Below, piece by piece: positions 1-64,000 of a stretch of 64,000 bases of DNA (the stretch's first letter is position 1; each line of letters opens with the position of its first letter). The stretch spans positions 4,319,001-4,383,000 of the forward strand of contig CP133159.1 of the NCBI GenBank assembly GCA_030913385.1, read 5' to 3'. This stretch comes from Cytophagaceae bacterium ABcell3. Its GTDB lineage: Bacteria > Bacteroidota > Bacteroidia > Cytophagales > Cytophagaceae. Both the position numbers and the translations under genes were made by a program. The notes below the pieces were generated by a model. The model was not told the DNA's origin. It worked only from the letters and a program-made list of their open reading frames with translations, and searched no databases.

Positions 1-48
1 AAATATTATAAATAAATATTTCAGATAAAAAATAAAGTTGTTTTTTTA

Positions 49-1989
49 TCAAGATTTTTTAATTGTATCTGAAATTTCCTTTTTAAAAAAGGCTTTAAAT
101 TCATCTATACTAAAGCTCCCAATATCTCCCGTACCATGTTTTCTTACGGACACCTTTTTTTCTTCTCTTTCTTTTTCCCCAACGATCAACATATATGGGA
201 TCTTTTTCACTTCTGCATCCCTAATCTTTCTTCCTATTTTCTCGTCTCTATGGTCAATTATACCTCTTATATCAGATTCTTCCAAATCAAGATATACCTC
301 TTGAGCATAATCGGCATATTTCTCAGATATAGGCAACAAAGCAATTTGCTCAGGAGACAACCATAGAGGGAAGTTTCCTGCGCAGTGTTCAATAAGCACG
401 GCCACAAAACGCTCCAAAGAACCAAATGGCGCCCTATGAATCATTACCGGCCTGTGTTTTTGGTTGTCAGCCCCTATATATTCAAGCTTAAACCTTTCAG
501 GTAACTGGTAATCTACCTGAATTGTTCCGAGCTGCCATTCCCTACCCAACGCATCTTTGACCATAAAATCCAATTTTGGCCCATAAAAAGCAGCTTCGCC
601 GGTTTCCGTAACGGTTTTTAAATCCTTCTCCTCAGCGGCTTCTATAATAGCTTGTTCAGCTTTGTCCCACTGCTCATCACCACCGATATATTTAGATGTA
701 TTTTCTGGGTCACGCAGTGAAACCTGTGCCTTATAGTTTTCAAAACCCAATGTATTGAAAACATATAGAACCAAGTCTATAACCTTCAAAAACTCTTCTT
801 TTACCTGATCCGGACGGCAGAAGATATGTGCATCGTCTTGGGTAAACCCTCTTACCCGGGTCAAACCGTGCAACTCGCCGCTTTGCTCATATCTGTAAAC
901 AGTTCCAAACTCAGCATATCTGATCGGCAGATCTTTATATGAGCGTGGTTTGGTTTTATAAATCTCACAGTGATGGGGACAATTCATTGGCTTTAACAAA
1001 AACTCCTCACCTTCATGAGGCGTTTTTATAGGCTGAAATGAATCTTCTCCATATTTCTCATAGTGGCCAGAAGTAACATAAAGCTCTTTCTGCCCAATAT
1101 GTGGAGATACCACTGGCGAATAACCTGCTTTTACCTGGGCTTTTTTCAAAAAGCTTTCCAGGCGTTCCCGCAGCATAGCCCCCTTAGGCAACCATAAAGG
1201 AAGTCCCATGCCAACTTTTTCAGAGAAAGCAAATAGTTCAAGCTCCTTACCTAGCTTTCTATGGTCCCTTTTCTTTGCTTCTTCCAGCATTTCCAAATGC
1301 TGTGAAAGCCCCTTTTGCTTAGGGAAGGAAACTCCATATATCCTTGTAAGCTGTTTCCGGCTTTCATCGCCACGCCAATAGGCTCCGGCAACATTCATAA
1401 GCTTTACAGCTTTAATAAACCCGGTATTGGGTATATGTGGCCCCCGGCAAAGGTCAGTAAAACCTCCTTGCTTATAAAAGGTAATGGTTCCATCTTCTAA
1501 ACCTTCAAGAAGGTCAAGCTTGTACTCATCCCCTTTTTCTTCAAAGTATTGAATGGCGTCTTTTTTGGAGATTTCCTCCCGCACATATTCATTCTTCTGC
1601 CTAGCAAGCTCAAGCATTTTATCCTCCACAGCCTTGAACTCGTCTTGAGAAAAGACTTTATCCCCAAAATCTACATCATAGTAAAAACCATTATCAATAG
1701 GAGGTCCTATACCGAATTTAACTCCAGGGTAAAGCGCTTCCAGGGCCTCCGCCAGCAAGTGAGCAGACGAATGCCAGAATGTAGACTTCCCTTCAGGATC
1801 ATTCCATGTCAGCAACTGTACATTGGCATCTTGCTGAATCGGGGTATCGGCATCTACCACTGTCCCATTCACCTTCGCTGATAATACATTTCTCGCTAGT
1901 CCCTCGCTAATACTACGAGCAATATCCATGGGGGTAGTCCCCTGTTCATATTCTCTGACACTTCCGTCAGGTAATGTGATCCTGATCAT
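49..1989 (-). CDS. thrS: Threonyl-tRNA synthetase
   Basis: Charges tRNA-Thr with threonine in the cytoplasm and edits misacylated serine. The 646 residues show the usual order: a TGS domain (about 1-60), an editing domain with HSSAH, a class II catalytic core with zinc-site motif [10 protein letters not shown], motif 2 around [15 protein letters not shown] and motif 3 [11 protein letters not shown], then a C-terminal anticodon-binding domain (from about 545). Length is normal for bacterial ThrRS and the ATG start gives the standard N-terminus MIRITLPDG. It lies 15 bp after the TPR gene and is probably the last visible gene of the his operon. Nothing looks damaged. Identification is very secure. 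Confidence 0.98.
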
Positions 1990-2004
1990 TATTAAATAAA
2001 AAAT

Positions 2005-3429
2005 TTATTTTCTTCTAAACAATCCTTTTCTCTTTTTCTCTTTGCCCTCGTCCTCATCACTTTCATCCTCATCGTCAGCAACTTCTTCTTTCTTATCGTC
2101 TTTTTCTTTTTTGTCGGCCTTACCTGTCTTTTCGTCCTGTTTTTCCTGATCTTCAGTAACATCCTGTTCAGAAGCTGGCGCTTTAGGTGCAGCTTTTAAA
2201 GAGTCCTTCTTCACTGGCGCTTTACCAGCGGTATCCTTCCCAGATTCCTGCTCTTTCTTTACCTCCGGCTGCAAAGGTACTTCTTTTTTCTTATCTCCGG
2301 CTTCTACAGGTGCTTTTTCTGAACTAGGCGCCGGTAATGTTGTACTAGTTGCCTTTTTTGGCTTTTCATCTTCTTCAAGGCTAACCTGTTTTTCAACAGG
2401 TGCCAGATCAGGGAAGCGATTGTAGATACGGTTTAAAGAAAGCTGGGCGGCCGTATCTTCTGGGTTTACAGATAAAATTCTTTTATAAAGTTTAATTGCT
2501 TCTTCATTTTGCACCTCCCTTTCATAAACCCGCGCAAGCATCAAGTTGATATCGGCCAAAGCGGTATCCTGCTCAAGCACTTTTTCTAAATAGATCTTAG
2601 ACCCTGCCAAATTACCGGATTTAAAATAATACTCTCCCAGTTTTCTATTGGCGGGCATATAATCTGGGTTAAATTTCAAAGAAGACTGGAATGCATACAA
2701 AGCACTCTCTTTAAATCCACTTTTAGACAACACCTGCCCTTTGGCAAAAAGTAAACTCGGGTCTTCCGGGTGGTAGTTCTGGCCTGCAATTACAAAGATC
2801 ATGGCCGAGTCGCTCTTGCCTGCATGGTTGTATGTCCGGGCAAGTTGGCGCACCACACCTTTATTGCTAGGGTCTTCGTTATACCCTTTCCGCAGGATAC
2901 GTAACCCCCGGGCAGTGTCTTTTGCCGCAATGGCTGTCATTCCCTTGATCAGGTAAATATCAGAATGCTCAGGGGCCATCCTTGAAGCTTTAAACAAGTA
3001 TTGATCTGACTTAATGGTGTTACCCGTAAGGAGGGTAAGTTTTGCCAACAAAAACATGAGCTCCGCACGATTGTCTTTAATCCTTTCAGCATAAAAAGCA
3101 GATTCCAACGCCTCTGGATATTGACCTAGTTCTTCCAAACACTTGGCACGTAGAAACCATGCATCAAAACTCCTGTCATCTTTCTCAGATGCCTGTACGG
3201 CATCTTGCAGTGCTTTCTTTAGCATACCAGCTTCAAAAAGATACGCTCCCCTCCTAATCAAAAACTTGATATTGTTAGGGTTTTCAGACACTGCATTGTT
3301 CAATGCATGCAATATAGGATCAGAAGCAATCTTTTCAGGAGATTTTCTTTCATGCGTAGCCTGGTTTCCGCCACATGAGCATAAAACACTAAACAGGCCG
3401 ACAATTGCTATGCACCGGATTAAGTTCAT
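2005..3429 (-). CDS. TPR-repeat lipoprotein
   Basis: I start this at the ATG at 3429, which gives a 474-residue protein beginning MNLIRCIAIVGLFSVLCSC, a clean lipoprotein signal with the lipobox cysteine followed by GGN. The longer open frame would overlap hisH and hide this signal. The body is a series of about eight tetratricopeptide repeats (for example PNNIKFLIRRGAYLFEAGM and PDYMPANRKLGEYYFKSGN), so it is probably a periplasmic or outer-membrane scaffold for protein contacts. The last roughly 100 residues are Lys/Glu/Asp-rich and low in complexity. It sits between hisH and thrS with short gaps, so co-transcription is likely, but it has no evident role in histidine synthesis. Partner unknown. 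Confidence 0.85.
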   Translation of the reverse strand: MNLIRCIAIVGLFSVLCSCGGNQATHERKSPEKIASDPILHALNNAVSENPNNIKFLIRRGAYLFEAGMLKKALQDAVQASEKDDRSFDAWFLRAKCLEELGQYPEALESAFYAERIKDNRAELMFLLAKLTLLTGNTIKSDQYLFKASRMAPEHSDIYLIKGMTAIAAKDTARGLRILRKGYNEDPSNKGVVRQLARTYNHAGKSDSAMIFVIAGQNYHPEDPSLLFAKGQVLSKSGFKESALYAFQSSLKFNPDYMPANRKLGEYYFKSGNLAGSKIYLEKVLEQDTALADINLMLARVYEREVQNEEAIKLYKRILSVNPEDTAAQLSLNRIYNRFPDLAPVEKQVSLEEDEKPKKATSTTLPAPSSEKAPVEAGDKKKEVPLQPEVKKEQESGKDTAGKAPVKKDSLKAAPKAPASEQDVTEDQEKQDEKTGKADKKEKDDKKEEVADDEDESDEDEGKEKKRKGLFRRK

Positions 3430-3445
3430 CTTAATTTCTATATTA

Positions 3446-4027
3446 TTAAAGCTCAAGGAAGTTTTTGATAATAGTCTCTCCTTCCTTACCGCTCTTTTCT
3501 GGGTGAAATTGTGCTGCATAAAAATTATCTTTCTGCAAGGCGGCGCTAAAAGGTAAAATATACTCTGTCTTTGCAACAGTATACTCACTTAGCCCAGCGT
3601 AGTAGCTATGGACAAAGTAAACATAACCACCTTCGTCAATGCCTTTGAACAACTCCCCCTTTAGTCCTTGCAAAGCATTCCATCCCATGTGAGGCACTTT
3701 ATCCTCAGGGGGGAACACTTTTACATCTACGGGAAAAATACCCAAACAATCCACATCACCTTCTTCAGAGTGGCGGCACATCAACTGCAAGCCTAAGCAA
3801 ATACCCAAAAAAGGCTGTTTTAAGGCAGTCAATACTTTATCAAGCCCTTTAGCCCTTAGATGGTCTATCGCGGAGCTTGCCTGACCTACGCCAGGAAAGA
3901 TCACCTTGTCAGCCGAAAGGAGAAGTTCTTTATCGTCGGTAACAATAGGCTCTATACCTAAGCGGTTTAATGCAAACATTACAGACTGCAGGTTACCTGC
4001 ATTATATTTTACAATAGCTACTTTCAC
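3446..4027 (-). CDS. hisH: Imidazole glycerol phosphate synthase, glutaminase subunit HisH
   Basis: Class I glutamine amidotransferase that feeds ammonia to HisF in histidine synthesis. Its 193 residues are the usual length. The nucleophile motif GICLGLQLM and the distal FHPEKSG (His and Glu of the triad) are intact, and the N-terminus KVAIVKYNAGNLQSV is typical. The start is GTG at 4027. It lies 34 bp after hisB. The synthase partner hisF and hisA are not in the window, so the his genes are split or continue elsewhere. Confidence 0.96.
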   Translation of the reverse strand: MKVAIVKYNAGNLQSVMFALNRLGIEPIVTDDKELLLSADKVIFPGVGQASSAIDHLRAKGLDKVLTALKQPFLGICLGLQLMCRHSEEGDVDCLGIFPVDVKVFPPEDKVPHMGWNALQGLKGELFKGIDEGGYVYFVHSYYAGLSEYTVAKTEYILPFSAALQKDNFYAAQFHPEKSGKEGETIIKNFLEL

Positions 4028-4061
4028 TAATGCTTTCTTTACAAATTTTTCAACAAATACA

Positions 4062-5165
4062 TTATAATACCCCTTTGGTACTTGGAAGAATATGCGCCGT
4101 CGCTTTATCCTTTTTCAGAGCCATTTTTATAGACTTAGCCACTGCTTTAAAAATAGCCTCTATCTTATGGTGTTCATTATCCCCCTCTACCTTGATATTC
4201 AGATTACATTTGGCAGCATCAGAAAAAGACTTGAAAAAATGATAAAACATTTCAGTAGGCATATCCCCAATTTTTTCACGCTTAAATTCAGCTTCCCAAA
4301 CCAGCCAACTCCTACCTGAAAAATCTATAGCAGCTTGTGCCAAAGAGTCATCCATTGGTAACAAAAAGCCATACCTTTCAATTCCCCTTTTATCTCCAAT
4401 GGCCTGGGCAAAAGCATCACCCAAAGCAATAGCGGTATCTTCGATGGTATGGTGCTCGTCTATATGCAAATCACCCTCCACCTCTACCGTAAGATCGCAT
4501 AAGGAGTGCTTACCCAACTGGTCCAGCATATGGTCGAAAAAGCTAAGACCGGTTTTGATATTAGTTACACCAGTTCCGTCTAGGTTCAGGTTTATAAAAA
4601 TATCCGTTTCTTTGGTTTTCCTCCGCACCGTAGCGGTTCTTTTATTTCCACCTAAGAGAAAGTGGTAAATTTCGTTCCAGTCGAAAGTGGTCAAGGCTGC
4701 ATCATTATGGACATTTTCTCCAATATAAATAGCTTTGGTTCCAAGGTTTTTCGCTAATTGGATATCAGTGACACGATCACCGATCACAAAAGAGTTCTCA
4801 AGATCATAGTCACCGTTCATATACTCCTCCAACATACCTGTACGAGGTTTTCTGGTAGGCAGGTTCTCATGTTCAAAAGAACGGTCTATGTGGACTTTGT
4901 CAAACTTGACTCCTTCATTGGCCAGTGTCTTCATCATTTTGTCCTGAGCAGGCCAAAAGGTGTTTTCGGGAAAAGATTCTGTACCTAAGCCATCTTGATT
5001 GGTTACCATGACCAACATATAATCAAGTTCTGCCGCTATTTTGGCAAGATTGGTAATGGCGCCGGGCAGGAACTCCAGTTTTTCAAGAGAATCAACTTGT
5101 TTGTCCTCAACAGGTTCTACTATAATGGTTCCGTCCCTGTCTATAAATAATACTTTCTTTTTCAT
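4062..5165 (-). CDS. hisB: Bifunctional histidinol-phosphatase / imidazoleglycerol-phosphate dehydratase
   Basis: Catalyses two histidine-pathway steps. Residues 1 to about 165 form a HAD-type phosphatase with FIDRDGT (nucleophile and acid aspartates) and [12 protein letters not shown]. Residues about 175-367 form the IGP dehydratase with the metal-binding repeats [28 protein letters not shown] and DNEHHKIE. The fused form of 367 residues is the normal arrangement in Bacteroidota and Gammaproteobacteria. It begins one base after the hisC stop, so translational coupling is likely. Confidence 0.97.
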
Positions 5166-5166
5166 T

Positions 5167-6213
5167 TTATTTGTACTCCTTGAGTGCCGAAATCAGTTTA
5201 TCATTTTCATCAGGTGTTCCTACGGTAATTCTCAAACACCCCTCACATAAAACAACAGAAGAGCGGTCACGGGTAATGATTTTTCTCTCAATAAGGAATT
5301 CATAAACCGCCTTACCGCCAGTAGTTTTGACTAACAAAAAATTTGCGTCCGATGGAAAGATTTTCACCACAACCGGCAAACCTTGCAAATTATCTTTGAG
5401 GCGTTCACGTTCCGTCAGGATCTGCTCTACCATCATCTCCTTGCTCAACACCTTCCTAAGCCCTTCCAGTGCAATGGATTGAGAAGCGCCATTAATATTA
5501 TAAGGAGGCTTAATTTTATTAAAAACACTTATAATTTCCTCAGAAGCATAAGCCATACCCAAGCGCAATGCTGCCATGCCCCAAGCTTTTGACAAGGTTT
5601 GTAAAATGACCAAATTGGGAAACTCTTTCAACCTTGGTACAAAACCTATATGCCGGGAGAAATCTATATATGCCTCATCTATAACCACAAGTCCGTTGAA
5701 CTTATTCAACACCTCTTCAATGTCTTTAACCTTTAAACTATTTCCTGTGGGATTATTAGGTGAGCAAATAAAAATGATTTTGGTATGTTCATCTGCAGCC
5801 TCAAGTACAGCCTCCGTTCTAATCTGAAAATCATCGGACAGCGGGACTTTTTTCACTTCCACATCATTAATGGCTGCGCTTACCTGGTACATTCCATAAG
5901 TTGGGGGCATGATAATAATGTTATCAATACCAGGCTTGCAAACCATCCTTATGATCAGATCTATAGGTTCATCACTACCATTTCCAAGAAATATATTTTT
6001 AACGTCTGCCCTTTTAATAGCGGCAATCACCTCTTTTAAAGGTCTTTGCAGGGGGTCTGGATAGCGGTGGTAAGGAGGGTCTGTCACTGATCCCAGCGAA
6101 TTTTCATTAGCATCAAGAAAAATGCCTTCTGAACCTTCATATTCATCTCTTGCAGAAGAATACGCTTCTGCCTTTCTAATATTATCTCTTAATAGTTTAT
6201 CGAGCGAAAACAA
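5167..6213 (-). CDS. hisC: Histidinol-phosphate aminotransferase
   Basis: PLP-dependent class II aminotransferase converting imidazole-acetol phosphate to histidinol phosphate. Length is 348 residues. It shows LDANENS near the N-terminus, [10 protein letters not shown], the SPNNPTGN loop, [10 protein letters not shown] and the PLP-lysine motif [17 protein letters not shown] keep the TTG start at 6213 because MFSLDKLLR matches family N-termini, no in-frame ATG lies nearby, and a perfect AGGAGG lies five bases upstream (6219-6224 on this strand). It is the first gene of the visible operon and is divergent from the ACT-domain gene at 6377. Confidence 0.96.
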
Positions 6214-6218
6214 AATAA

Positions 6219-6224
6219 CCTCCT
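6219..6224 (-). promoter_or_regulatory. Strong Shine-Dalgarno of hisC
   Basis: AGGAGG on the minus strand, five bases before the TTG start of hisC. Such a full match is uncommon among the starts in this window, most of which have only A-rich leaders. It fixes the hisC start and may compensate for the weak codon. Confidence 0.75.
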
Positions 6225-6286
6225 ATATTTTATTGAAAATGCAAAATAAGGAAGTTTTTCATTAAAAAATTAATTACAGACCGAAT

Positions 6287-6319
6287 TTTGGGAGACAATT
6301 CTAAAAAAAACTATATTTG
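6287..6319 (+). promoter_or_regulatory. Bacteroidota-type promoter of the ACT-domain gene
   Basis: TTTG at 6287-6290, a 21-base spacer, and TATATTTG at 6312-6319. This fits the Bacteroidota -33 TTTG / -7 TAnnTTTG consensus exactly. Transcription would begin near 6326, about 50 bases before the ATG at 6377. Confidence 0.7.
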
Positions 6320-6376
6320 CCAACTAATAACAAGTGGTAGTTCGGCATCGTATTATAATTAAAGACAAAATCTGAA

Positions 6377-6610
6377 ATGAAGGAAAAATTCTCCTGGAAA
6401 ATAGAATGCGCTCATACACCTGAGACCATTGACAGAATCCTGTTACCCATCAGAAAAAGAGGGCTTACGCTCAATAGCTTTACATATAAGAAAGTAGATG
6501 ACAAAAAAGCAGAGTGTACTTTTGAGGTAGAAATAGAGCCTACGGAGACAGAAAGGATACACCTAAACCTGCTCAGAATTTATGATATAGATTGTGTTAC
6601 AAAACTGTAG
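6377..6610 (+). CDS. Stand-alone ACT-domain protein
   Basis: A 77-residue protein whose order of predicted strands and helices, and phrases such as RKRGLTLNSF and HLNLLRIYDIDCVTKL, resemble the single ACT domain of IlvM/IlvN, the small regulatory subunits of acetohydroxyacid synthase. There is room for one ACT domain and nothing else. No catalytic subunit gene is adjacent. It is divergent from hisC and has its own consensus promoter. It may be a remote regulatory subunit or an amino-acid sensor; both are inference. ilvC lies about 9 kb away. Confidence 0.65.
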   Translation: MKEKFSWKIECAHTPETIDRILLPIRKRGLTLNSFTYKKVDDKKAECTFEVEIEPTETERIHLNLLRIYDIDCVTKL

Positions 6611-6739
6611 TATCTACAGAAATACCTTAAAATGTGCTTTTTGAAGGTAAGCTTATTGCTTGAGCCTATAAGTTGCTATACCTATTTTTTTCACTTTTTT
6701 ACCTTTTAATTAATCATCATTAACCTCCTCCACCCGAAT

Positions 6740-6943
6740 TTTAACAGATTCCTCGTTCCTCGGAATGACAGGTTATCATTAAGGTTATAATTAGCAGAAA
6801 ACCAAAACTTAACCGTCATTGCGAGGCATAAGGTAGTGGTCGGTAAAGTTCTTTGTCTGAAACTTTAAGCCTTTAGTTTCTTATAAAAAAAATGCCGCGG
6901 CAATCTGTTTGCTGTGAGCTGTGTTGGTTGATTGTTGGTGGGG
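6740..6943 (+). repeat. Diverged partial copy of the 348-bp repeat
   Basis: This stretch carries degenerate versions of segments found in the two full copies that follow: the ggaatgacaggtta box, the taattagcagaaaa box, the cttaaccgtcattgcgaggc box and the tgccgcggcaatctg box. It is the oldest-looking member of the array. No credible gene lies in 6611-8133. Confidence 0.75.
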
Positions 6944-7291
6944 TATGATACTAGACCTGAGATGAAAGTACCCTCTGCACTTAACACTCCTCCTTGTCAT
7001 CCTGACGAAGGAAGGATCTGTTGGAGTAAAAGTATGAGTGCCTTTATCTACTCTTATTACAATGGTAGGTGCCAAAGTCTGGCAGATTCCTCTCCGATAG
7101 CTATCGGGACGGAATGACAGGTTACTAATAAGGCTGTAATTAGCAGAAAAACAGAACTTAACCGTCATTGCGAGGCGCAAGATATGGGTTGTTAAAGCTA
7201 TAGGATTAAAGCTTACAGTCTTATGTTTCTTATGAAACAATGCCGCGGCAATCTGGTGGCCGTTAGCTGTGTTGGTTGATTATTGGTGGGG
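6944..7291 (+). repeat. 348-bp tandem repeat, copy 1
   Basis: The unit begins tatgatactagacctgagat and recurs with a period of exactly 348 bp (6944, 7292, 7640). It includes segments typical of Bacteroidota intergenic repeats, such as cgtcattgcgaggcgcaag and gatagctatcggga (an 8-base palindrome with flanks). Open frames seen here on the minus strand are by-products of the repeat and are duplicated with it. Confidence 0.9.
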
Positions 7292-7639
7292 TATGATACT
7301 AGACCTGAGATGAAAGTACCCTCTGCACTTAACACCCCTTCTTGTCATCCTGACGAAGGAAGGATCTGTTGGAGTAAAAGTATGAGTGCCTTTATCTACT
7401 CTTATTACAATGGTAGGTGCCAAAGTCTGGCAGATTCCTCTCCGATAGCTATCGGGACGGAATGACAGGTTACTAATAAGGCTGTAATTAGCAGAAAAGC
7501 AAAACTTAACCGTCATTGCGAGGCGCAAGATATGGGTTGTTAAAGCTATAGGATTAAAGCTTACAGTCTTATGTTTCTTATGAAACAATGCCGCGGCAAT
7601 CTGGTGGCCGTTAGCTGTGTTGGTTGATTATTGGTGGGG
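7292..7639 (+). repeat. 348-bp tandem repeat, copy 2
   Basis: Nearly identical to copy 1, with only a few substitutions visible. A third start follows at 7640 but diverges after about 15 bases into another common repeat segment, agattgcttcgtcgtgcctc, at about 7662. The near identity of copies 1 and 2 implies recent tandem duplication. Confidence 0.9.
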
Positions 7640-7820
7640 TATGATAGTAGACCTGACGATTAGATTGCTTCGTCGTGCCTCCTCGCAATGACGTGGTGGG
7701 GAGTTGTAATAGTGGGTGTATATACCAGACCTGACGGCGTATGAGGGAGAGGTAGAAGGCATATTTAGGACAGGCTTTTTGGTGAAATCAATCCAAAAGT
7801 AACTGTTACCGGTAGCATTG

Positions 7821-7844
7821 CTTGTTGGTGAAAACACCAACAAG
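7821..7844. repeat. Perfect hairpin, first copy
   Basis: Ten-base arms cttgttggtg and caccaacaag around an aaaa loop. The same 24 bases recur at 7885-7908, within longer similarity that includes gagaaggcatatttggaaca. No T-run follows, so it is unlikely to be a simple terminator. Confidence 0.85.
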
Positions 7845-7884
7845 AGGGAAGGTGAATATCGGGAGAAGGCATATTTGGAACAGG

Positions 7885-7908
7885 CTTGTTGGTGAAAACA
7901 CCAACAAG
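7885..7908. repeat. Perfect hairpin, second copy
   Basis: Identical to the hairpin at 7821-7844. The flanks agagggagg and gagaaggcatattt are also shared, and a related flank without the hairpin lies near 7750-7775, so the unit is a short repeated module of about 65 bp. Confidence 0.85.
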
Positions 7909-8133
7909 AGGGAGGTTATTATTTTTTTACAAGGGAATTTGACAAAAATATATGTCGCAATAAGCAAGTTAGCATCCAACCTCGTCCCCTCCCAACAAAA
8001 TGACAGGGAAAAAAGCCATAAGTTAGACCACATATATGTCAGACCAAAATTTTAAAAAAAATAACATAACCTTACATACCCTTTTCACGTTAAATGAGCT
8101 AAAACATAGTTACACCAGCTTATAACTTGAAAA

Positions 8134-8328
8134 ATGCTTGAATACACAAAAACGATTCTCAAAAAAGTAAGCTTTGACAAATTTTTGTTTGAAAAAGAAC
8201 TCAAAAAAGCCACGGGGCATGTATCAGTAGAAGAGTTCGAACAACTGATGAAGTGGTGCGAAAAACAATATGGGCATCTATATCCGGATGTTTTCGAAAA
8301 GTATTTGACTGTAGAAAAAAGTAAATAA
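8134..8328 (+). CDS. Small conserved-looking hypothetical protein
   Basis: A 64-residue protein, MLEYTKTILKKVSF..., predicted mostly helical with mixed charge and no signal peptide. I do not recognise a named family. Support for a real gene comes from the strong terminator nine bases after its stop, the ATG start and ordinary codon use. Probably cytoplasmic. Confidence 0.7.
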   Translation: MLEYTKTILKKVSFDKFLFEKELKKATGHVSVEEFEQLMKWCEKQYGHLYPDVFEKYLTVEKSK

Positions 8329-8336
8329 GAATTGTA

Positions 8337-8364
8337 AAAGGGCTAAATATATTAGCCCTTTTTA
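8337..8364 (+). terminator. Terminator of the 64-residue gene
   Basis: Ten-base perfect stem aaagggctaa / ttagcccttt with loop atata, followed by more T. It lies just after the stop at 8328. Confidence 0.85.
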
Positions 8365-8587
8365 AATTAGATAGAAAAACATCTCGAAAATTAAGCTTTC
8401 AACTAACTTTTCCGTCTTCACACCCCCTACTCTACCCTTTTTTGTTCAAAGACCATCCTACTCCATGCTTACCTAAAGCACTATAGAGCAACTTATAACA
8501 TAAAAAAATATGAACTAAAAGTGCTTTATATCTCTACTTTTTTCATATTTTACCGTATTAAGCTATCAGAACCAAAAGCAAAAAGGT

Positions 8588-9400
8588 ATGAACACTTCAA
8601 TATGGTTATTGGCAGGAGCTCAGGTCTTCAGTATTTGGGTTAGCGTTTTTTCTTATAGAAAAAAATCCGTTTCGACCAGCGGATTTACCGCCATGTTGCT
8701 AATCAGTGCTTTGTTTATCTGGACTGAACAGCTTTCTCTGCTAACAATAGTTTTTTTAATGTTCGCCTCCTCTTCTTTACTTTCAAAGTTTAAAAAATCC
8801 GAAAAGCAGCACCTCAAAACGGTTGTGGAAAAACACGGTGCTAGAGATTATATTCAAGCGTTAGCAAATCTTGGCACTGCCACCGGACTGATAGTATTAA
8901 ACTACTTTTTCCCCAACGACTTGATGGTAGTTGCAGCCATTGGAAGCATAGCAGCAGCAAACGCCGATTCTTGGGCCTCAGAAACTGGAAGCCTTAGCAC
9001 ATCCAAACCTGTATTGATTACTACATTTAAACCTATTCCCAAAGGCTTATCAGGAGGAATTACGCTGACAGGTACTTTAGGTGGCATTGCTGGGGCTTGG
9101 TTTATTGTTTTCTCATCTATTCTCATTCTGCCTTTAGCCTCATCGTATTCAGGAAATTTAAACACTATGGCTATTGCTGTTTTTCTAGCAGGTGTTTTCG
9201 GATTATTCCTTGATTCTTGGTTAGGCGCAATTTGTCAAGCATTGTATAAGAACAAGGACACTTATTCATTTACAGAAAACCCCACTGGAAATACTTCTCT
9301 TGTAAAAGGTGTTGTTTGGATTAACAATGACTTGATCAATTTTATCTCAACAGTATCCGGAGCCGTAGTGGCAGGAAGCATTTACTATAGTTTGGTCTGA
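8588..9400 (+). CDS. DUF92 family membrane protein
   Basis: Integral membrane protein of 270 residues with about six to seven hydrophobic segments. The conserved block AAANADSWASETGSLS and the following KPIPKGLSGGITLTGT and GLFLDSWLGAICQALY mark the DUF92 (TMEM19-like) family. Plant relatives include VTE6 phytyl-phosphate kinase, so a CTP-dependent polyprenyl-phosphate kinase role is possible but unproven here. The ATG at 8588 follows an A-rich leader. The preceding 8365-8587 shows nothing I can identify. Confidence 0.85.
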   Translation: MNTSIWLLAGAQVFSIWVSVFSYRKKSVSTSGFTAMLLISALFIWTEQLSLLTIVFLMFASSSLLSKFKKSEKQHLKTVVEKHGARDYIQALANLGTATGLIVLNYFFPNDLMVVAAIGSIAAANADSWASETGSLSTSKPVLITTFKPIPKGLSGGITLTGTLGGIAGAWFIVFSSILILPLASSYSGNLNTMAIAVFLAGVFGLFLDSWLGAICQALYKNKDTYSFTENPTGNTSLVKGVVWINNDLINFISTVSGAVVAGSIYYSLV

Positions 9401-9462
9401 AAGTAATACAACTATTGTATTTTAACCTTCTCTTTATACAAGTTTTTGAGTAATTTACGCTT

Positions 9463-10605
9463 GTGTTAAGAGAAGTAAAAAGCCTGTTTTCAATTCGAGG
9501 AAATTACCAAAAAAGAAACTTTGGACTGGATTGCCTAAGGGCGTATGCGATTTTTTTAGTTGTCTCTGGGCATGGGGGATTTATGCTCAACAACACCATA
9601 CTCGAAGGCTTTCCCTGGTTCAGAATAGTAGACGGAGTAGAGCTTTTTTTTGTAATAAGTGGATTCCTAACCGGAAGCATACTGCTCAAATACTATAAAG
9701 ATGAAGACAAATCCAAACTACAAAGCACACTTACTTTCTGGAAAAGAATAGCACTAAAGACCCTACCATGTTATTACTTATTGTTATTTGTAAATTTCAT
9801 ATTAGTAAAATACGGGATCATCAATGGGGATTTAAAGCAATTTACGTTACATTTTTTTGTCTTTACACATAATTTAACAGGTCCTTTTCATGATTTTTTT
9901 TGGGAGTCATGGAGCTTAGCAGTACAGGAGTGGTTCTACCTACTTATTCCTATACTTATTGCATCAGCACTATTATTTCTACACTTAAGGAAAGCGTTTC
10001 TTGCAATAGTTTTGCTTCTCCTAATTTTTCCTCTCGCCTACAGAGTTTACATCTCTCCTTTAGAAGTAAACGGTTTTTGGTGGGATGTAACTTTTAGAAA
10101 AACTGTATTAACACGCTTGGATTCTTTGGGATATGGAGCTCTTGCTGCCTGGATAAAGTTTTACTACCGGGAAAAATGGACAGAGAAAAAGACAATTGCT
10201 GCTATTATAGGAATACTATTATTGAGTTCAAGGTTTTTCCCTTTCAAACCTTATGAGTTTTACCATAAAACCTTTTCTTTTAGCATTACCTCGGCAGGAA
10301 CTTTGCTATTGCTACCTTTCGCAGAAAGTTTTAGAACCGCAAAGGGTAGACTTAAGGGAATTATCACACACATAAGCCTTATATCCTACCCAATGTATCT
10401 CATAAATTTAGGACTTCTATCACAGGTAATTTCAAACAACTTCCCTCCACAAAATCCATCAGAAGGGCTTCTGATGTATGCAATTTATTGGATATTAACT
10501 ATAATAATATCTACACTTCTTTATAAATATTTTGAAAAACCATTTACAGACCTAAAAGATACTCAAGTCAGCCTACCATATTTTCTAAAAAGATCAAGAC
10601 CGTAA
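9463..10605 (+). CDS. Membrane-bound acyltransferase 3 family protein (OafA/YrhL type)
   Basis: 380 residues with about ten membrane segments. The N-terminal LDCLRAYAIFLVVSGHGG and later FFVISGFLTGSILLKYY are hallmarks of acyltransferase 3 proteins, which transfer acetyl or other acyl groups to extracytoplasmic sugars; the HGG histidine is the likely key residue. WSLAVQEWFYLLIP is also typical. The start is GTG at 9463; the next in-frame ATG would remove the first motif. No C-terminal SGNH domain is present. Substrate unknown, possibly an envelope polysaccharide. Confidence 0.88.
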   Translation: MLREVKSLFSIRGNYQKRNFGLDCLRAYAIFLVVSGHGGFMLNNTILEGFPWFRIVDGVELFFVISGFLTGSILLKYYKDEDKSKLQSTLTFWKRIALKTLPCYYLLLFVNFILVKYGIINGDLKQFTLHFFVFTHNLTGPFHDFFWESWSLAVQEWFYLLIPILIASALLFLHLRKAFLAIVLLLLIFPLAYRVYISPLEVNGFWWDVTFRKTVLTRLDSLGYGALAAWIKFYYREKWTEKKTIAAIIGILLLSSRFFPFKPYEFYHKTFSFSITSAGTLLLLPFAESFRTAKGRLKGIITHISLISYPMYLINLGLLSQVISNNFPPQNPSEGLLMYAIYWILTIIISTLLYKYFEKPFTDLKDTQVSLPYFLKRSRP

Positions 10606-10941
10606 TGAACCAAAAAACGAATGCATGGCCAAAGATCTATAAACATACCATGGGACATTAAAAAATCACCAAAACATTCACCCTTCTCTCCCCAGAAAAC
10701 CATAGGGTTAGTCATAAGTCTTGACATCACCAACAGCTTATAATGCCCATAAATATTAGTACTGGTTTAGAATAGGAGTAAGAAGCGGCTGATTTGATTA
10801 ATTTCTTCGTACTAGAAGTCATACTACATAATTCGGTTAAACCTATACAAGCTATCACCTTTTCATGCATTAAAACTTCTATCACGCCAATCCTCAAATC
10901 ACCCGCTTTTGTGCATAGCGTTTTTTACTCTACATCGATTA
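10606..10941. other. Gene-free stretch of 336 bp
   Basis: No coding frame or clear terminator. It may hold a decayed member of the CCTGAAATATGCA repeat family (gcggctgatttgattaa near 10786 resembles part of it), but the match is weak. Confidence 0.5.
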
Positions 10942-11901
10942 TTATCTCTTAGAGCGAATCTTTGAATAAATAAAATACCCAGCGGTCGTAAGCAATACCA
11001 ATCCTGCAAACCCTGAAATATACTTTAAAGCACCACTGGCCATGGTCTCAGAAGACGATAGGGGCTTAACATTTCCACCGTCAGTAAGTGAGATGGGTGT
11101 TTTGTCACCCTCTCTTTTCAATTGCTTCCTTTCAAGTAAGTTGATCAAATTTTGCAGACCATCTTTTAATTCTTTACCATACACCGGAATACCATGTCCT
11201 GTTCCTGCCACTGCTGGTTCCAAGGCTGCAAGCTTTTTCAGTGATTCTAGCGCCAGCTTGTAGTTCACCGGATAGTAAGCAGGCGGACTATACACCCTAT
11301 ATTTATGAGTAAGAATAGAAAAGAAAGTATTCTGATAAGTAGAGATAAAAGCATCTCCTGACAAGAGAACTTTATCTTTTTTCCTGAAGAGCGAAACATG
11401 ACCACCCGAATAACCTGCTGTATGAATATACTCCCAATCAGGCAAGTGCGGTATACTACCATCACTTGGCAGCGCTTCAGCCCGGTCACCTAGGTCTAAA
11501 GGTTTCACAGGGTGTACCCATGAAAGCAAGGCCATTCCGCCACCGCTCGCAAGATAGTCAGGCGCCGGATAAACTGCTTTACCTGTTATATATGGCATTT
11601 CTCGTTCATGCGCATACACTTTAACATCAGGCCACTTGCTAATGAGCTCTGGTAACGCCCCTATATGATCAAAATACCCATGCGTGAGAACTATGGCCTG
11701 CGGAGGATTATTCTCTCCGAAAAGACTTTCTGCTTCATTGATGATTTTCTTCCCAGACTCCGGTATTCCTGCGTCTACCAGAACCCATGGATTTCCTTCG
11801 CCCGGTTCACCAATAAAATAATAGTTTACCATTAACACCCTTCTACCCGTAACATCCTTAGCGATCTGCCAAGAAACCTTTTTCCTGTTCTTAATCTCCA
11901 T
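10942..11901 (-). CDS. MBL-fold hydrolase-like protein with altered metal site
   Basis: Metallo-beta-lactamase fold of 319 residues, starting at the ATG at 11901 rather than the TTG three codons earlier. The signature HxHxDH reads H74-G-Y76-F-D78-H79, and the usual PGHTxGH reads TAGYSGGH with Y164. The bridging aspartate (SGDAF, D183) and the last histidine (GTGHG, H236) are kept. By analogy with glyoxalase II, two of the three Zn1 ligands are tyrosine while the Zn2 site is intact. A C-terminal hydrophobic helix (about 295-313) followed by SKIRSKR suggests membrane anchoring. Substrate unknown. A mono-metal enzyme or a binding protein is possible. Confidence 0.8.
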   Translation of the reverse strand: MEIKNRKKVSWQIAKDVTGRRVLMVNYYFIGEPGEGNPWVLVDAGIPESGKKIINEAESLFGENNPPQAIVLTHGYFDHIGALPELISKWPDVKVYAHEREMPYITGKAVYPAPDYLASGGGMALLSWVHPVKPLDLGDRAEALPSDGSIPHLPDWEYIHTAGYSGGHVSLFRKKDKVLLSGDAFISTYQNTFFSILTHKYRVYSPPAYYPVNYKLALESLKKLAALEPAVAGTGHGIPVYGKELKDGLQNLINLLERKQLKREGDKTPISLTDGGNVKPLSSSETMASGALKYISGFAGLVLLTTAGYFIYSKIRSKR

Positions 11902-12075
11902 AAGCACCAATTAAAAGTCCTTTAGAGTTAAAACAATTCTTTAAGATTAGATAGTTCGGCGCAGTTAAACCTGGGCTCAAATGATTCAGTGTTTAATAAA
12001 AAGTGAGGTGTCTTAAAACTGCTAGTACTTGCCAGCGGCAAGTTTTTTGAAAAAGAAGCCGATTTTACATAATCA

Positions 12076-12663
12076 TTAAAGGCTATCTTTTGATGTGGTT
12101 CCAAGTCTAGTGGCAAACAAATACCTTTCGCCCCAAAAGTAAGGGTCGTTTACCTTGGACGTGGTTACACCCTTAGAGTCTGACGCATGTATAAATTCAC
12201 CATCACCTATATATATACCAGTATGTGTGATAAATTTTGAAGATTTATAAGAGTTATAAAAAAATACTAGATCCCCGGGCTGGAGTTCATCTTGAAAGGG
12301 AACAATAGTGCCATAACGTGCTTGCTCTTGACAGCTACGTGGCAGATCAATTCCAAACTGCTTATATACCACCATATTTAACCCTGAGCAGTCAATCCCC
12401 TGTCGACTAAGCCCGCCAAGCTTATGAGGGGTACCCATAAAAGTGTTGGCCAGGGCAATCACACTGTCTGGTGAAAAGCTGGCATGCACACGCTGTTCTA
12501 TACCTCCATGGTAAAATGAAAAAAGCTCCTTTTTCACATGGTTTGTTTCTGCATTATTCAAAACTTCTAAAAACCTATCGTTTTCAGGAGCCAGTACAGA
12601 AAACGCACACAATGCCCATATCACTCCAAAAAAAATCATTTTTTTCAAAGGCCTTGTAAGCAT
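12076..12663 (-). CDS. NlpC/P60 peptidoglycan endopeptidase
   Basis: Secreted cell-wall peptidase of 195 residues from the ATG at 12663 (or 171 residues from 12639). The N-terminus MIFFGVIWALCAFSVLA is a signal peptide. The catalytic cysteine lies in IDCSGL (C92), the histidine in THTGIYIGDG (H147) and the supporting histidine in FIHASD (H159). Expected reaction: cleavage of D-glutamyl-diaminopimelate or similar cross-peptide bonds. The longer frame to 12819 runs into a dispersed repeat and should not be used. Isolated gene; the 174 bp between it and 11901 hold no gene. Confidence 0.9.
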   Translation of the reverse strand: MLTRPLKKMIFFGVIWALCAFSVLAPENDRFLEVLNNAETNHVKKELFSFYHGGIEQRVHASFSPDSVIALANTFMGTPHKLGGLSRQGIDCSGLNMVVYKQFGIDLPRSCQEQARYGTIVPFQDELQPGDLVFFYNSYKSSKFITHTGIYIGDGEFIHASDSKGVTTSKVNDPYFWGERYLFATRLGTTSKDSL

Positions 12664-12749
12664 ACTGTTTATAATTTTATATCTCTTTATAAACCAAAAA
12701 AACACTAAGAGTCTTCGGCTTTTTCGCATCGTACAACATAAACTTAGGC

Positions 12750-12923
12750 TAAAACTGAAATGTGCAATAGAATTTTCTATTACGCAGCAAAATAACTTAC
12801 AATCAATCCATTCGCTCACATGTGTGTCTTCACGATAGTACTACTATGTTTTGCGACCCAAAAGTGCTGATTAACTGTTATTCTGCTCCTCATGCCGAAA
12901 TCTATCGCACAATTCAGGTTAAA
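12750..12923. repeat. Dispersed inverted-repeat element (family A), paired halves
   Basis: A left half (about 12752-12798, ctgaaatgtgcaatagaa ... cgcagcaaaataactt) is matched by an inverted right half (about 12871-12923, ending gcacaattcaggtt). Both halves relate to the CCTGAAATATGCATTAGAAC family found at 20764, 34459, 40489 and 49659. It lies upstream of the NlpC/P60 gene. The stretch 12924-13153 beyond it is AT-rich with no gene I trust. Confidence 0.65.
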
Positions 12924-13153
12924 TAAATTACAAAAAAACATAAAAAAATGCTAATTATTTACACATAAACCTCTTATAAATAATCAAGTTTGCCCCTTTT
13001 AAGTTATGGCAGTGAACCCAAGTACCACAAAAACCTCAACAGGTACCAGTTTTTTAATGTACCAGAATAAGTAGAACTTTTGACAACAAAACTCATGGTT
13101 TTTTAAAACATACCAGTTAACTTTAAAGGATAATCCAAAAAATAAATCTCAAT

Positions 13154-13798
13154 ATGTCTACCTGGTTTGAATGTAAATTTAAATATCATCGTGAAGATGC
13201 GGATGGTGGTTATAACGCTGTAACAGAAACCTATTTAATTGATGCTGTTAGCTTTACAGATGCAGAAGCAAGAGTGTATGATGAAATAGGTTCTAACTAT
13301 AAAGATTTTATCTTGCTCAAAGTAAGCAAGTATCGTGTTCATGAACTAGTTTTCCGTGAGGATGCCTTTACCTGGTATAAATGTAAGGTATCTATGGTGA
13401 CTGTAGATGAGCAAAGTGGAAAAGAGAAAAAGTCTAACCAGATCATTCTGGTAAGTGGCAACAATGTCAAAGAAGCTTATGACCATGTAGAGGAAATATT
13501 TGCTACCTCTGTTTCTGACTATACCATTATGGACATCGTGACTACAAATATTGTAGAGGTACTTCCTTACTATGAGCGTGAAGAAAACAAGCAAGAGGAA
13601 GAAGAGGACAATGATGTATATGAAGGACCATCTTTCCAAGATGATGAGTATTTAGAAAGGGAAGTAGTGACCAATGTCCCGGAAAACTCCACGGAAGAAG
13701 AAGAAAAAGCTGAAGAGGAAATAGCAGTAAACAACCAAGCAGCTGAAGAAGAAACTCAACAAGAGGAACCTGAAGCTGAAGAAGAAAAAGCTGAGTAA
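13154..13798 (+). CDS. DUF4494 protein with acidic tail
   Basis: Residues 1-140 match the DUF4494 pattern: STWFECKFKYHR, VTETYLIDAVSFTDAEARVY, and TWYKCKVSMVTVDE. The family is common in Bacteroidota and its function is unknown. Residues 145-214 are an unusual Glu-rich extension (blocks of EEEE and AEEE), probably disordered. No signal peptide, so cytoplasmic. Single gene, followed by a hairpin. Confidence 0.85.
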   Translation: MSTWFECKFKYHREDADGGYNAVTETYLIDAVSFTDAEARVYDEIGSNYKDFILLKVSKYRVHELVFREDAFTWYKCKVSMVTVDEQSGKEKKSNQIILVSGNNVKEAYDHVEEIFATSVSDYTIMDIVTTNIVEVLPYYEREENKQEEEEDNDVYEGPSFQDDEYLEREVVTNVPENSTEEEEKAEEEIAVNNQAAEEETQQEEPEAEEEKAE

Positions 13799-13805
13799 TT
13801 TTACC

Positions 13806-13838
13806 CCAAAAGGTGGTGGTATTTACCGCCACCTTTGG
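13806..13838. terminator. Hairpin between convergent genes
   Basis: Inverted repeat aaaggtgg ... ccaccttt in the gap between the DUF4494 gene and the convergent sensor kinase. There is no long T-run on either side, so function as a bidirectional terminator is likely but not certain. Confidence 0.55.
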
Positions 13839-13876
13839 CTTCAAGGGGATTGATCTTAAATATAATTTTCACCAAA

Positions 13877-14965
13877 TCATTTAGCTTTTGGCCATGAAAA
13901 TTTCACCTGAGTACCCTTCCCCCCTTTGCTTTCTGCATAAACTTTCCCTCCCCTTGACTCAACAATTTCTTTTACAGTAGCCAGACCAATACCATGAGAG
14001 TCAGAATCCTCCTCCTGCCCCTTTTCAAATTTCTCAAAAATTTTTTCCAGTCGCTCTTCAGAAATACCTTTTCCATTGTCTGAAACACAAAACTCATACA
14101 TCCCGTCTTTACTATGACAAGTAAGTTCTATTTCCCCGCTTTCTTTGTCATTGTACTTAATAGCATTAGTTATTAAATTGAGCAAAACCTGCAGAAGCTG
14201 AACTTTTCCTCCGGATACAACAGCAAAATTACAATCCAGTACTAACTTGAAATTATGAGGTACAATTATCAACCGGTAAAGCTCTTCCAGTACTTCCCGG
14301 ATATGGACACTTTCCTCTGAGGGTCGATTTTTAGCTGTATCCAATACATCAGAAATCATATTTTTCATAGAAGAAAGACTTTCACTGATATATTGAGAAA
14401 CCTGTTGAAGCTCTTTTGCACTTTTACCCTTTTCTACATCTTCTAAGAGCATATCCATTAGACCTTGTACTTTAGCCAGTGGGGCTTTCAGATCATGAGA
14501 AATAGTATAGCTAAATTTTTCCAGCTCCTTATTGATAGTTTGAAGCTTTAAATTATCCTCAAAAAGAATTTCTTCTTGCCCTTTTTGAGCATCAATATCT
14601 CTACAAGAGGCTACAGAATAAACCGCATCTTCCACTTTGAGAGGAGCAAGAATTATATCAATATAAAACTCCGACCCATCCTTCCGAAGCGCTTTAACAA
14701 CCCTATGGTTCCCCATTCTCCGTCTTGCAGGGCTTTCAAAATATTGCTCTACATATTTCTTATGGATTTCTTTACTAGGTTTGGGTATTAAGATGTCCAG
14801 CTCGCTATTTTCCAGCTCATTCACACTATACCCAAAAAGCTCTCCCGCCTGTTTATTTGCTGCACGAATTATTCCTTGCTGATTAACAACTATTACAGCA
14901 TCAGGCAGGTTCTCAAGCATGCCTTTATATAAATCCTTGTATAAAGCTGATGCAAAATGCGGCAT
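13877..14965 (-). CDS. PAS-domain sensor histidine kinase
   Basis: 362-residue cytoplasmic kinase without membrane segments. A PAS domain lies at about 14-125 (LPDAVIVVNQQGIIRAANKQ, KDGSEFYIDI), followed by the phosphoacceptor motif YTISHDLKAPL with H157 and an ATPase domain with NAIKYN (N box), SDNGKGI and HGIGLATVKEIVE. The ISHDLKAPL form is the common light/redox-type HisKA in Bacteroidota. No response regulator is adjacent, so the partner is unknown. Confidence 0.93.
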   Translation of the reverse strand: MPHFASALYKDLYKGMLENLPDAVIVVNQQGIIRAANKQAGELFGYSVNELENSELDILIPKPSKEIHKKYVEQYFESPARRRMGNHRVVKALRKDGSEFYIDIILAPLKVEDAVYSVASCRDIDAQKGQEEILFEDNLKLQTINKELEKFSYTISHDLKAPLAKVQGLMDMLLEDVEKGKSAKELQQVSQYISESLSSMKNMISDVLDTAKNRPSEESVHIREVLEELYRLIIVPHNFKLVLDCNFAVVSGGKVQLLQVLLNLITNAIKYNDKESGEIELTCHSKDGMYEFCVSDNGKGISEERLEKIFEKFEKGQEEDSDSHGIGLATVKEIVESRGGKVYAESKGGKGTQVKFSWPKAK

Positions 14966-15163
14966 ATGGGTTCAGTTAAATTCCGATACCAGTACAACCA
15001 TGCCACAACCTTAATGTTTCAATAAAAACATAGCCCTCAAATACATATTTTATACTTAATAAACCTTAGATATTCTGATTAAAAAACTTATAAAGGACAC
15101 AAAATCCTATCACAGAAAATAGTAGGGGAGCAAGAAACACAAGCCTGCAACTCATTTTTTGGC

Positions 15164-15201
15164 ACATGTGTTCTTGAATAAAACATGTGTTCTTGAATAA
15201 A
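15164..15201 (+). repeat. 19-bp tandem duplication
   Basis: acatgtgttcttgaataaa occurs twice head to tail, at 15164 and 15183, immediately upstream of the ATG at 15214. It may carry duplicated leader or promoter signals. Confidence 0.9.
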
Positions 15202-15213
15202 AAAGGTATCAGC

Positions 15214-15456
15214 ATGAAAGAAAATACAGAAAATGGACTATGTAGGGTTTTCATAATAAACGAATCGCCATCTGCCATGGAGTTTGGAGAGGAACTTGAA
15301 GCCCGGGTTTTAGGGAGGGAAACGACCGTCATGAATGACGAATACCTAAGAGATTTATATCCTGGGGAAGATGAACTTCAGGTTTTAGTAACCCAAGACA
15401 AAGAAGGCAATGTTTGTAAGGTTCCTGAAAAGGATATAGAGAGGATTCAGTGTTAG
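15214..15456 (+). CDS. Small hypothetical protein
   Basis: 80 residues from the ATG at 15214 (a GTG at 15187 would add nine residues from inside the 19-bp repeat). The protein is acidic (ELEARVLGRETT, PGEDELQVLV) with no signal peptide or known motif that I recognise. A strong terminator follows. Cytoplasmic, function unknown. Confidence 0.65.
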   Translation: MKENTENGLCRVFIINESPSAMEFGEELEARVLGRETTVMNDEYLRDLYPGEDELQVLVTQDKEGNVCKVPEKDIERIQC

Positions 15457-15468
15457 CAAACAAAAAAC

Positions 15469-15508
15469 AAAGCGGTTTGGGGACAACCTCAAGCCGTTTT
15501 CTTTTTTA
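15469..15508 (+). terminator. Terminator after the 80-residue gene
   Basis: Arms aaagcggtttgggg and cctcaagccgtttt pair with G-T wobble around a short loop, followed by ctttttt. Confidence 0.8.
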
Positions 15509-15510
15509 GT

Positions 15511-15767
15511 TAGGGCCTGCTGAAAAAGTCACAAGTGTGCAAGATACGCATGGCCTTACATGAAGACGTATTGGAATACTTCGAATGTAAGGCCATAAAG
15601 TAGATTGTGCGCTTGTGACTAGCCCAAAAAAGTATTGGGTTAAAAGCTTCTCACTTTAATGTGCACGGAAAAATAAGAAATAACCGAAAAAACCTTGCAT
15701 CCATACCTCCTAATTCTTATACAGATATCAACAGATCAATGTTTTGGGCGTTTTTCAGCGCGCCCTA
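15511..15767. mobile_element. MITE-like element (family B), full length
   Basis: Starts TAGGGCCTGCTGAAAAA and ends TTTTTCAGCGCGCCCTA, which are imperfect terminal inverted repeats of about 17 bases. Its left part is itself folded (atggccttacat ... atgtaaggccat; cacaagtgtgc ... gcgcttgtga). No coding capacity. A shorter relative is at 30476-30632, with fragments at 17490, 32070 and 63151. The ends are of the kind seen in DDE-transposon elements, but no transposase with these ends lies in the window. Confidence 0.75.
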
Positions 15768-15793
15768 GCTACCTACTCCATTAAAAAGAACTA

Positions 15794-15829
15794 AAAAAAA
15801 GGCTGCCCCCTCTCGGAAACAGCCTTTCT
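15794..15829 (-). terminator. Terminator of ilvC
   Basis: On the minus strand, aaaggctg ... cagccttt followed by eight T (the run of A at about 15793-15800 on the plus strand). It lies 30 bp after the ilvC stop. Confidence 0.9.
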
Positions 15830-15858
15830 ATAAAAATTAAAATATCTTCACCTGAAGA

Positions 15859-17346
15859 TTATTCCTGACCTAAGCTAATTTGCTTCATAGAAGTCATAGC
15901 CGCACGAAGTTCAGCACCTATAATTTCTATAGGGTGGAAACGGATCTCCTCGTTTATTTCGATAATTGACTTGTTGTCTACACCATTATCTTTTCCGTCA
16001 TTGAAGTTTTTACCGATTACATCTGTATCGATTTTCTTCATAAAGTCGGCAAGAAGTGGCTTACAAGCGTGGTCGAAAAGGTAGCAACCATATTCTGCAG
16101 TATCAGAAATAACACGGTTCATTTCGAAAAGCTTCTTACGTGCGATGGTATTCGCAATAAGTGGTGTTTCGTGAAGCGACTCATAGTAAGCTGACTCTTC
16201 TTTGATACCAGCCTCCGTCATAGTTTCGAAAGCAAGTTCTACACCTGCTCTAACCATAGCAACCATTAAAAGGCCATTGTCATAAAACTCCTGCTCTTTT
16301 ATCTTCACATCTGATGCATCGGTTTTTTCGAAAGCAGTTTCACCAGTAGCAGCTCTCCACTTAAGAAGGTTGGCATCGTCGTTTGCCCAATCTTCCATCA
16401 TAGTTTTAGAAAAATGACCGCTCATAATATCGTCCTGATGCTTTTGGAACAATGGACGCATAATATCTTTAAGCTCTTCAGAAAGTTCGAAAGCTTTAAC
16501 TTTAGCAGGATTGGTAAGTCTGTCCATCATAGCAGTAATACCGCCATGCTTCAAAGATTCAGTGATAACTTCCCAACCGTACTGGATAAGTTTAGCAGCA
16601 TACCCTTTGTCAACGCCTTTTTCAACCATTTTGTCAAAGCAAAGAATAGAGCCAGTCTGAAGAAGACCACAAAGGATAGTCTGCTCACCCATAAGGTCAG
16701 ACTTAACTTCTGCAACAAATGAACTCATAAGTACACCTGCTCTGTCGCCACCTGTTCCTACGCAATATGCTTTAGCATAATCAAGTCCTTTACCTTCGGG
16801 ATCGTTTTCAGGGTGAACCGCAATTAGGGTAGGAACACCGAAACCTCTTTTATACTCTTCTCTTACTTCAGAGCCCGGAGATTTAGGGGCAATCATAATT
16901 ACAGTGATATCTTCACGGATTTGCATTCCTTCTTCAACGATATTGAAACCGTGAGAATAAGAAAGCGTAGCACCTTTTTTCATTAAAGGCATAACAGCAC
17001 TTACTACAGAAGTATGCTGCTTATCTGGTGTCAGGTTGCTAACAAGGTCTGCAGTAGGGATAAGCTCTTCGTAAGTACCTACTGTAAATCCATTATCAGT
17101 AGCATTTTTCCAGCTTTGTCTCTTTTGTTCTATTGCTTCTTTTCTCAGTGCATAAGAGACATCAAGTCCAGAGTCTCTAAGGTTAAGGCCTTGGTTAAGA
17201 CCTTGCGCACCGCAACCTACGATTACAATCTTTTTTCCTTTTAGGGCATTTACACCGTCTGCAAATTCACTTCTGTCCATGAATTCGCAAGTACCTAATT
17301 GGTTTAATTGCTCCCTTAACGGAAGGGTATTAAAATAATTTGCCAT
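15859..17346 (-). CDS. ilvC: Ketol-acid reductoisomerase, long form
   Basis: NADPH- and Mg-dependent isomeroreductase of valine, isoleucine and leucine synthesis. 495 residues, the class II (long, E. coli-like) form. The Rossmann motif [17 protein letters not shown] is near residues 45-60, followed by the [12 protein letters not shown] loop that sets NADPH preference. [18 protein letters not shown] and [14 protein letters not shown] carry metal and substrate ligands; two C-terminal knotted domains follow. A single gene with its own terminator; ilvD, ilvB and leu genes are not in the window. Confidence 0.98.
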
Positions 17347-17752
17347 TGGTTATTTTAGGTTTATTTATGATCATTCTGATGTGTCAGATTACATCGCTAC
17401 AAATTTGCATAATTATTTTTCAGAAACAATGAAGCTTTACACGTTTGTTTAGGTACTTTTCACGGATTTATAGGATTTACTAAAATCGTGAGACCTTAAA
17501 AATAGACTTTGCGCCCGTGGCTAGCCCGAAAGAAATCATTAGATTACTGTACAGAAAAAACAAGGCCGGAAAACGCTGTCACCAATACCTCACAAAAATT
17601 TTACTATTATTTCCAACTCTAAGTTTTAACACTTCATCCAACAAGAACAAAGCTACTGAAAACCAAAATACTAAACTTATACACAACACTTTTCAAACAC
17701 TTTACCCATATACCTTTGTTACTATATCAGAACATGAGCAAACGAATGATAC
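17347..17752. other. 406-bp intergenic region with family B remnant
   Basis: Lies between ilvC and the DUF2382 gene and must hold both promoters. A piece at about 17490-17525 (agactttgcgcccgtggctagccc) resembles the internal arm of the 15511 element. The open frame from 17517 to 17834 runs into the DUF2382 gene in another frame and lacks protein-like composition, so I do not call it. Confidence 0.6.
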
Positions 17753-18184
17753 ATGGACTATTCATCGGGCCAGGGCCGTAAACAAAAGGAGACAAAAGAC
17801 TTTCAACCGGAAGAAAAGAGAATTCCGGTTATAGAAGAGCAGGTAAAAGTAGAAAAAGAAACGAAAGAAACCGGCAGTGTGCACATTTACAAGCATGTAA
17901 CTGAAAAAGAGGTTGAAGTAGATGTACCTGTGGTAAATGAGGAATTGGAAGTAGAACGGGTGGAGGTAAATCAATTTGTAGACGAGCCGCCTCCTGCCAT
18001 TCGAAATGAGGGGAACACCACGGTTATAAGTGTCCTAAAGGAAGTAGTTGTAAAACGTACAGTACTTGTTGAAGAGGTAAGGGTAACGAGAAAGAAAACA
18101 ACCAGTGCCAATCAACAAAAAGTAACCCTTCGAAAAGAAGAGGTAGAAGTAGAGCGAGGTAAAAACAAGGGAAACAAAAATTAA
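17753..18184 (+). CDS. DUF2382 (YsnF/AvaK) domain protein
   Basis: 143 residues made almost entirely of one DUF2382 domain: RIPVIEEQVKVEKETKETGS, VTEKEVEVDVPVVNEELEVE, then EGNTTVISVLKEVVVKRT and VTLRKEEVEVERG. The family occurs in stress-associated proteins, and its alternating charged and hydrophobic strands suggest an extended beta structure. Molecular function unknown. It is 12 bp upstream of a second DUF2382 gene, so the two form an operon. Confidence 0.85.
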   Translation: MDYSSGQGRKQKETKDFQPEEKRIPVIEEQVKVEKETKETGSVHIYKHVTEKEVEVDVPVVNEELEVERVEVNQFVDEPPPAIRNEGNTTVISVLKEVVVKRTVLVEEVRVTRKKTTSANQQKVTLRKEEVEVERGKNKGNKN

Positions 18185-18196
18185 ACTAAAAAAACT

Positions 18197-19000
18197 ATGG
18201 CAAAAACAGTTGTTGGATTATTTAACTACTCAGACAAAGCACACATTGCTGCCCAGGAGCTAATAGAAGCTGGGATACCAATTAACAATATTGATATTGC
18301 GGGAGAAGAACATCCAGAGAACATCGCCAAAAGTGAAAAGAAAGAGGAAGATAGCTTCTCAAAGTTCTTCAACAACCTATTTGGAGATACAGAAGAATCC
18401 CGCACATACAGCCACGCCGCAAGAACAGGAGGCACATTGGTTACAGTACACTGCAAGTCAACACAAGAAGCTGAAACCGCTGCCAGAATCCTTGATGAAA
18501 ACGGTGCTGTAGATATTGATGAAAAGCTAAAGAAAGACAAAGGATATCAGGAAAAAACTGGCTCAAAGAGAACAACTGACAAGTCTGAAACTATTCCTGT
18601 GATAGAGGAAGAAATGAATGTCGGGAAGAAAAAAGTAGATACTGGAGGCGTGAAATTGCGCAGCCGTATTATAGACAAGCCGGTAGAGGAAAAACTAAGG
18701 CTAAGAACCGAAAAGATTAATGTAGAGAGGAATCCAGTTAATCGGAAAGCTACTGAAGCCGAGCTAGAAAACTTCAAAGAGGGATCCATAGAGGCCAGAG
18801 AGAAAAAAGAAGTTCCTGTAGTAAACAAGGAAGCCCGTGTCGTAGAAGAAGTCCATCTTAAAAAAGATGTCAAGGAAAAAGAAGAAACAATCAGAGACCG
18901 GGTAAAAAGACAAGATGTGGAGGTTGAAAAAGGTAAAGAGCAACAAAAAAAGCGGGTAACAAACCCTGACAACCCAAACATTAAGCCAGACCATAATTAA
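18197..19000 (+). CDS. Two-domain stress protein: GSP17M-like plus DUF2382
   Basis: 267 residues. Residues 1 to about 110 (AKTVVGLFNYSDKAHIAAQE, TGGTLVTVHCKSTQEAETAA, ARILDENGAVDIDE) resemble the heat-induced general stress protein 17M-type domain, which often precedes DUF2382. Residues about 130-250 are a DUF2382 region (TIPVIEEEMNVGKKKVDTGG, EKINVERNPVNR, KKEVPVVNKEARVVEEVHL). The tail is Lys/Glu-rich. Cytoplasmic. Its pairing with the preceding gene supports a shared stress role. Confidence 0.82.
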   Translation: MAKTVVGLFNYSDKAHIAAQELIEAGIPINNIDIAGEEHPENIAKSEKKEEDSFSKFFNNLFGDTEESRTYSHAARTGGTLVTVHCKSTQEAETAARILDENGAVDIDEKLKKDKGYQEKTGSKRTTDKSETIPVIEEEMNVGKKKVDTGGVKLRSRIIDKPVEEKLRLRTEKINVERNPVNRKATEAELENFKEGSIEAREKKEVPVVNKEARVVEEVHLKKDVKEKEETIRDRVKRQDVEVEKGKEQQKKRVTNPDNPNIKPDHN

Positions 19001-19105
19001 GTCGGAATATAAATTTAAGCCCATGACTTTATTAGTTGTGGGCTTATTTTATCCCACCATTAACAATCCCCTCCTTTTGATAAATAACCGATTTTGTCAT
19101 CATCT

Positions 19106-19981
19106 CTATTGCTTACGGAATTCATCAGGAGTGACACCAGTATGCTTTTTGAAAAAACGGCCGAAATAAGACTGGTCCTTAAAGTTAAGTTCGTGTGAGA
19201 TTTGTGTGACTGTTAACTCAGTATATTGTAACAGTTTTTTAGCCTCTATAATAGTCCTTTCATGAATAAGCTGGTTAGAGGTTCTTCCTGTCAGCTCTTT
19301 TACTGTTTCAGTCAAGTGACCCGGGGTTACGGCAAGCATATTCGCATAGTCTCTTACAGAGTAGTTATATTGATAGTTTTCTTCAATAAGCTGCTTAAAC
19401 CTTTTTACCAACAAACGCCCTTTTTTAGCACTTCCAGTCACTGATACACTAGGATACAACCTTTTACAGTGGAGCAAAATCAAGTCCAACAATGCAGCGA
19501 GCGACTCCTCTTTATCTTCTTGATCTTCAATATCAAGTACTCGACAAGCTGACTTAAATAAAGACACAAGCGTTTGGCAATCTGCGGGATCTTCTATGTA
19601 AAGCGGCGGTGTTTCTGCCTGCAAATGATAAAAATAAGGCAGCTCTAACAGCCTGTTTTTGTTATGCTTGTTGAAAAGGTAAAATTCAGAAGTAAACAGA
19701 AATATATACCCTTTAATGTCATCTGACAGTTCTAAGGTGTGGACTTGACCCGGCGACAGGAAAAAAACACTATAAGGGCGAATAACATAGGTTTGAAAAT
19801 CTATAACATGTTTTCCTGAACCTTTAGTCAAAAAAAGCACCTCATAAAACCCATGGTGCCTGTGTGGGTATTCAACTTTAAAATGTCGATTAGCATCAAA
19901 GACCTCTACTTGATATTTGACATTGGCCAATTTGTTATGGCTAAATTCATTGATACTATAAATAGGTATTTTCTTTGACAC
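19106..19981 (-). CDS. AraC-family transcriptional regulator
   Basis: 291 residues. The N-terminal cupin sensor (about 25-140) contains PHRHHGFYEVLFLTKGSGKH. The C-terminal AraC double helix-turn-helix (about 195-291) contains VRDYANMLAVTPGHLTETV and the signature LNFKDQSYFGRFFKKHTGVT. The start is GTG at 19981; no ATG lies before the cupin. It is divergent from a lipoprotein gene at 20137, a possible target. The ligand is unknown. Confidence 0.93.
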   Translation of the reverse strand: MSKKIPIYSINEFSHNKLANVKYQVEVFDANRHFKVEYPHRHHGFYEVLFLTKGSGKHVIDFQTYVIRPYSVFFLSPGQVHTLELSDDIKGYIFLFTSEFYLFNKHNKNRLLELPYFYHLQAETPPLYIEDPADCQTLVSLFKSACRVLDIEDQEDKEESLAALLDLILLHCKRLYPSVSVTGSAKKGRLLVKRFKQLIEENYQYNYSVRDYANMLAVTPGHLTETVKELTGRTSNQLIHERTIIEAKKLLQYTELTVTQISHELNFKDQSYFGRFFKKHTGVTPDEFRKQ

Positions 19982-20086
19982 TAGCTAATCGAACTATTTT
20001 GTTTAAAGTATATTATGCCATTTCCCAAACCCCAAATTAATAAAGTACAAAATAATATAACGACTGTTATATTCACACAAAAACCT

Positions 20087-20116
20087 TTTGTAAAATTCCA
20101 AAATAGTGTATTTTTA
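20087..20116 (+). promoter_or_regulatory. Likely promoter of the 20137 lipoprotein gene
   Basis: TTTG at 20087-20090, 18-base spacer, TATTTTTA at 20109-20116. This is one base off the TAnnTTTG box and about 20 bases before the ATG at 20137. Confidence 0.5.
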
Positions 20117-20136
20117 CAAAAACCTACAATTTTAAA

Positions 20137-20616
20137 ATGAGTTCTTATACCCTTAAAGCGATAGTTTTACTTGGCCTCACAGCATTGTTCACATTTGGGT
20201 CTTGCTCAAAAAAAGATCCGGTACCAGAAGAGGACCAAGAGATTGAAGACAGGCCAAGTACTGGCGGAAGCCCTGAAGTAACGCTTAAAGACCGTTTACA
20301 TGGCAGATGGGAAACTGACAGTATTGAATTCCAACCAACCAATCTTCCTGACACGACCATCAGGAATGTTGAGTATCCGCATCAGGTCATTACCATAGAC
20401 AAACACGAAAAGACTATTATCTTCACCGAAACAGCTCAAACAGATACTGCTTACTTCAAAATTAACCGTGATCAGCTTATCATTGATGAAGGTGAAAGAA
20501 AAGGCATCTACAATATCTTGGAAGTTAGCTCCCGCAGGTTAATCATGTGGTATCAAGCCAGACCGGGCGACGAAGCGACATCAAGCAGACCATATACAAA
20601 ATACTTAAGCAAATAA
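20137..20616 (+). CDS. Small lipocalin-like lipoprotein
   Basis: 159 residues. The N-terminus ends in LFTFGSC, a lipobox, followed by SKKD and an acidic linker. The body starts LKDRLHGRWETDSIEF, and its alternation of strands resembles lipocalin-like or META-type small beta-barrel lipoproteins of Bacteroidota. It would be anchored in the periplasm or outer membrane. It may be regulated by the divergent AraC protein. No enzyme motif. Confidence 0.75.
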   Translation: MSSYTLKAIVLLGLTALFTFGSCSKKDPVPEEDQEIEDRPSTGGSPEVTLKDRLHGRWETDSIEFQPTNLPDTTIRNVEYPHQVITIDKHEKTIIFTETAQTDTAYFKINRDQLIIDEGERKGIYNILEVSSRRLIMWYQARPGDEATSSRPYTKYLSK

Positions 20617-20633
20617 TTAAAAACACTCCTTTT

Positions 20634-20667
20634 AAAAGCCTTTGTTTCCAGCAAAGGCTTTTTTTTA
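20634..20667 (+). terminator. Terminator after the lipocalin-like gene
   Basis: aaaagcctttg and caaaggctttt flank loop tttccag, followed by a T-run. Confidence 0.9.
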
Positions 20668-20763
20668 TACCCCTCTTACCTCAAACAATCTCTACACTAT
20701 CCTGTTAACCCAATTATACATAGCAGGAAATTAATCGGCAAAAGCTAAAACATGGTTAACCAA

Positions 20764-20833
20764 ATGCGAGCGAAGCGTCTGATTTGAAGTTATTTTGCCA
20801 CACAATAGAAAGTTCTAATGCATATTTCAGGTT
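20764..20833 (-). repeat. Dispersed repeat family A, single half
   Basis: Read on the minus strand it begins CCTGAAATATGCATTAGAAC, continues through the tgtggcaaaataacttcaaa segment and ends near cagacgcttcgctcgcat. It closely matches the copy at 49659-49730. It occupies much of the gene-free gap 20668-20979. Confidence 0.85.
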
Positions 20834-20979
20834 TAATAAAGAGTCAGATGGTCAATAAAACTTCGTCTTCTAAATAACATCTATCCAAGGTTACCAAAAG
20901 CCACTTTTATTATAGTCCCATGCCCGTAGCTCACGGATGATTAAACTGAATTGTTAATTTTTACCAAACAAAACAGATT

Positions 20980-23769
20980 ATGAGAAAAACTGTACCAGAA
21001 TTTTTCACATTAAAGTATGTCTTTCTAACGCTACTTATAATTACACCTTATGAAAAACTCAACGCACAAAATGATGAAGAACCGCAGTTCGAAATCACAA
21101 ATATTAGGATTGTAGGCCATGATGACCGGGTATGTCTAGACGAGGACAGAAAATATGAACTTGCATTTGATGTGGAAGGCGAAGTGCCGGAAGACGTACA
21201 ATTCACGGCTTTTCACAGGTCCACATGGATGACCTTTGTCGAAAACAGGTTAGACACCATTCCTTATAACGAAAGAAGTTTTACAGGTCAATTTACAGAT
21301 TCAGGCTTTCCTTCTTCCCCCGTTACAAACCACGGATTTGTTATAGCGGCAATAAATGGCGATGACACCCTACTCACATCCAGTAACTCGTTCGAAGTAG
21401 TCCAAAAGATAGATGTAGAAAATGCTGAAATCATGTCTCCCGAAGAGGATTTTGCAATTTCGCAAGATACTATTCTGGACCTATTCCTTAGTGTAGACAT
21501 AGGAAGTGGGGGCATTGGCCACTCTTTTAAAATAGTTCATGAGGAGTCCGGTGAAGATTTAACGGAGTGGCAAATGATCACTGATCCACCATTCATTAAC
21601 AAATCTATTGAAGTTTCCGAACCAGGCACCTATAGACTGATAGGAAGATCCCTCTGTGAAGATAGTGTGGTAACGGATGATTATTTTACCGTAACCCAAG
21701 AAGATGAGCCAGAATTCGAAATAACGAACATCAGAATTTCAGGTCACGATGAACTGGTATGTTTGGGCGAAGACCTGTCGTACGATCTAGCTTTTGATGC
21801 AGAAGGAGACATTCCGGACGATGTAGAGTTTACGGCAGAATACCAAATATCTTATCTTTCAGTCGCATATTACAATCTTGATACTGTTTCAAGCGAGGAA
21901 CGGAGTATACCCGGAGAATTTCCAGAAGAGTACTTTCCATCCTCTCCAGACGGGAGGCACTTATTCGTGGTGAAAGCCATACAAGATGGCCAGACAATAG
22001 CAGCGGACACCCAGTCTTTTGATATTGTCAGGCATATTGATATAGAAACTGCTGCTTTGGGCATGCCTTCTGAAATTGAAATAACTCAAGATACTACTAT
22101 AGAACTTTACATGGGTACTGACCCTGCGGAAAGAGGCATAGGCCACCTTTTTAAAGTTGTACACGAAGAGTCCGGTGAAGATTTGACCCATTGGGCAGGA
22201 ATCCCAGACCCTCCAGTGATAGTTCAAAATGCTGAAATCTCTGAACCGGGAACCTATAGGCTGGTCATCCAATCTCTCTGTGAAGACAGTGTTGTAACTG
22301 ATGAATATTTCACTGTTATACGGACTGAAGAAAGAGAGGGCCAAATCACTAGCATCAATTTACCAGCTTCTGAAAACGGGGTGCTCTGCCTTGACCGTGA
22401 AGAAGATTATTACTTAGAGTTTGAAACGGAGGGCTCTTTCCCAGAGGGGACTGTTTTTTATGCCATGATGACGGACGCAGACATGATTGCTTCTACAGAA
22501 ATTGGTAGCACTCCTGCCACGGATAACAATAAAATTTTATTGAGCTTTCCAGAAGATATCCCTTATGCGAATCGCGACTATGGTATTTTTATAGAAGCGA
22601 GGGACAATGGTACAATCGAGCAAAGCGATACATTATTTACTGAAATCATTGAAGTTCCGACCAATGCCAACCTTTCAGGCACAGTACTCGGTGGCGAGGA
22701 AACCAGGACAGTAATGGACGAGGTTGTATATATAAATCCAGAAGAAGGTGAATTTGTAGAGGTCACCCCCACAGGACAACAAGTTGAAGGGATACAATAC
22801 AAGCTGGTACATGAAGAAACTAGAAGCAGTATTACCGACTGGGTAACCCACAGACTAGGCGCAGCTACTTTTTCTGAAGCCATCTCTGAAGATGGAACCT
22901 ATAGGTTGTACGGAAGAGGCGTATCAAGTGATGGTGAAATAGTGTGCTTCGACAGTATCAGACTTGATGGGTTCATTACGATCAAACATAGAGAAATAGA
23001 AGAAAAGCCTATAGAGATTGTAGTAAGAGATGAAGATGGAAACAACTTACAGCCAGACGATGATGGAAGGTTTGTTATCTGCCCAGGCGCAAGGGCCACT
23101 TTACGAGTTCCTAATAAAGAAAACGCTACTTACTACTGGTACAAAGACGGGGAACACCTGGAAAGCATCAATGAAAGGGCATTCAGTGTTGGTGTCTTCG
23201 AAAGTGAAAGGTTAGGCAGTGGAGACTACCATGTACGCATTGAGGTTGAGGGGAAAGTTTATGTTTCAGAACCTGTAACTGTGATTTTTGAAGAACCTAA
23301 TGTATATGTCTTGACTGAAGACAACGCGCTAACAGCTTCCGAAGGGATATCATACCAATGGTATAGAAACGGCGAACGACTAGATGGTGAAACCAATAGA
23401 TCTATGACTGCTGAAGCGTCAGGTATGTACAGTGTAAAAATAGAGGTAATGGCAGGCTGCAAAATCATGTCAGACGAACATGAAGTTATCATTACCAGCG
23501 TACATGCGGAAGAAATGAACAGCGGCTTTAAAGTTTACCCTAATCCAGTAAACGCTGAAGCTACATTGGAGGTAAACAGTAGTTATAACGGCCCTGTACA
23601 AATAAAGGTGCTAGACGTTACAGGAGGAGAACATTTATCCTTTGAAGCTGAAAAAACTGGCAACGTGTTCACCTATAATGTTAATCTTTCCGGACTCAAC
23701 AATGGGATTTATTTTGTGCAAGTTCTGGAAAATGAGAATATTTCGGTACTTAAGATCATCAAGAATTAA
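20980..23769 (+). CDS. T9SS-exported repeat protein, three-repeat form
   Basis: 929-residue secreted protein with an N-terminal signal (to about residue 29, ending KLNAQN). It has three repeats of roughly 200 residues: about 35-245 (FEITNIRIVGHDDRVCLDED), 247-447 (FEITNIRISGHDELVCLGED) and 451-670 (a diverged SINLPASENGVLCLD). Each of the first two ends with a YRL..SLCEDSVVTD block. An Ig-like segment (YYWYKDGEHL, SYQWYRNGERL) follows. The last 80 residues are a type A T9SS sorting domain (FKVYPNPVNAEATLEV ... NGIYFVQVLENENISVLKI). Predicted cell-surface or secreted; no enzyme motif. It is paralogous to the gene at 24113. Confidence 0.85.
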   Translation: MRKTVPEFFTLKYVFLTLLIITPYEKLNAQNDEEPQFEITNIRIVGHDDRVCLDEDRKYELAFDVEGEVPEDVQFTAFHRSTWMTFVENRLDTIPYNERSFTGQFTDSGFPSSPVTNHGFVIAAINGDDTLLTSSNSFEVVQKIDVENAEIMSPEEDFAISQDTILDLFLSVDIGSGGIGHSFKIVHEESGEDLTEWQMITDPPFINKSIEVSEPGTYRLIGRSLCEDSVVTDDYFTVTQEDEPEFEITNIRISGHDELVCLGEDLSYDLAFDAEGDIPDDVEFTAEYQISYLSVAYYNLDTVSSEERSIPGEFPEEYFPSSPDGRHLFVVKAIQDGQTIAADTQSFDIVRHIDIETAALGMPSEIEITQDTTIELYMGTDPAERGIGHLFKVVHEESGEDLTHWAGIPDPPVIVQNAEISEPGTYRLVIQSLCEDSVVTDEYFTVIRTEEREGQITSINLPASENGVLCLDREEDYYLEFETEGSFPEGTVFYAMMTDADMIASTEIGSTPATDNNKILLSFPEDIPYANRDYGIFIEARDNGTIEQSDTLFTEIIEVPTNANLSGTVLGGEETRTVMDEVVYINPEEGEFVEVTPTGQQVEGIQYKLVHEETRSSITDWVTHRLGAATFSEAISEDGTYRLYGRGVSSDGEIVCFDSIRLDGFITIKHREIEEKPIEIVVRDEDGNNLQPDDDGRFVICPGARATLRVPNKENATYYWYKDGEHLESINERAFSVGVFESERLGSGDYHVRIEVEGKVYVSEPVTVIFEEPNVYVLTEDNALTASEGISYQWYRNGERLDGETNRSMTAEASGMYSVKIEVMAGCKIMSDEHEVIITSVHAEEMNSGFKVYPNPVNAEATLEVNSSYNGPVQIKVLDVTGGEHLSFEAEKTGNVFTYNVNLSGLNNGIYFVQVLENENISVLKIIKN

Positions 23770-23788
23770 ATACTATCAAATTCTCAAA

Positions 23789-23834
23789 AAAACACGACAA
23801 GCTTGGCATCTTTGGCCAAGCTTGTCGTGTTTTA
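23789..23834. terminator. Bidirectional terminator
   Basis: Long inverted repeat aacacgacaagcttggc / gccaagcttgtcgtgtt with a short loop; A-rich before and T-rich after. It follows the first T9SS gene. The rest of 23835-24112 shows no gene and must contain the promoter of the second. Confidence 0.92.
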
Positions 23835-24112
23835 AGCAATTTAGGCCTCCTACCCCTTCCCCTTTTGTAAAGCTGCAAGTAACCCCCTTCCAGATTACTA
23901 AAAAACTAGCAATTTCCATTACCCACCAATCATAATAGCACCCACAACCAAAAATGAAACATTTTATACTGCACTCGGTTTTCCCAAATACAAACCCTAA
24001 TCGACATGAGATAAAAAACTAACAACCAGCTAACAAAAGTTTTTTGCTTTTGACCGTGAACTCGGAAACTGATACTTTCATTTAACTCACTTTATCACAA
24101 ACTTTATTTGTC

Positions 24113-26251
24113 ATGCAGAAACTTACACGCATATTTTCCGAGATAGAACCTTTAAAGTTCCATCTACTATTGCTTCTATTATTGTTCTCAACGAAAGCTA
24201 CAGCCATAGCAAATGACATAAATAACGAAGAACCGCAGTTCGAAATCACCAACATAAGAATTGTAGGCCATGACGACCGGGTGTGTCTGGACGAGGACAG
24301 AAAATATGAACTCGCATTTGATGTGGAAGGCGAAGTACCGGAAGACGTACAATTCACGGCTTTTCACAGACACTCATGGATGACCTTTGTTGAAAACAGG
24401 TTAGACACCATTCCTTATAACGAAAGAAGCTTTACAGACCAGTTCACAGATTTAGGTTTTCCTTCTTCCCCAACTATAAACCACCTATTTATTGTAGCCG
24501 CAATAAATGGCGGTGATACCCTACTCACATCCAGTCGCTCGTTCGAAGTAGTCCAAAAGGTAGATGTAGAAAATGCCGGGTTTACACATCCAGAAGTAGA
24601 TTTTGAAATTTCCCAAGATACTATATTCGACTTCACCATTGTTGTTGACGGAGGACGTGGAGGTGTTGGACATTTCTTTAAAATTGTGCACGAAGAATCT
24701 GGCGAGGATTTTACCGACTGGCAAATGATCTCAGACCCACCACATATACAACATTTTACCATGGATGTTTCAGAACCGGGAACTTACAGGCTAATTGGCA
24801 GGTCACTATGCGAAGACAGTGTGGTAACTGACGGCTATTTTACTATAACCCGTACCGATGAACCTCCATTGCCAGACCTACAGATCACAAATTTACATAT
24901 ACCTAGCGCCAATGACTTTGCATGCCTTATAGATGGCCCCCTCGAACTTGGTTTTGATGTGGAAGGAGATGTGTCGGGAGATATAACTTTTACGGGAGTT
25001 CATGAAATACAATTTGTCGGCTCTCACGAAACTACCTTGGGGCCGATAGAAAGCCATGAAAGGAGATTCCCATTGGAGTTTCCCTCAACTGCTCCATCTG
25101 CACCATTAGGATACAATATTTTTACAGTAAGGGCCATACATCCAGAAGAAGGAATTATAGCTGAAACAATTGACACGTTAGACATTGTCACTCCTGTAGC
25201 CCCTGAACAAGCAAGTCTTGCGCCTGACGGAATTATTGAGATATCACAAGACACGACTATAGATATAGGGTTTACTTACAATATAGCTGGTCATTTGTAT
25301 AAAATTGTCCATGAAGAAACAGGAGAAGATCTTATTGAATGGAGTTACACTTTAGATGAGCCAATTTGGCATTGGGATTTTCCAATTTCGAAGGCCGGCT
25401 CTTATAGGCTAATTCTCGGTTCTCTTTGCGAGGACAGCATAGTGACTGATGAATACTTTACAATTGTCAGAAAAGACCCTGACCCCAAACCTGTAGACCT
25501 TATTGTCCGAGATGAAGATGGTAATTTCCTACAGCCAGGCGATGATGGAAGGTTTGTGGTATGCCCGGGGAAAAGAGTTACTTTACGCGTACCTAACAAA
25601 GAAAACGCAACCTACTACTGGTATAAAGATGGGAATCACCTGGACAACATCAATGAGAGGGCCTACAGTATCGGAATCTTTGAAAGTGACAGGCTAGGCA
25701 GCGGAGACTACCATGTACGCATTGAGGTTGACGGGAAAGTTTATGTTTCAGAACCTGTAACTGTGATTTTTGAAGAACCTAATGTATATGTCTTGACTGA
25801 AGACAACGTGCTAACAGCTTCCGAAGGGATATCATACCAATGGTATAGAAACGGCGAACGACTAGATGGTGAAACCAATAGATCTATGACTGCTGAAGCG
25901 TCAGGTATGTACAGTGTAAAAATAGAGGTAATGGCAGGCTGTAAAATTATGTCAGACGAACATGAAGTTATCATTACCAGCGTAAATGCTGAAGAAATGG
26001 ACAGCGGCTTTAAAGTTTACCCTAATCCAGTAAACGCTGAAGCTACATTGGAGGTAAACAGTAGTTATAACGGCCCTGTACAAATAAAGGTGCTAGACGT
26101 TACAGGAGGAGAACATTTATCCTTTGAAGCTGAAAAAACTGGCAACGTGTTCACCTATAATGTTAATCTTTCCGGACTCAGCAATGGTATTTATTTTGTG
26201 CAAGTCCTAGAAAAGGAAAATATCTCGGTACTTAAGATCATCAAGAATTAG
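24113..26251 (+). CDS. T9SS-exported repeat protein, two-repeat form
   Basis: 712 residues, paralogous to the preceding gene. The signal peptide (to about residue 33) is unrelated to that of its partner, but the first repeat and the last about 250 residues (Ig-like segment YYWYKDGNHL plus T9SS sorting domain) are nearly identical at the DNA level. The second repeat (LQITNLHIPSANDFACL) is diverged, and a third is missing. Exported and anchored through the T9SS. Function unknown; likely a surface adhesin or binding protein. Confidence 0.85.
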   Translation: MQKLTRIFSEIEPLKFHLLLLLLLFSTKATAIANDINNEEPQFEITNIRIVGHDDRVCLDEDRKYELAFDVEGEVPEDVQFTAFHRHSWMTFVENRLDTIPYNERSFTDQFTDLGFPSSPTINHLFIVAAINGGDTLLTSSRSFEVVQKVDVENAGFTHPEVDFEISQDTIFDFTIVVDGGRGGVGHFFKIVHEESGEDFTDWQMISDPPHIQHFTMDVSEPGTYRLIGRSLCEDSVVTDGYFTITRTDEPPLPDLQITNLHIPSANDFACLIDGPLELGFDVEGDVSGDITFTGVHEIQFVGSHETTLGPIESHERRFPLEFPSTAPSAPLGYNIFTVRAIHPEEGIIAETIDTLDIVTPVAPEQASLAPDGIIEISQDTTIDIGFTYNIAGHLYKIVHEETGEDLIEWSYTLDEPIWHWDFPISKAGSYRLILGSLCEDSIVTDEYFTIVRKDPDPKPVDLIVRDEDGNFLQPGDDGRFVVCPGKRVTLRVPNKENATYYWYKDGNHLDNINERAYSIGIFESDRLGSGDYHVRIEVDGKVYVSEPVTVIFEEPNVYVLTEDNVLTASEGISYQWYRNGERLDGETNRSMTAEASGMYSVKIEVMAGCKIMSDEHEVIITSVNAEEMDSGFKVYPNPVNAEATLEVNSSYNGPVQIKVLDVTGGEHLSFEAEKTGNVFTYNVNLSGLSNGIYFVQVLEKENISVLKIIKN

Positions 26252-26267
26252 TTTTTATATACTTACA

Positions 26268-26303
26268 GAACAAGCTCGGTTTGTAAACTGAGCTTGTTTC
26301 TTT
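26268..26303 (+). terminator. Terminator after the second T9SS gene
   Basis: aacaagctc ... gagcttgtt followed by tctttatg. Confidence 0.75.
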
Positions 26304-26371
26304 ATGCTAAATGCCAATTAGCAACCAGATGATGGCGACTTTACCCCGCCAACAAGGGTGTAATAAAACTC

Positions 26372-26680
26372 TCATGCTGCGAAAAATTTATCATCCTTCC
26401 ATTTCGCTGGGTTGTTTTTAATGTAATTCGAAATACGTTGGAATTCTGTCTCATTTCGGATGATACGATCGTGATACCGGGGTTGCCAGGCATGTTCTAA
26501 ACCCAACCGGTTAGCGTGTTTGGTTACAGCAGACTTATAAGAACGCACAACAGCTGGAATGGTATTCGCTTTCGGGGATATAGCTGCCATTTGTTCGTTT
26601 TTATTTGTGACCGGGTTACTTGAGGCCGTGGTATAGGTAGAGACGTTGCACGAAGCGGTTCTAGGCCTGCCCCTGCCTTA
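26372..26680 (-). pseudogene. C-terminal remnant of a REP-associated (RAYT/IS200-like) transposase
   Basis: The frame ending at 26372 reads MAAISPKANTIPAVVRSYKS ... WQPRYHDRIIRNETEFQRIS ... YIKNNPAKW, characteristic of the C-terminal half of Y1-type RAYT transposases. In the same frame it extends upstream (VTNKNEQ) to a stop near 26680. The N-terminal half with the HUH metal motif and most of the catalytic domain is absent, so this is a decayed fragment. RAYTs mobilise short palindromic repeats, and such repeats exist in this window. Confidence 0.8.
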
Positions 26681-26734
26681 CCTGTATTTTTTTCAAACAT
26701 GCTGTACCGCATCTGGTAATATAATAATAGGTTG

Positions 26735-26887
26735 ATGCACAAAAGAGAAATGTGGGGAGCTGAAGTTGTAGGAGATAGTATCTTTTTGAAACTACATATT
26801 GCCAGTGAGGGTGATAATGCTGGTGATGAAACGAAAGGAGAATACGAAGATGGGCAGCATGACGGTGAAGATGCAATATTGTATTAA
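26735..26887 (+). CDS. Possible 50-residue acidic ORF
   Basis: ATG at 26735 to TAA at 26887 encodes 50 residues, with MWGAEVVGDSIFLKLHIA then an acidic Gly/Asp/Glu tail. It is followed within 15 bases by a good terminator, the main reason to report it. It could equally be the 3' remnant of a larger gene cut by the RAYT. No recognised family. Confidence 0.3.
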   Translation: MHKREMWGAEVVGDSIFLKLHIASEGDNAGDETKGEYEDGQHDGEDAILY

Positions 26888-26900
26888 TCATTAACCGAAT

Positions 26901-26930
26901 AAAGCCACTTCTAACCGGAGTGGCTTTTCA
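26901..26930 (+). terminator. Terminator after the 50-residue ORF
   Basis: aaagccact / agtggcttt with a ten-base loop, then tcattt. Confidence 0.75.
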
Positions 26931-26960
26931 TTTGCTCAAAAACAAGATCCGAAAATTTCC

Positions 26961-26991
26961 TTTGCAAACTTAGGCCAAAGTAGTATCTTTA
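26961..26991 (+). promoter_or_regulatory. Promoter of the 32-residue membrane protein
   Basis: TTTG at 26961-26964, a 19-base spacer, TATCTTTA at 26984-26991 (seven of eight in TAnnTTTG terms). The predicted start near 26998 is about 17 bases before the ATG. Confidence 0.6.
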
Positions 26992-27014
26992 TAAAAGAAT
27001 AATCCTTCACCATT

Positions 27015-27113
27015 ATGGCTTTCGAAAACGTAACTATTGGCTCAATAATTATTTTACTTATAGGAGTATTAGCGCTTTCTCTTTTTCTTCGCTGGATGTA
27101 TAAACAGAAATAA
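27015..27113 (+). CDS. 32-residue single-span membrane microprotein
   Basis: ATG at 27015 to TAA at 27113. The sequence MAFENVTIGSIIILLIGVLA then LSLFLRWMYKQK has one hydrophobic span of about 20 residues with a basic C-terminus, suggesting an N-out/C-in helix. It has a Bacteroidota-type promoter just upstream and lies 160 bp before the 27274 cluster. Too short for most gene finders. Expression is unproven. Confidence 0.55.
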   Translation: MAFENVTIGSIIILLIGVLALSLFLRWMYKQK

Positions 27114-27167
27114 AAACAAGCAGCAAACATCATATTCCCCCTCTCCCCTACACGCTATAAGTTTCAT

Positions 27168-27200
27168 TTTGCTTTAATGAACATGCGCCTATTATTTTTG
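27168..27200 (+). promoter_or_regulatory. Promoter of the 27274-29662 cluster
   Basis: TTTG at 27168-27171, a 21-base spacer, TATTTTTG at 27193-27200: an exact match to the Bacteroidota consensus. The leader to the ATG at 27274 is about 67 bases. Confidence 0.7.
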
Positions 27201-27273
27201 TTTTCCTTATAAGGGACTAAAAGTCTAATAAACAGTCCCCCGTTTAATGGTGCAATGCTAAACTTGAAAGGCT

Positions 27274-27855
27274 ATGTGGGGCAAGAACAACAAAAAGGAC
27301 AAAGACGAGGAGAAGCAAAAAAAGAACTCATCAGGAACAATACAAACTTCTGATAACAAACCAACCGAGCCAGATGTTATACTTGACATCCCGGAGGTAA
27401 AAGTTGACGAAATAAAAGTCAAAGTACGCAATCTGGATGCTCATGTATCAGTCAATGCCAAAATTGCTGATTTCGTAAAAGTTAATGTCGGTGCTAATGT
27501 ACACATTGGCAAAGTAGACATCGAAATCGAAGGGGTAAGGGCTGAAGCATACCTGAAGGCAAGATTGGAAAGGGTCAAAACAATTCTTAACAGAACGATT
27601 CAGACACTAGACCATAACCCTGAAATCCTGAAGTCACTACTTAAACCAGTGGCAGAGGGTGCAGGAAAAGCCACTGGTGAAGTTGGCAAAGGAGCAGGAA
27701 GCGCAGTTGGAAGCATCGGCCAAGGTGCTAAAGACACTCTTCAAGGTGTGGGACAAGGAGCTAAGGGCATAGTGACTAAAGCCGGAGACGCCATTAGCAA
27801 CATTAAATTAGGTGTCGGCATAAAGAAGATGCTTAAAAATGTAAACGTCTTCTAA
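27274..27855 (+). CDS. Cluster paralog 1: PDV-core protein with 11-residue repeats
   Basis: 193 residues, no signal peptide. Residues 1-31 are highly charged. Core 32-123 starts EPDVILDIPEVKVDEIKVKV, has alternating short hydrophobic strands (VSVNAKIADFVKVNVGANVH) and then a helical stretch EAYLKARLERVKTIL with TLDHNPEILK. From residue 127 come four exact 11-residue units (AEGAGKATGEV, GKGAGSAVGSI, GQGAKDTLQGV, GQGAKGIVTKA), like amphipathic helix repeats of LEA proteins or synuclein. Two further paralogs follow. I do not recognise a named family. Probably cytoplasmic or membrane-surface. Confidence 0.85.
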   Translation: MWGKNNKKDKDEEKQKKNSSGTIQTSDNKPTEPDVILDIPEVKVDEIKVKVRNLDAHVSVNAKIADFVKVNVGANVHIGKVDIEIEGVRAEAYLKARLERVKTILNRTIQTLDHNPEILKSLLKPVAEGAGKATGEVGKGAGSAVGSIGQGAKDTLQGVGQGAKGIVTKAGDAISNIKLGVGIKKMLKNVNVF

Positions 27856-27924
27856 AACACTAAGCCGTCACTATATTAAAAGCAGAAGTATGTCTGCAAA
27901 CATAACAACATAAATACTAGAGGG

Positions 27925-28584
27925 ATGAAGCTGAAAGAACTGTTTACGAGGGACAAGAGCAAAAAGAGAGACAAGGACGAAAACAGAGCCAAAAGAGAGC
28001 GGAAGGAAAATAACAACAAGCAGCAGAACCTGGAGCTGAAAAAGAAAAACCAGGATAAAACAGAGGTAGACGTAACACCAGAAGACAAACCTCAGAAGGA
28101 GAAAAGCAGAGAGGAAAGAATAAAGCTACAAAAGCATACGTTAGGCTTTCCTTCTGAAATAGATGGCACAGAGGTAGATGTAATACTTGAGGTGCCTGAG
28201 GTAAAAGTAGATAAAATTCGTATCAATGTAGAAGACATTGATGCAAGAGTAGACCTTCATGTAGAAGCCCTGAACCTGGTACATATAGACGCCGGGGTTC
28301 ATGCCCATCTCGATCAGGTAGAGGTAATCATAACGGGTGTAAGGGCCGAAGCATACCTGCAAGTACGTTTGGAAAGGGTCAAAAGCGTACTGGTTCGAGT
28401 AATGGAAATGCTCGACAACAATGCTGATATGCTTACTGAAGTGCTAAAGCCAATTGGCGAAGGTGCCGGAAAGGCTACCGGGCAAATCGGTGAAGGCGCC
28501 GGAAGTGCCACGGGAAGCATTGGTGAGGGCGCCAAAGGCACACTCAGCGGAGTAGGACAAGGAACTAAACAGGCCGCCAGTTAA
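27925..28584 (+). CDS. Cluster paralog 2: PDV-core protein with 11-residue repeats
   Basis: 219 residues. A very charged N-terminal region of about 75 residues (KKRDKDENRAKRERKE) precedes the shared core at 82-175 (EVDVILEVPEVKVDKIRINV, AEAYLQVRLERVKSVL). The tail from 178 has three exact 11-residue units (GEGAGKATGQI, GEGAGSATGSI, GEGAKGTLSGV) and ends GQGTKQAAS. 69 bp after paralog 1 on the same strand. The stop codon lies within a hairpin (28570-28592). Function unknown. Confidence 0.85.
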   Translation: MKLKELFTRDKSKKRDKDENRAKRERKENNNKQQNLELKKKNQDKTEVDVTPEDKPQKEKSREERIKLQKHTLGFPSEIDGTEVDVILEVPEVKVDKIRINVEDIDARVDLHVEALNLVHIDAGVHAHLDQVEVIITGVRAEAYLQVRLERVKSVLVRVMEMLDNNADMLTEVLKPIGEGAGKATGQIGEGAGSATGSIGEGAKGTLSGVGQGTKQAAS

Positions 28585-28607
28585 GCGGCCTGTCCCCTTT
28601 GTATTTT
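28570..28607 (+). terminator. Intercistronic hairpin over the paralog 2 stop codon
   Basis: caggccgc and gcggcctg pair around cagttaa, which contains the TAA stop; a looser pyrimidine/T-rich stretch follows (tccccttt, then tattttt). It could partly terminate transcription or protect the upstream message, separating paralogs 1 and 2 from 3-5. Confidence 0.6.
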
Positions 28608-28631
28608 TAACCTTATAAAAAACAAATATTT

Positions 28632-29123
28632 ATGTCAGAAGACCAGAAAAACAACAGCCACGAAGAACAAAAAGACTTTGATATCTCGTCTGAGAAAAAA
28701 GTGCCTGAACCTGATGTAATCCTTGATGTTCCCAAGCTTAAAGTGGGCGAAATCAAGTTAGATGTAGAAAACCTTGACGCTGAAATTTCTGTCAAAGCCC
28801 AACTTGCTAACTTTGTCAATATTGAAGTAGGAACCAAAGTACATATAGAAAAGGTAAAGCTGGAGATAAAAGAGGTTGAAGCAGAAGCCCACCTCAACGT
28901 TCGACTGAAACGGGTTGAAAACATACTGTTAAGAACCCTTAAGTACCTGGACGAAAACCCAGATGCGCTTAAAAACCTTATCCCTCTGGATAAAATAAAC
29001 GCTTCCAATGGACAAAAGTCAAATACAGTAGGGGGAAAAATCCAATCTGCTGGGGAATCTTTAGGCGAAAACAAAGCAGGAGAACTGGTTCAGAAAGCGG
29101 GAGAGAAAATTTCAAAATCTTGA
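28632..29123 (+). CDS. Cluster paralog 3: PDV-core protein without Gly repeats
   Basis: 163 residues. The core at 25-116 (EPDVILDVPKLKVGEIKLDV, EAEAHLNVRLKRVENIL, YLDENPDALKNL) aligns with paralogs 1 and 2 along its length. The tail (117-163) is short and polar (GGKIQSAGESLGENKAGELV) and only faintly recalls the 11-residue units. No signal peptide. The same family as its neighbours, with diverged ends. Confidence 0.85.
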   Translation: MSEDQKNNSHEEQKDFDISSEKKVPEPDVILDVPKLKVGEIKLDVENLDAEISVKAQLANFVNIEVGTKVHIEKVKLEIKEVEAEAHLNVRLKRVENILLRTLKYLDENPDALKNLIPLDKINASNGQKSNTVGGKIQSAGESLGENKAGELVQKAGEKISKS

Positions 29124-29144
29124 CACATTTAGCAAGGCTTAATT

Positions 29145-29375
29145 ATGGCAGAAGACGAAAAGAGAGACGAAAAGGGCCGTAGGTATATAGCAGAGATTTC
29201 TGCTGCCTCTGAAACAAAAAAGCACAACGTCATCAAAGACGAGAAAAAAGGTGAAGTGAAAAATGAAACCACCCATAGGAATATCATACTCAGAAAAGCG
29301 GCAGGAGCCAAAAGGTGGGTCAAGAAAATAATAAACACCAAAACAGGAGAAACAAAAACCAGCAAAGAGAAATAA
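29145..29375 (+). CDS. Cluster small basic protein
   Basis: 76 residues, rich in Lys, Glu and Arg, with a C-terminal half HRNIILRKAAGAKRWVKKII that could form a basic amphipathic helix. It has none of the PDV core. It lies 22 bp after paralog 3 and 6 bp before the next gene, so it is very probably co-transcribed. No known family. Confidence 0.65.
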   Translation: MAEDEKRDEKGRRYIAEISAASETKKHNVIKDEKKGEVKNETTHRNIILRKAAGAKRWVKKIINTKTGETKTSKEK

Positions 29376-29380
29376 ATAGC

Positions 29381-29662
29381 ATGGAGAAAGGCAAAAAACT
29401 CAAATCAGACAAACCGCTAGAGGAACCTGATGTAGAATTTTCCGCCGGCGCCAAAATGAAATGGATGCATGTAGAAAAAGCAGGAAAAGTGGAAGTAGAA
29501 AACTACAGCAATATAAAACATGAAGAGTTTCACCAGAGCATTAGGATAAATATGCCCGATGAGATAAAAGATGGTGAAACTTATGAAAGTGCAGAGATCC
29601 AAACCCGAAGGGAAAATGCCCTTGATGAAGAGGATGCTATGCCAGACGAGCCAGAATCTTGA
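29381..29662 (+). CDS. Cluster small acidic protein with partial PDV motif
   Basis: 93 residues from the ATG at 29381; the longer frame from 29315 would overlap the preceding gene. It begins with a charged stretch and then EEPDVEFSAGAKMKWMHVEK, whose EPDV entry matches the start of the paralog cores, but the rest differs. The tail is acidic (ENALDEEDAMPDEPES). It may be a diverged or shortened member. Last gene of the cluster, followed by a hairpin. Confidence 0.65.
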   Translation: MEKGKKLKSDKPLEEPDVEFSAGAKMKWMHVEKAGKVEVENYSNIKHEEFHQSIRINMPDEIKDGETYESAEIQTRRENALDEEDAMPDEPES

Positions 29663-29664
29663 TA

Positions 29665-29690
29665 AAGCCACACTCCTCGCAGTGCGGCTT
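29665..29690. terminator. Hairpin between cluster and convergent DUF305 gene
   Basis: aagcc-a-cact / agtg-c-ggctt arms separated by cctcgc. T-rich on the minus-strand side. Probably terminates one or both convergent units. Confidence 0.6.
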
Positions 29691-29724
29691 CTGATTTTAC
29701 AGGGTATTCCACCTTTGCTACAGC

Positions 29725-30357
29725 TTACTCCCCGGCCTGAAGTGCCTCAAGGGTTTCAATCTGGCTTTGCTTTATGTTTGCAGACTCTTCTGCAACTGCG
29801 GCCACCTCCTCTACCCTTCCGTGTTCCATTTGCAAATTGGCAAGTTGAATCCCTTTTTCATTATGTAAAATCATCAGTGCAGGGAAATCTTCCTCAACAT
29901 CATCCTTCGTATCTACTGCTGCCTTTTCTTCTTCAAATTCCTGAAGAAAATTTTCCAGTTCGGGCAAATGCGCCCCATTTCTAGGCATAGGATGAACTGC
30001 ATGAATGTAGTTCGAAAAATAGTCCAACTCCCGCTCCTGAACAGCCTGTATATCTCTGGACACTTCCACCTGAATGGTATCCTGCGCCCGTCTTATTTGA
30101 TAGTCTGTCATGGCAATACCTACTTGATGGTGAATGACCATCAAAGAGGCATAATCATAATCAGGGTCTCCTGTAAGCTCCATGGCCCTCATCTGTTCCA
30201 ATGATTGAAACATTAACTCAGAAAGTGAAGCTGTGACATGCCCAGGCACTTCATCACCCAAGCGCCCCCCATCTGTAGGCATATGCCTTTCCCGACAGGC
30301 CGACAGCAGTATTATTGAAAATAAAAAAATCACCATGCAGAAGGAAGTTCTATTCAT
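29725..30357 (-). CDS. DUF305 lipoprotein, copy 1
   Basis: 210 residues with a lipoprotein signal (FSIILLSAC at the lipobox). Two DUF305-type halves: the first contains DPDYDYASLMVIHHQVGIAM, the second PALMILHNEKGIQLANLQM. DUF305 folds as a ferritin-like four-helix bundle, and some members bind metal through a HH pair; only the first half keeps HH here. Probably periplasm-facing. A second such gene lies at 34543. Confidence 0.8.
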   Translation of the reverse strand: MNRTSFCMVIFLFSIILLSACRERHMPTDGGRLGDEVPGHVTASLSELMFQSLEQMRAMELTGDPDYDYASLMVIHHQVGIAMTDYQIRRAQDTIQVEVSRDIQAVQERELDYFSNYIHAVHPMPRNGAHLPELENFLQEFEEEKAAVDTKDDVEEDFPALMILHNEKGIQLANLQMEHGRVEEVAAVAEESANIKQSQIETLEALQAGE

Positions 30358-30475
30358 ACGAATTACTTTTTAAGCAAATAAGAAACCCACTTATTGAATA
30401 GATTGTTATCAAGATCCAATTGACCTTTGCTCAGATATTGCCCATATGGAAGTAAAAGATTTAAAAGTTATATAT

Positions 30476-30632
30476 TAGTGCCTGCTGAAGAAGTCACAAG
30501 TGTGCGTAGCCACAAAGCATGCCTGTGGCTACACTACGCATGGCCTTACATGAAGACCAAAAAACTTTGTACCTATACCTCATAATAAAATATAAACAGA
30601 TCAATATTTCGGGCGTTTTTCAGCGCACCCTA
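30476..30632. mobile_element. MITE-like element (family B), short form
   Basis: Begins TAGTGCCTGCTGAAGAAGTC and ends TTTTTCAGCGCACCCTA; shares the internal tacgcatggccttacatgaa and aacagatcaatatttcgggc segments with the 15511 element but lacks about 125 internal bases and carries an extra hairpin (tagccacaaa ... tgtggcta). It ends one base before a non-authentic ATG at 30634. Confidence 0.78.
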
Positions 30633-30660
30633 TATGAGACATCTATTTAAAAATGCAATA

Positions 30661-32072
30661 ATGGTAAAAAGTACTTTTTTCGCTCTTGCAGTGTTGCTGA
30701 CTTTTCCTTTCTTTCACTCTTGCAACAAAAGAATTAGCCCGTCAGCACCCTCGGTATCTGACACCTTGTCCCACATACCTATCAACCACCAATCGTTTAT
30801 AAACATACCTGTAAATATTGATTTAGCTTTTTTAGAAGACACATTAAATCATTTAATTCCCAAGAATATTTCTTCTGGAAATGATTGGCTAACTGAAAAA
30901 GTGCAGGTAACTGGAAAAATCAACAAAGACTTTCAATATAAATACCATGCAGAAAGAAGCCCAATAACTTTATCAACGCACAATGCCCAAGTCGTAGCAC
31001 AAACTTCTGTGAAGTATGCAGCAGAAGGCAGAACCCGGGTTATCGCATTGGTATCAACTTCGTGTGGCATAAAAGAACCCAAGCGAACACTTGACAATAT
31101 TGGTTTTTCAGCCAATTTTTCCATTGCACCGGACTGGCATTTAAAAAACCACATCCAACCATTGGACATAGTTCCGGTAAACCGTTGCAAATTAACGGCC
31201 ATCAACATTGACGTGACCAATAAAGTCAAAAAATCTCTACAAAATGCTCTGTCGGACCTGACGCCTGAAATAAATGACCAAATCCAGCAAAATGTAAATC
31301 TACCTCAAACCATGGACCTTGTCTGGCAAGAGTTAAACAAACACCACTTTTTGCAAGAGAATCTTTGGATAAACCTCAACCCCCAAAACATATACTTATC
31401 CGACATTACTGGACAGGGGAAAAAATACAGATCAAAACAGCACTCACAGCCGCACCTGAAGTTTTATACAAAGACACACCTTCGCCTAAACCGTTGACAA
31501 AGGTACCCGAACCCCAGAGAATGTCTACCTTTCCTGAAGGATTTGACCTGCTCATTACAGGCGGACTTTCCTTTGAAGAGGCTTCGCTATTAGCCGCTGC
31601 CAATACAGACTCTGTCTTTCAAATAGGAAAGAGAAAACTATATGTCAATGATATTAAGGTCAGCGGTTCAGGCAATGCATTGTTTGTAAAACTGCAAGTG
31701 AGTGGAGCCCTAGATGGCACATTATGGTTTACAGGCATACCTTACTATGACGAAGAATCTAAGCAAATTAAAATCAAAGACTTTGATTATAGCCTTGAGA
31801 CCAAAAACATATTAAAGAAAACAGCCGATTGGTTAAAACATAGCCACTTTAAGGACCTTATTAACGAAAGGTTGGTTTTTGAGCTGGACGAAGAGCTAAA
31901 AAAGTCCTGTACGGCACTAACTTCTGTCATTAATAAAGATCTATCAGAAGTTGTATCCATGACAGGCAAGGTAAACAGCATTGAGCCTTTAGGAGTTGTA
32001 GCAGACCCAGATACACAATACCTGAAAATTTACCTTAGAACACGTGGCGAAATCGCACTAAATATTAAATAG
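30661..32072 (+). pseudogene. DUF4403 lipoprotein, split by one frameshift
   Basis: From the ATG at 30661 the protein starts MVKSTFFALAVLLTFPFFHS with a lipobox cysteine. The reading frame continues to GQG near 31418, where the tract GGGGAAAAAA (31416-31425) lacks one base; in the next frame it resumes with EKIQIKTALTAAPEVLY and runs to 32072. Joined, it gives about 471 residues, normal for DUF4403, a family of repeated lipid-binding-like domains in Bacteroidota. Either a pseudogene, a sequencing error or, less likely, a programmed shift. The stop codon is the first three bases of a family B repeat end. Confidence 0.75.
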
Positions 32073-32110
32073 GGCCTGCTGAGAAAATCATAAGTGTGTG
32101 CCACCTAATG
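32070..32110 (+). repeat. Family B end fragment at the DUF4403 stop
   Basis: TAGGGCCTGCTGAGAAAATC then ataagtgtgtg matches the left end of the 15511 element. The TAG is the DUF4403 stop codon. No right end is found before the phosphoesterase gene. Confidence 0.7.
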
Positions 32111-32154
32111 AGGTTCCGACCTTGACTAACCTTGAGCTGTAGTGCTTGATCCTA

Positions 32155-32781
32155 TCAGAATTCAAGCACCACAGGTTGGTTTTTATAAAAGTAATGTTTA
32201 TCCAACAACGAAGCATTGATAAATTTGATGCCATTTTGCTCCACCATTCCATAGCCTTCATGTATATGGCCAGAAATAAACACTTTAGGTTTTACCTCTT
32301 CTATCTTGTTTAAAAGCTGCTTACAACCAACTTTTTCGTCAAACACAGTGCTATCCAGTACACCATATGCAGGACCATGAACGACCAAAATATCTGTATC
32401 GTCGGGAATCAAGTCCCAATGTTTTTGTATATCTTCCCCCTTTTGACGCTGGAAAGCCCAGTCGTAGAACCAAGGTTGAATGGGCGACCCCCAAATTTTC
32501 AAGCCATTAATTTCTGTGCCACTGTCGTCGAGGTAAATAACATTATCAGGAATTAAAGGCTTTATTTCCTCTGGCAGCTTTTTTTCAAAAAAGAAATCAT
32601 GATTTCCGGCAATGAATATTTTATATTGATAGTCCTGTTTAGAAAACCATTTCAGAAAGTCTTTAATCTCCCTTTCCGTACCTTTTTGAGACACATCACC
32701 GGAATGTATCAAAACATCCCCTTTAGGAAGTTCAACCAAGTCATGCATTCCATGTGTGTCAGATATAAAAACAAACTTCAT
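32155..32781 (-). CDS. Metallophosphoesterase
   Basis: 208 residues from the ATG at 32781 (MKFVFISDTHGMHD). The motifs of the calcineurin-like superfamily are present in order: SDTHG, IHSGDVSQKG (GDxx), AGNHDFFF, VVHGPAYG and SGHIHEGYG. It has no signal peptide, so it is cytoplasmic. Substrate unknown; related small proteins act on nucleotides or phosphodiesters. The ATG eleven codons into the longer frame sits directly before the conserved start. Confidence 0.9.
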   Translation of the reverse strand: MKFVFISDTHGMHDLVELPKGDVLIHSGDVSQKGTEREIKDFLKWFSKQDYQYKIFIAGNHDFFFEKKLPEEIKPLIPDNVIYLDDSGTEINGLKIWGSPIQPWFYDWAFQRQKGEDIQKHWDLIPDDTDILVVHGPAYGVLDSTVFDEKVGCKQLLNKIEEVKPKVFISGHIHEGYGMVEQNGIKFINASLLDKHYFYKNQPVVLEF

Positions 32782-32821
32782 ATTCTTTCCCCCTTCACTT
32801 TTCCCCCTAAACAAATAAACT

Positions 32822-33481
32822 TTATTTATTCTCCATCATCTGAAAATGAACTTGCAATAGTTTACTGCTCTTGGCCAATTCACCGGCCCGTACACTGAAA
32901 ATGTGATTAACAATTAGATCACACTGCGTAAGAAAGTCTGCGGTAATCATATTTGAGAAGCTTTCTTCAGACATATGCCTACTTCTCAATTCTTTTTTCA
33001 CATTTCTTCTATATGGTCTTTTTCCTGTAAGTTCTTCGTTGCAGTCTTTCATCACCTTGCTCAAGTCTCCAGTGCCGATAAAACCTTCAGTATGCTTATC
33101 AAAGCAATCGCACCACGACTCCAAAAAGAAATCAGGGTTTTTCAACTCCAGCTCATTTTCTTCACTGCTGAGGTATATCGCCTGATAAGCTTCACAATTT
33201 TTTGAAAAGTTGCTATACACATTGGCATAAAACTCTTCAAAAGATATATTCTGTTTTTCAATTTCTTCCGCTACTGTTTTTACGAACTCTGGCTCTTTGA
33301 AGTAAATTTCATGGTCAATATCAGGTAAAATTTCCTCAAAAGACTCTTTAGTTACAGTATCTGCCAAGGATACTTCTTTGCAGTATCTATTAGCAAGACT
33401 ATCAGCCAGGTTCTGACCATAACTAAACAATACTGGAGCGCACAAAAACAGTACAAAAAGAATAGCTTTATTAAATCTCAT
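32822..33481 (-). CDS. Secreted hypothetical protein
   Basis: 219 residues from the ATG at 33481. The signal peptide is MRFNKAILFVLFLCAPVLFS then YGQN. The mature part is acidic, helical and has several cysteines (YCKE, NCEAY, WCDCFDKH, DCNEE, QCDLI), suggesting disulfides or metal binding in the periplasm. No family recognised. It is 40 bp upstream of the phosphoesterase and on the same strand, so co-transcription is possible. Confidence 0.75.
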   Translation of the reverse strand: MRFNKAILFVLFLCAPVLFSYGQNLADSLANRYCKEVSLADTVTKESFEEILPDIDHEIYFKEPEFVKTVAEEIEKQNISFEEFYANVYSNFSKNCEAYQAIYLSSEENELELKNPDFFLESWCDCFDKHTEGFIGTGDLSKVMKDCNEELTGKRPYRRNVKKELRSRHMSEESFSNMITADFLTQCDLIVNHIFSVRAGELAKSSKLLQVHFQMMENK

Positions 33482-33813
33482 CAAAAAAGGTTTAAAGTAA
33501 ACAAAAGCAATACCTAACTATAACGTCAAATTCTATATTTCGTCTATATATAAATAATCTTATATAATATAAAAAGTTTACCAAACTAAAGACATTGTGC
33601 GTACAAAACCTAAGCACAAGTCAAAAACACATATTATACTTCGTTACATCCACGCATTATAAGTAATAAAAAATACTTATACAACGAAAGCTAATATATA
33701 AGTAATAACACTGATATCATACAAAATAATATTTCTTTAACTTTACAGTTAACAAAAATTTATACTACAGACTTAATAAAGCATAAAGCAAAACAAAATT
33801 TTATTCTTCAACA
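33482..33813. other. AT-rich intergenic region with palindrome
   Basis: 332 bp of very AT-rich sequence between divergent genes. A perfect inverted repeat, TATAAGTA / TACTTATA (33658-33681, loop of eight), is followed by more aagtaata-type boxes; it could be an operator. A box TAACTTTA near 33738 could be the -7 element of the HPP gene, but no good TTTG precedes it. Confidence 0.5.
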
Positions 33814-34353
33814 ATGGCGAAACTTGTGAGAAAATTAAGGCTTCAGTACAAAGTAGCGTACAAGGTGTACCTGCTAGACTACTTGCTTTCATGGCTTGGA
33901 GGGTTTATGGGAATAGCTATTTTAGGATTGCTTAATTCTTTAATATTCTCTTCAAGAGAAGTTATCATGCTAATTGGTTCATTTGGTGCCTCTGCAATTC
34001 TACTTTATGGAGAATTCAAGAGCCCATTGTCTCAACCACGCAATTTGGTGGGGGGACATATCGTATCAGCTTTGGTTGGTGTTACTATTGCTTTACTGCC
34101 AGTGTCGGAACTATGGATTTCTGCAGCATTGGCAGTTTCATTGGCCCTATTAATAATGAAGTTAACATCAACTACCCACCCACCGGGAGGCGCAACTGCA
34201 TTAATAGCAGTAATTGGGGGTGAAAAAATTACCAGTATGGGCTACTGGTATGTGCTTTTCCCGGTTGGGACGGGAGCTGTCATCTTGTTGATTGTGGCCG
34301 TTTTGCTCTACAACATTTCAGGACTGAGAAAATACCCTGATAAATGGTTTTAA
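33814..34353 (+). CDS. HPP family membrane protein
   Basis: 179 residues with four or five membrane spans. The signature STTHPPGGATAL contains the HPP motif, and FGASAILLYGEFKSPLSQPR is also typical. HPP proteins are integral inner-membrane proteins; some plant and cyanobacterial members are implicated in nitrite transport, but the function here is unknown. No fused CBS domain. Single gene with its own terminator. Confidence 0.9.
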   Translation: MAKLVRKLRLQYKVAYKVYLLDYLLSWLGGFMGIAILGLLNSLIFSSREVIMLIGSFGASAILLYGEFKSPLSQPRNLVGGHIVSALVGVTIALLPVSELWISAALAVSLALLIMKLTSTTHPPGGATALIAVIGGEKITSMGYWYVLFPVGTGAVILLIVAVLLYNISGLRKYPDKWF

Positions 34354-34421
34354 GATAGACAGATTGAAACTTTCTCTGGTTATACCCTTCTGACGGAAAA
34401 ATAAATTTCCGGTACCAAGGG

Positions 34422-34459
34422 AGCGTCTGCCTTGGATAGTCGGCAGACGCTTTTGTTTT
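34422..34459 (+). terminator. Terminator of the HPP gene
   Basis: agcgtctgcc / ggcagacgct with a ten-base loop, then tttgtttt. The gcagacgc segment also echoes part of repeat family A, which starts immediately after. Confidence 0.85.
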
Positions 34460-34510
34460 AACCTGAAATATGCATTTGAACTTTCTATTGCGTGGCAAAA
34501 TAACTTCAAC
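34459..34510 (+). repeat. Dispersed repeat family A, single half
   Basis: AACCTGAAATATGCATTTGA then actttctattgcgtggcaaa and ataacttcaac. Lies between the HPP terminator and the convergent DUF305 gene. Confidence 0.85.
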
Positions 34511-34542
34511 ATCTTTCCTATCTAGAAAAAATCCTAAGGTAA

Positions 34543-35175
34543 CTAAATATCCTCATCTTCACCGTTGATGTACGCATCTAAGGCGTGCAATTCTGCTTCT
34601 TGGGTAGCAATTATATTTCTTGCAAGCTCAACAAGCTCAGCAGAGCGTCCATAAGTTTCATAGATCCTGGCCAGCCTTACTCCCTGATCGTGATGAAGGG
34701 CAATGGCTTGAGCAAACTCGCTGTCGATATCATCTCCAGTTATTTCCACTTCACCCACTTCATCTTCGGCCACTTCCAAATACCGGCTCACTGCATCACG
34801 AAAAGTCCTTCTATCATCCTCAGGAGTAAACTCATCAGTAAACTCTTCAAACCTTAGTAAGTCCCTCTCACTATTCCGAACCACTCGTTCGGCGAGTTCA
34901 ATAAGCAACACATCATCCCCCCTAGCTATTTGTTCATCTGCAATTTGTATACCCGCCTCTTTATGTCGTTGCATCAGACTTGCAAAATCATAATCCGGAT
35001 CTCCGGTCAGTTCCACATCTCTCATATCAGCCAATGCCTCCTCAACTACATTGAGCAAATTAGCGTCAGTCACCTCAGGCGCAGGCCCTCTCCTTTCGCT
35101 GGTTGCCGGGCGTTCACCACATGAACCTAGTAGAAACAATGCTCCTACAAACATCATCAAAACCTTCACTTTCAT
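34543..35175 (-). CDS. DUF305 lipoprotein, copy 2
   Basis: 210 residues with lipobox ALFLLGSC followed by GERPATSERRG. Two DUF305-like halves: DPDYDFASLMQRHKEAGIQI and FAQAIALHHDQGVRLARIY, each followed by a helix with a Q/E-E motif. Here the second half keeps HH and the first has HK, the reverse of the gene at 29725. Very acidic. Probably a periplasm-facing helical bundle. Confidence 0.8.
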   Translation of the reverse strand: MKVKVLMMFVGALFLLGSCGERPATSERRGPAPEVTDANLLNVVEEALADMRDVELTGDPDYDFASLMQRHKEAGIQIADEQIARGDDVLLIELAERVVRNSERDLLRFEEFTDEFTPEDDRRTFRDAVSRYLEVAEDEVGEVEITGDDIDSEFAQAIALHHDQGVRLARIYETYGRSAELVELARNIIATQEAELHALDAYINGEDEDI

Positions 35176-35320
35176 ATCCGTCTATTGTTTTTTACCTTAA
35201 TCTAAAACCTTGTGCAAAAGGAAATGTTAAATGTAAAGAGTTTAAAACTATCTTTACCCCTTGGCTTGATACATGTACTGCTGTAGATTCTAGTTGACTA
35301 TTTAAACATAAAAAAATTCA

Positions 35321-35328
35321 TAACTTTG
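35321..35328 (+). promoter_or_regulatory. Probable -7 element of the antiporter gene
   Basis: TAACTTTG matches TAnnTTTG exactly, 23 bases before the ATG at 35352. The -33 element is not clear (TTGA lies slightly too far upstream). Confidence 0.45.
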
Positions 35329-35351
35329 TATGGAAGCATTTGCTACTTTGA

Positions 35352-37538
35352 ATGGAAAGTATAATAAACTTTAATTTTTTTTCATTGATATTCCTAACCG
35401 GGCTTGAGGTAACTTTTCCTTTAAAGAACCCAATATTAATATTTTCATTAATACTCTTTATCATTCTTTTTGCACCTATCCTGCTAAATAAGATAAAGAT
35501 ACCGCACTTGATAGGCTTGATCATTGCGGGAGCAATAATAGGCCCTAACGGCTTAAACCTCATGCTACGCGACAGTAGCATTATTCTTTTTGGCACGGTA
35601 GGTCTTTTATACATTATGTTTTTAGCAGGCTTAGAAATAGACCTTGCAGACTTTAAGAAAAATAGCGACAAAAGTATCATTTTTGGTCTCTACACCTTTT
35701 TAATACCAATGATCCTAGGAACTGCCGTAGGGGTTTATATTTTAGATTTCCCCCTGACCAGCTCCGTACTCCTTGCCAGTATGTTTGCCTCGCACACTTT
35801 AATTTCTTATCCCATCATTAGTAAAATGGGTGTATCCAAAAACAAGGCAGTAAACATTACTGTCGGGGGCACGATGATCACAGACACCTTGGCTTTGTTG
35901 GTACTAGCAGTCATTGTCAGCATGACTACAGGAGAGCTATCGCACGAATTTTGGTTAAGGTTGAGTATGTCAGTGCTGATTTTTGGTATCTTGGTACTGC
36001 TGGGATTTCCTGTTTTAGGAAGGTGGTTCTTCAAAAGATTTGATGACAATATTAGCCAATACATATTTGTCCTAGGCATGGTCTTTTTGGCAGCTTTCTT
36101 GGCTGAAGCAGCAGGCATGGAAGGCATTATTGGAGCTTTTCTTGCAGGGCTAGCACTTAACCGCCTTATCCCCCATACCTCTGCCTTAATGAACAGAATT
36201 GAGTTTGTCGGCAACGCCTTATTTATACCATTTTTCCTGATAGGCGTGGGCATGCTTATAGACATTAGAGCATTTGTGCGTGACTTGGACACCATCATTG
36301 TTGCCATAGCCATGACAACCACTGCCACTGTTGCAAAATTTTTGGCTGCTTGGCTAACACAAAAATCTTTCAAATTCACCAAAGACCAACGTCGTCTTAT
36401 ATTTGGACTAAGCAATGCACAGGCCGCAGCTACATTGGCAGCCATTTTGGTGGCATATAATATCATCATAGGCGAGACTCCTGATGGTGACCCCATACGG
36501 CTTTTGAATGAAAGTGTACTGAATGGCACCATACTCATGATTCTAATTACTTGCACGATTGCATCATTCGTAGCGCAAAAAGGAGCTCAAAACATAGCAT
36601 TGCAAGAAGCTTCTGGCAAAGAGGAAGAAGAAGTGGATGAGTCCGAGAGAATTTTAATACCCATTAACTATCCTGAAAGTGTCAACGAATTGATCAACCT
36701 CAGTATAACGGTAAAATCTAAACATAACAAAGAAGGCTTATACGCCCTAAACATCATTAACAACAACAGCACAGACGGCGCTGCTGAAAGAAATGCCAGA
36801 AAGCTCCTAGACAAAGCCGCCGTCAAAGCATCGGCAACTGACAACTTCCTTCATCAATTACTACGTTACGACATTAACATTGCCAATGGCATAAACAGCG
36901 TAGTCCGGGAACATAAGATCAGTGACATGATCATAGGGCTGCACAAACAAAAAGGCATTACCGATTCATTCTTAGGGCAGCTTACAGAAGGCATCCTCTC
37001 CAGGTGCAACATCACCACTATGATTTACAAATCGGTTCAACCACTATCCACGATCAAGAAACATGTGATCATAGTGCCAGAAAAAGCTGAAAATGAAATA
37101 GGTTTTCCTTTTTGGTTGATCAGGGTATGGAATATTGGAAGAAACACTGGCGCAAAATTGGTCTTTTACGCTTCGTCAACAACTATTACATACCTAAAAG
37201 ATATTCATGCCAAACATCCAGTAGAAGCCGAGTTCAAGGAATTTTCAGACTGGAACGACTTTCTTATCATTTCTCGCGAAGTAAAACCTAATGACAACTT
37301 GCTCATTATACTTAGCAGAAAAGGTCTTGCTTCTTGGCACAACAAAATGGCTAAAATACCTTCTTACCTAAACAAATATTTTCAAGAAAACAATTTTATA
37401 TTGGTGTACCCTATGCAACTGGGTGTAAACAATAACATAGACTACAAAAACCCTTCTGTATTACAACCGCTAAGAGAAAACCTTGGTAAGCTTGATGATT
37501 TAGGAAAAACGTTGGCTGGATTATTTAGAAAAAAATAA
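35352..37538 (+). CDS. CPA2-type cation:proton antiporter with C-terminal Usp-like region
   Basis: 728 residues. Residues about 25-410 hold 12-13 membrane spans of the Na+/H+ exchanger (Kef/NapA-like) fold: HLIGLIIAGAIIGPNGLNL, FLAGLEIDLADFKK, GTMITDTLALLVLAVI (the TD pair near the transport site) and EGIIGAFLAGLALNR. Residues about 430-728 are soluble and resemble two universal-stress-protein-like domains (RILIPINYPESVNELINLSI; ISDMIIGLHKQKGITDSFLG). Predicted to exchange Na+ or K+ for protons at the inner membrane, modulated by the cytoplasmic part. Confidence 0.9.
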   Translation: MESIINFNFFSLIFLTGLEVTFPLKNPILIFSLILFIILFAPILLNKIKIPHLIGLIIAGAIIGPNGLNLMLRDSSIILFGTVGLLYIMFLAGLEIDLADFKKNSDKSIIFGLYTFLIPMILGTAVGVYILDFPLTSSVLLASMFASHTLISYPIISKMGVSKNKAVNITVGGTMITDTLALLVLAVIVSMTTGELSHEFWLRLSMSVLIFGILVLLGFPVLGRWFFKRFDDNISQYIFVLGMVFLAAFLAEAAGMEGIIGAFLAGLALNRLIPHTSALMNRIEFVGNALFIPFFLIGVGMLIDIRAFVRDLDTIIVAIAMTTTATVAKFLAAWLTQKSFKFTKDQRRLIFGLSNAQAAATLAAILVAYNIIIGETPDGDPIRLLNESVLNGTILMILITCTIASFVAQKGAQNIALQEASGKEEEEVDESERILIPINYPESVNELINLSITVKSKHNKEGLYALNIINNNSTDGAAERNARKLLDKAAVKASATDNFLHQLLRYDINIANGINSVVREHKISDMIIGLHKQKGITDSFLGQLTEGILSRCNITTMIYKSVQPLSTIKKHVIIVPEKAENEIGFPFWLIRVWNIGRNTGAKLVFYASSTTITYLKDIHAKHPVEAEFKEFSDWNDFLIISREVKPNDNLLIILSRKGLASWHNKMAKIPSYLNKYFQENNFILVYPMQLGVNNNIDYKNPSVLQPLRENLGKLDDLGKTLAGLFRKK

Positions 37539-37667
37539 CGACCTTCATTTTGGCTAATTTCATTATGCGCATTAGATTAAAAAAAATGCTTTAATCGCTG
37601 AAAGCTTTTCCGCCAAACAATAACCTTAAATACAGGTTTGAATAATAGCTTTTTGTATTAACAGAAA

Positions 37668-40484
37668 ATGAACAAAAAACTTTTAAAACTATATAAGCTT
37701 CAATCCTACGCACGATTTCTACTTGACAATCATTTAGACGAGGTAGTAAAAGAAGATTTAAAAAGGGCTAAAGAGGTAGCGCTTCCCCTATTGAACCTTT
37801 TTAGTCATTTATCAGAAGAAGAAAGGTTTCAATTTCTAAAAGAACGCGCAGCAGATATACTTACAGAGCTAGCCGAAGACAAAGCTGTAGAGGGGGCGTT
37901 AAAAATAATAGAAAAGCTTAAGACCGACCAGCTTGAAAACATTCCTAAAGAAGGAGTAGTAGTAGATGACACTGTTTTAACCTACAATGTTAAGAAGCAT
38001 ACATTTTTTCATTTCCTCCCCAGATATACTTCAGACCCCGAAGAAATTATTGTGCTGGTAAAAGAAATTGAAGACTATTACACATATAAAGAGTATCTGG
38101 CTTTTCAAGCTTATACAGAAATAAATACCGCCATACTAGCACAAAGTGAGGAAAATTTCAGAAGTCTGGCAGAAGCTTCTTTTGAAGGAATTGTCATACA
38201 CAGTAATTTTAAAATACTAGAAGCTAACCATGTAGCAGCAGAAATGTATGGTTACAGCAAAGACGAGCTTATAGGCAGCCATATAAAAGTGTTTACCACG
38301 GAGGAAGAATATCCGAAAATTTTGGAGAAAGTAAAAACACTTTCTGAAACGTCTTATGAAACCCTGGGGAAGCGAAAAGACGGCACAGTATTCCCTGTTG
38401 AAATTATTGGTAGGCAAATGCAGTATAAAGGAGAAAGCGTAAGAGTTATTGGGATAAGAGATATCACAGAACGCAAAAAGAAAGATTTACAGCTACAGGA
38501 AACCAACCAGGCACTCCATCAAAGAAACCTGCAATTGGATGAGATACACCAAGAGCTTCAAAAAACAAATGCAGAACTAGATTTACGTGTCAAGGAGCGA
38601 ACTAGAGCCTTAGAAGAAAGTCAAAACAGGTTTAAATTATTAGCTGACTCGGTTCCTCAAATTGTATGGATCAGAGACAGTGAAGGAAACTTAGAATATG
38701 TAAATGAGAAGTGGAGAAAATATACAGGGCTAACGCTTGGTAATTCTAATACGAGGTTAGGAGACTCACCCATTCATCCAGAAGATTTGCAAAAAGCTAT
38801 TTCAGAATGGGTAAAAGCAAGGGAAGAAGGTACAATGTATGAGGCTGTGTATAGGTTTAGAAGGGACTCGGATCAAATGTACCGTTGGCATATTGCAAGA
38901 GCTTTGCCTATGAAAAACGAACATGGCAAAGCTATAAAATGGTTTGGCACACTAACGGATATTCATGACCAAAAGTCAACAGAAGAATCATTGAAGCTCC
39001 AAGCGCATGTGCTTAACAATATGGCTGAAGGTGTAAGCCTTGTAGATCTTGACGGCTATATACTTTATACCAACAAGGCTGAAGACGAGATGTTTGGATA
39101 TGAAGAAGGAGAACTTATTGGAAAACATGTTACCATACAGAACAATTTACCGCAAGAAGAAAATTCAAGCAAAGTAAACAGCATCATAGAATATTTAAAA
39201 AATAACGATGTTTGGAAAGGGGAATGGGAAAACCTTAAAAAAGATGGCACACCTTTTACCACTTATTGCAATATTTCTACACTTCAGCTTGGCGAGAGAA
39301 AATTATTTGTTTGTGTACAACAGGATATAACTTCAGAAAAGAAAAACCGTGAGGCTCTAGCCTATCAAAGCAAGCTAAACAAAACCATCACGGACAATGC
39401 AACCTCTTGCCTTTTTTTAATGGACAGTAAAGGTTTCTGCCGATTTATGAATCCGGCAGGTGAGAAAATGTTTGGGTTCTCTTTTGAAGAAATAAGTGCT
39501 AAGCCACTGCACTATATGATTCACCACCACCGTCCTGATGGCTCCCCTTATCCGATGGAAGAGTGCCCTATAGACCGAGCACTTCCAGATAACTCTAGAA
39601 TCAGGGCCCATGAAGATGTCTTCTTTAGAAAAGATGGCACAAGTTTTCCGGTATCCTGTGCTGCAAGCCCTATTTTTGAAAATGACAAACCTGTAGCCAC
39701 AATCATCGAGGTAAGGGATATAACTGAAGAAAAGCAATTTAAAGAAACCATTTTAACTAAAAACGAAGAGCTTACAAAAATAAACAATGACCTAGATAAC
39801 TTTATTTATACTGCTTCGCATGACCTAAGGGCACCTATCTCCAATATTGAAGGGCTAATATCCACTCTAAAAGAACTTTTACAAGAGAAAGAGCACTTTG
39901 ATGAAGAATACAAGGAAATTATAACCTTTATATTTTCATCTATCAATAAGTTCCGGGGCACTATACAAGACCTGACCGATATCAGTAAAGCCCAAAAAAG
40001 CTTTGGAGAAAACGAAGTAATCAATAATGTACAAGAAGAGGTAAAGAATATAGAAGAAACAATTCAGCAAGAAATAAAACAAAAAGGTGCCTTAATCACC
40101 TTAGACGTAGACGCTGCTCCTAATATAACCTTTACGAAAAAAAACTTTAGGAGCATACTTTACAACCTAATAAATAACGCAATTAAGTACAGCCACCCGA
40201 ACAGACCGCCTGTGGTCAACATATCCACCTGTACATCAAACGGGTTTATTTTACTAAAAATTCAAGACAATGGCTTGGGCATTAAACAAGAACACATCAG
40301 CCGAATATTTGAGATGTTCCGAAGGTTGCATGACCACGTAGACGGCAGTGGTGTAGGACTATACATCGTAAGGCGAATGATAGACAATGCGGGCGGAAAA
40401 ATAGAAGTAGAAAGCAAAGTTGGCGAGGGCACCACCTTTAAACTGTATTTTAAGCAAAAGCAGCTCCCCCATTCAATACAATAA
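37668..40484 (+). CDS. Large multi-PAS sensor histidine kinase
   Basis: 938 residues, no membrane spans. Residues 1 to about 155 are a helical region I do not recognise. At least four PAS domains follow (near 164-275, 322-440, 445-565 and 570-695; for example FEGIVIHSNFKILEANH and VPQIVWIRDSEGNLEYVN), with a coiled coil at about 275-320. The HisKA motif YTASHDLRAPISNIEG has H718, and the ATPase has NNAIKYS, IQDNGLGI and GSGVGLYIVRRMI. Cytoplasmic. No receiver or regulator nearby, so the partner is unknown. Confidence 0.92.
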   Translation: MNKKLLKLYKLQSYARFLLDNHLDEVVKEDLKRAKEVALPLLNLFSHLSEEERFQFLKERAADILTELAEDKAVEGALKIIEKLKTDQLENIPKEGVVVDDTVLTYNVKKHTFFHFLPRYTSDPEEIIVLVKEIEDYYTYKEYLAFQAYTEINTAILAQSEENFRSLAEASFEGIVIHSNFKILEANHVAAEMYGYSKDELIGSHIKVFTTEEEYPKILEKVKTLSETSYETLGKRKDGTVFPVEIIGRQMQYKGESVRVIGIRDITERKKKDLQLQETNQALHQRNLQLDEIHQELQKTNAELDLRVKERTRALEESQNRFKLLADSVPQIVWIRDSEGNLEYVNEKWRKYTGLTLGNSNTRLGDSPIHPEDLQKAISEWVKAREEGTMYEAVYRFRRDSDQMYRWHIARALPMKNEHGKAIKWFGTLTDIHDQKSTEESLKLQAHVLNNMAEGVSLVDLDGYILYTNKAEDEMFGYEEGELIGKHVTIQNNLPQEENSSKVNSIIEYLKNNDVWKGEWENLKKDGTPFTTYCNISTLQLGERKLFVCVQQDITSEKKNREALAYQSKLNKTITDNATSCLFLMDSKGFCRFMNPAGEKMFGFSFEEISAKPLHYMIHHHRPDGSPYPMEECPIDRALPDNSRIRAHEDVFFRKDGTSFPVSCAASPIFENDKPVATIIEVRDITEEKQFKETILTKNEELTKINNDLDNFIYTASHDLRAPISNIEGLISTLKELLQEKEHFDEEYKEIITFIFSSINKFRGTIQDLTDISKAQKSFGENEVINNVQEEVKNIEETIQQEIKQKGALITLDVDAAPNITFTKKNFRSILYNLINNAIKYSHPNRPPVVNISTCTSNGFILLKIQDNGLGIKQEHISRIFEMFRRLHDHVDGSGVGLYIVRRMIDNAGGKIEVESKVGEGTTFKLYFKQKQLPHSIQ

Positions 40485-40488
40485 TTTT

Positions 40489-40605
40489 CAACCTGAGATA
40501 TGCAATAAACTTTCGATTAAGCAGCAAAACAACTTTAAACCAACCACTTCGCTCGCATTGTTGTTTTGCCACACAATAAAAAGTTCTAATGCATAACCTA
40601 GGTTT
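40489..40605. repeat. Dispersed inverted-repeat element (family A), paired halves
   Basis: Left half 40490-40536 (acctgagatatgcaataaac ... gcagcaaaacaactt) and inverted right half 40561-40604 (ttgttttgccacacaataaa ... gcataacctaggttt) around cttcgctcgcattg. Fills the gap between the convergent kinase and helicase genes and reaches the helicase stop codon. Confidence 0.85.
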
Positions 40606-41905
40606 AACGAAGGATCCCGAATTTAACCTTCCTGTTTTTAATTTTTTCTCCCGCCAAGAGCTTGAGTAAGTTCTTTAATTTGCTTTTGCGGACAGCGGCA
40701 TATGAAGCTTTGTCTTTTACCTCGATCAACCCCAAATCATCTTTGGACAACTGGCCTTTTTTATATAAAGCACCGACAATATCGATCTTATTGACCTTAT
40801 CCTTCCTCCCTGCACCAAAATAAACCGTTTCCCATTCAGACAAAACCGGGCTCGCACATTCAGAAACTTCCTCTTCCTCCGTTGGCAAACCTTTTAGATA
40901 GGCAGGCAGATATTCGTCCTGCGTCATTAGCAACCAAACGCTACCAGAAGCCCCCATCCTAGCAGTCCGCCCATTTCGGTGCGTCCAGACAGTATCATCT
41001 ACAGGAAATTGATAATGCACCACATGTTTTACAGAAGGTATATCAAGCCCCCTGGCACCTAAATCTGTACATACCAGCACCTGCGCACTTTTATTTCGGT
41101 ATTTAATTAAAGCTTTTTCCCTTTCCTCCTGCCCCATGCCACCATGGTACATTTCTACGCCCACGCCCTGATCTGCTATTAAAGCACAAAGCCTTTCCAC
41201 AGCCTCCCTGTGGTTACAAAATACGATGGACTGCTCTCCCTGAAAACCGCACACCAGGTTAAAAAGACTGTCAGGCTTGTATTTGGAGTCGCACTTTGCC
41301 ACCTTGATAGTAAGTTTGTCAGGAGTAGAAGTTGAAAGAAAGTCAATGGTCACTGGTTGATCAGCTTTAACAAAAGCCGGTACCTGCTCCATTTTTGTAG
41401 CCGAAGTAAGTATACGCTTTTTCAGCCCCGAAAGCTCACCAATGATAAATGACATATCATCTTCAAACCCTAACTCTAAAGACTTATCAAACTCGTCTAA
41501 AACCAAGGACTTTATGTTTACAGGATCAAAACTACCTTTTCTTAAATGGTCAGCCAATCTACCAGGGGTGCCAATCAGAAGCGCAGGCGGTTCTATAAGA
41601 CTTTGCTTTTCTAATTTCATAGGGTGCCCACCATAAAAGCAGGCTACCTTAAACCCAGTCCCCATATTGCGAAATACCTGTTCGATCTGCAAGGACAATT
41701 CTCTGGAAGGACTAATAATTAGGGCCTGCACTCCACTGCCTTGCTTAAGCCGCTGCACTACATGCAACAAAAACGCCAAGGTCTTACCAGTTCCCGTAGG
41801 AGATAGTAAAATAACATCTTTATTAAAGTTTTCCGAGGCAAGAAAAGCCTCCTGCATTTTATTGAGAGCAGTAATATTTAGGTTATCTAGAATTTTTTCT
41901 ACCAT
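40604..41905 (-). CDS. DEAD-box RNA helicase with DbpA-type RNA-binding domain
   Basis: 433 residues from the ATG at 41905 (the longer frame would overlap the permease gene). Helicase motifs in order: LSPTGTGKT (I), PSRELSLQ (Ia), GTPGRLAD (Ib), DEFD in place of DEAD (II), SAT (III), CTDLGARGLDIPSV (V) and HRNGRTAR (VI). The C-terminal 70 residues (NKIDIVGALYKKGQLSKDDL) form a DbpA RNA-binding domain, which in E. coli targets 23S rRNA hairpin 92. A ribosome-assembly role is likely. The motif II variant is of note. Confidence 0.92.
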   Translation of the reverse strand: MVEKILDNLNITALNKMQEAFLASENFNKDVILLSPTGTGKTLAFLLHVVQRLKQGSGVQALIISPSRELSLQIEQVFRNMGTGFKVACFYGGHPMKLEKQSLIEPPALLIGTPGRLADHLRKGSFDPVNIKSLVLDEFDKSLELGFEDDMSFIIGELSGLKKRILTSATKMEQVPAFVKADQPVTIDFLSTSTPDKLTIKVAKCDSKYKPDSLFNLVCGFQGEQSIVFCNHREAVERLCALIADQGVGVEMYHGGMGQEEREKALIKYRNKSAQVLVCTDLGARGLDIPSVKHVVHYQFPVDDTVWTHRNGRTARMGASGSVWLLMTQDEYLPAYLKGLPTEEEEVSECASPVLSEWETVYFGAGRKDKVNKIDIVGALYKKGQLSKDDLGLIEVKDKASYAAVRKSKLKNLLKLLAGEKIKNRKVKFGILR

Positions 41906-41918
41906 TAATGTGCAGAGG

Positions 41919-43025
41919 TCATTTCCTCCTTTTGACGTTTTGAACAAAGACCAAGATCATTTTCCGTATACTTCCCCCTGGCCCCTTTTCGGGTTTTCCA
42001 ATAAGCCAGCCTACGGGTTTTAAAGCTTCCAGTTGATCTGAAACAATTTTTACAATGGCAAAGATAGGCACAAATAAGATCATTCCCGGAATCCCCCATA
42101 TCATATTCCCTAAAATAATAGCAATAATAATGGTAATAGGCGCCAAATGAACCTCTGCACCCATAATAATTGGTTCAAAAATATAGCTTTCAATCAATTG
42201 TACGATAAGTACAACGAAAGCGAAAAGCAAAACAATGCTGATACTTTCTCCTGCAATTATGAACATAGCAACAGGAACAATACCACTTACAAAAGGCCCA
42301 ACAAAAGGAATAACAGTAACCAAAGCCCCAAAAAGTGTCAATAAACCCATGTGGCGTAAATCAAAAATCCAAAAAGTGATCAAGTACATTATAGCTAACA
42401 AAGTCATCACTTGAATGCGCCCCCATAAATACTGATGGGCTACATGGGTCGTTTTGGCTATAACCTCTTTACCTTTCTCTTTTTTAGATTGTGGCAGGTA
42501 CATAAGGAGAAAGGTCTCATACTTGTGCCTTTTTAAAAGAAACAGGAACAAATAAACCATCAGCAGTAGGAAGTGAAGGGTAGTGGTAAAGATATTCCCT
42601 AAAACCTTTTGGATCACACTCTCCAATTGAGCCAAAATTTGATCTGACCTATTCAGGATAAATTGCCTTTGCTGTTCAGGCGAAAAGCCTGTTTGAGAAA
42701 AAACATATGCTTGTACCCTACGGAGAAAGCTTTCCAACTCTCGCTCTAATTGAGGCAAATCATCTATCAGTTGCCGCAATTGAACAACTAATAAAATACC
42801 AATTCCTAAGGTAGCAAAAAAGACAAATAGAGTTACCAGTAAAGAAGACAACAGCCTACCCACTCCCTTACTCTCAAGCGCTTGACAAAGCGGCCCTACC
42901 AAAGTGGCAATAAAAATACCCGCCACCAAGGGTATAAAAAACGCAGACCCAATGTATAAAGCGGCAATAGTCGCAAAAAGAAAGAAAATTACTCCGTTGA
43001 CCCTTTGAAGTGATATTTTATCCAT
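41919..43025 (-). CDS. AI-2E family (PerM-like) transporter
   Basis: 368 residues from the ATG at 43025. About seven to eight membrane spans; conserved segments include FIATLVGPLCQALESKGVGR, PFVGPFVSGIVPVAMF and the C-terminal ILGNMIWGIPGMILFVPIFA. The family was named for AI-2 export but includes Na+/H+ antiporters and permeases of unknown substrate. It ends 13 bp before the helicase start on the same strand, so the two probably form an operon. Confidence 0.9.
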   Translation of the reverse strand: MDKISLQRVNGVIFFLFATIAALYIGSAFFIPLVAGIFIATLVGPLCQALESKGVGRLLSSLLVTLFVFFATLGIGILLVVQLRQLIDDLPQLERELESFLRRVQAYVFSQTGFSPEQQRQFILNRSDQILAQLESVIQKVLGNIFTTTLHFLLLMVYLFLFLLKRHKYETFLLMYLPQSKKEKGKEVIAKTTHVAHQYLWGRIQVMTLLAIMYLITFWIFDLRHMGLLTLFGALVTVIPFVGPFVSGIVPVAMFIIAGESISIVLLFAFVVLIVQLIESYIFEPIIMGAEVHLAPITIIIAIILGNMIWGIPGMILFVPIFAIVKIVSDQLEALKPVGWLIGKPEKGPGGSIRKMILVFVQNVKRRK

Positions 43026-43135
43026 TACCAAAAATTCCTATAATAGATAAACGAATAGGGTCTATGACTGTTCAACTCTAAATTTTTATAAAAAAGCTTT
43101 GGCTTAATATTTTAGGGATTTCTATTTACCTGAAG

Positions 43136-43151
43136 CCTGAAATATGCAATA
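43136..43151 (+). repeat. Fragment of repeat family A
   Basis: cctgaaatatgcaata only; the rest of the unit is lost. Sits downstream of the terminator at 43179 as read on the minus strand. Confidence 0.6.
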
Positions 43152-43178
43152 CCAACCATCTGTATTGCACTGAAAAGA

Positions 43179-43213
43179 TCAAAAAAAATCCCTGCACCAG
43201 GCAGTACAGGGAT
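43179..43213 (-). terminator. Terminator of the 43243 gene
   Basis: On the minus strand atccctg ... cagggat followed by eight T. Confidence 0.85.
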
Positions 43214-43242
43214 ATAATAATTTAAATTTCAATAAGATATAC

Positions 43243-43839
43243 CTATACTTTACTCTTTCTATTTTTCAATTCTTCGATAAGGTTGATGTGCGTCTGCAAC
43301 TCCCTTTTCAACTTTCTTTCCTTCTCTATTGTATTCTTTTTATAGTCCTCGAAGCGATTGAAAAGGTGGTCATAATCTGCAATCTTTTGCTTAGTAACCC
43401 GATTACTATTTTTAAACAGGAAGAACAAAACAGCACATCCAAGAAAAATCAACCCTACGATAATCCAAAGTGTGTTGGCATAGGTGTACTTATTTATTGA
43501 ATTTCCGAGAAAAAGGATTTCTTCTTTTTCAGCTTTTTCGGCTTCCAAATTGGCTGTAATATCTTTAACTTCATTTTGAAGCTGCGTGATCTGATCCTGC
43601 TGCTGTACAATCTGATTTTGCTCATTTGCAAGCTGCATTTTCATTTGGGTAAGCGTATCCTGAACGTTCCTCCAAAAATCATTGAGATCTGTTTTCTGCA
43701 CTACCTTATAATGCTGGTAGGAATTAGACTTGTCTATGATATTTTCCCATTTCTGATGAAGGGTAGCAGGTGCGTCCTGAGCAAAAGCGGTTCCTGTAAC
43801 AAGAAACACCAAAAGCAAATTTAAAACTATTCTTTTCAT
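43243..43839 (-). CDS. Coiled-coil membrane protein with signal peptide
   Basis: 198 residues. The signal peptide ends TGTAFAQD. A Gln-rich coiled coil lies at about 65-105 (QLANEQNQIVQQQDQITQLQ), a membrane span at about 122-143 (NTLWIIVGLIFLGCAVLFFL), then a charged cytoplasmic coil (KKNTIEKERKLKRELQTH). The likely topology is coil outside and tail inside. No family recognised; such proteins occur widely in Bacteroidota. The upstream 43840-44052 has nothing notable. Confidence 0.8.
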   Translation of the reverse strand: MKRIVLNLLLVFLVTGTAFAQDAPATLHQKWENIIDKSNSYQHYKVVQKTDLNDFWRNVQDTLTQMKMQLANEQNQIVQQQDQITQLQNEVKDITANLEAEKAEKEEILFLGNSINKYTYANTLWIIVGLIFLGCAVLFFLFKNSNRVTKQKIADYDHLFNRFEDYKKNTIEKERKLKRELQTHINLIEELKNRKSKV

Positions 43840-44052
43840 CCTATTCTATTCCGATTTTTTTAAAAGCTGGAAATTTAATGTAAAAGCTCCTTTTTATAAA
43901 GAAAGTAACGTTCTTTTTATGGCAAATAATGCCTTTGCAAGACAAATTTACAAAATAAGATGGAAATTTTTCACTAACAACAACGGTAACTTCTTAAAAT
44001 CATACTAATTACCAAAACTTTAACATTTACCCCAAGGATTTCTCTGGCTGAA

Positions 44053-44622
44053 TTAAGAGGTGCTGCCCAGCATCCCTTTCTTAAATTTAGCGTCTGCAGG
44101 ATCATTACCAAACCAGGTCTCAAAAACAGTTTGCTTAAAATCCAGTCCTCTAATACTAGTCCGCAAGGAGTTGTTTTTATATACCTCTAAGCCTTTCTCA
44201 GGAATATAAACCAAGTCAAAAATATCTCCTATAACAATATCTTCCTTAAAAACTTCCAACAATGCATTGATTCGAGCCTTTAGCGGTTCAATCTGATTAT
44301 TCGTAACCCGGGCAAACTCTGAGCGGATATTTTCTTCTAACCTTTTTCCGGTAACCAATTCAGAGGTAACCTTTAGCTTAATAGCCATAGGCTCGTTCGC
44401 CAATGTAACCCGCATGCCATCATTGCACTTTTCCTTCAGGTACAGTCCCCCATCAAAAAGGTTAATCCAAAATTTCTTTCTCGTGCCCTCACCATTTAAG
44501 ACTAGCTTAGTTTCATCAGCCATAACAGAACGTGGCATTTCGCCCTTATCAGATTGTGCTTGGGAAGGCAAACAGGCCAATATTGCGACAAACAACATTA
44601 AAGAAAGTCTTAAGAGGTGCAT
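44053..44622 (-). CDS. Chalcone isomerase-like periplasmic protein
   Basis: 189 residues with a signal peptide (to about residue 22, LPSQAQ). The body matches the bacterial chalcone-isomerase-like family: LNGEGTRKKFWINLFDGGLY, then the ETWFGNDPADAKFKKGMLG ending. Bacterial members usually do not act on flavonoids; some resemble fatty-acid-binding proteins. Function unknown here. It lies 79 bp after the pirin gene on the same strand. Confidence 0.88.
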   Translation of the reverse strand: MHLLRLSLMLFVAILACLPSQAQSDKGEMPRSVMADETKLVLNGEGTRKKFWINLFDGGLYLKEKCNDGMRVTLANEPMAIKLKVTSELVTGKRLEENIRSEFARVTNNQIEPLKARINALLEVFKEDIVIGDIFDLVYIPEKGLEVYKNNSLRTSIRGLDFKQTVFETWFGNDPADAKFKKGMLGSTS

Positions 44623-44701
44623 ATTTTTAATATTAATATGCTCCTATCAATGCTAATTTTAACTTTTATGTTCCATAAAGCATCTTTTTTCCTTAATGCC
44701 C

Positions 44702-45658
44702 CTACTCTTCTAAAACGCCCATTTTCCCTTCATGGTAATCCACAATGGCTTGCTTTAACTCTTCTTCACTATTCATTACAAAAGGCCCTTGCGAAGCTAC
44801 AGGTTCACCTATAGGTTTAGAAGCACCTAGGATAAAGCGACAATCAGAAGTAGCAGCAACCTCCAGAAGCTCACCATCATTTTCAAAAACAACCATCTGA
44901 TGGGCACTAGCTTTTGTACCGTTTACTTCCAGACTTCCTTCCTGTATATAAAAAAGAATATTTTTTTCCCTGTCCACCTCACGTTTAAGCACACCTCCTT
45001 CTTTCATTTCTACTGACACAAAGTCTATAGGGTGTAGCCCACGCTGAGGCACCGTTTTATCACCCCAAGAACCAGAAACAAGATTTATAGTAGTTTTTCC
45101 GTCTTTACTGACTATAGAGGGAATATCTTTTTTCTGCAACCCTTGATAACTTGGTTCAGACATTTTCATTTTAGCAGGCAGATTCACCCAAACCTGAATC
45201 AACTCAAGCGGGCCTCCGTCTCTTTTAAACGCTTCCGACGATCGCTCTGAGTGAACAATCCCCTTACCGGCTGTCATCCACTGCACACCCCCACTTTTAA
45301 TCACACTTTCAAACCCGTTGCTGTCTTTGTGTTTGACATCTCCTTTAAAAATAAAAGTTACCGTTTCAAACCCTCTATGAGGATGAGGTCCAAAAGGAAG
45401 TCCGGGATTGTTAGGCTGAACCTCATGTGGGCCATGGTGATGAAGTAGCAGAAATGGATCTATTTGGTCTATCCCACGTGTAGGCAAAGGCTGTTTCATG
45501 GTGATAAAGCCAATTTTTGAACTAGATGCTTTAACTACTTTGCTGACAGTACGCTTCTTTCCATCCTGAGCCTTATATGGATTTTCAACCACATAGCCCA
45601 TTAAGAGAAAACTTATAATTAAAAAACTGGACACCGTTAACCCTTTTTTTACTTTCAT
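44702..45658 (-). CDS. Pirin-family protein with N-terminal signal or anchor
   Basis: 318 residues. Residues 8-25 (VSSFLIISFLLMGYVVEN) are hydrophobic, unusual for a pirin, which is normally cytoplasmic. The pirin N-terminal cupin carries LLLHHHGPHEVQ, GPHPHRGFETVTF and GGVQWMTAGKGIVHSE (metal-binding His and Glu); the C-terminal pirin domain follows (DREKNILFYIQEGSLEVNG). Some pirins are quercetin dioxygenases. The extra N-terminus suggests export or anchoring; its lack of a clear cleavage site leaves this open. Confidence 0.88.
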   Translation of the reverse strand: MKVKKGLTVSSFLIISFLLMGYVVENPYKAQDGKKRTVSKVVKASSSKIGFITMKQPLPTRGIDQIDPFLLLHHHGPHEVQPNNPGLPFGPHPHRGFETVTFIFKGDVKHKDSNGFESVIKSGGVQWMTAGKGIVHSERSSEAFKRDGGPLELIQVWVNLPAKMKMSEPSYQGLQKKDIPSIVSKDGKTTINLVSGSWGDKTVPQRGLHPIDFVSVEMKEGGVLKREVDREKNILFYIQEGSLEVNGTKASAHQMVVFENDGELLEVAATSDCRFILGASKPIGEPVASQGPFVMNSEEELKQAIVDYHEGKMGVLEE

Positions 45659-45729
45659 AATTTTTTGAAGAACAATATAGACATGAACCCAACAAGTAAA
45701 CAGTCAATTGAGTTTTCCTGCAAAAAACG

Positions 45730-45760
45730 AAAAAAGCCGCCACTTGACATAGTGACGGCC
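45730..45760 (-). terminator. Terminator of the T9SS gene at 45822
   Basis: On the minus strand gccg-t-cact / agtg-g-cggc arms, then six T. Confidence 0.75.
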
Positions 45761-45821
45761 AAAACTATTTATAAACTGGTTTTATACCTATTAATTAAGC
45801 TTTAAAGTCAGAGACCCGATT

Positions 45822-46716
45822 TTACTGCTTAATGATTTTTTTCCTAAACACTCCTTCAGCAGTTTCCAATTCTACCATATACACCCCTCCACTAAGGTTG
45901 CCGATATTCAATTGATTTCCCGAAAAAGAAGCAGGCACTACAGCTCCATGCATATTCAATACACGTGTACCAAGAATGTCTACAGGGCACTCGACAATTA
46001 CATGTGTACTGGCAGGAACAGGATAAACCTGTGTAGAAAGTTCAAGAGAGGTCAAAACAGAAGTTGGTTCTTCAAGCTCATCCTCTGTATATGCAAAATG
46101 CAGGTTATCAAGCATAAGATAAGTTCCAGCCGTAGCATTATCATCGTCTTGACTGCTGCTAGCCGTAACCACGACTCTTTCAATTTCCCCTTCATTTGTG
46201 TAATTGATAGGAATAACAAAATGAGTCCAACCGCTCACTGAAGATGTAAACTCTAAATATCCAGACCCAGCTAGACCTTCTGCACCTTCATCCATATCAT
46301 CCTCATCAAAATCATGAAAAAGACCTACAGATAAATCCCCAACATCATTTCCTTCTTGGTTAAACTTATAGTAACCAGTCAATGCGATAGGTCGTCCATC
46401 AAAAGGGTGGCCAAAAGATTCCATATCTTCAAAGCTCCACATATATCCAGGCGTGACATCCCCTCCTGCGTCTTCCGAATTCATAATTTTAGCTGCATAG
46501 TTCCCAGACTGAGCATCATCACTACGTTCTAAAACTATCATACAAGAACTTTGTCCTCCAAAAGTCGCACAAAAATTCATAGCCCCCCAATGCTCAGCTA
46601 ACATATAATCATCTTCATCTATCCACTCCTCAAAATCACCATTCATTAATTGAGTCTGAGCAAACAAGTTAAAGGGTAAAAAATGCACATACTGTAAAAA
46701 GTAAAGTTTTTTTCAT
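45822..46716 (-). pseudogene. T9SS-exported protein with frameshift in the signal peptide
   Basis: The intact frame (to 46688) has a carbohydrate-binding-like beta domain (MNGDFEEWIDEDDY ... LMLDNLHFAY) and a T9SS sorting domain (TQVYPVPASTHVIVE ... GGVYMVELETAEGVFRKKI), but its start MHFLPFNLFAQ is not a proper signal. From the ATG at 46716 the other frame gives MKKTLLFTVCAFF. Dropping one T from the T6 tract (46678-46683) joins them into MKKTLLFTVCAFLPFNLFAQ, a perfect signal peptide. So either the sequence has one extra base or the gene no longer exports its product. Confidence 0.75.
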
Positions 46717-46889
46717 AGATTTAGGCGTTATAGAATGAAACAATAAATAATTACAATAACAATTTTAAACATAAATACTATTACATCCTATAACTAGGAT
46801 TGTTTAAGCAAAAACACCTTGTAATAAGACAACTAAAATTAAAAATCATACAACTAACTAATTATTTTTAAAACCCAAACAAACCACGT

Positions 46890-47447
46890 ATGACTACTTG
46901 GATAATAATAGGAGTAACAGCTCTTCTGGTAATTATGACCATCAGTATTTATAACAGATTGGTTAGCCTGAGAAACAGAAGAGAAAATGCTTTTGCAGAC
47001 ATCGATGTTCAACTAAAACAACGCCATGACCTTATCCCTCAACTATTAGGCAGTGTAAAGGGATATATGAAACATGAAGAAGGTGTTTTAACCAAGATTA
47101 CAGAAGCAAGAAGCAAAGCTATGAATGCAGGCAGCTTGGATGGCCGTATTGAGGCTGAATCCCAATTAAGTTCTGCACTACAGGGACTACGCGTGCAAGT
47201 AGAAGCCTATCCTGACCTAAAAGCAAATCAGAATTTCATGCACCTACAGGCTGAAATATCTGATATTGAAAACAAACTGGCAGCCTCTAGGAGGTTCTTT
47301 AACTCAGCCACCCGAGAGTACAACACATCGCTTCAGAGTTTTCCGGCTAATATGCTGGCTGGAATGTTCGGATTCCATACCAAACCAATGTTTGATGTAG
47401 GCCCCGACAGAGGCAATATGGACAAAGCGCCTGAAATAAAATTCTAA
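46890..47447 (+). CDS. lemA: LemA family protein
   Basis: 185 residues: an N-terminal membrane helix (WIIIGVTALLVIMTISIYN) then the helical LemA domain with NAFADIDVQLKQRHDLIPQL, TEARSKAM and the conserved ENKLAASRRFFNSATREYNT. It is 7 bp upstream of an M48 protease, a common pair in which LemA partners the protease at the membrane. Likely envelope-stress related. Confidence 0.95.
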   Translation: MTTWIIIGVTALLVIMTISIYNRLVSLRNRRENAFADIDVQLKQRHDLIPQLLGSVKGYMKHEEGVLTKITEARSKAMNAGSLDGRIEAESQLSSALQGLRVQVEAYPDLKANQNFMHLQAEISDIENKLAASRRFFNSATREYNTSLQSFPANMLAGMFGFHTKPMFDVGPDRGNMDKAPEIKF

Positions 47448-47454
47448 GATTACT

Positions 47455-48396
47455 ATGGCTAAATATGTAGGAATACAAACCCAGATCAGGAAAAACAACC
47501 AAAAATCGGTGCTACTCCTGGCGGGTTTCCCTTTACTGATACTTGCCACTGTTTGGCTGTTTTTCTTTTTTACTATGTACGACCCCAATGGGCATACTGA
47601 CATGTCTACTGTCAACAACTACTTTGTTGATGCTATACCTGTAGTTTTCATAGGGACAGCCATATGGTTTACCATAGCTTTTCTCATGCACAGTTCTATG
47701 ATAAAAATGGCTACAGGCGCACAACCCCTTTCACGGAAAGAAAATATGAGGGTCTATAATTTGGTAGAAAACTTATGTATCAGCGAAGGAATGCCTATGC
47801 CTAAGATCAACATCATCAGAGACAATTCGCTCAATGCCTTTGCCAGTGGTATTAACGAAAAAACCTATACTGTTACGCTTACAGAAGGCATTATTAACAA
47901 GCTGGACGACCGCGAGCTGGAAGGCGTCATAGCGCATGAACTGATGCACATAAAAAACAAAGACGTCAGACTGCTTATAATCAGTATCATATTTGTGGGC
48001 ATTTTCTCTTTCATAGCCCAAATTGCCTTTAGAAGTATGTTATTTGGAGGTCATAGGCGAAGAGACAAAGACAATAAAGCCTTATTGATTGCTTTAGTCC
48101 TCGCAATTGTAGCTTACCTATTGTCCATTCTGTTCAGGTTTGCCATTTCCAGAAGCCGGGAATACATGGCAGACAGTGGTGCCGCAGAAATGACCAAAAA
48201 CCCTAGGGCGCTGGCCTCTGCACTGAGAAAAATATCTGGGAACTATCAGGTAAAATCTGTAAAAAGCCCCGATGTCGCAGAAATGTTCATTGAAAACCGG
48301 CCCGATAAATCATCAGGGTTGATGGCTTCTATAACCGGGCTTTTTGCCACACACCCACCTATAGAAAAAAGAATCCAGATATTAGAACAGTTTTAA
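47455..48396 (+). CDS. M48 family membrane metalloprotease (HtpX-like)
   Basis: 313 residues. Two N-terminal membrane helices, the zinc motif IAHELMHIKNKD (HExxH), two further membrane helices (LIISIIFVGIFSFIAQIAF and LLIALVLAIVAYLLSILF) and the third ligand region SREYMADSGAAEM. The C-terminal FATHPPIEKRIQIL is typical. It degrades damaged membrane proteins in related bacteria. Operon with lemA. Confidence 0.95.
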   Translation: MAKYVGIQTQIRKNNQKSVLLLAGFPLLILATVWLFFFFTMYDPNGHTDMSTVNNYFVDAIPVVFIGTAIWFTIAFLMHSSMIKMATGAQPLSRKENMRVYNLVENLCISEGMPMPKINIIRDNSLNAFASGINEKTYTVTLTEGIINKLDDRELEGVIAHELMHIKNKDVRLLIISIIFVGIFSFIAQIAFRSMLFGGHRRRDKDNKALLIALVLAIVAYLLSILFRFAISRSREYMADSGAAEMTKNPRALASALRKISGNYQVKSVKSPDVAEMFIENRPDKSSGLMASITGLFATHPPIEKRIQILEQF

Positions 48397-48428
48397 CTAA
48401 CCAAAAAAAAACAACAACTTAACCACCT

Positions 48429-48456
48429 AAAGCAGAACACCTTGTTCTGCTTTTTT
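48429..48456 (+). terminator. Terminator of lemA-M48 operon
   Basis: aagcagaaca / tgttctgctt with a three-base loop, then T-run. Confidence 0.92.
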
Positions 48457-48518
48457 ACTATTAAGGTCAAACAAAATTATTTTTATCAGGTAATATTTTT
48501 ATCACAACAACTTTGAAA

Positions 48519-48743
48519 ATGAAAGACTTTTTTATAACGTCCGAAATCAATGGAAGTAAATTTGCCTTCCGACAAGAAACAGTCAAAGCCCGTTTGCAAG
48601 AGCTGCATATAAGACTGGAAACGCTTAGAAAGAACAATGAAATATTGAAAAACAAGCAATTCGAAGTAATAGAACGCCAATTAAATTTTCTTGAGACGCA
48701 AATAATAGCACTTGAGAAAAAAACTTACCATAGCACCAATTGA
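48519..48743 (+). CDS. Small coiled-coil protein
   Basis: 74 residues from the ATG at 48519. Mostly one long helix with heptad spacing of leucine and isoleucine (LQELHIRLETLRKNNEIL). No signal. It is preceded by an AT-rich leader after a strong terminator, so it has its own promoter. Not a known family to me. Confidence 0.6.
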   Translation: MKDFFITSEINGSKFAFRQETVKARLQELHIRLETLRKNNEILKNKQFEVIERQLNFLETQIIALEKKTYHSTN

Positions 48744-48904
48744 CAGTTTTCTTCTGACAAATACAAAAAAAGCTATTTATAGGCATTGCAACGGTCTAAA
48801 CCACAGCCAGCTCACTACTGGCATTACTAGTCCCCTCACCCTTATTAATCCATAGACCGAAAAAGCAACACTTAGCAAATTATTGAACAACAGCTAAAAC
48901 ATCA

Positions 48905-49660
48905 TTGATCCAACTAATCTCAGAAGCGGACTTTGTAAACTTATTGTTACTCTATTTGGCGGGAACAGTCGGTTACATTATATCCACCATATCAGGGGGC
49001 GGAGGCGCCTTGCTGTTAGTTCCAATACTAAACTTCCTCATTGGCGCCAGAATTACACCACCAGTTTTAAACCTTGGAAATTTTATAGGCAAACCTGCAA
49101 GAATTTTCATTTTTCGAAATTTCATTGACTGGCGAATAACAAAATATTATGTACCTCCTGCCATTATAGGCACTTTAATTGGCGCTTGGTTTCTTGCAAC
49201 TGTACGCTTAGACTGGCTGCAAATCATTGTAGGACTGTTCCTGATCAGCACCATTTTCCAGTTTAGGTTTGGCAAAAAAACACGATCTTTTAAAATGCCT
49301 CTTTACTGGTTTGCCCCAATAGGTATGGTTTTCGCCATCCTTAGTACCATTGTGGGCGCTATAGGCCCTGTATTAAATCCTTTTTATTTAAATGCTGGAA
49401 TAGATAAGGAACGGCTTGTCGTTACCAAAACGGTAAATTCCTTTCTAGTCTCACTTACCCAAGTTGGCAGTTATGCTTTTTTCGGCATACTCTATGGTGA
49501 GCTATGGATAATGGGGGTTGCTTTAGGCTTAGGTGCTGTTACTGGAAATATCTTAGCAAAAAACCTTCTAGGAAAAATGAACAACCAAGCCTTTAGATAT
49601 TGGCTCATTGGCGTAATGTTCATAAGTGGCATTATAATGATTGTAAGGCAATTATTATAA
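48905..49660 (+). CDS. TSUP (TauE/SafE) family permease
   Basis: 251 residues with about seven to eight membrane spans. The start is TTG at 48905; no ATG lies before the first span. Conserved features include the glycine-rich TISGGGGALLLVPIL and the internal second-half repeat AILSTIVGAIGPVLNPFYLN. The family exports sulfite, sulfonates or other anions; the substrate here is unknown. The stop is followed at once by repeat family A. Confidence 0.88.
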   Translation: MIQLISEADFVNLLLLYLAGTVGYIISTISGGGGALLLVPILNFLIGARITPPVLNLGNFIGKPARIFIFRNFIDWRITKYYVPPAIIGTLIGAWFLATVRLDWLQIIVGLFLISTIFQFRFGKKTRSFKMPLYWFAPIGMVFAILSTIVGAIGPVLNPFYLNAGIDKERLVVTKTVNSFLVSLTQVGSYAFFGILYGELWIMGVALGLGAVTGNILAKNLLGKMNNQAFRYWLIGVMFISGIIMIVRQLL

Positions 49661-49730
49661 CCTGAAATATGCGTTAGAACTTTCTATCGCGTGGCAAAAC
49701 AACTTCAAATCAGACGCTTCGTTCGCATAC
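49659..49730 (+). repeat. Dispersed repeat family A, single half
   Basis: AACCTGAAATATGCGTTAGA then actttctatcgcgtggcaaa, acaacttcaaatcagacgct and tcgttcgcat. It begins at the permease stop codon. The rest of the gap to 49997 shows nothing else I can name. Confidence 0.85.
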
Positions 49731-49997
49731 AAATTACTTTTGTTCAGCAGAAAGGCCAACATTCGTCACACCGTAGCTCAGCCATTGCCAAGCGTTGTTT
49801 TAATCACTCAAGACTTTCTTTCTTGAACAATCCAACTCTAAAAAACAATGACAAAAAATAGAAGTATAAAAAAATTAGCTTGAAAATTCGCTACAAGTAT
49901 GTAGGTTTGTGCCTGGGAAAAATAACTTGTACCAAGCTGATGGGCTATATTCCATACACAAGCCCAAAAAACTTGGTAAAATAAAGGTATATCCGGA

Positions 49998-51236
49998 ATG
50001 AAAAAAGTAGTAATTACCGGCCTTGGTGCCGTGACCCCTATCGGGAACAATGTTTCTGAATATTGGGATTCATTGATAAACGGAAGAAGCGGAGCAGCAG
50101 AAATCACCCGCTTTGACGCATCAAAATTTAAAACACGATTTGCCTGCGAACTAAAAAACTTCGACCCGCTGGAATACATAAAAAAGCCAGAAATCCGCAA
50201 ATACGACCCTTTTATTATATATGCCTTGGCAGCAGCTCAACAAGCACTAGATATGTCCGGGGCAGAATCTATAGCCAACAAGCATGACATTGGCGTAATA
50301 TGGGGCACTGGGAACGGAGGCTTCGCTACCTTTGAGGAACAGGTAACTGAATATGTAGAAGGAGACGGTACACCACGCTTCAATCCATACTTCATACCTA
50401 AAACCATACCGAACATGGCTTCTGGCATCATAGCCATAAAGCACGGCCTTACAGGTATAAACTTTACCGCTGTTTCTGCCTGTGCTGCGGCAAATACGGC
50501 CATTATGGATGCATTCAATTACATCCGTTGGGGCAAAGCCAAAATGATCGTTACCGGAGGCTCTGAAGCGGGCATTACCCCAGCCACTATGGGAGGTTTC
50601 TCGGCCATGAAAGCCTTGTCTACCAACAATGACAATCCAGCAGGAGCATGCCGCCCTTTTGACGCACAAAGAGACGGTTTTGTTATGGGCGAAGGCGCCG
50701 GAGCGCTGGTTCTGGAAGAATATGAGCATGCTGTAGCAAGAGGTGCCAACATCATTGCCGAAGTGGCGGGCGCTGCTATGACTGCCGATGCCTACCATAT
50801 TTCTGCCACCCACCCTGAGGGAGAAGGGGCGGCACGTGCCATAGAACTAGCCCTACAAGATGCCAACTTAACAGCCGCTGACATGGGCTATATCAACTGC
50901 CACGCCACCTCTACCCCTGTTGGCGACCTTAGCGAAACCAACGCCATTGCGAAAGTATTTGCCAAACACTTGGACAAGATAAAAATAAGTGCCACCAAGT
51001 CCATGACAGGTCACCTCCTAGGTGGTGCTGGTGCTATAGAAGCCATTGCCTCTATTTTAGCCGTCAAAAACAACATTATTCCGCCTACTATCAACACTTC
51101 CGAACTGGATGAAAAAATTCCGGAAGGCTTAAATATCGTTATAGGAAAAGCTGTAGAACATAAAGTAAATGTTGCCATGAGCAACGCCTTTGGTTTTGGC
51201 GGGCATAATGCCATCGTTATTTTCAAAAAGCACTAA
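49998..51236 (+). CDS. fabF: Beta-ketoacyl-ACP synthase II
   Basis: Condensing enzyme of fatty acid elongation. 412 residues: N-terminal KKVVITGLGAVTPIGNNV, nucleophile in VSACAAANTAIMDAF, histidines in INCHATSTPVGD and NAFGFGGHNAIV, and lysine in SATKSMTGHLLGGAG. The normal family length. It is not next to acpP, so it is a separate copy from any acpP-fabF operon, possibly for secondary or specialised lipids. Followed by a small hairpin and a GNAT gene. Confidence 0.95.
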   Translation: MKKVVITGLGAVTPIGNNVSEYWDSLINGRSGAAEITRFDASKFKTRFACELKNFDPLEYIKKPEIRKYDPFIIYALAAAQQALDMSGAESIANKHDIGVIWGTGNGGFATFEEQVTEYVEGDGTPRFNPYFIPKTIPNMASGIIAIKHGLTGINFTAVSACAAANTAIMDAFNYIRWGKAKMIVTGGSEAGITPATMGGFSAMKALSTNNDNPAGACRPFDAQRDGFVMGEGAGALVLEEYEHAVARGANIIAEVAGAAMTADAYHISATHPEGEGAARAIELALQDANLTAADMGYINCHATSTPVGDLSETNAIAKVFAKHLDKIKISATKSMTGHLLGGAGAIEAIASILAVKNNIIPPTINTSELDEKIPEGLNIVIGKAVEHKVNVAMSNAFGFGGHNAIVIFKKH

Positions 51237-51241
51237 CATCA

Positions 51242-51263
51242 GCCGGAGCATCAACCCTCCGGC
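51242..51263 (+). terminator. Weak hairpin between fabF and GNAT genes
   Basis: gccggag / ctccggc with an eight-base loop; only a short T-rich stretch follows. May attenuate rather than terminate. Confidence 0.4.
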
Positions 51264-51276
51264 CTGCTTTACCTTT

Positions 51277-51684
51277 ATGAAAATCCACTTTAGCGACAAT
51301 AAAAAAGTAAACCGCGACCAGCTCCTGGAAATCTACAAGGCCAATAAATGGTCTTCTGCAGAAAAGCCAGACCTCCTTGTAAAGGCGCTTTTAAACTCAG
51401 ATGCATTAGTTACGGCATGGCATGAGGATAAACTTATAGGTTTGGGCAATGCCATTTCAGACGGACATCTGGTAGTATATTACCCCCATTTGCTTGTTCA
51501 CCCCAATTATCAGTGTAAGGGAATAGGCAAAATGATTGTTGAAAAACTACAGGAAAAATACGCTGGATTTCATCAGCAAATGCTGGTCTCTGACGCCAAA
51601 GCTACCGATTTTTACATAAAGTGCGGCTTTAAACCAGCAGGACAAGCTCAGGCCATGTGGGTTTATGAGGGGGATGATCATTGA
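51277..51684 (+). CDS. GNAT family N-acetyltransferase
   Basis: 135 residues from the ATG at 51277; the longer frame overlaps fabF. It shows LIGLGNAISDGHLVVYYPHL then the acetyl-CoA loop HPNYQCKGIGKMIVEKL (Q/RxxGxG/A type) and the C-terminal SDAKATDFYIKCGFKPAG. Acetylates a small molecule or protein; substrate unknown. Cytoplasmic. Probably downstream of fabF in one transcript. Confidence 0.9.
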   Translation: MKIHFSDNKKVNRDQLLEIYKANKWSSAEKPDLLVKALLNSDALVTAWHEDKLIGLGNAISDGHLVVYYPHLLVHPNYQCKGIGKMIVEKLQEKYAGFHQQMLVSDAKATDFYIKCGFKPAGQAQAMWVYEGDDH

Positions 51685-51739
51685 AACTAAAACCCTGACG
51701 GGTCTAGAAATGCAACCACCGCTAGCTGATTGAAAAAAA

Positions 51740-51890
51740 GCACTCTCAACCAAGCCCCGTGGGTGACGTAATAGAAGATGCTTGATTGGTGGAAAATGAG
51801 ATATTCCGATCCGGTTGGGGCTTAAGGCAATCCTATGATCTACTACAATGGGCTACCGCCCACTGTTATATATTGCGCACCGTTGGCGCT
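51740..51890 (+). repeat. 151-bp repeat, copy A
   Basis: Begins gcactctcaaccaagccccg and ends attgcgcaccgttggcgct. Direct repeat of 51997-52147, equal in length, with the same order of aagccccg, gcttgattgg, gctaccgccca and tggcgct boxes. Non-coding; the whole gap 51685-52178 has no gene. Confidence 0.85.
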
Positions 51891-51937
51891 AAAACATTTC
51901 TGTATTTGTACTCCATGATTGATATTCAATACTAATG

Positions 51938-51988
51938 CAAAAAGCTCCAAAGGAGCGTAATAAAAAACTCAGGGACATGGCCCTGAGA
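51938..51988. repeat. Short hairpins between the 151-bp repeats
   Basis: agctccaaaggagc (about 51941-51955) is a compact palindrome of the REP-like kind common in Bacteroidota, and ctcaggg ... ccctgag (51969-51988) is a second seven-base stem. Confidence 0.6.
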
Positions 51989-51996
51989 AGAAAAAT

Positions 51997-52147
51997 GCAT
52001 TCTCAAACAAGCCCCGAAGGCGGCGTAATAGAAGATTCTTGATTGGGGAAAAATGAGATATTTCGCCACATTAGGTCTTTAGGCAGTCCCTGTCATCTAC
52101 AACAAAAGGCTACCGCCCATTGATATATATTGCGCACCTTTGGCGCT
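51997..52147 (+). repeat. 151-bp repeat, copy B
   Basis: Begins gcattctcaaacaagccccg and ends ttgcgcacctttggcgct. About 80% like copy A by eye. It adjoins the left boundary of the island that starts at 52179. Confidence 0.85.
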
Positions 52148-52178
52148 GTTCATAACCAATTTGGATTAAAGAGACCTC

Positions 52179-52542
52179 ACTCAAACATCTCCACCTTCAC
52201 TTCTCCATCCTTAATTAAACCACGGAACATACCGGACGTGTTAAAAGGCATGGTAAAGTTCCCGTTGCGGTCAACAGCTATTAAGCCACCGGTTCCGCCA
52301 AGTTCTGAAAGTTGGTGGTTTATGACATGGTCGGCAGCTTCGGCGAGGGACAGGCCCTTATAAGCCATGAGCGCGGAAACTTCTTTGGCAACCTGAAGTC
52401 TCATAAAATATTCGCCATGGCCCGTGCAGGAAACGGCACAGGTACGGTTGTCGGCATAAGTACCGGCACCTATAATAGGTGAATCTCCTACCCTACCATA
52501 TTGCTTGTTGGCCATACCTGACCAATTATACCTTGTCTTCAA
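52179..52542 (-). pseudogene. Detached 3' fragment of the isoaspartyl peptidase gene
   Basis: Bases 52179-52518 match 56857-57196 with eight differences in 340 by my count and no gaps. The encoded part starts at GMANKQYGRVGDSPIIG and runs to the gene's end (EVKVEMFE), with three substitutions. Before 52518 (upstream on this strand) the similarity stops and no start or N-terminal half exists. It cannot make an active enzyme, which needs the catalytic Thr lying upstream of this segment. Confidence 0.92.
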
Positions 52543-52610
52543 TTTGTATAATTACAACGAACACCTTTTCTTTGCATAAAAGAAAACATAGAAGCATTTA
52601 TTATTATCTT

Positions 52611-53546
52611 ATGAGACAAAAATTACAAACAGCGATTTTTTTTTTAATCCTATCAACTCTAACCCTCTCATGTAAAAAAGAAACAGAAGATTTGTTACCT
52701 GATGATGAAATGGAGTTGTCAAATACAAATCAAGATGAAATAAAAGTGGTTAATGGACGTCTTACTTTTAAGGATAAAGATTTTTTTGAAGAATACTTGT
52801 CCACTAATTCATCCAAAAACACAAGGCAGGGAAAGTTTGAAGGCTTTATTTCAATGAACGAATATTATGAAAATAAAAGTTCATATAGAACAAAAGGAAA
52901 AATAACTTGTGACACATTACCTTTTGAAGATGATTACCTTGCAAACTTCCTAACCCCTGAAGGTATAATAGAAATTGGAGACTATGTCTTTAAAATCAAT
53001 ATGCCGGACGAAAAAGTTTATGCCTTGCATAAAGAAAAGGTAAAAGAAAACCTACAGGATCTCTATGAAGAGAAAAGGAATAATGCTATTTTGGAATTTA
53101 GCACAAATGATGAGGTACTTACCTTGCTCGAAGATAGAAATAGTTCAGCACAAGAAAAGCTCTTCTGCGGAGAAACTAGAGCAAATAATGACGATGACCG
53201 AGCAACTATTGACTATGGGAATGGAGAGTATAGAATGAACTGCAAAGTAGTTTATCAAACAGCAGGTATTTATTTTAGTCTTATAGGGAGAGCTGACGGC
53301 AGAGTAAAGTCTGTATTTGGATGGTACGTTAACCATCCGATTACCATGACAGCTAACTATTCTGCTAATTGGAAACCTAGATGCGGAACAGCAAGAAGTG
53401 TCTCTGACAGCCGAATAGAAACAACCAGTAGCTTACGTATAAGAGTATATGAATCAGTAAGAGGACTAAACAATTATTCTTACAATATTGTCTTTACTAA
53501 TCATTTTGCTGGCTGGGACACAAGATTATTTAGCATATCAGGATAA
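52611..53546 (+). CDS. Lipoprotein of unknown function
   Basis: 311 residues from the ATG at 52611 (the frame upstream lies in the peptidase fragment). Lipobox LTLSC followed by KKETEDLL. The rest is rich in Asn, Asp and Lys, with cysteines at CDTLP, FCGETR, MNCKV and RCGTA. The C-terminal part is beta-rich (SSLRIRVYESVRGLNNYSYN). No family recognised. AT-rich relative to the core genes, consistent with acquisition. Confidence 0.7.
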   Translation: MRQKLQTAIFFLILSTLTLSCKKETEDLLPDDEMELSNTNQDEIKVVNGRLTFKDKDFFEEYLSTNSSKNTRQGKFEGFISMNEYYENKSSYRTKGKITCDTLPFEDDYLANFLTPEGIIEIGDYVFKINMPDEKVYALHKEKVKENLQDLYEEKRNNAILEFSTNDEVLTLLEDRNSSAQEKLFCGETRANNDDDRATIDYGNGEYRMNCKVVYQTAGIYFSLIGRADGRVKSVFGWYVNHPITMTANYSANWKPRCGTARSVSDSRIETTSSLRIRVYESVRGLNNYSYNIVFTNHFAGWDTRLFSISG

Positions 53547-53607
53547 TAACATTTATCTATAAGCTCATAGTTCATTAAATTATGAGCTTATACCCATATA
53601 TATATTT

Positions 53608-54378
53608 ATGAGATTTTACCTAATAATTATACTAATATTAATTTCTTCCATAAATTCATTTAGCCAACAATTGACTCTACATCCCGGAATCGGCTTCCAA
53701 ACCCCTTTTACATCCCTTGATCAAAACACAAGCAAAGCCCCTACTTTTCGGCACAACAGAGTCAGGCAATACTTTAGTTACAGTTTACTTATTACATACA
53801 CCACAGATAAATACTCTATCAGTACAGGAATATTAAACGGTAAAACAGGGGTCAGTTATACAATGACAACCCTTCCAGACAACACCAGGAACCCTTCAGG
53901 GGCACCTCGAAGAAGCCAGTCCACGGGTTTACTTACCCGGCATTTCCCTATCATTTATTCTCGTGAAATAAAAAGATTAGGATTTGGAGCAAACTCAGAA
54001 GGGCTATACCGGCATAATATTTCCATTCACTCAATAATAGGAGCCAGTATTAGTTACACGCCTCCATCCAACGCTGGATCATTAAGTCTTGGAGGAGCTT
54101 TTTTTTCAGGGGATACTATTGAGATTTCCAGAACCAACAACACTATTCAACGTTTTGGAGCATCTTTAACTGCAGGTGTAATCCTCCAACTTTATAATAA
54201 AAAAAACAGACCCACGTGGAACCTTACGCTTTATTATTCACAAGGTCTAAGAAGGTTAGTAAATTTTGAAATTGATTATACACTAAATGGAGAAACCTTT
54301 GCAACCACATTAATATCTCGGGGAACAGTGGCAGGAATACATTTAAGTTATCCAATAAGGCTAAAAAAGTGGGATTAA
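53608..54378 (+). CDS. Secreted beta-rich protein, intact paralog
   Basis: 256 residues with signal peptide ending INSFSQQ. Alternating strands (YSISTGILNGKTGVSYTMTT, FGASLTAGVILQLY, ISRGTVAGIHLSYPIRL) suggest an outer-membrane beta-barrel. A damaged paralog lies at 56158-56809. It is 61 bp after the lipoprotein, so the two may work together. Function unknown. Confidence 0.72.
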   Translation: MRFYLIIILILISSINSFSQQLTLHPGIGFQTPFTSLDQNTSKAPTFRHNRVRQYFSYSLLITYTTDKYSISTGILNGKTGVSYTMTTLPDNTRNPSGAPRRSQSTGLLTRHFPIIYSREIKRLGFGANSEGLYRHNISIHSIIGASISYTPPSNAGSLSLGGAFFSGDTIEISRTNNTIQRFGASLTAGVILQLYNKKNRPTWNLTLYYSQGLRRLVNFEIDYTLNGETFATTLISRGTVAGIHLSYPIRLKKWD

Positions 54379-54537
54379 TTTTTTTTAGAAACAACAGACT
54401 GTATTATCTTCATTTTTTATACTTCCACGAGTAGACTAGGTCAATATTGGTTTAGTTTCAGTTTGAGAAAGAGTTAGGACATTTTGAACTAGAAATCCTT
54501 GCAAACAAAATATCTTTTATGCATCGGCTTGTTTTTA

Positions 54538-54570
54538 AAGTCTTTTGGGTGCTTTGCCCAAAAGACTTTA
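54538..54570. terminator. Terminator after the barrel-like gene
   Basis: Thirteen-base perfect stem aaagtcttttggg / cccaaaagacttt with loop tgctttg; A-rich before and T-containing after. The other parts of 54379-54652 show no gene. Confidence 0.85.
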
Positions 54571-54708
54571 TTTCTAGAACCTCACATTGGCATACAGACA
54601 CCTTTCACCAGCTCTACCAATTCATCAGAACAATGGTTTAGCCCCCTATAAATCGGACTATTTTATTTTTTAATTTGTATTACTCTTACCATCCACCATA
54701 TCTTTGTA

Positions 54709-55818
54709 TCAGCAGGAAACGACTGACGGTGACCTTTGAACCGATGTCGTGTAACTTGGAGTGTTGGGCCCATTCACTTCTTTTTGCAAATTCTCGCCCT
54801 CATTGAGAGGGCTCGTATTTGAGCAGGAAACTTCCCTCCGGCTCCCATTACCCGATATCTCCTGATATGGTATTGATAGCTTAAATTTAACTCTTTTTTT
54901 AGCTTTTTCAATACGAATAATCTTTCCTTCATTCCATAATTCCCAGAACTTCATTGGCCAGAGGTATGCTATTGAAGAATGCAGCCTTACGTTGTTGTAC
55001 TTGTAGTAGAACACATTCAGGCGTTCTTCTAATTCATCAAGGGACCAGAACGTATGCCCTTCTAACGCGTGCTTCAATATGCTATGAAAACTTTCCACAT
55101 GACCGTTTTCCTGAGGTGTATATGGATGTGTAAACACCTGATTTATATAATTCTCCTTAAAAAAACCTCTTATTTCAGCAGCACTGAATTGAGGGCCATT
55201 ATCATTCCTTAACTCCACATGAACACCTTTTGATAGCTGGTCAGCAGCTTGTAAATGCTCGGTTATCACTGCTTCCCAAGCCTGTTTTATCTGACTTTTT
55301 CGCATATTGAACCCGACAGACCAGTGCAGAACCGCACGGGTAAAAGTGTCGATAATTGTAAGAATGTAGGCATACCGCCGCTCTCTGGTGATCCAGACTT
55401 GTTTAATATCCATTTCAAGAACCTCCAGAGGACCTTCGGGTGTAACAATACGATATTTGACATATGTTTTCCCAGTTGCTTTCTGTCTGGCTTTAAGCAA
55501 TAAAGCTTTTTTCATCAACCTGTACACCTTCTTATGATTGATTACAAAGCCAAGCAGCATCAGCTGTATTGTCATTTTCCGATAGCCATAATCTGTGTCC
55601 GGATCTAATTGTATTCTGGAAATTTCTGCCACCACATCCTCATTTGTACACTCGGTGTGTTCATCATCAACACGCCTGAAGACCACAGAGCTTTTCTTAC
55701 GGCCTCTGCGTCCTGCCTTAGGTATATAGTAAAACTGGTGCCTTGTAAGTTGTAGAATCTCAAGAACTCTATCCCTTGTTAATCCCTGGCCGATGTACTT
55801 TACAGCTAATTCTTTTTT
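54709..55818 (-). CDS. IS3-family transposase OrfB (DDE integrase), made by -1 frameshift
   Basis: The frame is open from the shared region at 55818. Catalytic residues: D in LEMDIKQVWI, D in ELRNDNGPQFSAAE and E in QENGHVESFHSILKHA. KSSVVFRRVDDEHTEC precedes an HTH_21-like segment. OrfB has no ATG at its head; a slippery A-AAA-AAG (55812-55818) in the overlap allows the -1 shift that fuses it to OrfA. Looks intact, so the element may be active. Confidence 0.88.
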   Translation of the reverse strand, partial: KKELAVKYIGQGLTRDRVLEILQLTRHQFYYIPKAGRRGRKKSSVVFRRVDDEHTECTNEDVVAEISRIQLDPDTDYGYRKMTIQLMLLGFVINHKKVYRLMKKALLLKARQKATGKTYVKYRIVTPEGPLEVLEMDIKQVWITRERRYAYILTIIDTFTRAVLHWSVGFNMRKSQIKQAWEAVITEHLQAADQLSKGVHVELRNDNGPQFSAAEIRGFFKENYINQVFTHPYTPQENGHVESFHSILKHALEGHTFWSLDELEERLNVFYYKYNNVRLHSSIAYLWPMKFWELWNEGKIIRIEKAKKRVKFKLSIPYQEISGNGSRREVSCSNTSPLNEGENLQKEVNGPNTPSYTTSVQRSPSVVSC

Positions 55819-56123
55819 TTCGGACAGGGATACTTCTTTTTTAGCAGATCATCTTTTAAACGGGCTTCCAGCTCCTTTTCAGCTATTATTTTCTTCAGAT
55901 AGTCATTCTCTTTTTCAAGTCTTCTGATTTCCTTCAGATGTTCCGGGGTCATGCCGTGCCGGAAACCTGCATCGCCCATGCTTTCAAATTTTTTCTTCCA
56001 GTTGTAATATGTGGCAGGATATACTCCATACTTGTCAAGGGTCACCTGAACGCCATTGCTTTCAGCTTCTTTGAGGATCTTGACTTTTTCTTCTTTGGTA
56101 AATGTTCTCTTTTTCACGGACAT
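55806..56123 (-). CDS. IS3-family OrfA (helix-turn-helix)
   Basis: 105 residues: KKRTFTKEEKVKILKEAES followed by a helix-turn-helix (QVTLDKYGVYPATYYNWKKK) and a leucine-zipper-like helix (EIRRLEKENDYLKKIIAEKE). It binds the element's ends. It overlaps OrfB in the next frame. Confidence 0.9.
   Translation of the reverse strand: MSVKKRTFTKEEKVKILKEAESNGVQVTLDKYGVYPATYYNWKKKFESMGDAGFRHGMTPEHLKEIRRLEKENDYLKKIIAEKELEARLKDDLLKKKYPCPKKKN
55812..55818 (-). promoter_or_regulatory. Programmed -1 frameshift site of the IS
   Basis: On the minus strand the heptamer A-AAA-AAG sits in frame in OrfA (codons AAA, AAG) within a run of eight A; a -1 slip enters OrfB. This heptamer is the classic one for IS3-family elements. 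Confidence 0.75.
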
Positions 56124-56157
56124 AAAATTACTAATTTTAAACTATAATTGTGTCCGA

Positions 56158-56809
56158 TCTTTTAAGGGGCTTAATCAAACAAGCCTCAACTTTTAAGGAT
56201 AACAGAATTGAAATCATGAGAAACTTTGGTGCTTTACTTAGGTTGGATTTGGACAATGACTGGCATTTTATGACAGGTTTTTCCAATGGAGGCCTCGGTT
56301 ACAGTTTTATAGTTTCTACCATTCCAGAAAACAACTCTTCAGGTACTTATCAGAGAAGTTATTCAACATTTACTCCGCATTTCCGATTCCCTTTGATGGT
56401 ATCCAAACGAATTGCCACTGTTTCTAAATCGATTTGCGACTTCCATCTCCGCATTACAAGTGGCATCAGTATAGATTTTCGAGCACCTGGGTATAAAGAA
56501 CCTCCTCCAATCGATTCTGCAGATGATTTTTTTGAAGACACTTTAGAGATAAATCTGCAAACCCAAGTACAAAATAGGTCAGGGGGTTTCTTTTATAGTA
56601 AGTTTAGACCTGTACACAATAAAGATTGTAAAGCCTTCTATCAGTATCAGACTTTTTTATTCACAGGGACTGACATCGCTTCAATATACAGATTTAAATT
56701 ATCGGATTAACTCTAACGCTTATAACACCCGCTTAACCTCAAGAGGGACTGTCCTGGGAGTTCAGCTATTTTATCCAATCAGAGTGAAGAGGTGGGCTAA
56801 AGATAATTA
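56158..56809 (+). pseudogene. Decayed paralog of the 53608 barrel-like gene
   Basis: Residues aligned to the intact copy begin right after the IS end (ASTFKDNRIEIM versus APTFRHNRVRQY), so the signal peptide and first roughly 45 residues are missing. After VQ near 56572 the frame is lost in an A-run short by one base; in the next frame the similarity continues (KIGQGVSFIVSLDLY, RLFYSQGLTSL) to RGTVLGVQLFYPIRVKRW near 56800. Two lesions mark it as dead. Confidence 0.8.
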
Positions 56810-56810
56810 A

Positions 56811-56853
56811 CCTTTTACACCTCCAGGTTCTAAAACCTTGGAGGTGTAAAAGG
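56811..56853. terminator. Bidirectional terminator-like hairpin
   Basis: ccttttacacctcca / tggaggtgtaaaagg with a 12-13-base loop; lies between the decayed paralog and the peptidase gene, just outside the right 340-bp repeat. Confidence 0.8.
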
Positions 56854-56854
56854 T

Positions 56855-57883
56855 CTACTCAAACATCTCCACCTTCACTTCTCCATCCTTGATAACACCA
56901 CGGAACATCCCGGACGTGTTAAAAGGCATGGAAAAGTTCCCGTTGCGGTCAACAGCTATTAAGCCACCGGTTCCGCCAAGTTCTGAAAGTTGGTGGTTTA
57001 TGACATGGTCGGCAGCTTCGGCGAGGGACAGACCCTTATAAGCCATGAGCACGGAAACTTCTTTGGCAACCTGAAGTCTCATAAAATATTCGCCATGGCC
57101 CGTGCAGGAAACGGCACAGGTACGGTTGTCGGCATACGTACCGGCACCTATAATAGGTGAATCTCCTACCCTACCATATTGCTTGTTGGCCATACCGCCG
57201 GTGGATGTAGCGGCATACAAATTACCCTCTTTATCTAAAGCAACAGCACCTACTGTTCCATACTTATCAAGATCTTCTGAAAGGTGAATATTTCCGGTAG
57301 TATCTGAAGATTGTCTTTCACGGATCCTTTTCAGTTCCTGCTTTCTTCTTTCGGTAAAAAAATATGATTTATCAGCAACTTCAACACCTGCCTCAGAAGC
57401 AAATTGCTCTGCCCCTTTGCCTGACAGCAGCACGTGGGGCGACTGCTCCATTACCGCCCTAGCTCCAGAAATAGGATTTTTGATAGTGGTAACACCAGAA
57501 ACCGCCCCGGCATTAAGGTCTTTCCCACTCATCACAGAGGCATCCATTTCTATATTTCCCTCTCTGGTAAGCACAGACCCTCGTCCTGCATTGAATAAAG
57601 GGGAGTTTTCAAGAATGTGTACAGACGCTTCTACCGCATCCAGTCCACTTCCTCCGTCTTGGAGAATGGAATAACCAGCTTGAAGCGCCTCCTTTAAGGC
57701 TTCTTCATATTCTTTCTGTCGCTGTGCATTTAAATGGGCCGGTGTTATATTACCGGCTCCGCCATGTACAAGAAGTACAATATTATTTTCAGGTGATTTC
57801 ACTTTTGAAGTTTTGTATGCCTTACAAGATACAAATAACATCGTGATGAGCAGAATCCAAAAGTATTTCACCTTTTTATTCAT
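56855..57883 (-). CDS. iaaA: Isoaspartyl peptidase / L-asparaginase, lipoprotein form
   Basis: 342 residues of the Ntn-hydrolase plant-type asparaginase family, which splits isoaspartyl dipeptides and asparagine. The precursor is cut before the catalytic Thr in DKYGTVGAVALD; TGGMANKQYGRVGDSPIIG and CTGHGEYFMR follow. It carries a lipoprotein signal (LITMLFVSCKAY), so it acts in the periplasm. Its 3' 340 bp are duplicated at 52179. The start overlaps the desaturase stop by four bases (ATGA), so translation is coupled. Confidence 0.93.
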   Translation of the reverse strand: MNKKVKYFWILLITMLFVSCKAYKTSKVKSPENNIVLLVHGGAGNITPAHLNAQRQKEYEEALKEALQAGYSILQDGGSGLDAVEASVHILENSPLFNAGRGSVLTREGNIEMDASVMSGKDLNAGAVSGVTTIKNPISGARAVMEQSPHVLLSGKGAEQFASEAGVEVADKSYFFTERRKQELKRIRERQSSDTTGNIHLSEDLDKYGTVGAVALDKEGNLYAATSTGGMANKQYGRVGDSPIIGAGTYADNRTCAVSCTGHGEYFMRLQVAKEVSVLMAYKGLSLAEAADHVINHQLSELGGTGGLIAVDRNGNFSMPFNTSGMFRGVIKDGEVKVEMFE

Positions 57884-59001
57884 GCCACAGTAGGCTGTTT
57901 GGCACCTGACGATAAATTCTTCGCGTCCTCAGCATACTTTTTCAAAATCCTATAATGAGACCCTATGGCAGACACAAAAGTTTTATTCTCAATGTAAGGC
58001 AACCCAAACTCATGGGCTGTTTTCTTAACAATAGGCGCTATTTGAGGATAATGGATATGGCATATTTTAGGGAACAGATGATGTTCCACCTGCATATTTA
58101 ACCCTCCACAAAACCAAGTAGCAAGAAACTTACCAGTAGAAAAATTGGCTGTAGTTTTCATTTGATGTGCTGCCCAAGCTTCTTCTATAATGTTGTTTTC
58201 ATCCGGTTCAGGAAATTCGGTATCTTCCACCACATGAGCAAGTTGGAACACTAGCCCCAATACCCAGCCTTCTGCAAGGTGCATGGCAAGAAATCCTATC
58301 AAAAACTGCCACCATGCAAGGTCAAGCACAATCAACGGAACCACAATAAAAAGTACATAATATAACCCTTTAAAGAAAAACAAATTAAAATATTCCTGTT
58401 TAGGAGGGTTGGAGTTATCGTAACTCCCTAGTTCTTTTTTAAAGAACTTGATAAAGTCTTTTCTAAACACCCACGAAAGGCTGGCCAGTCCATAAAGAAA
58501 CAACCCATAAATATGCTGATAACGCTGGATCTTTTTGGGTTTTTCATGCACACTCAAACGTATTAAACCAGGTGCTATTTCCAAGTCCTCATCATGCCCA
58601 TGAATATTGGTATAAGTGTGATGTATAATATTATGGGTAATACTCCAAACATAAGCATTGGCTCCAATGATATTGAACAAGAAACCAAGTGCTTTATTTA
58701 CTTTCGGATTGGAAGAATAACTACCGTGAATAGCATCATGACATACATTAAATCCGATACAAGCAGTAACCATTCCTAGCAGTATGGCCATTACCAGCAT
58801 TGCCCATAGCGAAAAAGCCCCCGAAACAATCAATGCATACAAACCAACAAATGCCCCTAAAAAAAAGATGGTTTTAGCAACCATTAGCCCATTGGCATTT
58901 TTAGAAAGGCTGTTCTTCTCAAAATATTCATCTACTCTTGCTCTTACCGTAGCGAAAAATTGTGATTTAGATGTACTTTTAAACTTTACCTTTTCTGGCA
59001 T
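57880..59001 (-). CDS. Fatty acid desaturase
   Basis: 373 residues, membrane-bound di-iron desaturase. Three histidine boxes: HDAIHGS, HNIIHHTYTN and QVEHHLFPKICH. The glutamine in the third box is typical of front-end or linoleoyl-CoA (delta-5/6-like) desaturases. About four to five hydrophobic segments. Introduces double bonds into membrane-lipid acyl chains, probably for cold adaptation. First gene of a two-gene unit with iaaA. Confidence 0.93.
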   Translation of the reverse strand: MPEKVKFKSTSKSQFFATVRARVDEYFEKNSLSKNANGLMVAKTIFFLGAFVGLYALIVSGAFSLWAMLVMAILLGMVTACIGFNVCHDAIHGSYSSNPKVNKALGFLFNIIGANAYVWSITHNIIHHTYTNIHGHDEDLEIAPGLIRLSVHEKPKKIQRYQHIYGLFLYGLASLSWVFRKDFIKFFKKELGSYDNSNPPKQEYFNLFFFKGLYYVLFIVVPLIVLDLAWWQFLIGFLAMHLAEGWVLGLVFQLAHVVEDTEFPEPDENNIIEEAWAAHQMKTTANFSTGKFLATWFCGGLNMQVEHHLFPKICHIHYPQIAPIVKKTAHEFGLPYIENKTFVSAIGSHYRILKKYAEDAKNLSSGAKQPTVA

Positions 59002-59085
59002 ATCTCAATAAAATAAATAATTATGATTTATAACTCAGCAGAAAGCCGTTAGGTTTGACAAAAATAAACAGAAAAAAAACAAAAG

Positions 59086-59721
59086 CTATATTTTATCTAC
59101 GTTCAAATCATCAAGGTGTGTACTATCATTCTTTAGCGCCAAACTATAATTACTTCCCGAATACTCCAGAATATATAGGCCCAAATTAGTATGTGGGTAC
59201 ATATCCATAAACTTCAGCTCGTAATTAAGCAGCGTAGCCAGCAAAATCCTGATAGCCCTTCCATGCATACAAATCAAAATTACATCTTCATCACTTCTAG
59301 AAGCAATGACATCCATCACTTTTCGCAATCTTTTTTGGACATCTATGGGGCTTTCCCCCCCTTCAATGCACTGGTCAAGCTCACCTCGCCCCCAGGCTTC
59401 GAGCATTGTCCAATAATACTTGGTATCCTCAGAAGTAACAATTTTCCCATCCTTGTCCCCCCAACTGATTTCATTAAGCCCTGCATGACATTCATGAGGG
59501 ATACCCAAGTCTAAAAAATGCTGAACAGACTGAACGGTTCTTTTTAGTGCAGATGTATATATTTTCTTGAAAGGGATATGCTTATACTGGTCAAAAAAAG
59601 CTTTGGCCTGTTTGCGTCCAGTTTCGTTTAGGTCAGTATCTACCCTACCGCCTTGTACAATACCCTTAAGGTTAAAATCCGTTTGTCCGTGACGGATCAG
59701 ATAAATTTTTTTACTCTTCAA
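59086..59721 (-). CDS. Histidine phosphatase family protein
   Basis: 211 residues with the RHGQTDFN phosphohistidine motif near residue 10, then TSALKRTVQS and the second histidine in CMHGRAIRILL. The phosphoglycerate-mutase-like family; phosphatase activity is more likely than mutase activity given the context-free setting. The start is TTG at 59721; an in-frame stop lies four codons upstream, so no earlier start exists. Divergent from the menaquinone genes. Confidence 0.92.
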   Translation of the reverse strand: MKSKKIYLIRHGQTDFNLKGIVQGGRVDTDLNETGRKQAKAFFDQYKHIPFKKIYTSALKRTVQSVQHFLDLGIPHECHAGLNEISWGDKDGKIVTSEDTKYYWTMLEAWGRGELDQCIEGGESPIDVQKRLRKVMDVIASRSDEDVILICMHGRAIRILLATLLNYELKFMDMYPHTNLGLYILEYSGSNYSLALKNDSTHLDDLNVDKI

Positions 59722-59755
59722 TTTTATCCTACTTTTGTTTTATTACAAAACTATA

Positions 59756-60175
59756 ATGATTAATACGAAAATAAGTATTTCGGAACTTAATAAATCTGTT
59801 CAAAATACACTCATTTCCTACATTGGAATTGAAATAACAAATTTAACAGAACAAAAGGTTCAAGGCAAAATGCCTGTAGACGCCAGAACACACCAACCTA
59901 TGGGACTGTTACACGGCGGTGCCTCTGTGTCTCTGGCAGAAACCCTTGGCAGTATAGGCTCAAGCCTCTGCATTGATTTGGAGAAACAATATCCTGTAGG
60001 TCTTGAAATAAATGCCAACCATGTCAAAAGTATGTCGTCAGGCTATGTGTATGGAGAGGCTACATTAATTCATTTTGGAAAAAAAACACACATCTGGGAC
60101 ATACGCATAACCAATGAAAAAGAAGAATTGGTATGTGTCAGTAGGCTTACAGTAGCTATATTAGACAAAAAATAA
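59756..60175 (+). CDS. menI: Hotdog thioesterase, probable DHNA-CoA hydrolase
   Basis: 139 residues from the ATG at 59756. The hotdog motif HQPMGLLHGGASVSLAETLG and GLEINANHVKS match the YdiI/MenI/PaaI group, which hydrolyses 1,4-dihydroxy-2-naphthoyl-CoA in menaquinone synthesis. It is 13 bp upstream of menF and menD, which supports this assignment. Substrate not proven. Confidence 0.85.
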   Translation: MINTKISISELNKSVQNTLISYIGIEITNLTEQKVQGKMPVDARTHQPMGLLHGGASVSLAETLGSIGSSLCIDLEKQYPVGLEINANHVKSMSSGYVYGEATLIHFGKKTHIWDIRITNEKEELVCVSRLTVAILDKK

Positions 60176-60188
60176 AAGGGCAATCCCA

Positions 60189-61385
60189 ATGAGCTTTTCA
60201 GACATACTGAAAAAACACTCCAAAAATCAGGTTCTTCTGGCCTTACAAAAAACTGCCGATGACCATCAATTGGCCATGGCTGCATGGAGGCTTCCTCTTC
60301 AGGACAAGCTCTACATGATTTGCGGCCAAGCACAAAGATTTTCTGAAAACGAAGATTTTAAACCTGAAAATGTAGGTCCTGGGTTTTGCTTTTTCCCTTT
60401 TAGAACAAGTGAAGACACTCCTGGCATTCTCATTCAGCCCACTATATTGCTTTCTTTTGAAGGCGCAAACATTAATATTCTTTCAGAGGAGGGCATAAAG
60501 GTTTTCAAAACCTTTATGGAAATATTAACCTCTGGACAAGTAACAGAAAACAACAAAGGGAAAAACAACCTTACAGAAAGCTCAGAAAGCCGGTTTAAAG
60601 AAATAGTGGTCCAGGCAAGGGAGCAAATCAGAAAAGAGGGGGATTTTAAAAAGGTAGTTCTGGCAAGAAATCAATTTGTTGACCCTCCATCTGATTTTTC
60701 GCCCACAGATTTGTTTTTGAAAACAGCTCAATCCTATCCTCATGCATTTGCTTTTCTATTCTCATACTCCCCTTTCGGTACATGGATGGGCGCCACTCCT
60801 GAAATACTTGTTCAGGTAACCAAAGAAAATACTTTCAAGACAGTTGCACTTGCTGGCACCCAGTCGTCAGAAGGAAAAGACACCAGCGATGCAGTCTGGA
60901 CACAAAAAGAGATCGAAGAGCAAGCTTTGGTAAGCAGGTATATCATCAACTGCTTCAAGCAGATCAGGCTAAGGGAGTTTGAGGAAGAGGGACCGCTTAC
61001 TGTACGTGCCGCAGGCCTTTTGCATTTAAAAACCTATTTCTCTGTTGACCTAAACCAAATAGAATATAAAGGCCTAGGTAATGACATGCTCAAGCTACTC
61101 CACCCCACTTCGGCTGTATGTGGCATGCCTCGCAATGAAGCCATGCAGTTTATTTTAGATAAAGAAGATACTGACAGGGAGTATTTCTCAGGATTTTCAG
61201 GCCCTGTAAACATAGATAATGAAATTAATATATTTGTCAACCTGAGATGCGCAAGACTGGACCAGGAGAAAATTGTATTGTTTTCGGGAGCAGGAATTAC
61301 CAGAGACTCGAACCCTGACAAGGAATGGCTGGAAACAAGCCTGAAAATAAAAACCATTGGCGATTTGATCAACCCAACATCTTAA
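60189..61385 (+). CDS. menF: Isochorismate synthase
   Basis: Converts chorismate to isochorismate, the first step of menaquinone synthesis. 398 residues. The chorismate-binding core holds KKVVLAR (general base lysine), MGATPEILVQV, VALAGTQSSEG, LHPTSAVCGMPRNEA and YFSGFSGPV, then RDSNPDKEWLET. The context of menI and menD makes MenF more likely than a siderophore-type EntC. Starts 13 bp after menI. Confidence 0.93.
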   Translation: MSFSDILKKHSKNQVLLALQKTADDHQLAMAAWRLPLQDKLYMICGQAQRFSENEDFKPENVGPGFCFFPFRTSEDTPGILIQPTILLSFEGANINILSEEGIKVFKTFMEILTSGQVTENNKGKNNLTESSESRFKEIVVQAREQIRKEGDFKKVVLARNQFVDPPSDFSPTDLFLKTAQSYPHAFAFLFSYSPFGTWMGATPEILVQVTKENTFKTVALAGTQSSEGKDTSDAVWTQKEIEEQALVSRYIINCFKQIRLREFEEEGPLTVRAAGLLHLKTYFSVDLNQIEYKGLGNDMLKLLHPTSAVCGMPRNEAMQFILDKEDTDREYFSGFSGPVNIDNEINIFVNLRCARLDQEKIVLFSGAGITRDSNPDKEWLETSLKIKTIGDLINPTS

Positions 61386-61473
61386 ACATCTCCTTTTATT
61401 GATCTTTTAAATGGTTTAACTTTACGCAGGTTAAAAACCCATTTTAAAAAAGCTGTACTTACCCTTTATTGAC

Positions 61474-63153
61474 ATGCAGGCCATTTATAATATAGCGGAA
61501 ATTTGTGCCCAAAAAGGTATAAAAAACATTGTCCTATCTCCAGGTTCCAGGTGTGCTCCACTAACCATTGCATTTGCCCGGCACCCAAACTTCCGCCCAT
61601 ACACCATAAGCGATGAACGTTCAGCGGCATTTATCGCACTGGGCATGGCCTTACAAACAAAAACACCATCTGTACTAGTTTGCACATCAGGCACTGCGAC
61701 TTTAAATTATGCCCCTGCAATCGCAGAAGCGTTCTTCCAACAAGTCCCCTTACTGATCCTGACAGCGGACAGGCCCCAGGAATGGATTGCGCAACAAGAC
61801 GGGCAAACCATCTATCAACAAAACATCTATGGCAAACATGTCAAAGGCAGTTATCAACTACCTTCCGACTTTTCACACCCAGACGCAAATTGGTTCGTAG
61901 AACGGACCCTGAGTGAAGCGACGAACAAAGCACAAGCGTACCCTCCGGGCCCTGTACATATCAATATCCCGCTGAGAGAACCGCTTTACCCATCTGGCAC
62001 TATCAAATTTGACCAGAATGTAAAAGTAATCACAGAGCTATCAGGTTCACCTTCTATAGCAGAAGAAGACAGAAACCGCATTTTAAAACAGATTTCTACC
62101 TATTCAAAAATCATGGTAGTAGCTGGGCAGAACACTACAGACACTGCACTGACAGAAGTTTTAACAGAATTTAGCAATAACTATAATATACCAATTGTAG
62201 CTGATATAATAGCCAATCAAAAGCATCCAGACTTTATTAACGGCCATGACCTTTTTATTAATAACATCAACCCTGCACAGTACCAACCAGAGGTGCTCAT
62301 CACGTTTGGCATGTCCCTGATATCTAAAGGAATGAAGCTTTTTTTAAGAAAAAACAAACCCACCATTCATATCCACCTGGATCCCCAAGGCATAGCCGCA
62401 GATCCTTTTCAATCACTTACCATGGTTGTCCGAGAGACACCTGTTCATTTCTTAAGAGAAGCCATTAACGCTGGCTTGTTATACCACAATGAAGCTTTTG
62501 GAAATCTCTGGAAACAAGCATCGAATAAAGGTGTAGAAAAGTTAAACCATTTCTTAAACAGCAATAAAGAGTGGTCAGAGATTTCTGCCGTAAATCAAGT
62601 TATAGCACATTTGCCAGCAAACTCATCACTACATTTGGCCAATAGCATGCCTGTTCGTTATGCAGGTTTTGTTTTTGCAGGACAAGAAATGAAAGGCGTA
62701 GAATGCTTTGCCAACAGAGGTACCAGTGGTATTGACGGGGTCATTAGTACGGCTTACGGAATGGCCCTTTTGTCTTCCAAAACCATCACCGTAATTACAG
62801 GAGATTTAAGTTTTTTCTATGACAGAAATGCCCTTTGGAACAACTATTTACCGGGCAATTTAAAAATCATTCTTCTTAACAATCATGGTGGTAATATTTT
62901 CAGGATTATTGACGGCCCTAATCAGCAGCCAGAACTTGAAGAATATTTTGAAACGCACCAACCTTTAAATGCCAGAAGAACTGCCGAAGACGCAGGTTTT
63001 AATTACATTAAGGTAAATAATAGCGTGCAGCTAAAAGAAGGTTTAAAACAAATCTATAGCAACAACAAACCATATATACTGGAAGCAGAATTTGACGGAA
63101 AAGTCAGCCACCAAGTTTTCTGCGATTTTAAAGAAACACTAAAATCTATGTAG
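61474..63153 (+). CDS. menD: SEPHCHC synthase MenD
   Basis: Thiamine-diphosphate enzyme that joins isochorismate and 2-oxoglutarate. 559 residues. Conserved parts: LSPGSRCAPLTIAFARHP, ISDERSAAFIALGMA (catalytic Glu) and the ThDP/Mg site TGDLSFFYDRNALWNN through LNNHGGNIFRII. Standard MenD length. The TAG stop is the first codon of a family B repeat fragment (TAGGATCTGCTGAAA). 88 bp after menF, probably in the same transcript. Confidence 0.96.
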   Translation: MQAIYNIAEICAQKGIKNIVLSPGSRCAPLTIAFARHPNFRPYTISDERSAAFIALGMALQTKTPSVLVCTSGTATLNYAPAIAEAFFQQVPLLILTADRPQEWIAQQDGQTIYQQNIYGKHVKGSYQLPSDFSHPDANWFVERTLSEATNKAQAYPPGPVHINIPLREPLYPSGTIKFDQNVKVITELSGSPSIAEEDRNRILKQISTYSKIMVVAGQNTTDTALTEVLTEFSNNYNIPIVADIIANQKHPDFINGHDLFINNINPAQYQPEVLITFGMSLISKGMKLFLRKNKPTIHIHLDPQGIAADPFQSLTMVVRETPVHFLREAINAGLLYHNEAFGNLWKQASNKGVEKLNHFLNSNKEWSEISAVNQVIAHLPANSSLHLANSMPVRYAGFVFAGQEMKGVECFANRGTSGIDGVISTAYGMALLSSKTITVITGDLSFFYDRNALWNNYLPGNLKIILLNNHGGNIFRIIDGPNQQPELEEYFETHQPLNARRTAEDAGFNYIKVNNSVQLKEGLKQIYSNNKPYILEAEFDGKVSHQVFCDFKETLKSM

Positions 63154-63176
63154 GATCTGCTGAAAGCACTAGGAAC
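63151..63176 (+). repeat. Family B end fragment at the menD stop
   Basis: TAGGATCTGCTGAAAGCACT resembles the TAGGGCCTGCTGAAAAAGTC end of the 15511 element; as at 32070, the first three bases are the stop codon. Confidence 0.5.
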
Positions 63177-63198
63177 AAAAAACGAACTGAAGGGGGAA

Positions 63199-64000
63199 TT
63201 AATTAAAACACTCTCGCAAACTTTTCAACTTTTCTTTTTGTGCCAACACCTGTATAACATCTCCACTTTCTAAAACAGTACCTCCGCCAGGGACAAAATA
63301 ATTACCATCACGGTAAATCACTACTACCAGGTTTCCTTTAAGTTCTGAGATTTCAACCAAAGCCTTTCCTTCTACCGCAGAGTTGTCGGGAACCCGAAGG
63401 TTTACAAGTTTCATGTCTAGTTTCTCAGGATAACTGAACTCCAACGGCGACTGAAGCTTTTGCTCTGAAGGCATATCAAGCTTAAACAGTTTGGCGGCGG
63501 CAGGCAAAGTCCAACCTTGCAGCAAACTTGAGGTTAAAACGATGAAGAAAACTACATTAAAAATCCAGCCAGCCTCAGGAATACCTGCCAATAAAGGGAA
63601 AGTAGCTAGAATAATTGGTACAGCCCCTCTCAGGCCAACCCACGAAATAAGCAGTTTTTCCTTTAATTTAAAATTGAAAAAAGCAAGTGAAAGAAAAACA
63701 CCGGCAGGACGTGCCACAAAAATCAGGAACAATGAAATCATTATACCTAAACCTGTAACCTGTACTACTTGGCTTGGGTACACCAATAGTCCCAAAGTAA
63801 GGAACATGACAATTTGGCTCAGCCAAGCCAAGCCGTCAAAAAAACGGAAAAGACTTCTTTTAAAAACGATCTCGTTATTGCTCACAATTACACCGGCCAC
63901 ATAAACGGCCAAAAAGCCACTGCCTTGAAAGGTAGTGGTTAAAGCATAGGTAAAAACTGCAAAAGCGAGGGTAAAAACAGAGTAAAATCCTTCTACGGGA
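63199..64000 (-). CDS. K+/H+ antiporter (NhaP2/CvrA-like), 5' end beyond the window
   Basis: The visible 267 codons are the C-terminal part. The frame stays open to the edge (SGFLAVYVAGVIVSN), so the gene begins outside. Membrane spans include VGLRGAVPIILATFPLL, typical of NhaP2-type exchangers. The last roughly 85 residues are a TrkA-C (RCK-C) domain (KLVNLRVPDNSAVEGKALVE ... SGDVIQVLAQKEKL) that may bind nucleotide ligands. Inner membrane. Confidence 0.9.
   Translation of the reverse strand, partial: PVEGFYSVFTLAFAVFTYALTTTFQGSGFLAVYVAGVIVSNNEIVFKRSLFRFFDGLAWLSQIVMFLTLGLLVYPSQVVQVTGLGIMISLFLIFVARPAGVFLSLAFFNFKLKEKLLISWVGLRGAVPIILATFPLLAGIPEAGWIFNVVFFIVLTSSLLQGWTLPAAAKLFKLDMPSEQKLQSPLEFSYPEKLDMKLVNLRVPDNSAVEGKALVEISELKGNLVVVIYRDGNYFVPGGGTVLESGDVIQVLAQKEKLKSLRECFN

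Follow-up and report, generated by a model that had tools for sequence, protein, structure and literature searches.

Five open reading frames, all on the + strand and separated by successive gaps of 69, 47, 21, and 5 nt, occupy positions 27274 to 29662 of the window, the 64,000-nucleotide stretch of DNA that was analyzed. This is the arrangement of same-strand genes with short gaps given in an earlier note on this DNA. The features are as follows.

27169..27200, + strand: possible Bacteroidota-type promoter, TTG-N21-TATTTTTG (pattern match only)
27274..27855, + strand: gene 1, 193 aa, core paralog; core spanning residues ~32-123; some four 11-residue repeats in the tail
27925..28584, + strand: gene 2, 219 aa, core paralog; lysine-rich N-terminus; tail with 11-residue repeats
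28567..28595, no strand assigned: 12-pair hairpin directly after gene 2, called terminator-like on the - strand
28632..29123, + strand: gene 3, 163 aa, core paralog; no significant 11-residue period
29145..29375, + strand: gene 4, 76 aa, small basic orphan ORF
29381..29662, + strand: gene 5, 93 aa counted from the ATG (the mechanical ORF begins earlier), small and acidic, partner family

The consensus promoter of the earlier note amounts to a single match to a Bacteroidota-type pattern upstream from gene 1; a sigma-70 scan, which returned 5 sites versus 6.8 ± 2.4 in shuffled sequences, showed no excess. The hairpin at 28567..28595 might serve as an attenuator lying between genes 2 and 3, and terminator-like sites occur in the region at chance number (4 versus 4.2 in shuffles). 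Two DUF2382 genes, presumably stress-linked, lie 8 kb upstream of the cluster.

Net charges of +9 and -11 agree with the description of genes 4 and 5 as basic and acidic, respectively. Gene 4 retrieved only itself from its own genome, found no counterpart at E 1 in the ORFs flanking the 84 core loci considered below, and matched one PHROG of unknown function (E 0.003). The five-gene set proposed earlier is not supported: no relatives of gene 4 were found, and what is conserved as a unit is the core together with gene 5. Anti-phage defense was rejected as a function, PADLOC returning no match for any of the five window proteins at E 0.01.

The core family and its predicted structure

When the genome was searched with gene 1, the only proteins retrieved were those of gene 2 (E 2e-47; 51% identical to gene 1) and gene 3 (E 2e-31; 47% identical). 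The motifs E-x-DVIL-x-x-P-x-x-KV and RLxRV are invariant across the three proteins. These identities and motifs bear out the proposal that genes 1-3 are paralogs sharing a core of about 90 residues. Searches of Pfam, NCBIfam, PADLOC, and PDB returned no match that names the core, as anticipated in the earlier note. In PDB profile searches, the core gave weak matches to designed bundles, tape-measure proteins, and others (best E 8e-4), located mostly on its helical part, and gene 5 gave one chain (E 0.36). In the literature searched, none of four fragments of family sequence turned up.

AF2 predicted for gene 1 strands at residues 35-38, 42-64, 68-90, and 93-96 and helices at residues 98-114 and 116-159. 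Overall confidence in this model is low (mean pLDDT 66, pTM 0.29), with blocks within residues 31-130 at 71-89. As modeled, the core is a long amphipathic β-hairpin plus a helix. Hydrophobic and polar residues alternate at 91% of steps in the long strands versus 52% in shuffled sequences (p ≤ 2e-4). Strand moments at 180° were not significant per sequence (p 0.06-0.24) or for column means (p 0.10 and 0.23); their maximum over 150-180° was significant (p 0.024 and 0.013). The AF2 model of gene 5 (mean pLDDT 83) has three strands, predicting a small three-stranded sheet, and the hydrophobic moment was significant for one of the three (p 0.035). The best Foldseek scores were E 0.36 for the core and E 4.3 for gene 5, and the best VIA-align scores were Z 4.4 for the core (rmsd 12.2 over 68) and Z 3.0 for gene 5 (rmsd 3.3 over 51), the core model being of low confidence in both comparisons. 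Single-chain structure prediction, which the earlier note had recommended, followed by fold comparison provided no convincing fold match for the core or gene 5. Toxin stem hairpins present in the fold lists were discarded, their likeness to the core being that of a long hairpin shape only.

The proteins contain no strongly hydrophobic stretch. Contact with a membrane would therefore be at most peripheral, and the suggested location at the membrane was not retained in any stronger sense. The core forms of Deinococcus taeanensis and of viral-bin contigs have a signal-peptide-like N-terminus, and not all members of the core family are therefore cytosolic.

Association of the core with gene 5

Relatives of the core were found in many Actinomycetota, in line with the earlier note, and on Deinococcus plasmids and viral-bin contigs. 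Nearer home the core is scarce, occurring in the genome of the window and in one genus (5 of the 390 genomes of the order). A homolog of gene 5 lies directly 3' of the core gene in 70 of the 84 loci, always on the same strand (70/70), with the match beginning at -205 to +121 nt relative to the end of the core ORF. The 14 loci without an adjacent match include three contig ends and two Deinococcus loci. Of 296 actinobacterial genomes, 13 carry gene 5, and each of these is among the 17 core-positive ones (Fisher p 1.4e-19, kinship ignored); gene 5 is located within 3.2 kb of the core in 11 of the 13. The center genome of this set, G461, was known beforehand to carry the core; excluding it, 12 of 12 genomes with gene 5 are among 16 core-positive genomes. 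The pair is also present in all four g6 genomes, of which only G011 has a further copy, similar to genes 1 and 2, upstream of its gene-3/gene-5 pair; gene 3 groups with the gene-5-adjacent copy of G011 (tree support 92/84). In two of the four viral-bin contigs, the exported core is immediately preceded by a weak gene-5-like match. The gene-neighborhood analysis thus indicates that the association of the core with gene 5 reaches far beyond this genome.

The EPDV that gene 5 retains lends no support to common descent with the core; profile comparison aligned 10 columns with a probability of 0.1. By sequence comparison, gene 5 belongs to a second, separate conserved family without a library name. 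Genes 1-3 and 5 belong to two protein families, nameless in the libraries searched, that co-occur in distantly related bacteria.

Repeat tails and alternative functions

Across family members, the core is usually followed by 11-residue repeats, which are rich in Gly/Ala and differ strongly in length from species to species. Of 83 testable tails, 80 had their best repeat spacing at lag 11; lag-11 identity was 0.32 in gene 1 and 0.56 in gene 2, values attained in 0 of 5000 shuffles in each case. One hydrophobic stripe runs along the repeats in genes 1 and 2 and most relatives, the 98° hydrophobic moment reaching z values of 4.1 (gene 1), 5.8 (gene 2), and 10-14 (three relatives). Gene 3 has no clear 11-residue period (lag-11 p 0.81), and the short second core proteins in loci L146-L155 mostly lack one too.

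The 11-residue period is shared with LEA proteins. A LEA-like desiccation or stress protectant, with repeats that are disordered in solution, fold on drying, and shield proteins or membranes while the core anchors or multimerizes them, is in our estimate a somewhat unlikely alternative. It would fit the repeats, the hydrophilic character of proteins devoid of strongly hydrophobic stretches, the presence of two Deinococcus hosts among the core carriers, and the DUF2382 genes upstream. However, no LEA model was matched by 55 members (E 0.01; tails trimmed to ~75 residues), no LEA family was listed for the five window proteins, and the repeats are rich in Gly/Ala, whereas those of LEA proteins are rich in Lys/Glu. 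The core family also differs from LEA proteins by its conserved core and its partner gene, and a protectant role leaves the obligate partner gene 5 unexplained. Upstream of 80 actinobacterial copies, the sigB-type promoter was found in 0/80 (strict) or 4/80 (loose, versus 2.9% of background windows), the ECF motif in 6/80 (versus 7.0% of background), and the sigR and housekeeping types in none. No stress-sigma motif among those tried was enriched, which lends no support to the role under stress suggested earlier.

Perilipin and synuclein are other proteins with 11-mer amphipathic repeats. The Apolipoprotein A1/A4/E domain (PF01442) resembles the core tails in having 11-residue repeats with one hydrophobic stripe, and 22 of 55 core proteins matched it weakly (E up to 0.01, best 1e-5); gene 1 was unmatched, and the long core protein of L148 missed the curated cut-off (45.1 bits versus 90). 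The core family is unlike this domain in being Gly-rich, joined to a conserved β core, and accompanied by a partner gene. MLDS of Rhodococcus is described as a lipid-droplet protein tying droplets to DNA and is reported to have an apolipoprotein motif (PMC5504291), a likeness that, by description, it has in common with the core family; the host setting differs, as the genome of the window has no WS/DGAT.

It is improbable that the proteins coat storage inclusions (PHA granules or triacylglycerol/wax droplets) in the manner of phasins, apolipoproteins, or MLDS. In its favor, two scanned actinobacterial clusters contain apolipoprotein-like sequence and helical neighbors weakly resembling Phasin_2 of the phasins (PF09361; both below cut-off, at E 0.007 and 0.026), and, among the other 16 core-positive genomes of the 296-genome actinobacterial set, 13 had class III PhaC above cut-off. 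However, the PhaC model (TIGR01836), which matched the Caulobacter control below cut-off, was unmatched in all 19 genomes of the window's family, including its own, and matched three of the 11 additional core-positive actinobacteria, each time below cut-off, and 3 of 14 core-negative controls. WS/DGAT (PF03007, matched in 18 of the 60 genomes searched) was found in 0/19 genomes of the same family, in 2/16 and 9/11 genomes of the two core-positive sets, and in 7/14 core-negative genomes. No one stored lipid goes with the core family, and the window proteins have no phasin match. PHA and triacylglycerol coats were rejected as a general function, PhaC and WS/DGAT being unmatched in the window's genome.

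A role as gas-vesicle accessory protein is very improbable. GvpA is also present in 17 of the 23 core-positive actinobacterial genomes searched, but it is missing from the other 6 and from both Deinococcus records, the flanks of the 84 loci contain no GvpA motif, and PF00741 was unmatched in the window's genome in a search without a matching control (the model matched 17 of 25 genomes or records in a separate search). An SRPBCC protein as a link to gas vesicles was rejected, no relative being present in the two GvpA regions examined. PHA, triacylglycerol, and gas-vesicle coats are thus disfavored because PhaC, WS/DGAT, and GvpA have no match in this genome.

SRPBCC (PF03364) genes flank 19 of the 84 core loci, in both orientations. 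The two small families might accordingly be paired for a metabolic, transport, or signaling role, for example ligand transport linked to SRPBCC, with no structural assembly. We regard this as unlikely, since neither the window nor the eight g6 regions contained an SRPBCC relative and the length of the repeats varies strongly among species, as would often be so in structural tails. An extracellular contractile injection system was rejected: an eCIS_core gene adjoins the core in one of the 84 loci (L045), phmmer detected no relatives of it in the flanks of other loci, and the adjacency was read as coincidence. A DUF4157 protein encoded elsewhere in the window's genome (C1:1398131; n = 1) was also read as coincidence.

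A proposed assembly

Our preferred reading, held tentatively, is that genes 1-3 and 5 form a self-assembling scaffold or coat, probably cytosolic in this host, in which the core oligomerizes, the tails coat one another or some surface, and the partner binds the core. In its favor are the adjacency and co-occurrence of the core and gene 5, the repeat tails with their weak apolipoprotein matches, the alternation in the long strands, and the neighbors seen in actinobacteria, described below. The core hairpins would pack by their hydrophobic faces to generate homo- or hetero-oligomers of the paralogs, and gene 5 would bind or cap the core sheet. The tails may become 11/3 amphipathic helices, the surface they lie on being a membrane, an inclusion, or each other. 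Several observations count against the scaffold or coat: the low confidence of the core model, the missing clear 11-residue period of gene 3 (the counterpart of gene 5's partner copy in kin) and of most short second core proteins in L146-L155, the signal-peptide-like N-termini of some members, and the ParA, SRPBCC, and phasin-like relatives missing from the window and the eight g6 regions.

In some actinobacteria, a ParA ATPase may place the assembly within the cell. Ten regions from other core-positive actinobacteria were examined; phasin-like/E3-binding-domain proteins are encoded in eight and a ParA-family ATPase near the core in four. The latter arrangement may resemble, at the level of the genes, the McdA/McdB system of ParA-type cargo positioning (PMC6328274). 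In contrast to that system, neither the 64-kb window nor the eight g6 regions contained a ParA relative; phasin-like relatives were also not found there.

More speculatively, and unlikely in its full extent, the assembly would be of an undescribed kind, neither a lipid/polyester inclusion nor a gas vesicle, based on amphipathic β-hairpins, with the core, the 11-mer tail, and gene 5 as minimal parts. It would be distributed across phyla, perhaps by transfer, and include an exported variant; in one actinobacterial group, phasin-like/E3-binding-domain proteins would act as linkers and a dedicated ParA would move it on the nucleoid.

What is new is the two families and their module, and the mechanism stays a proposal. 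Two nameless families are genetically tied across distantly related bacteria, and their co-occurrence raises the questions of whether both proteins bind and which surface the tails cover. Should the two proteins assemble, the result would be a previously unseen kind of cell structure made of simple parts, encoded by two small genes and amenable to expression and imaging.

The gene cluster in the window

The cluster consists of five open reading frames located on a single strand.

27274-29662 (+), genes 1 to 5, with intergenic gaps of 69, 47, 21, and 5 nt: three paralogs sharing a core domain of about 90 residues (genes 1, 2, and 3), a small basic protein (gene 4), and a small acidic protein (gene 5)

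Gene 1 shares 51% identity with gene 2 and 47% with gene 3, and a search of the 5.1-Mb genome with gene 1 as the query detected no relative beyond these two. The three-paralog array is a local feature that is not conserved. The closest arrangement was found in another genome, G011, which harbors a copy resembling genes 1 and 2, a copy resembling gene 3, and gene 5, in this order. In a tree of 47 cores, gene 3 grouped with the G011 copy adjacent to gene 5 (92/84) and genes 1 and 2 with the upstream copy (95/85), pairings that are only suggestive since the branches are long and the bootstrap is not settled.

Comparison of genes 1 to 5 with Pfam and NCBIfam revealed no match exceeding the cut-offs, PADLOC models gave zero matches at E 0.01, and PHROGs matched gene 4 only (a PHROG of unknown function, E 0.003). 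No second copy of gene 4 was found in its own genome, nor did the searched ORFs flanking core loci include a match to it. The highest 19-residue mean hydropathy across the five proteins was 0.92; therefore, neither a transmembrane stretch nor a signal peptide is expected in them. Additional features were observed in the window and the same genome; one of them, Por_Secre_tail, suggests from gene content that the host is a Bacteroidota.

6881-7588 (-), near-identical successive ORF pair (MFHKKHKTVSFNP...), a local duplication or repeat
17753-19000, DUF2382 domains in two neighboring genes
20980-26251, two large secreted paralogs in tandem, the second with Por_Secre_tail and weak Ig-like matches
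29725-30357 and 34543-35175 (-), two DUF305 genes close to the cluster
C1:1398131 (L104, outside the window), open frame of roughly 1400 residues matching DUF4157/eCIS_core

Distribution of the core and its pairing with gene 5

The core is rare near home. Of 59 genomes of relatives, five contained it, as did five of the 390 from the order; in both cases these were the own genome and four genomes of g6, a genus of the same family. With a narrower alignment as the query, it was found in one of 395 genomes across the phylum (the own genome). Searches of plasmid records by tblastn identified the core in one Streptomyces, one Nonomuraea, and two Deinococcus records (46-49% identity); no core relative was found in the search of phage records. 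A scan of genome contigs revealed 185 core relatives, and the titles of the best 80 of these 185, which were retained, all name actinobacteria (Streptomyces, Nonomuraea, Herbidospora, Saccharopolyspora, Actinomadura, and others, including one Solirubrobacterales MAG). A sample of 296 genomes was also drawn from the phylum to which G461 belongs; this Streptomyces, identified via locus L031, was picked as the center of the sample for having the core. The core was present in 17 of the 296 genomes, G461 among them. The actinobacterial relatives suggested in the earlier note were confirmed. An exported subtype of the core seems to exist since the versions of four viral-bin contigs (L172-L175) and of a Deinococcus taeanensis plasmid (L022) begin with a signal-peptide-like sequence.

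The two-gene module comprising the core and gene 5 is the best-supported part of our analysis. Clustering of the ORFs flanking the core in 84 loci, excluding the core and its other frames, identified one family in 56 loci, the next family being present in at most 19. Members of the former, the gene-5 family, sit immediately 3' of the core gene. A profile of this family (A8) detected it in 70 of the 84 loci, on the strand of the core in 70 of 70; the 14 loci devoid of a match comprise three contig ends (L041, L048, L091), both Deinococcus records, and nine others. Gene 5 of the window belongs to this family, yet it is just 12-33% identical to the remaining rows of the alignment. The pair was present in all four g6 genomes (L106, L108, L110, L112), and gene 5 was absent from the second core locus of these genomes, which contains two core genes. 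In the 296-genome sample, gene 5 was found in 13 genomes, all within the 17 core-positive genomes (the four without it being G610, G640, G696, and G728), and in none of the 279 core-negative genomes (Fisher p 1.4e-19, uncorrected for kinship). In 11 of these 13 genomes, 0.8-3.2 kb separate it from the core match; in the other two, it is on a different contig. Two of the four viral-bin contigs harbor a weak gene-5-like ORF, matched by A8 with E values of 1e-5 and 1e-4.

L172:4533-4829 and L174:4533-4829, PPDIELNVHAT..., immediately preceding the core ORF

These matches would extend the pair to a further lineage, with the gene order reversed. Gene 5 fitted no Pfam or NCBIfam model (best 0.012). 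For its product, a sheet of three strands was predicted (mean pLDDT 83), for which fold searches gave no convincing match. Homology of the core and gene 5 based on their common EPDV motif was unsupported.

Other neighbors and named functions

SRPBCC-type genes flank the core in 19 of 84 loci; searches of the window and of eight g6 regions detected no relative. Ten regions were fetched from core-positive genomes of the 296-genome sample, most of these genomes being 2.8-4.6 Mb in size. Eight encode a helical protein related to one in L151; of the three that were scanned, two gave weak Phasin_2 matches (E 0.026 and 0.007) and all three gave strong matches to E3_binding (PF02817, E 2e-10 to 9e-42). 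E3_binding was likewise detected in a short core protein of L148 (E 1e-9). A ParA-family ATPase was present in four of the ten regions, the single one scanned matching PF13614 (E 1e-37). These partners were missing from L150, which is truncated at the end of its contig, and from L153, which has a single core gene. The 64-kb window contains no ParA P-loop motif, ParA relative, or phasin-like relative. The eight remaining actinobacterial clusters (L146-L149, L151, L152, L154, L155) each combine two core genes with the gene of a phasin-like protein that contains E3-binding domains or a similar motif; gene 5 is present in seven and the ParA ATPase in four. In three of the latter, the ATPase gene adjoins that of a protein with a GITFNL segment, possibly a ribbon-helix-helix, and a tail module also found in core proteins. 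In Streptomyces camponoticapitis, an eCIS_core gene (L045:6804-7736) adjoins a core gene; no relative was found in the remaining flanks of core loci.

GvpA had no match in the own genome; 17 of the 25 core-positive genomes or records examined have it, and its motif was absent from the flanks of core loci. PHA synthase (TIGR01836) was not detected in the family of the window (0 of 19 genomes). It was detected in 14 of 16 other core-positive genomes of the 296-genome sample (13 over the cut-off), in three of another 11 core-positive actinobacteria (all below the cut-off), and in three of 14 core-negative controls (two over the cut-off). The class III PhaC of the genomes from which the ten regions were fetched would fit Rubrobacter, for which one article mentions class I and III PHA synthases (PMC8146576). 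The corresponding counts for WS/DGAT (PF03007) were 0/19, 2/16, 9/11, and 7/14. Therefore, neither inclusion type accompanies the core family throughout, and neither is predicted in the host of the window. Sigma-factor motifs were not enriched upstream of 80 actinobacterial core copies.

Anatomy of the core proteins and proposed role

Alignment of 55 members (A7) revealed five residues invariant in all rows (D34, P40, G73, A92, and L98). AlphaFold2 predicted two long strands (42-64, 68-90) flanked by short ones (35-38 and 93-96), with helices beginning at residue 98. Since confidence was moderate for residues 31-130 (block means 71-89) and poor for the rest of the chain (pTM 0.29), this arrangement is only a model. 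In each long strand, 91% of steps alternate in family-average hydropathy, versus 52% after shuffling, with slips resembling beta-bulges. A hairpin this long with a single hydrophobic face would be expected to pack against a partner.

Most members carry 11-residue repeats C-terminal to the core; among the 83 tails from the 84 loci that could be tested, lag 11 was the top-scoring spacing in 80. The number of repeats, counted by eye, ranges from about four in gene 1 to dozens in relatives of 590 and 907 residues. None of 5000 shuffles reached the lag-11 identity of genes 1 and 2, and gene 3 displayed no such period (p 0.81). An LEA-like protectant, the main rival to the scaffold or coat proposed below, is considered somewhat less likely.

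The claim of novelty is based on four protein libraries, sequence and fold searches of the PDB, and a full-text search with four sequence fragments of the family, which found no paper in a scope leaving out most subscription-journal papers. The anatomy of the proteins leads us to propose, tentatively, a self-assembling scaffold or coat: the core proteins would assemble with one another, their repeat tails may be surface-active, and gene 5 would act as a small binding partner in the assembly.
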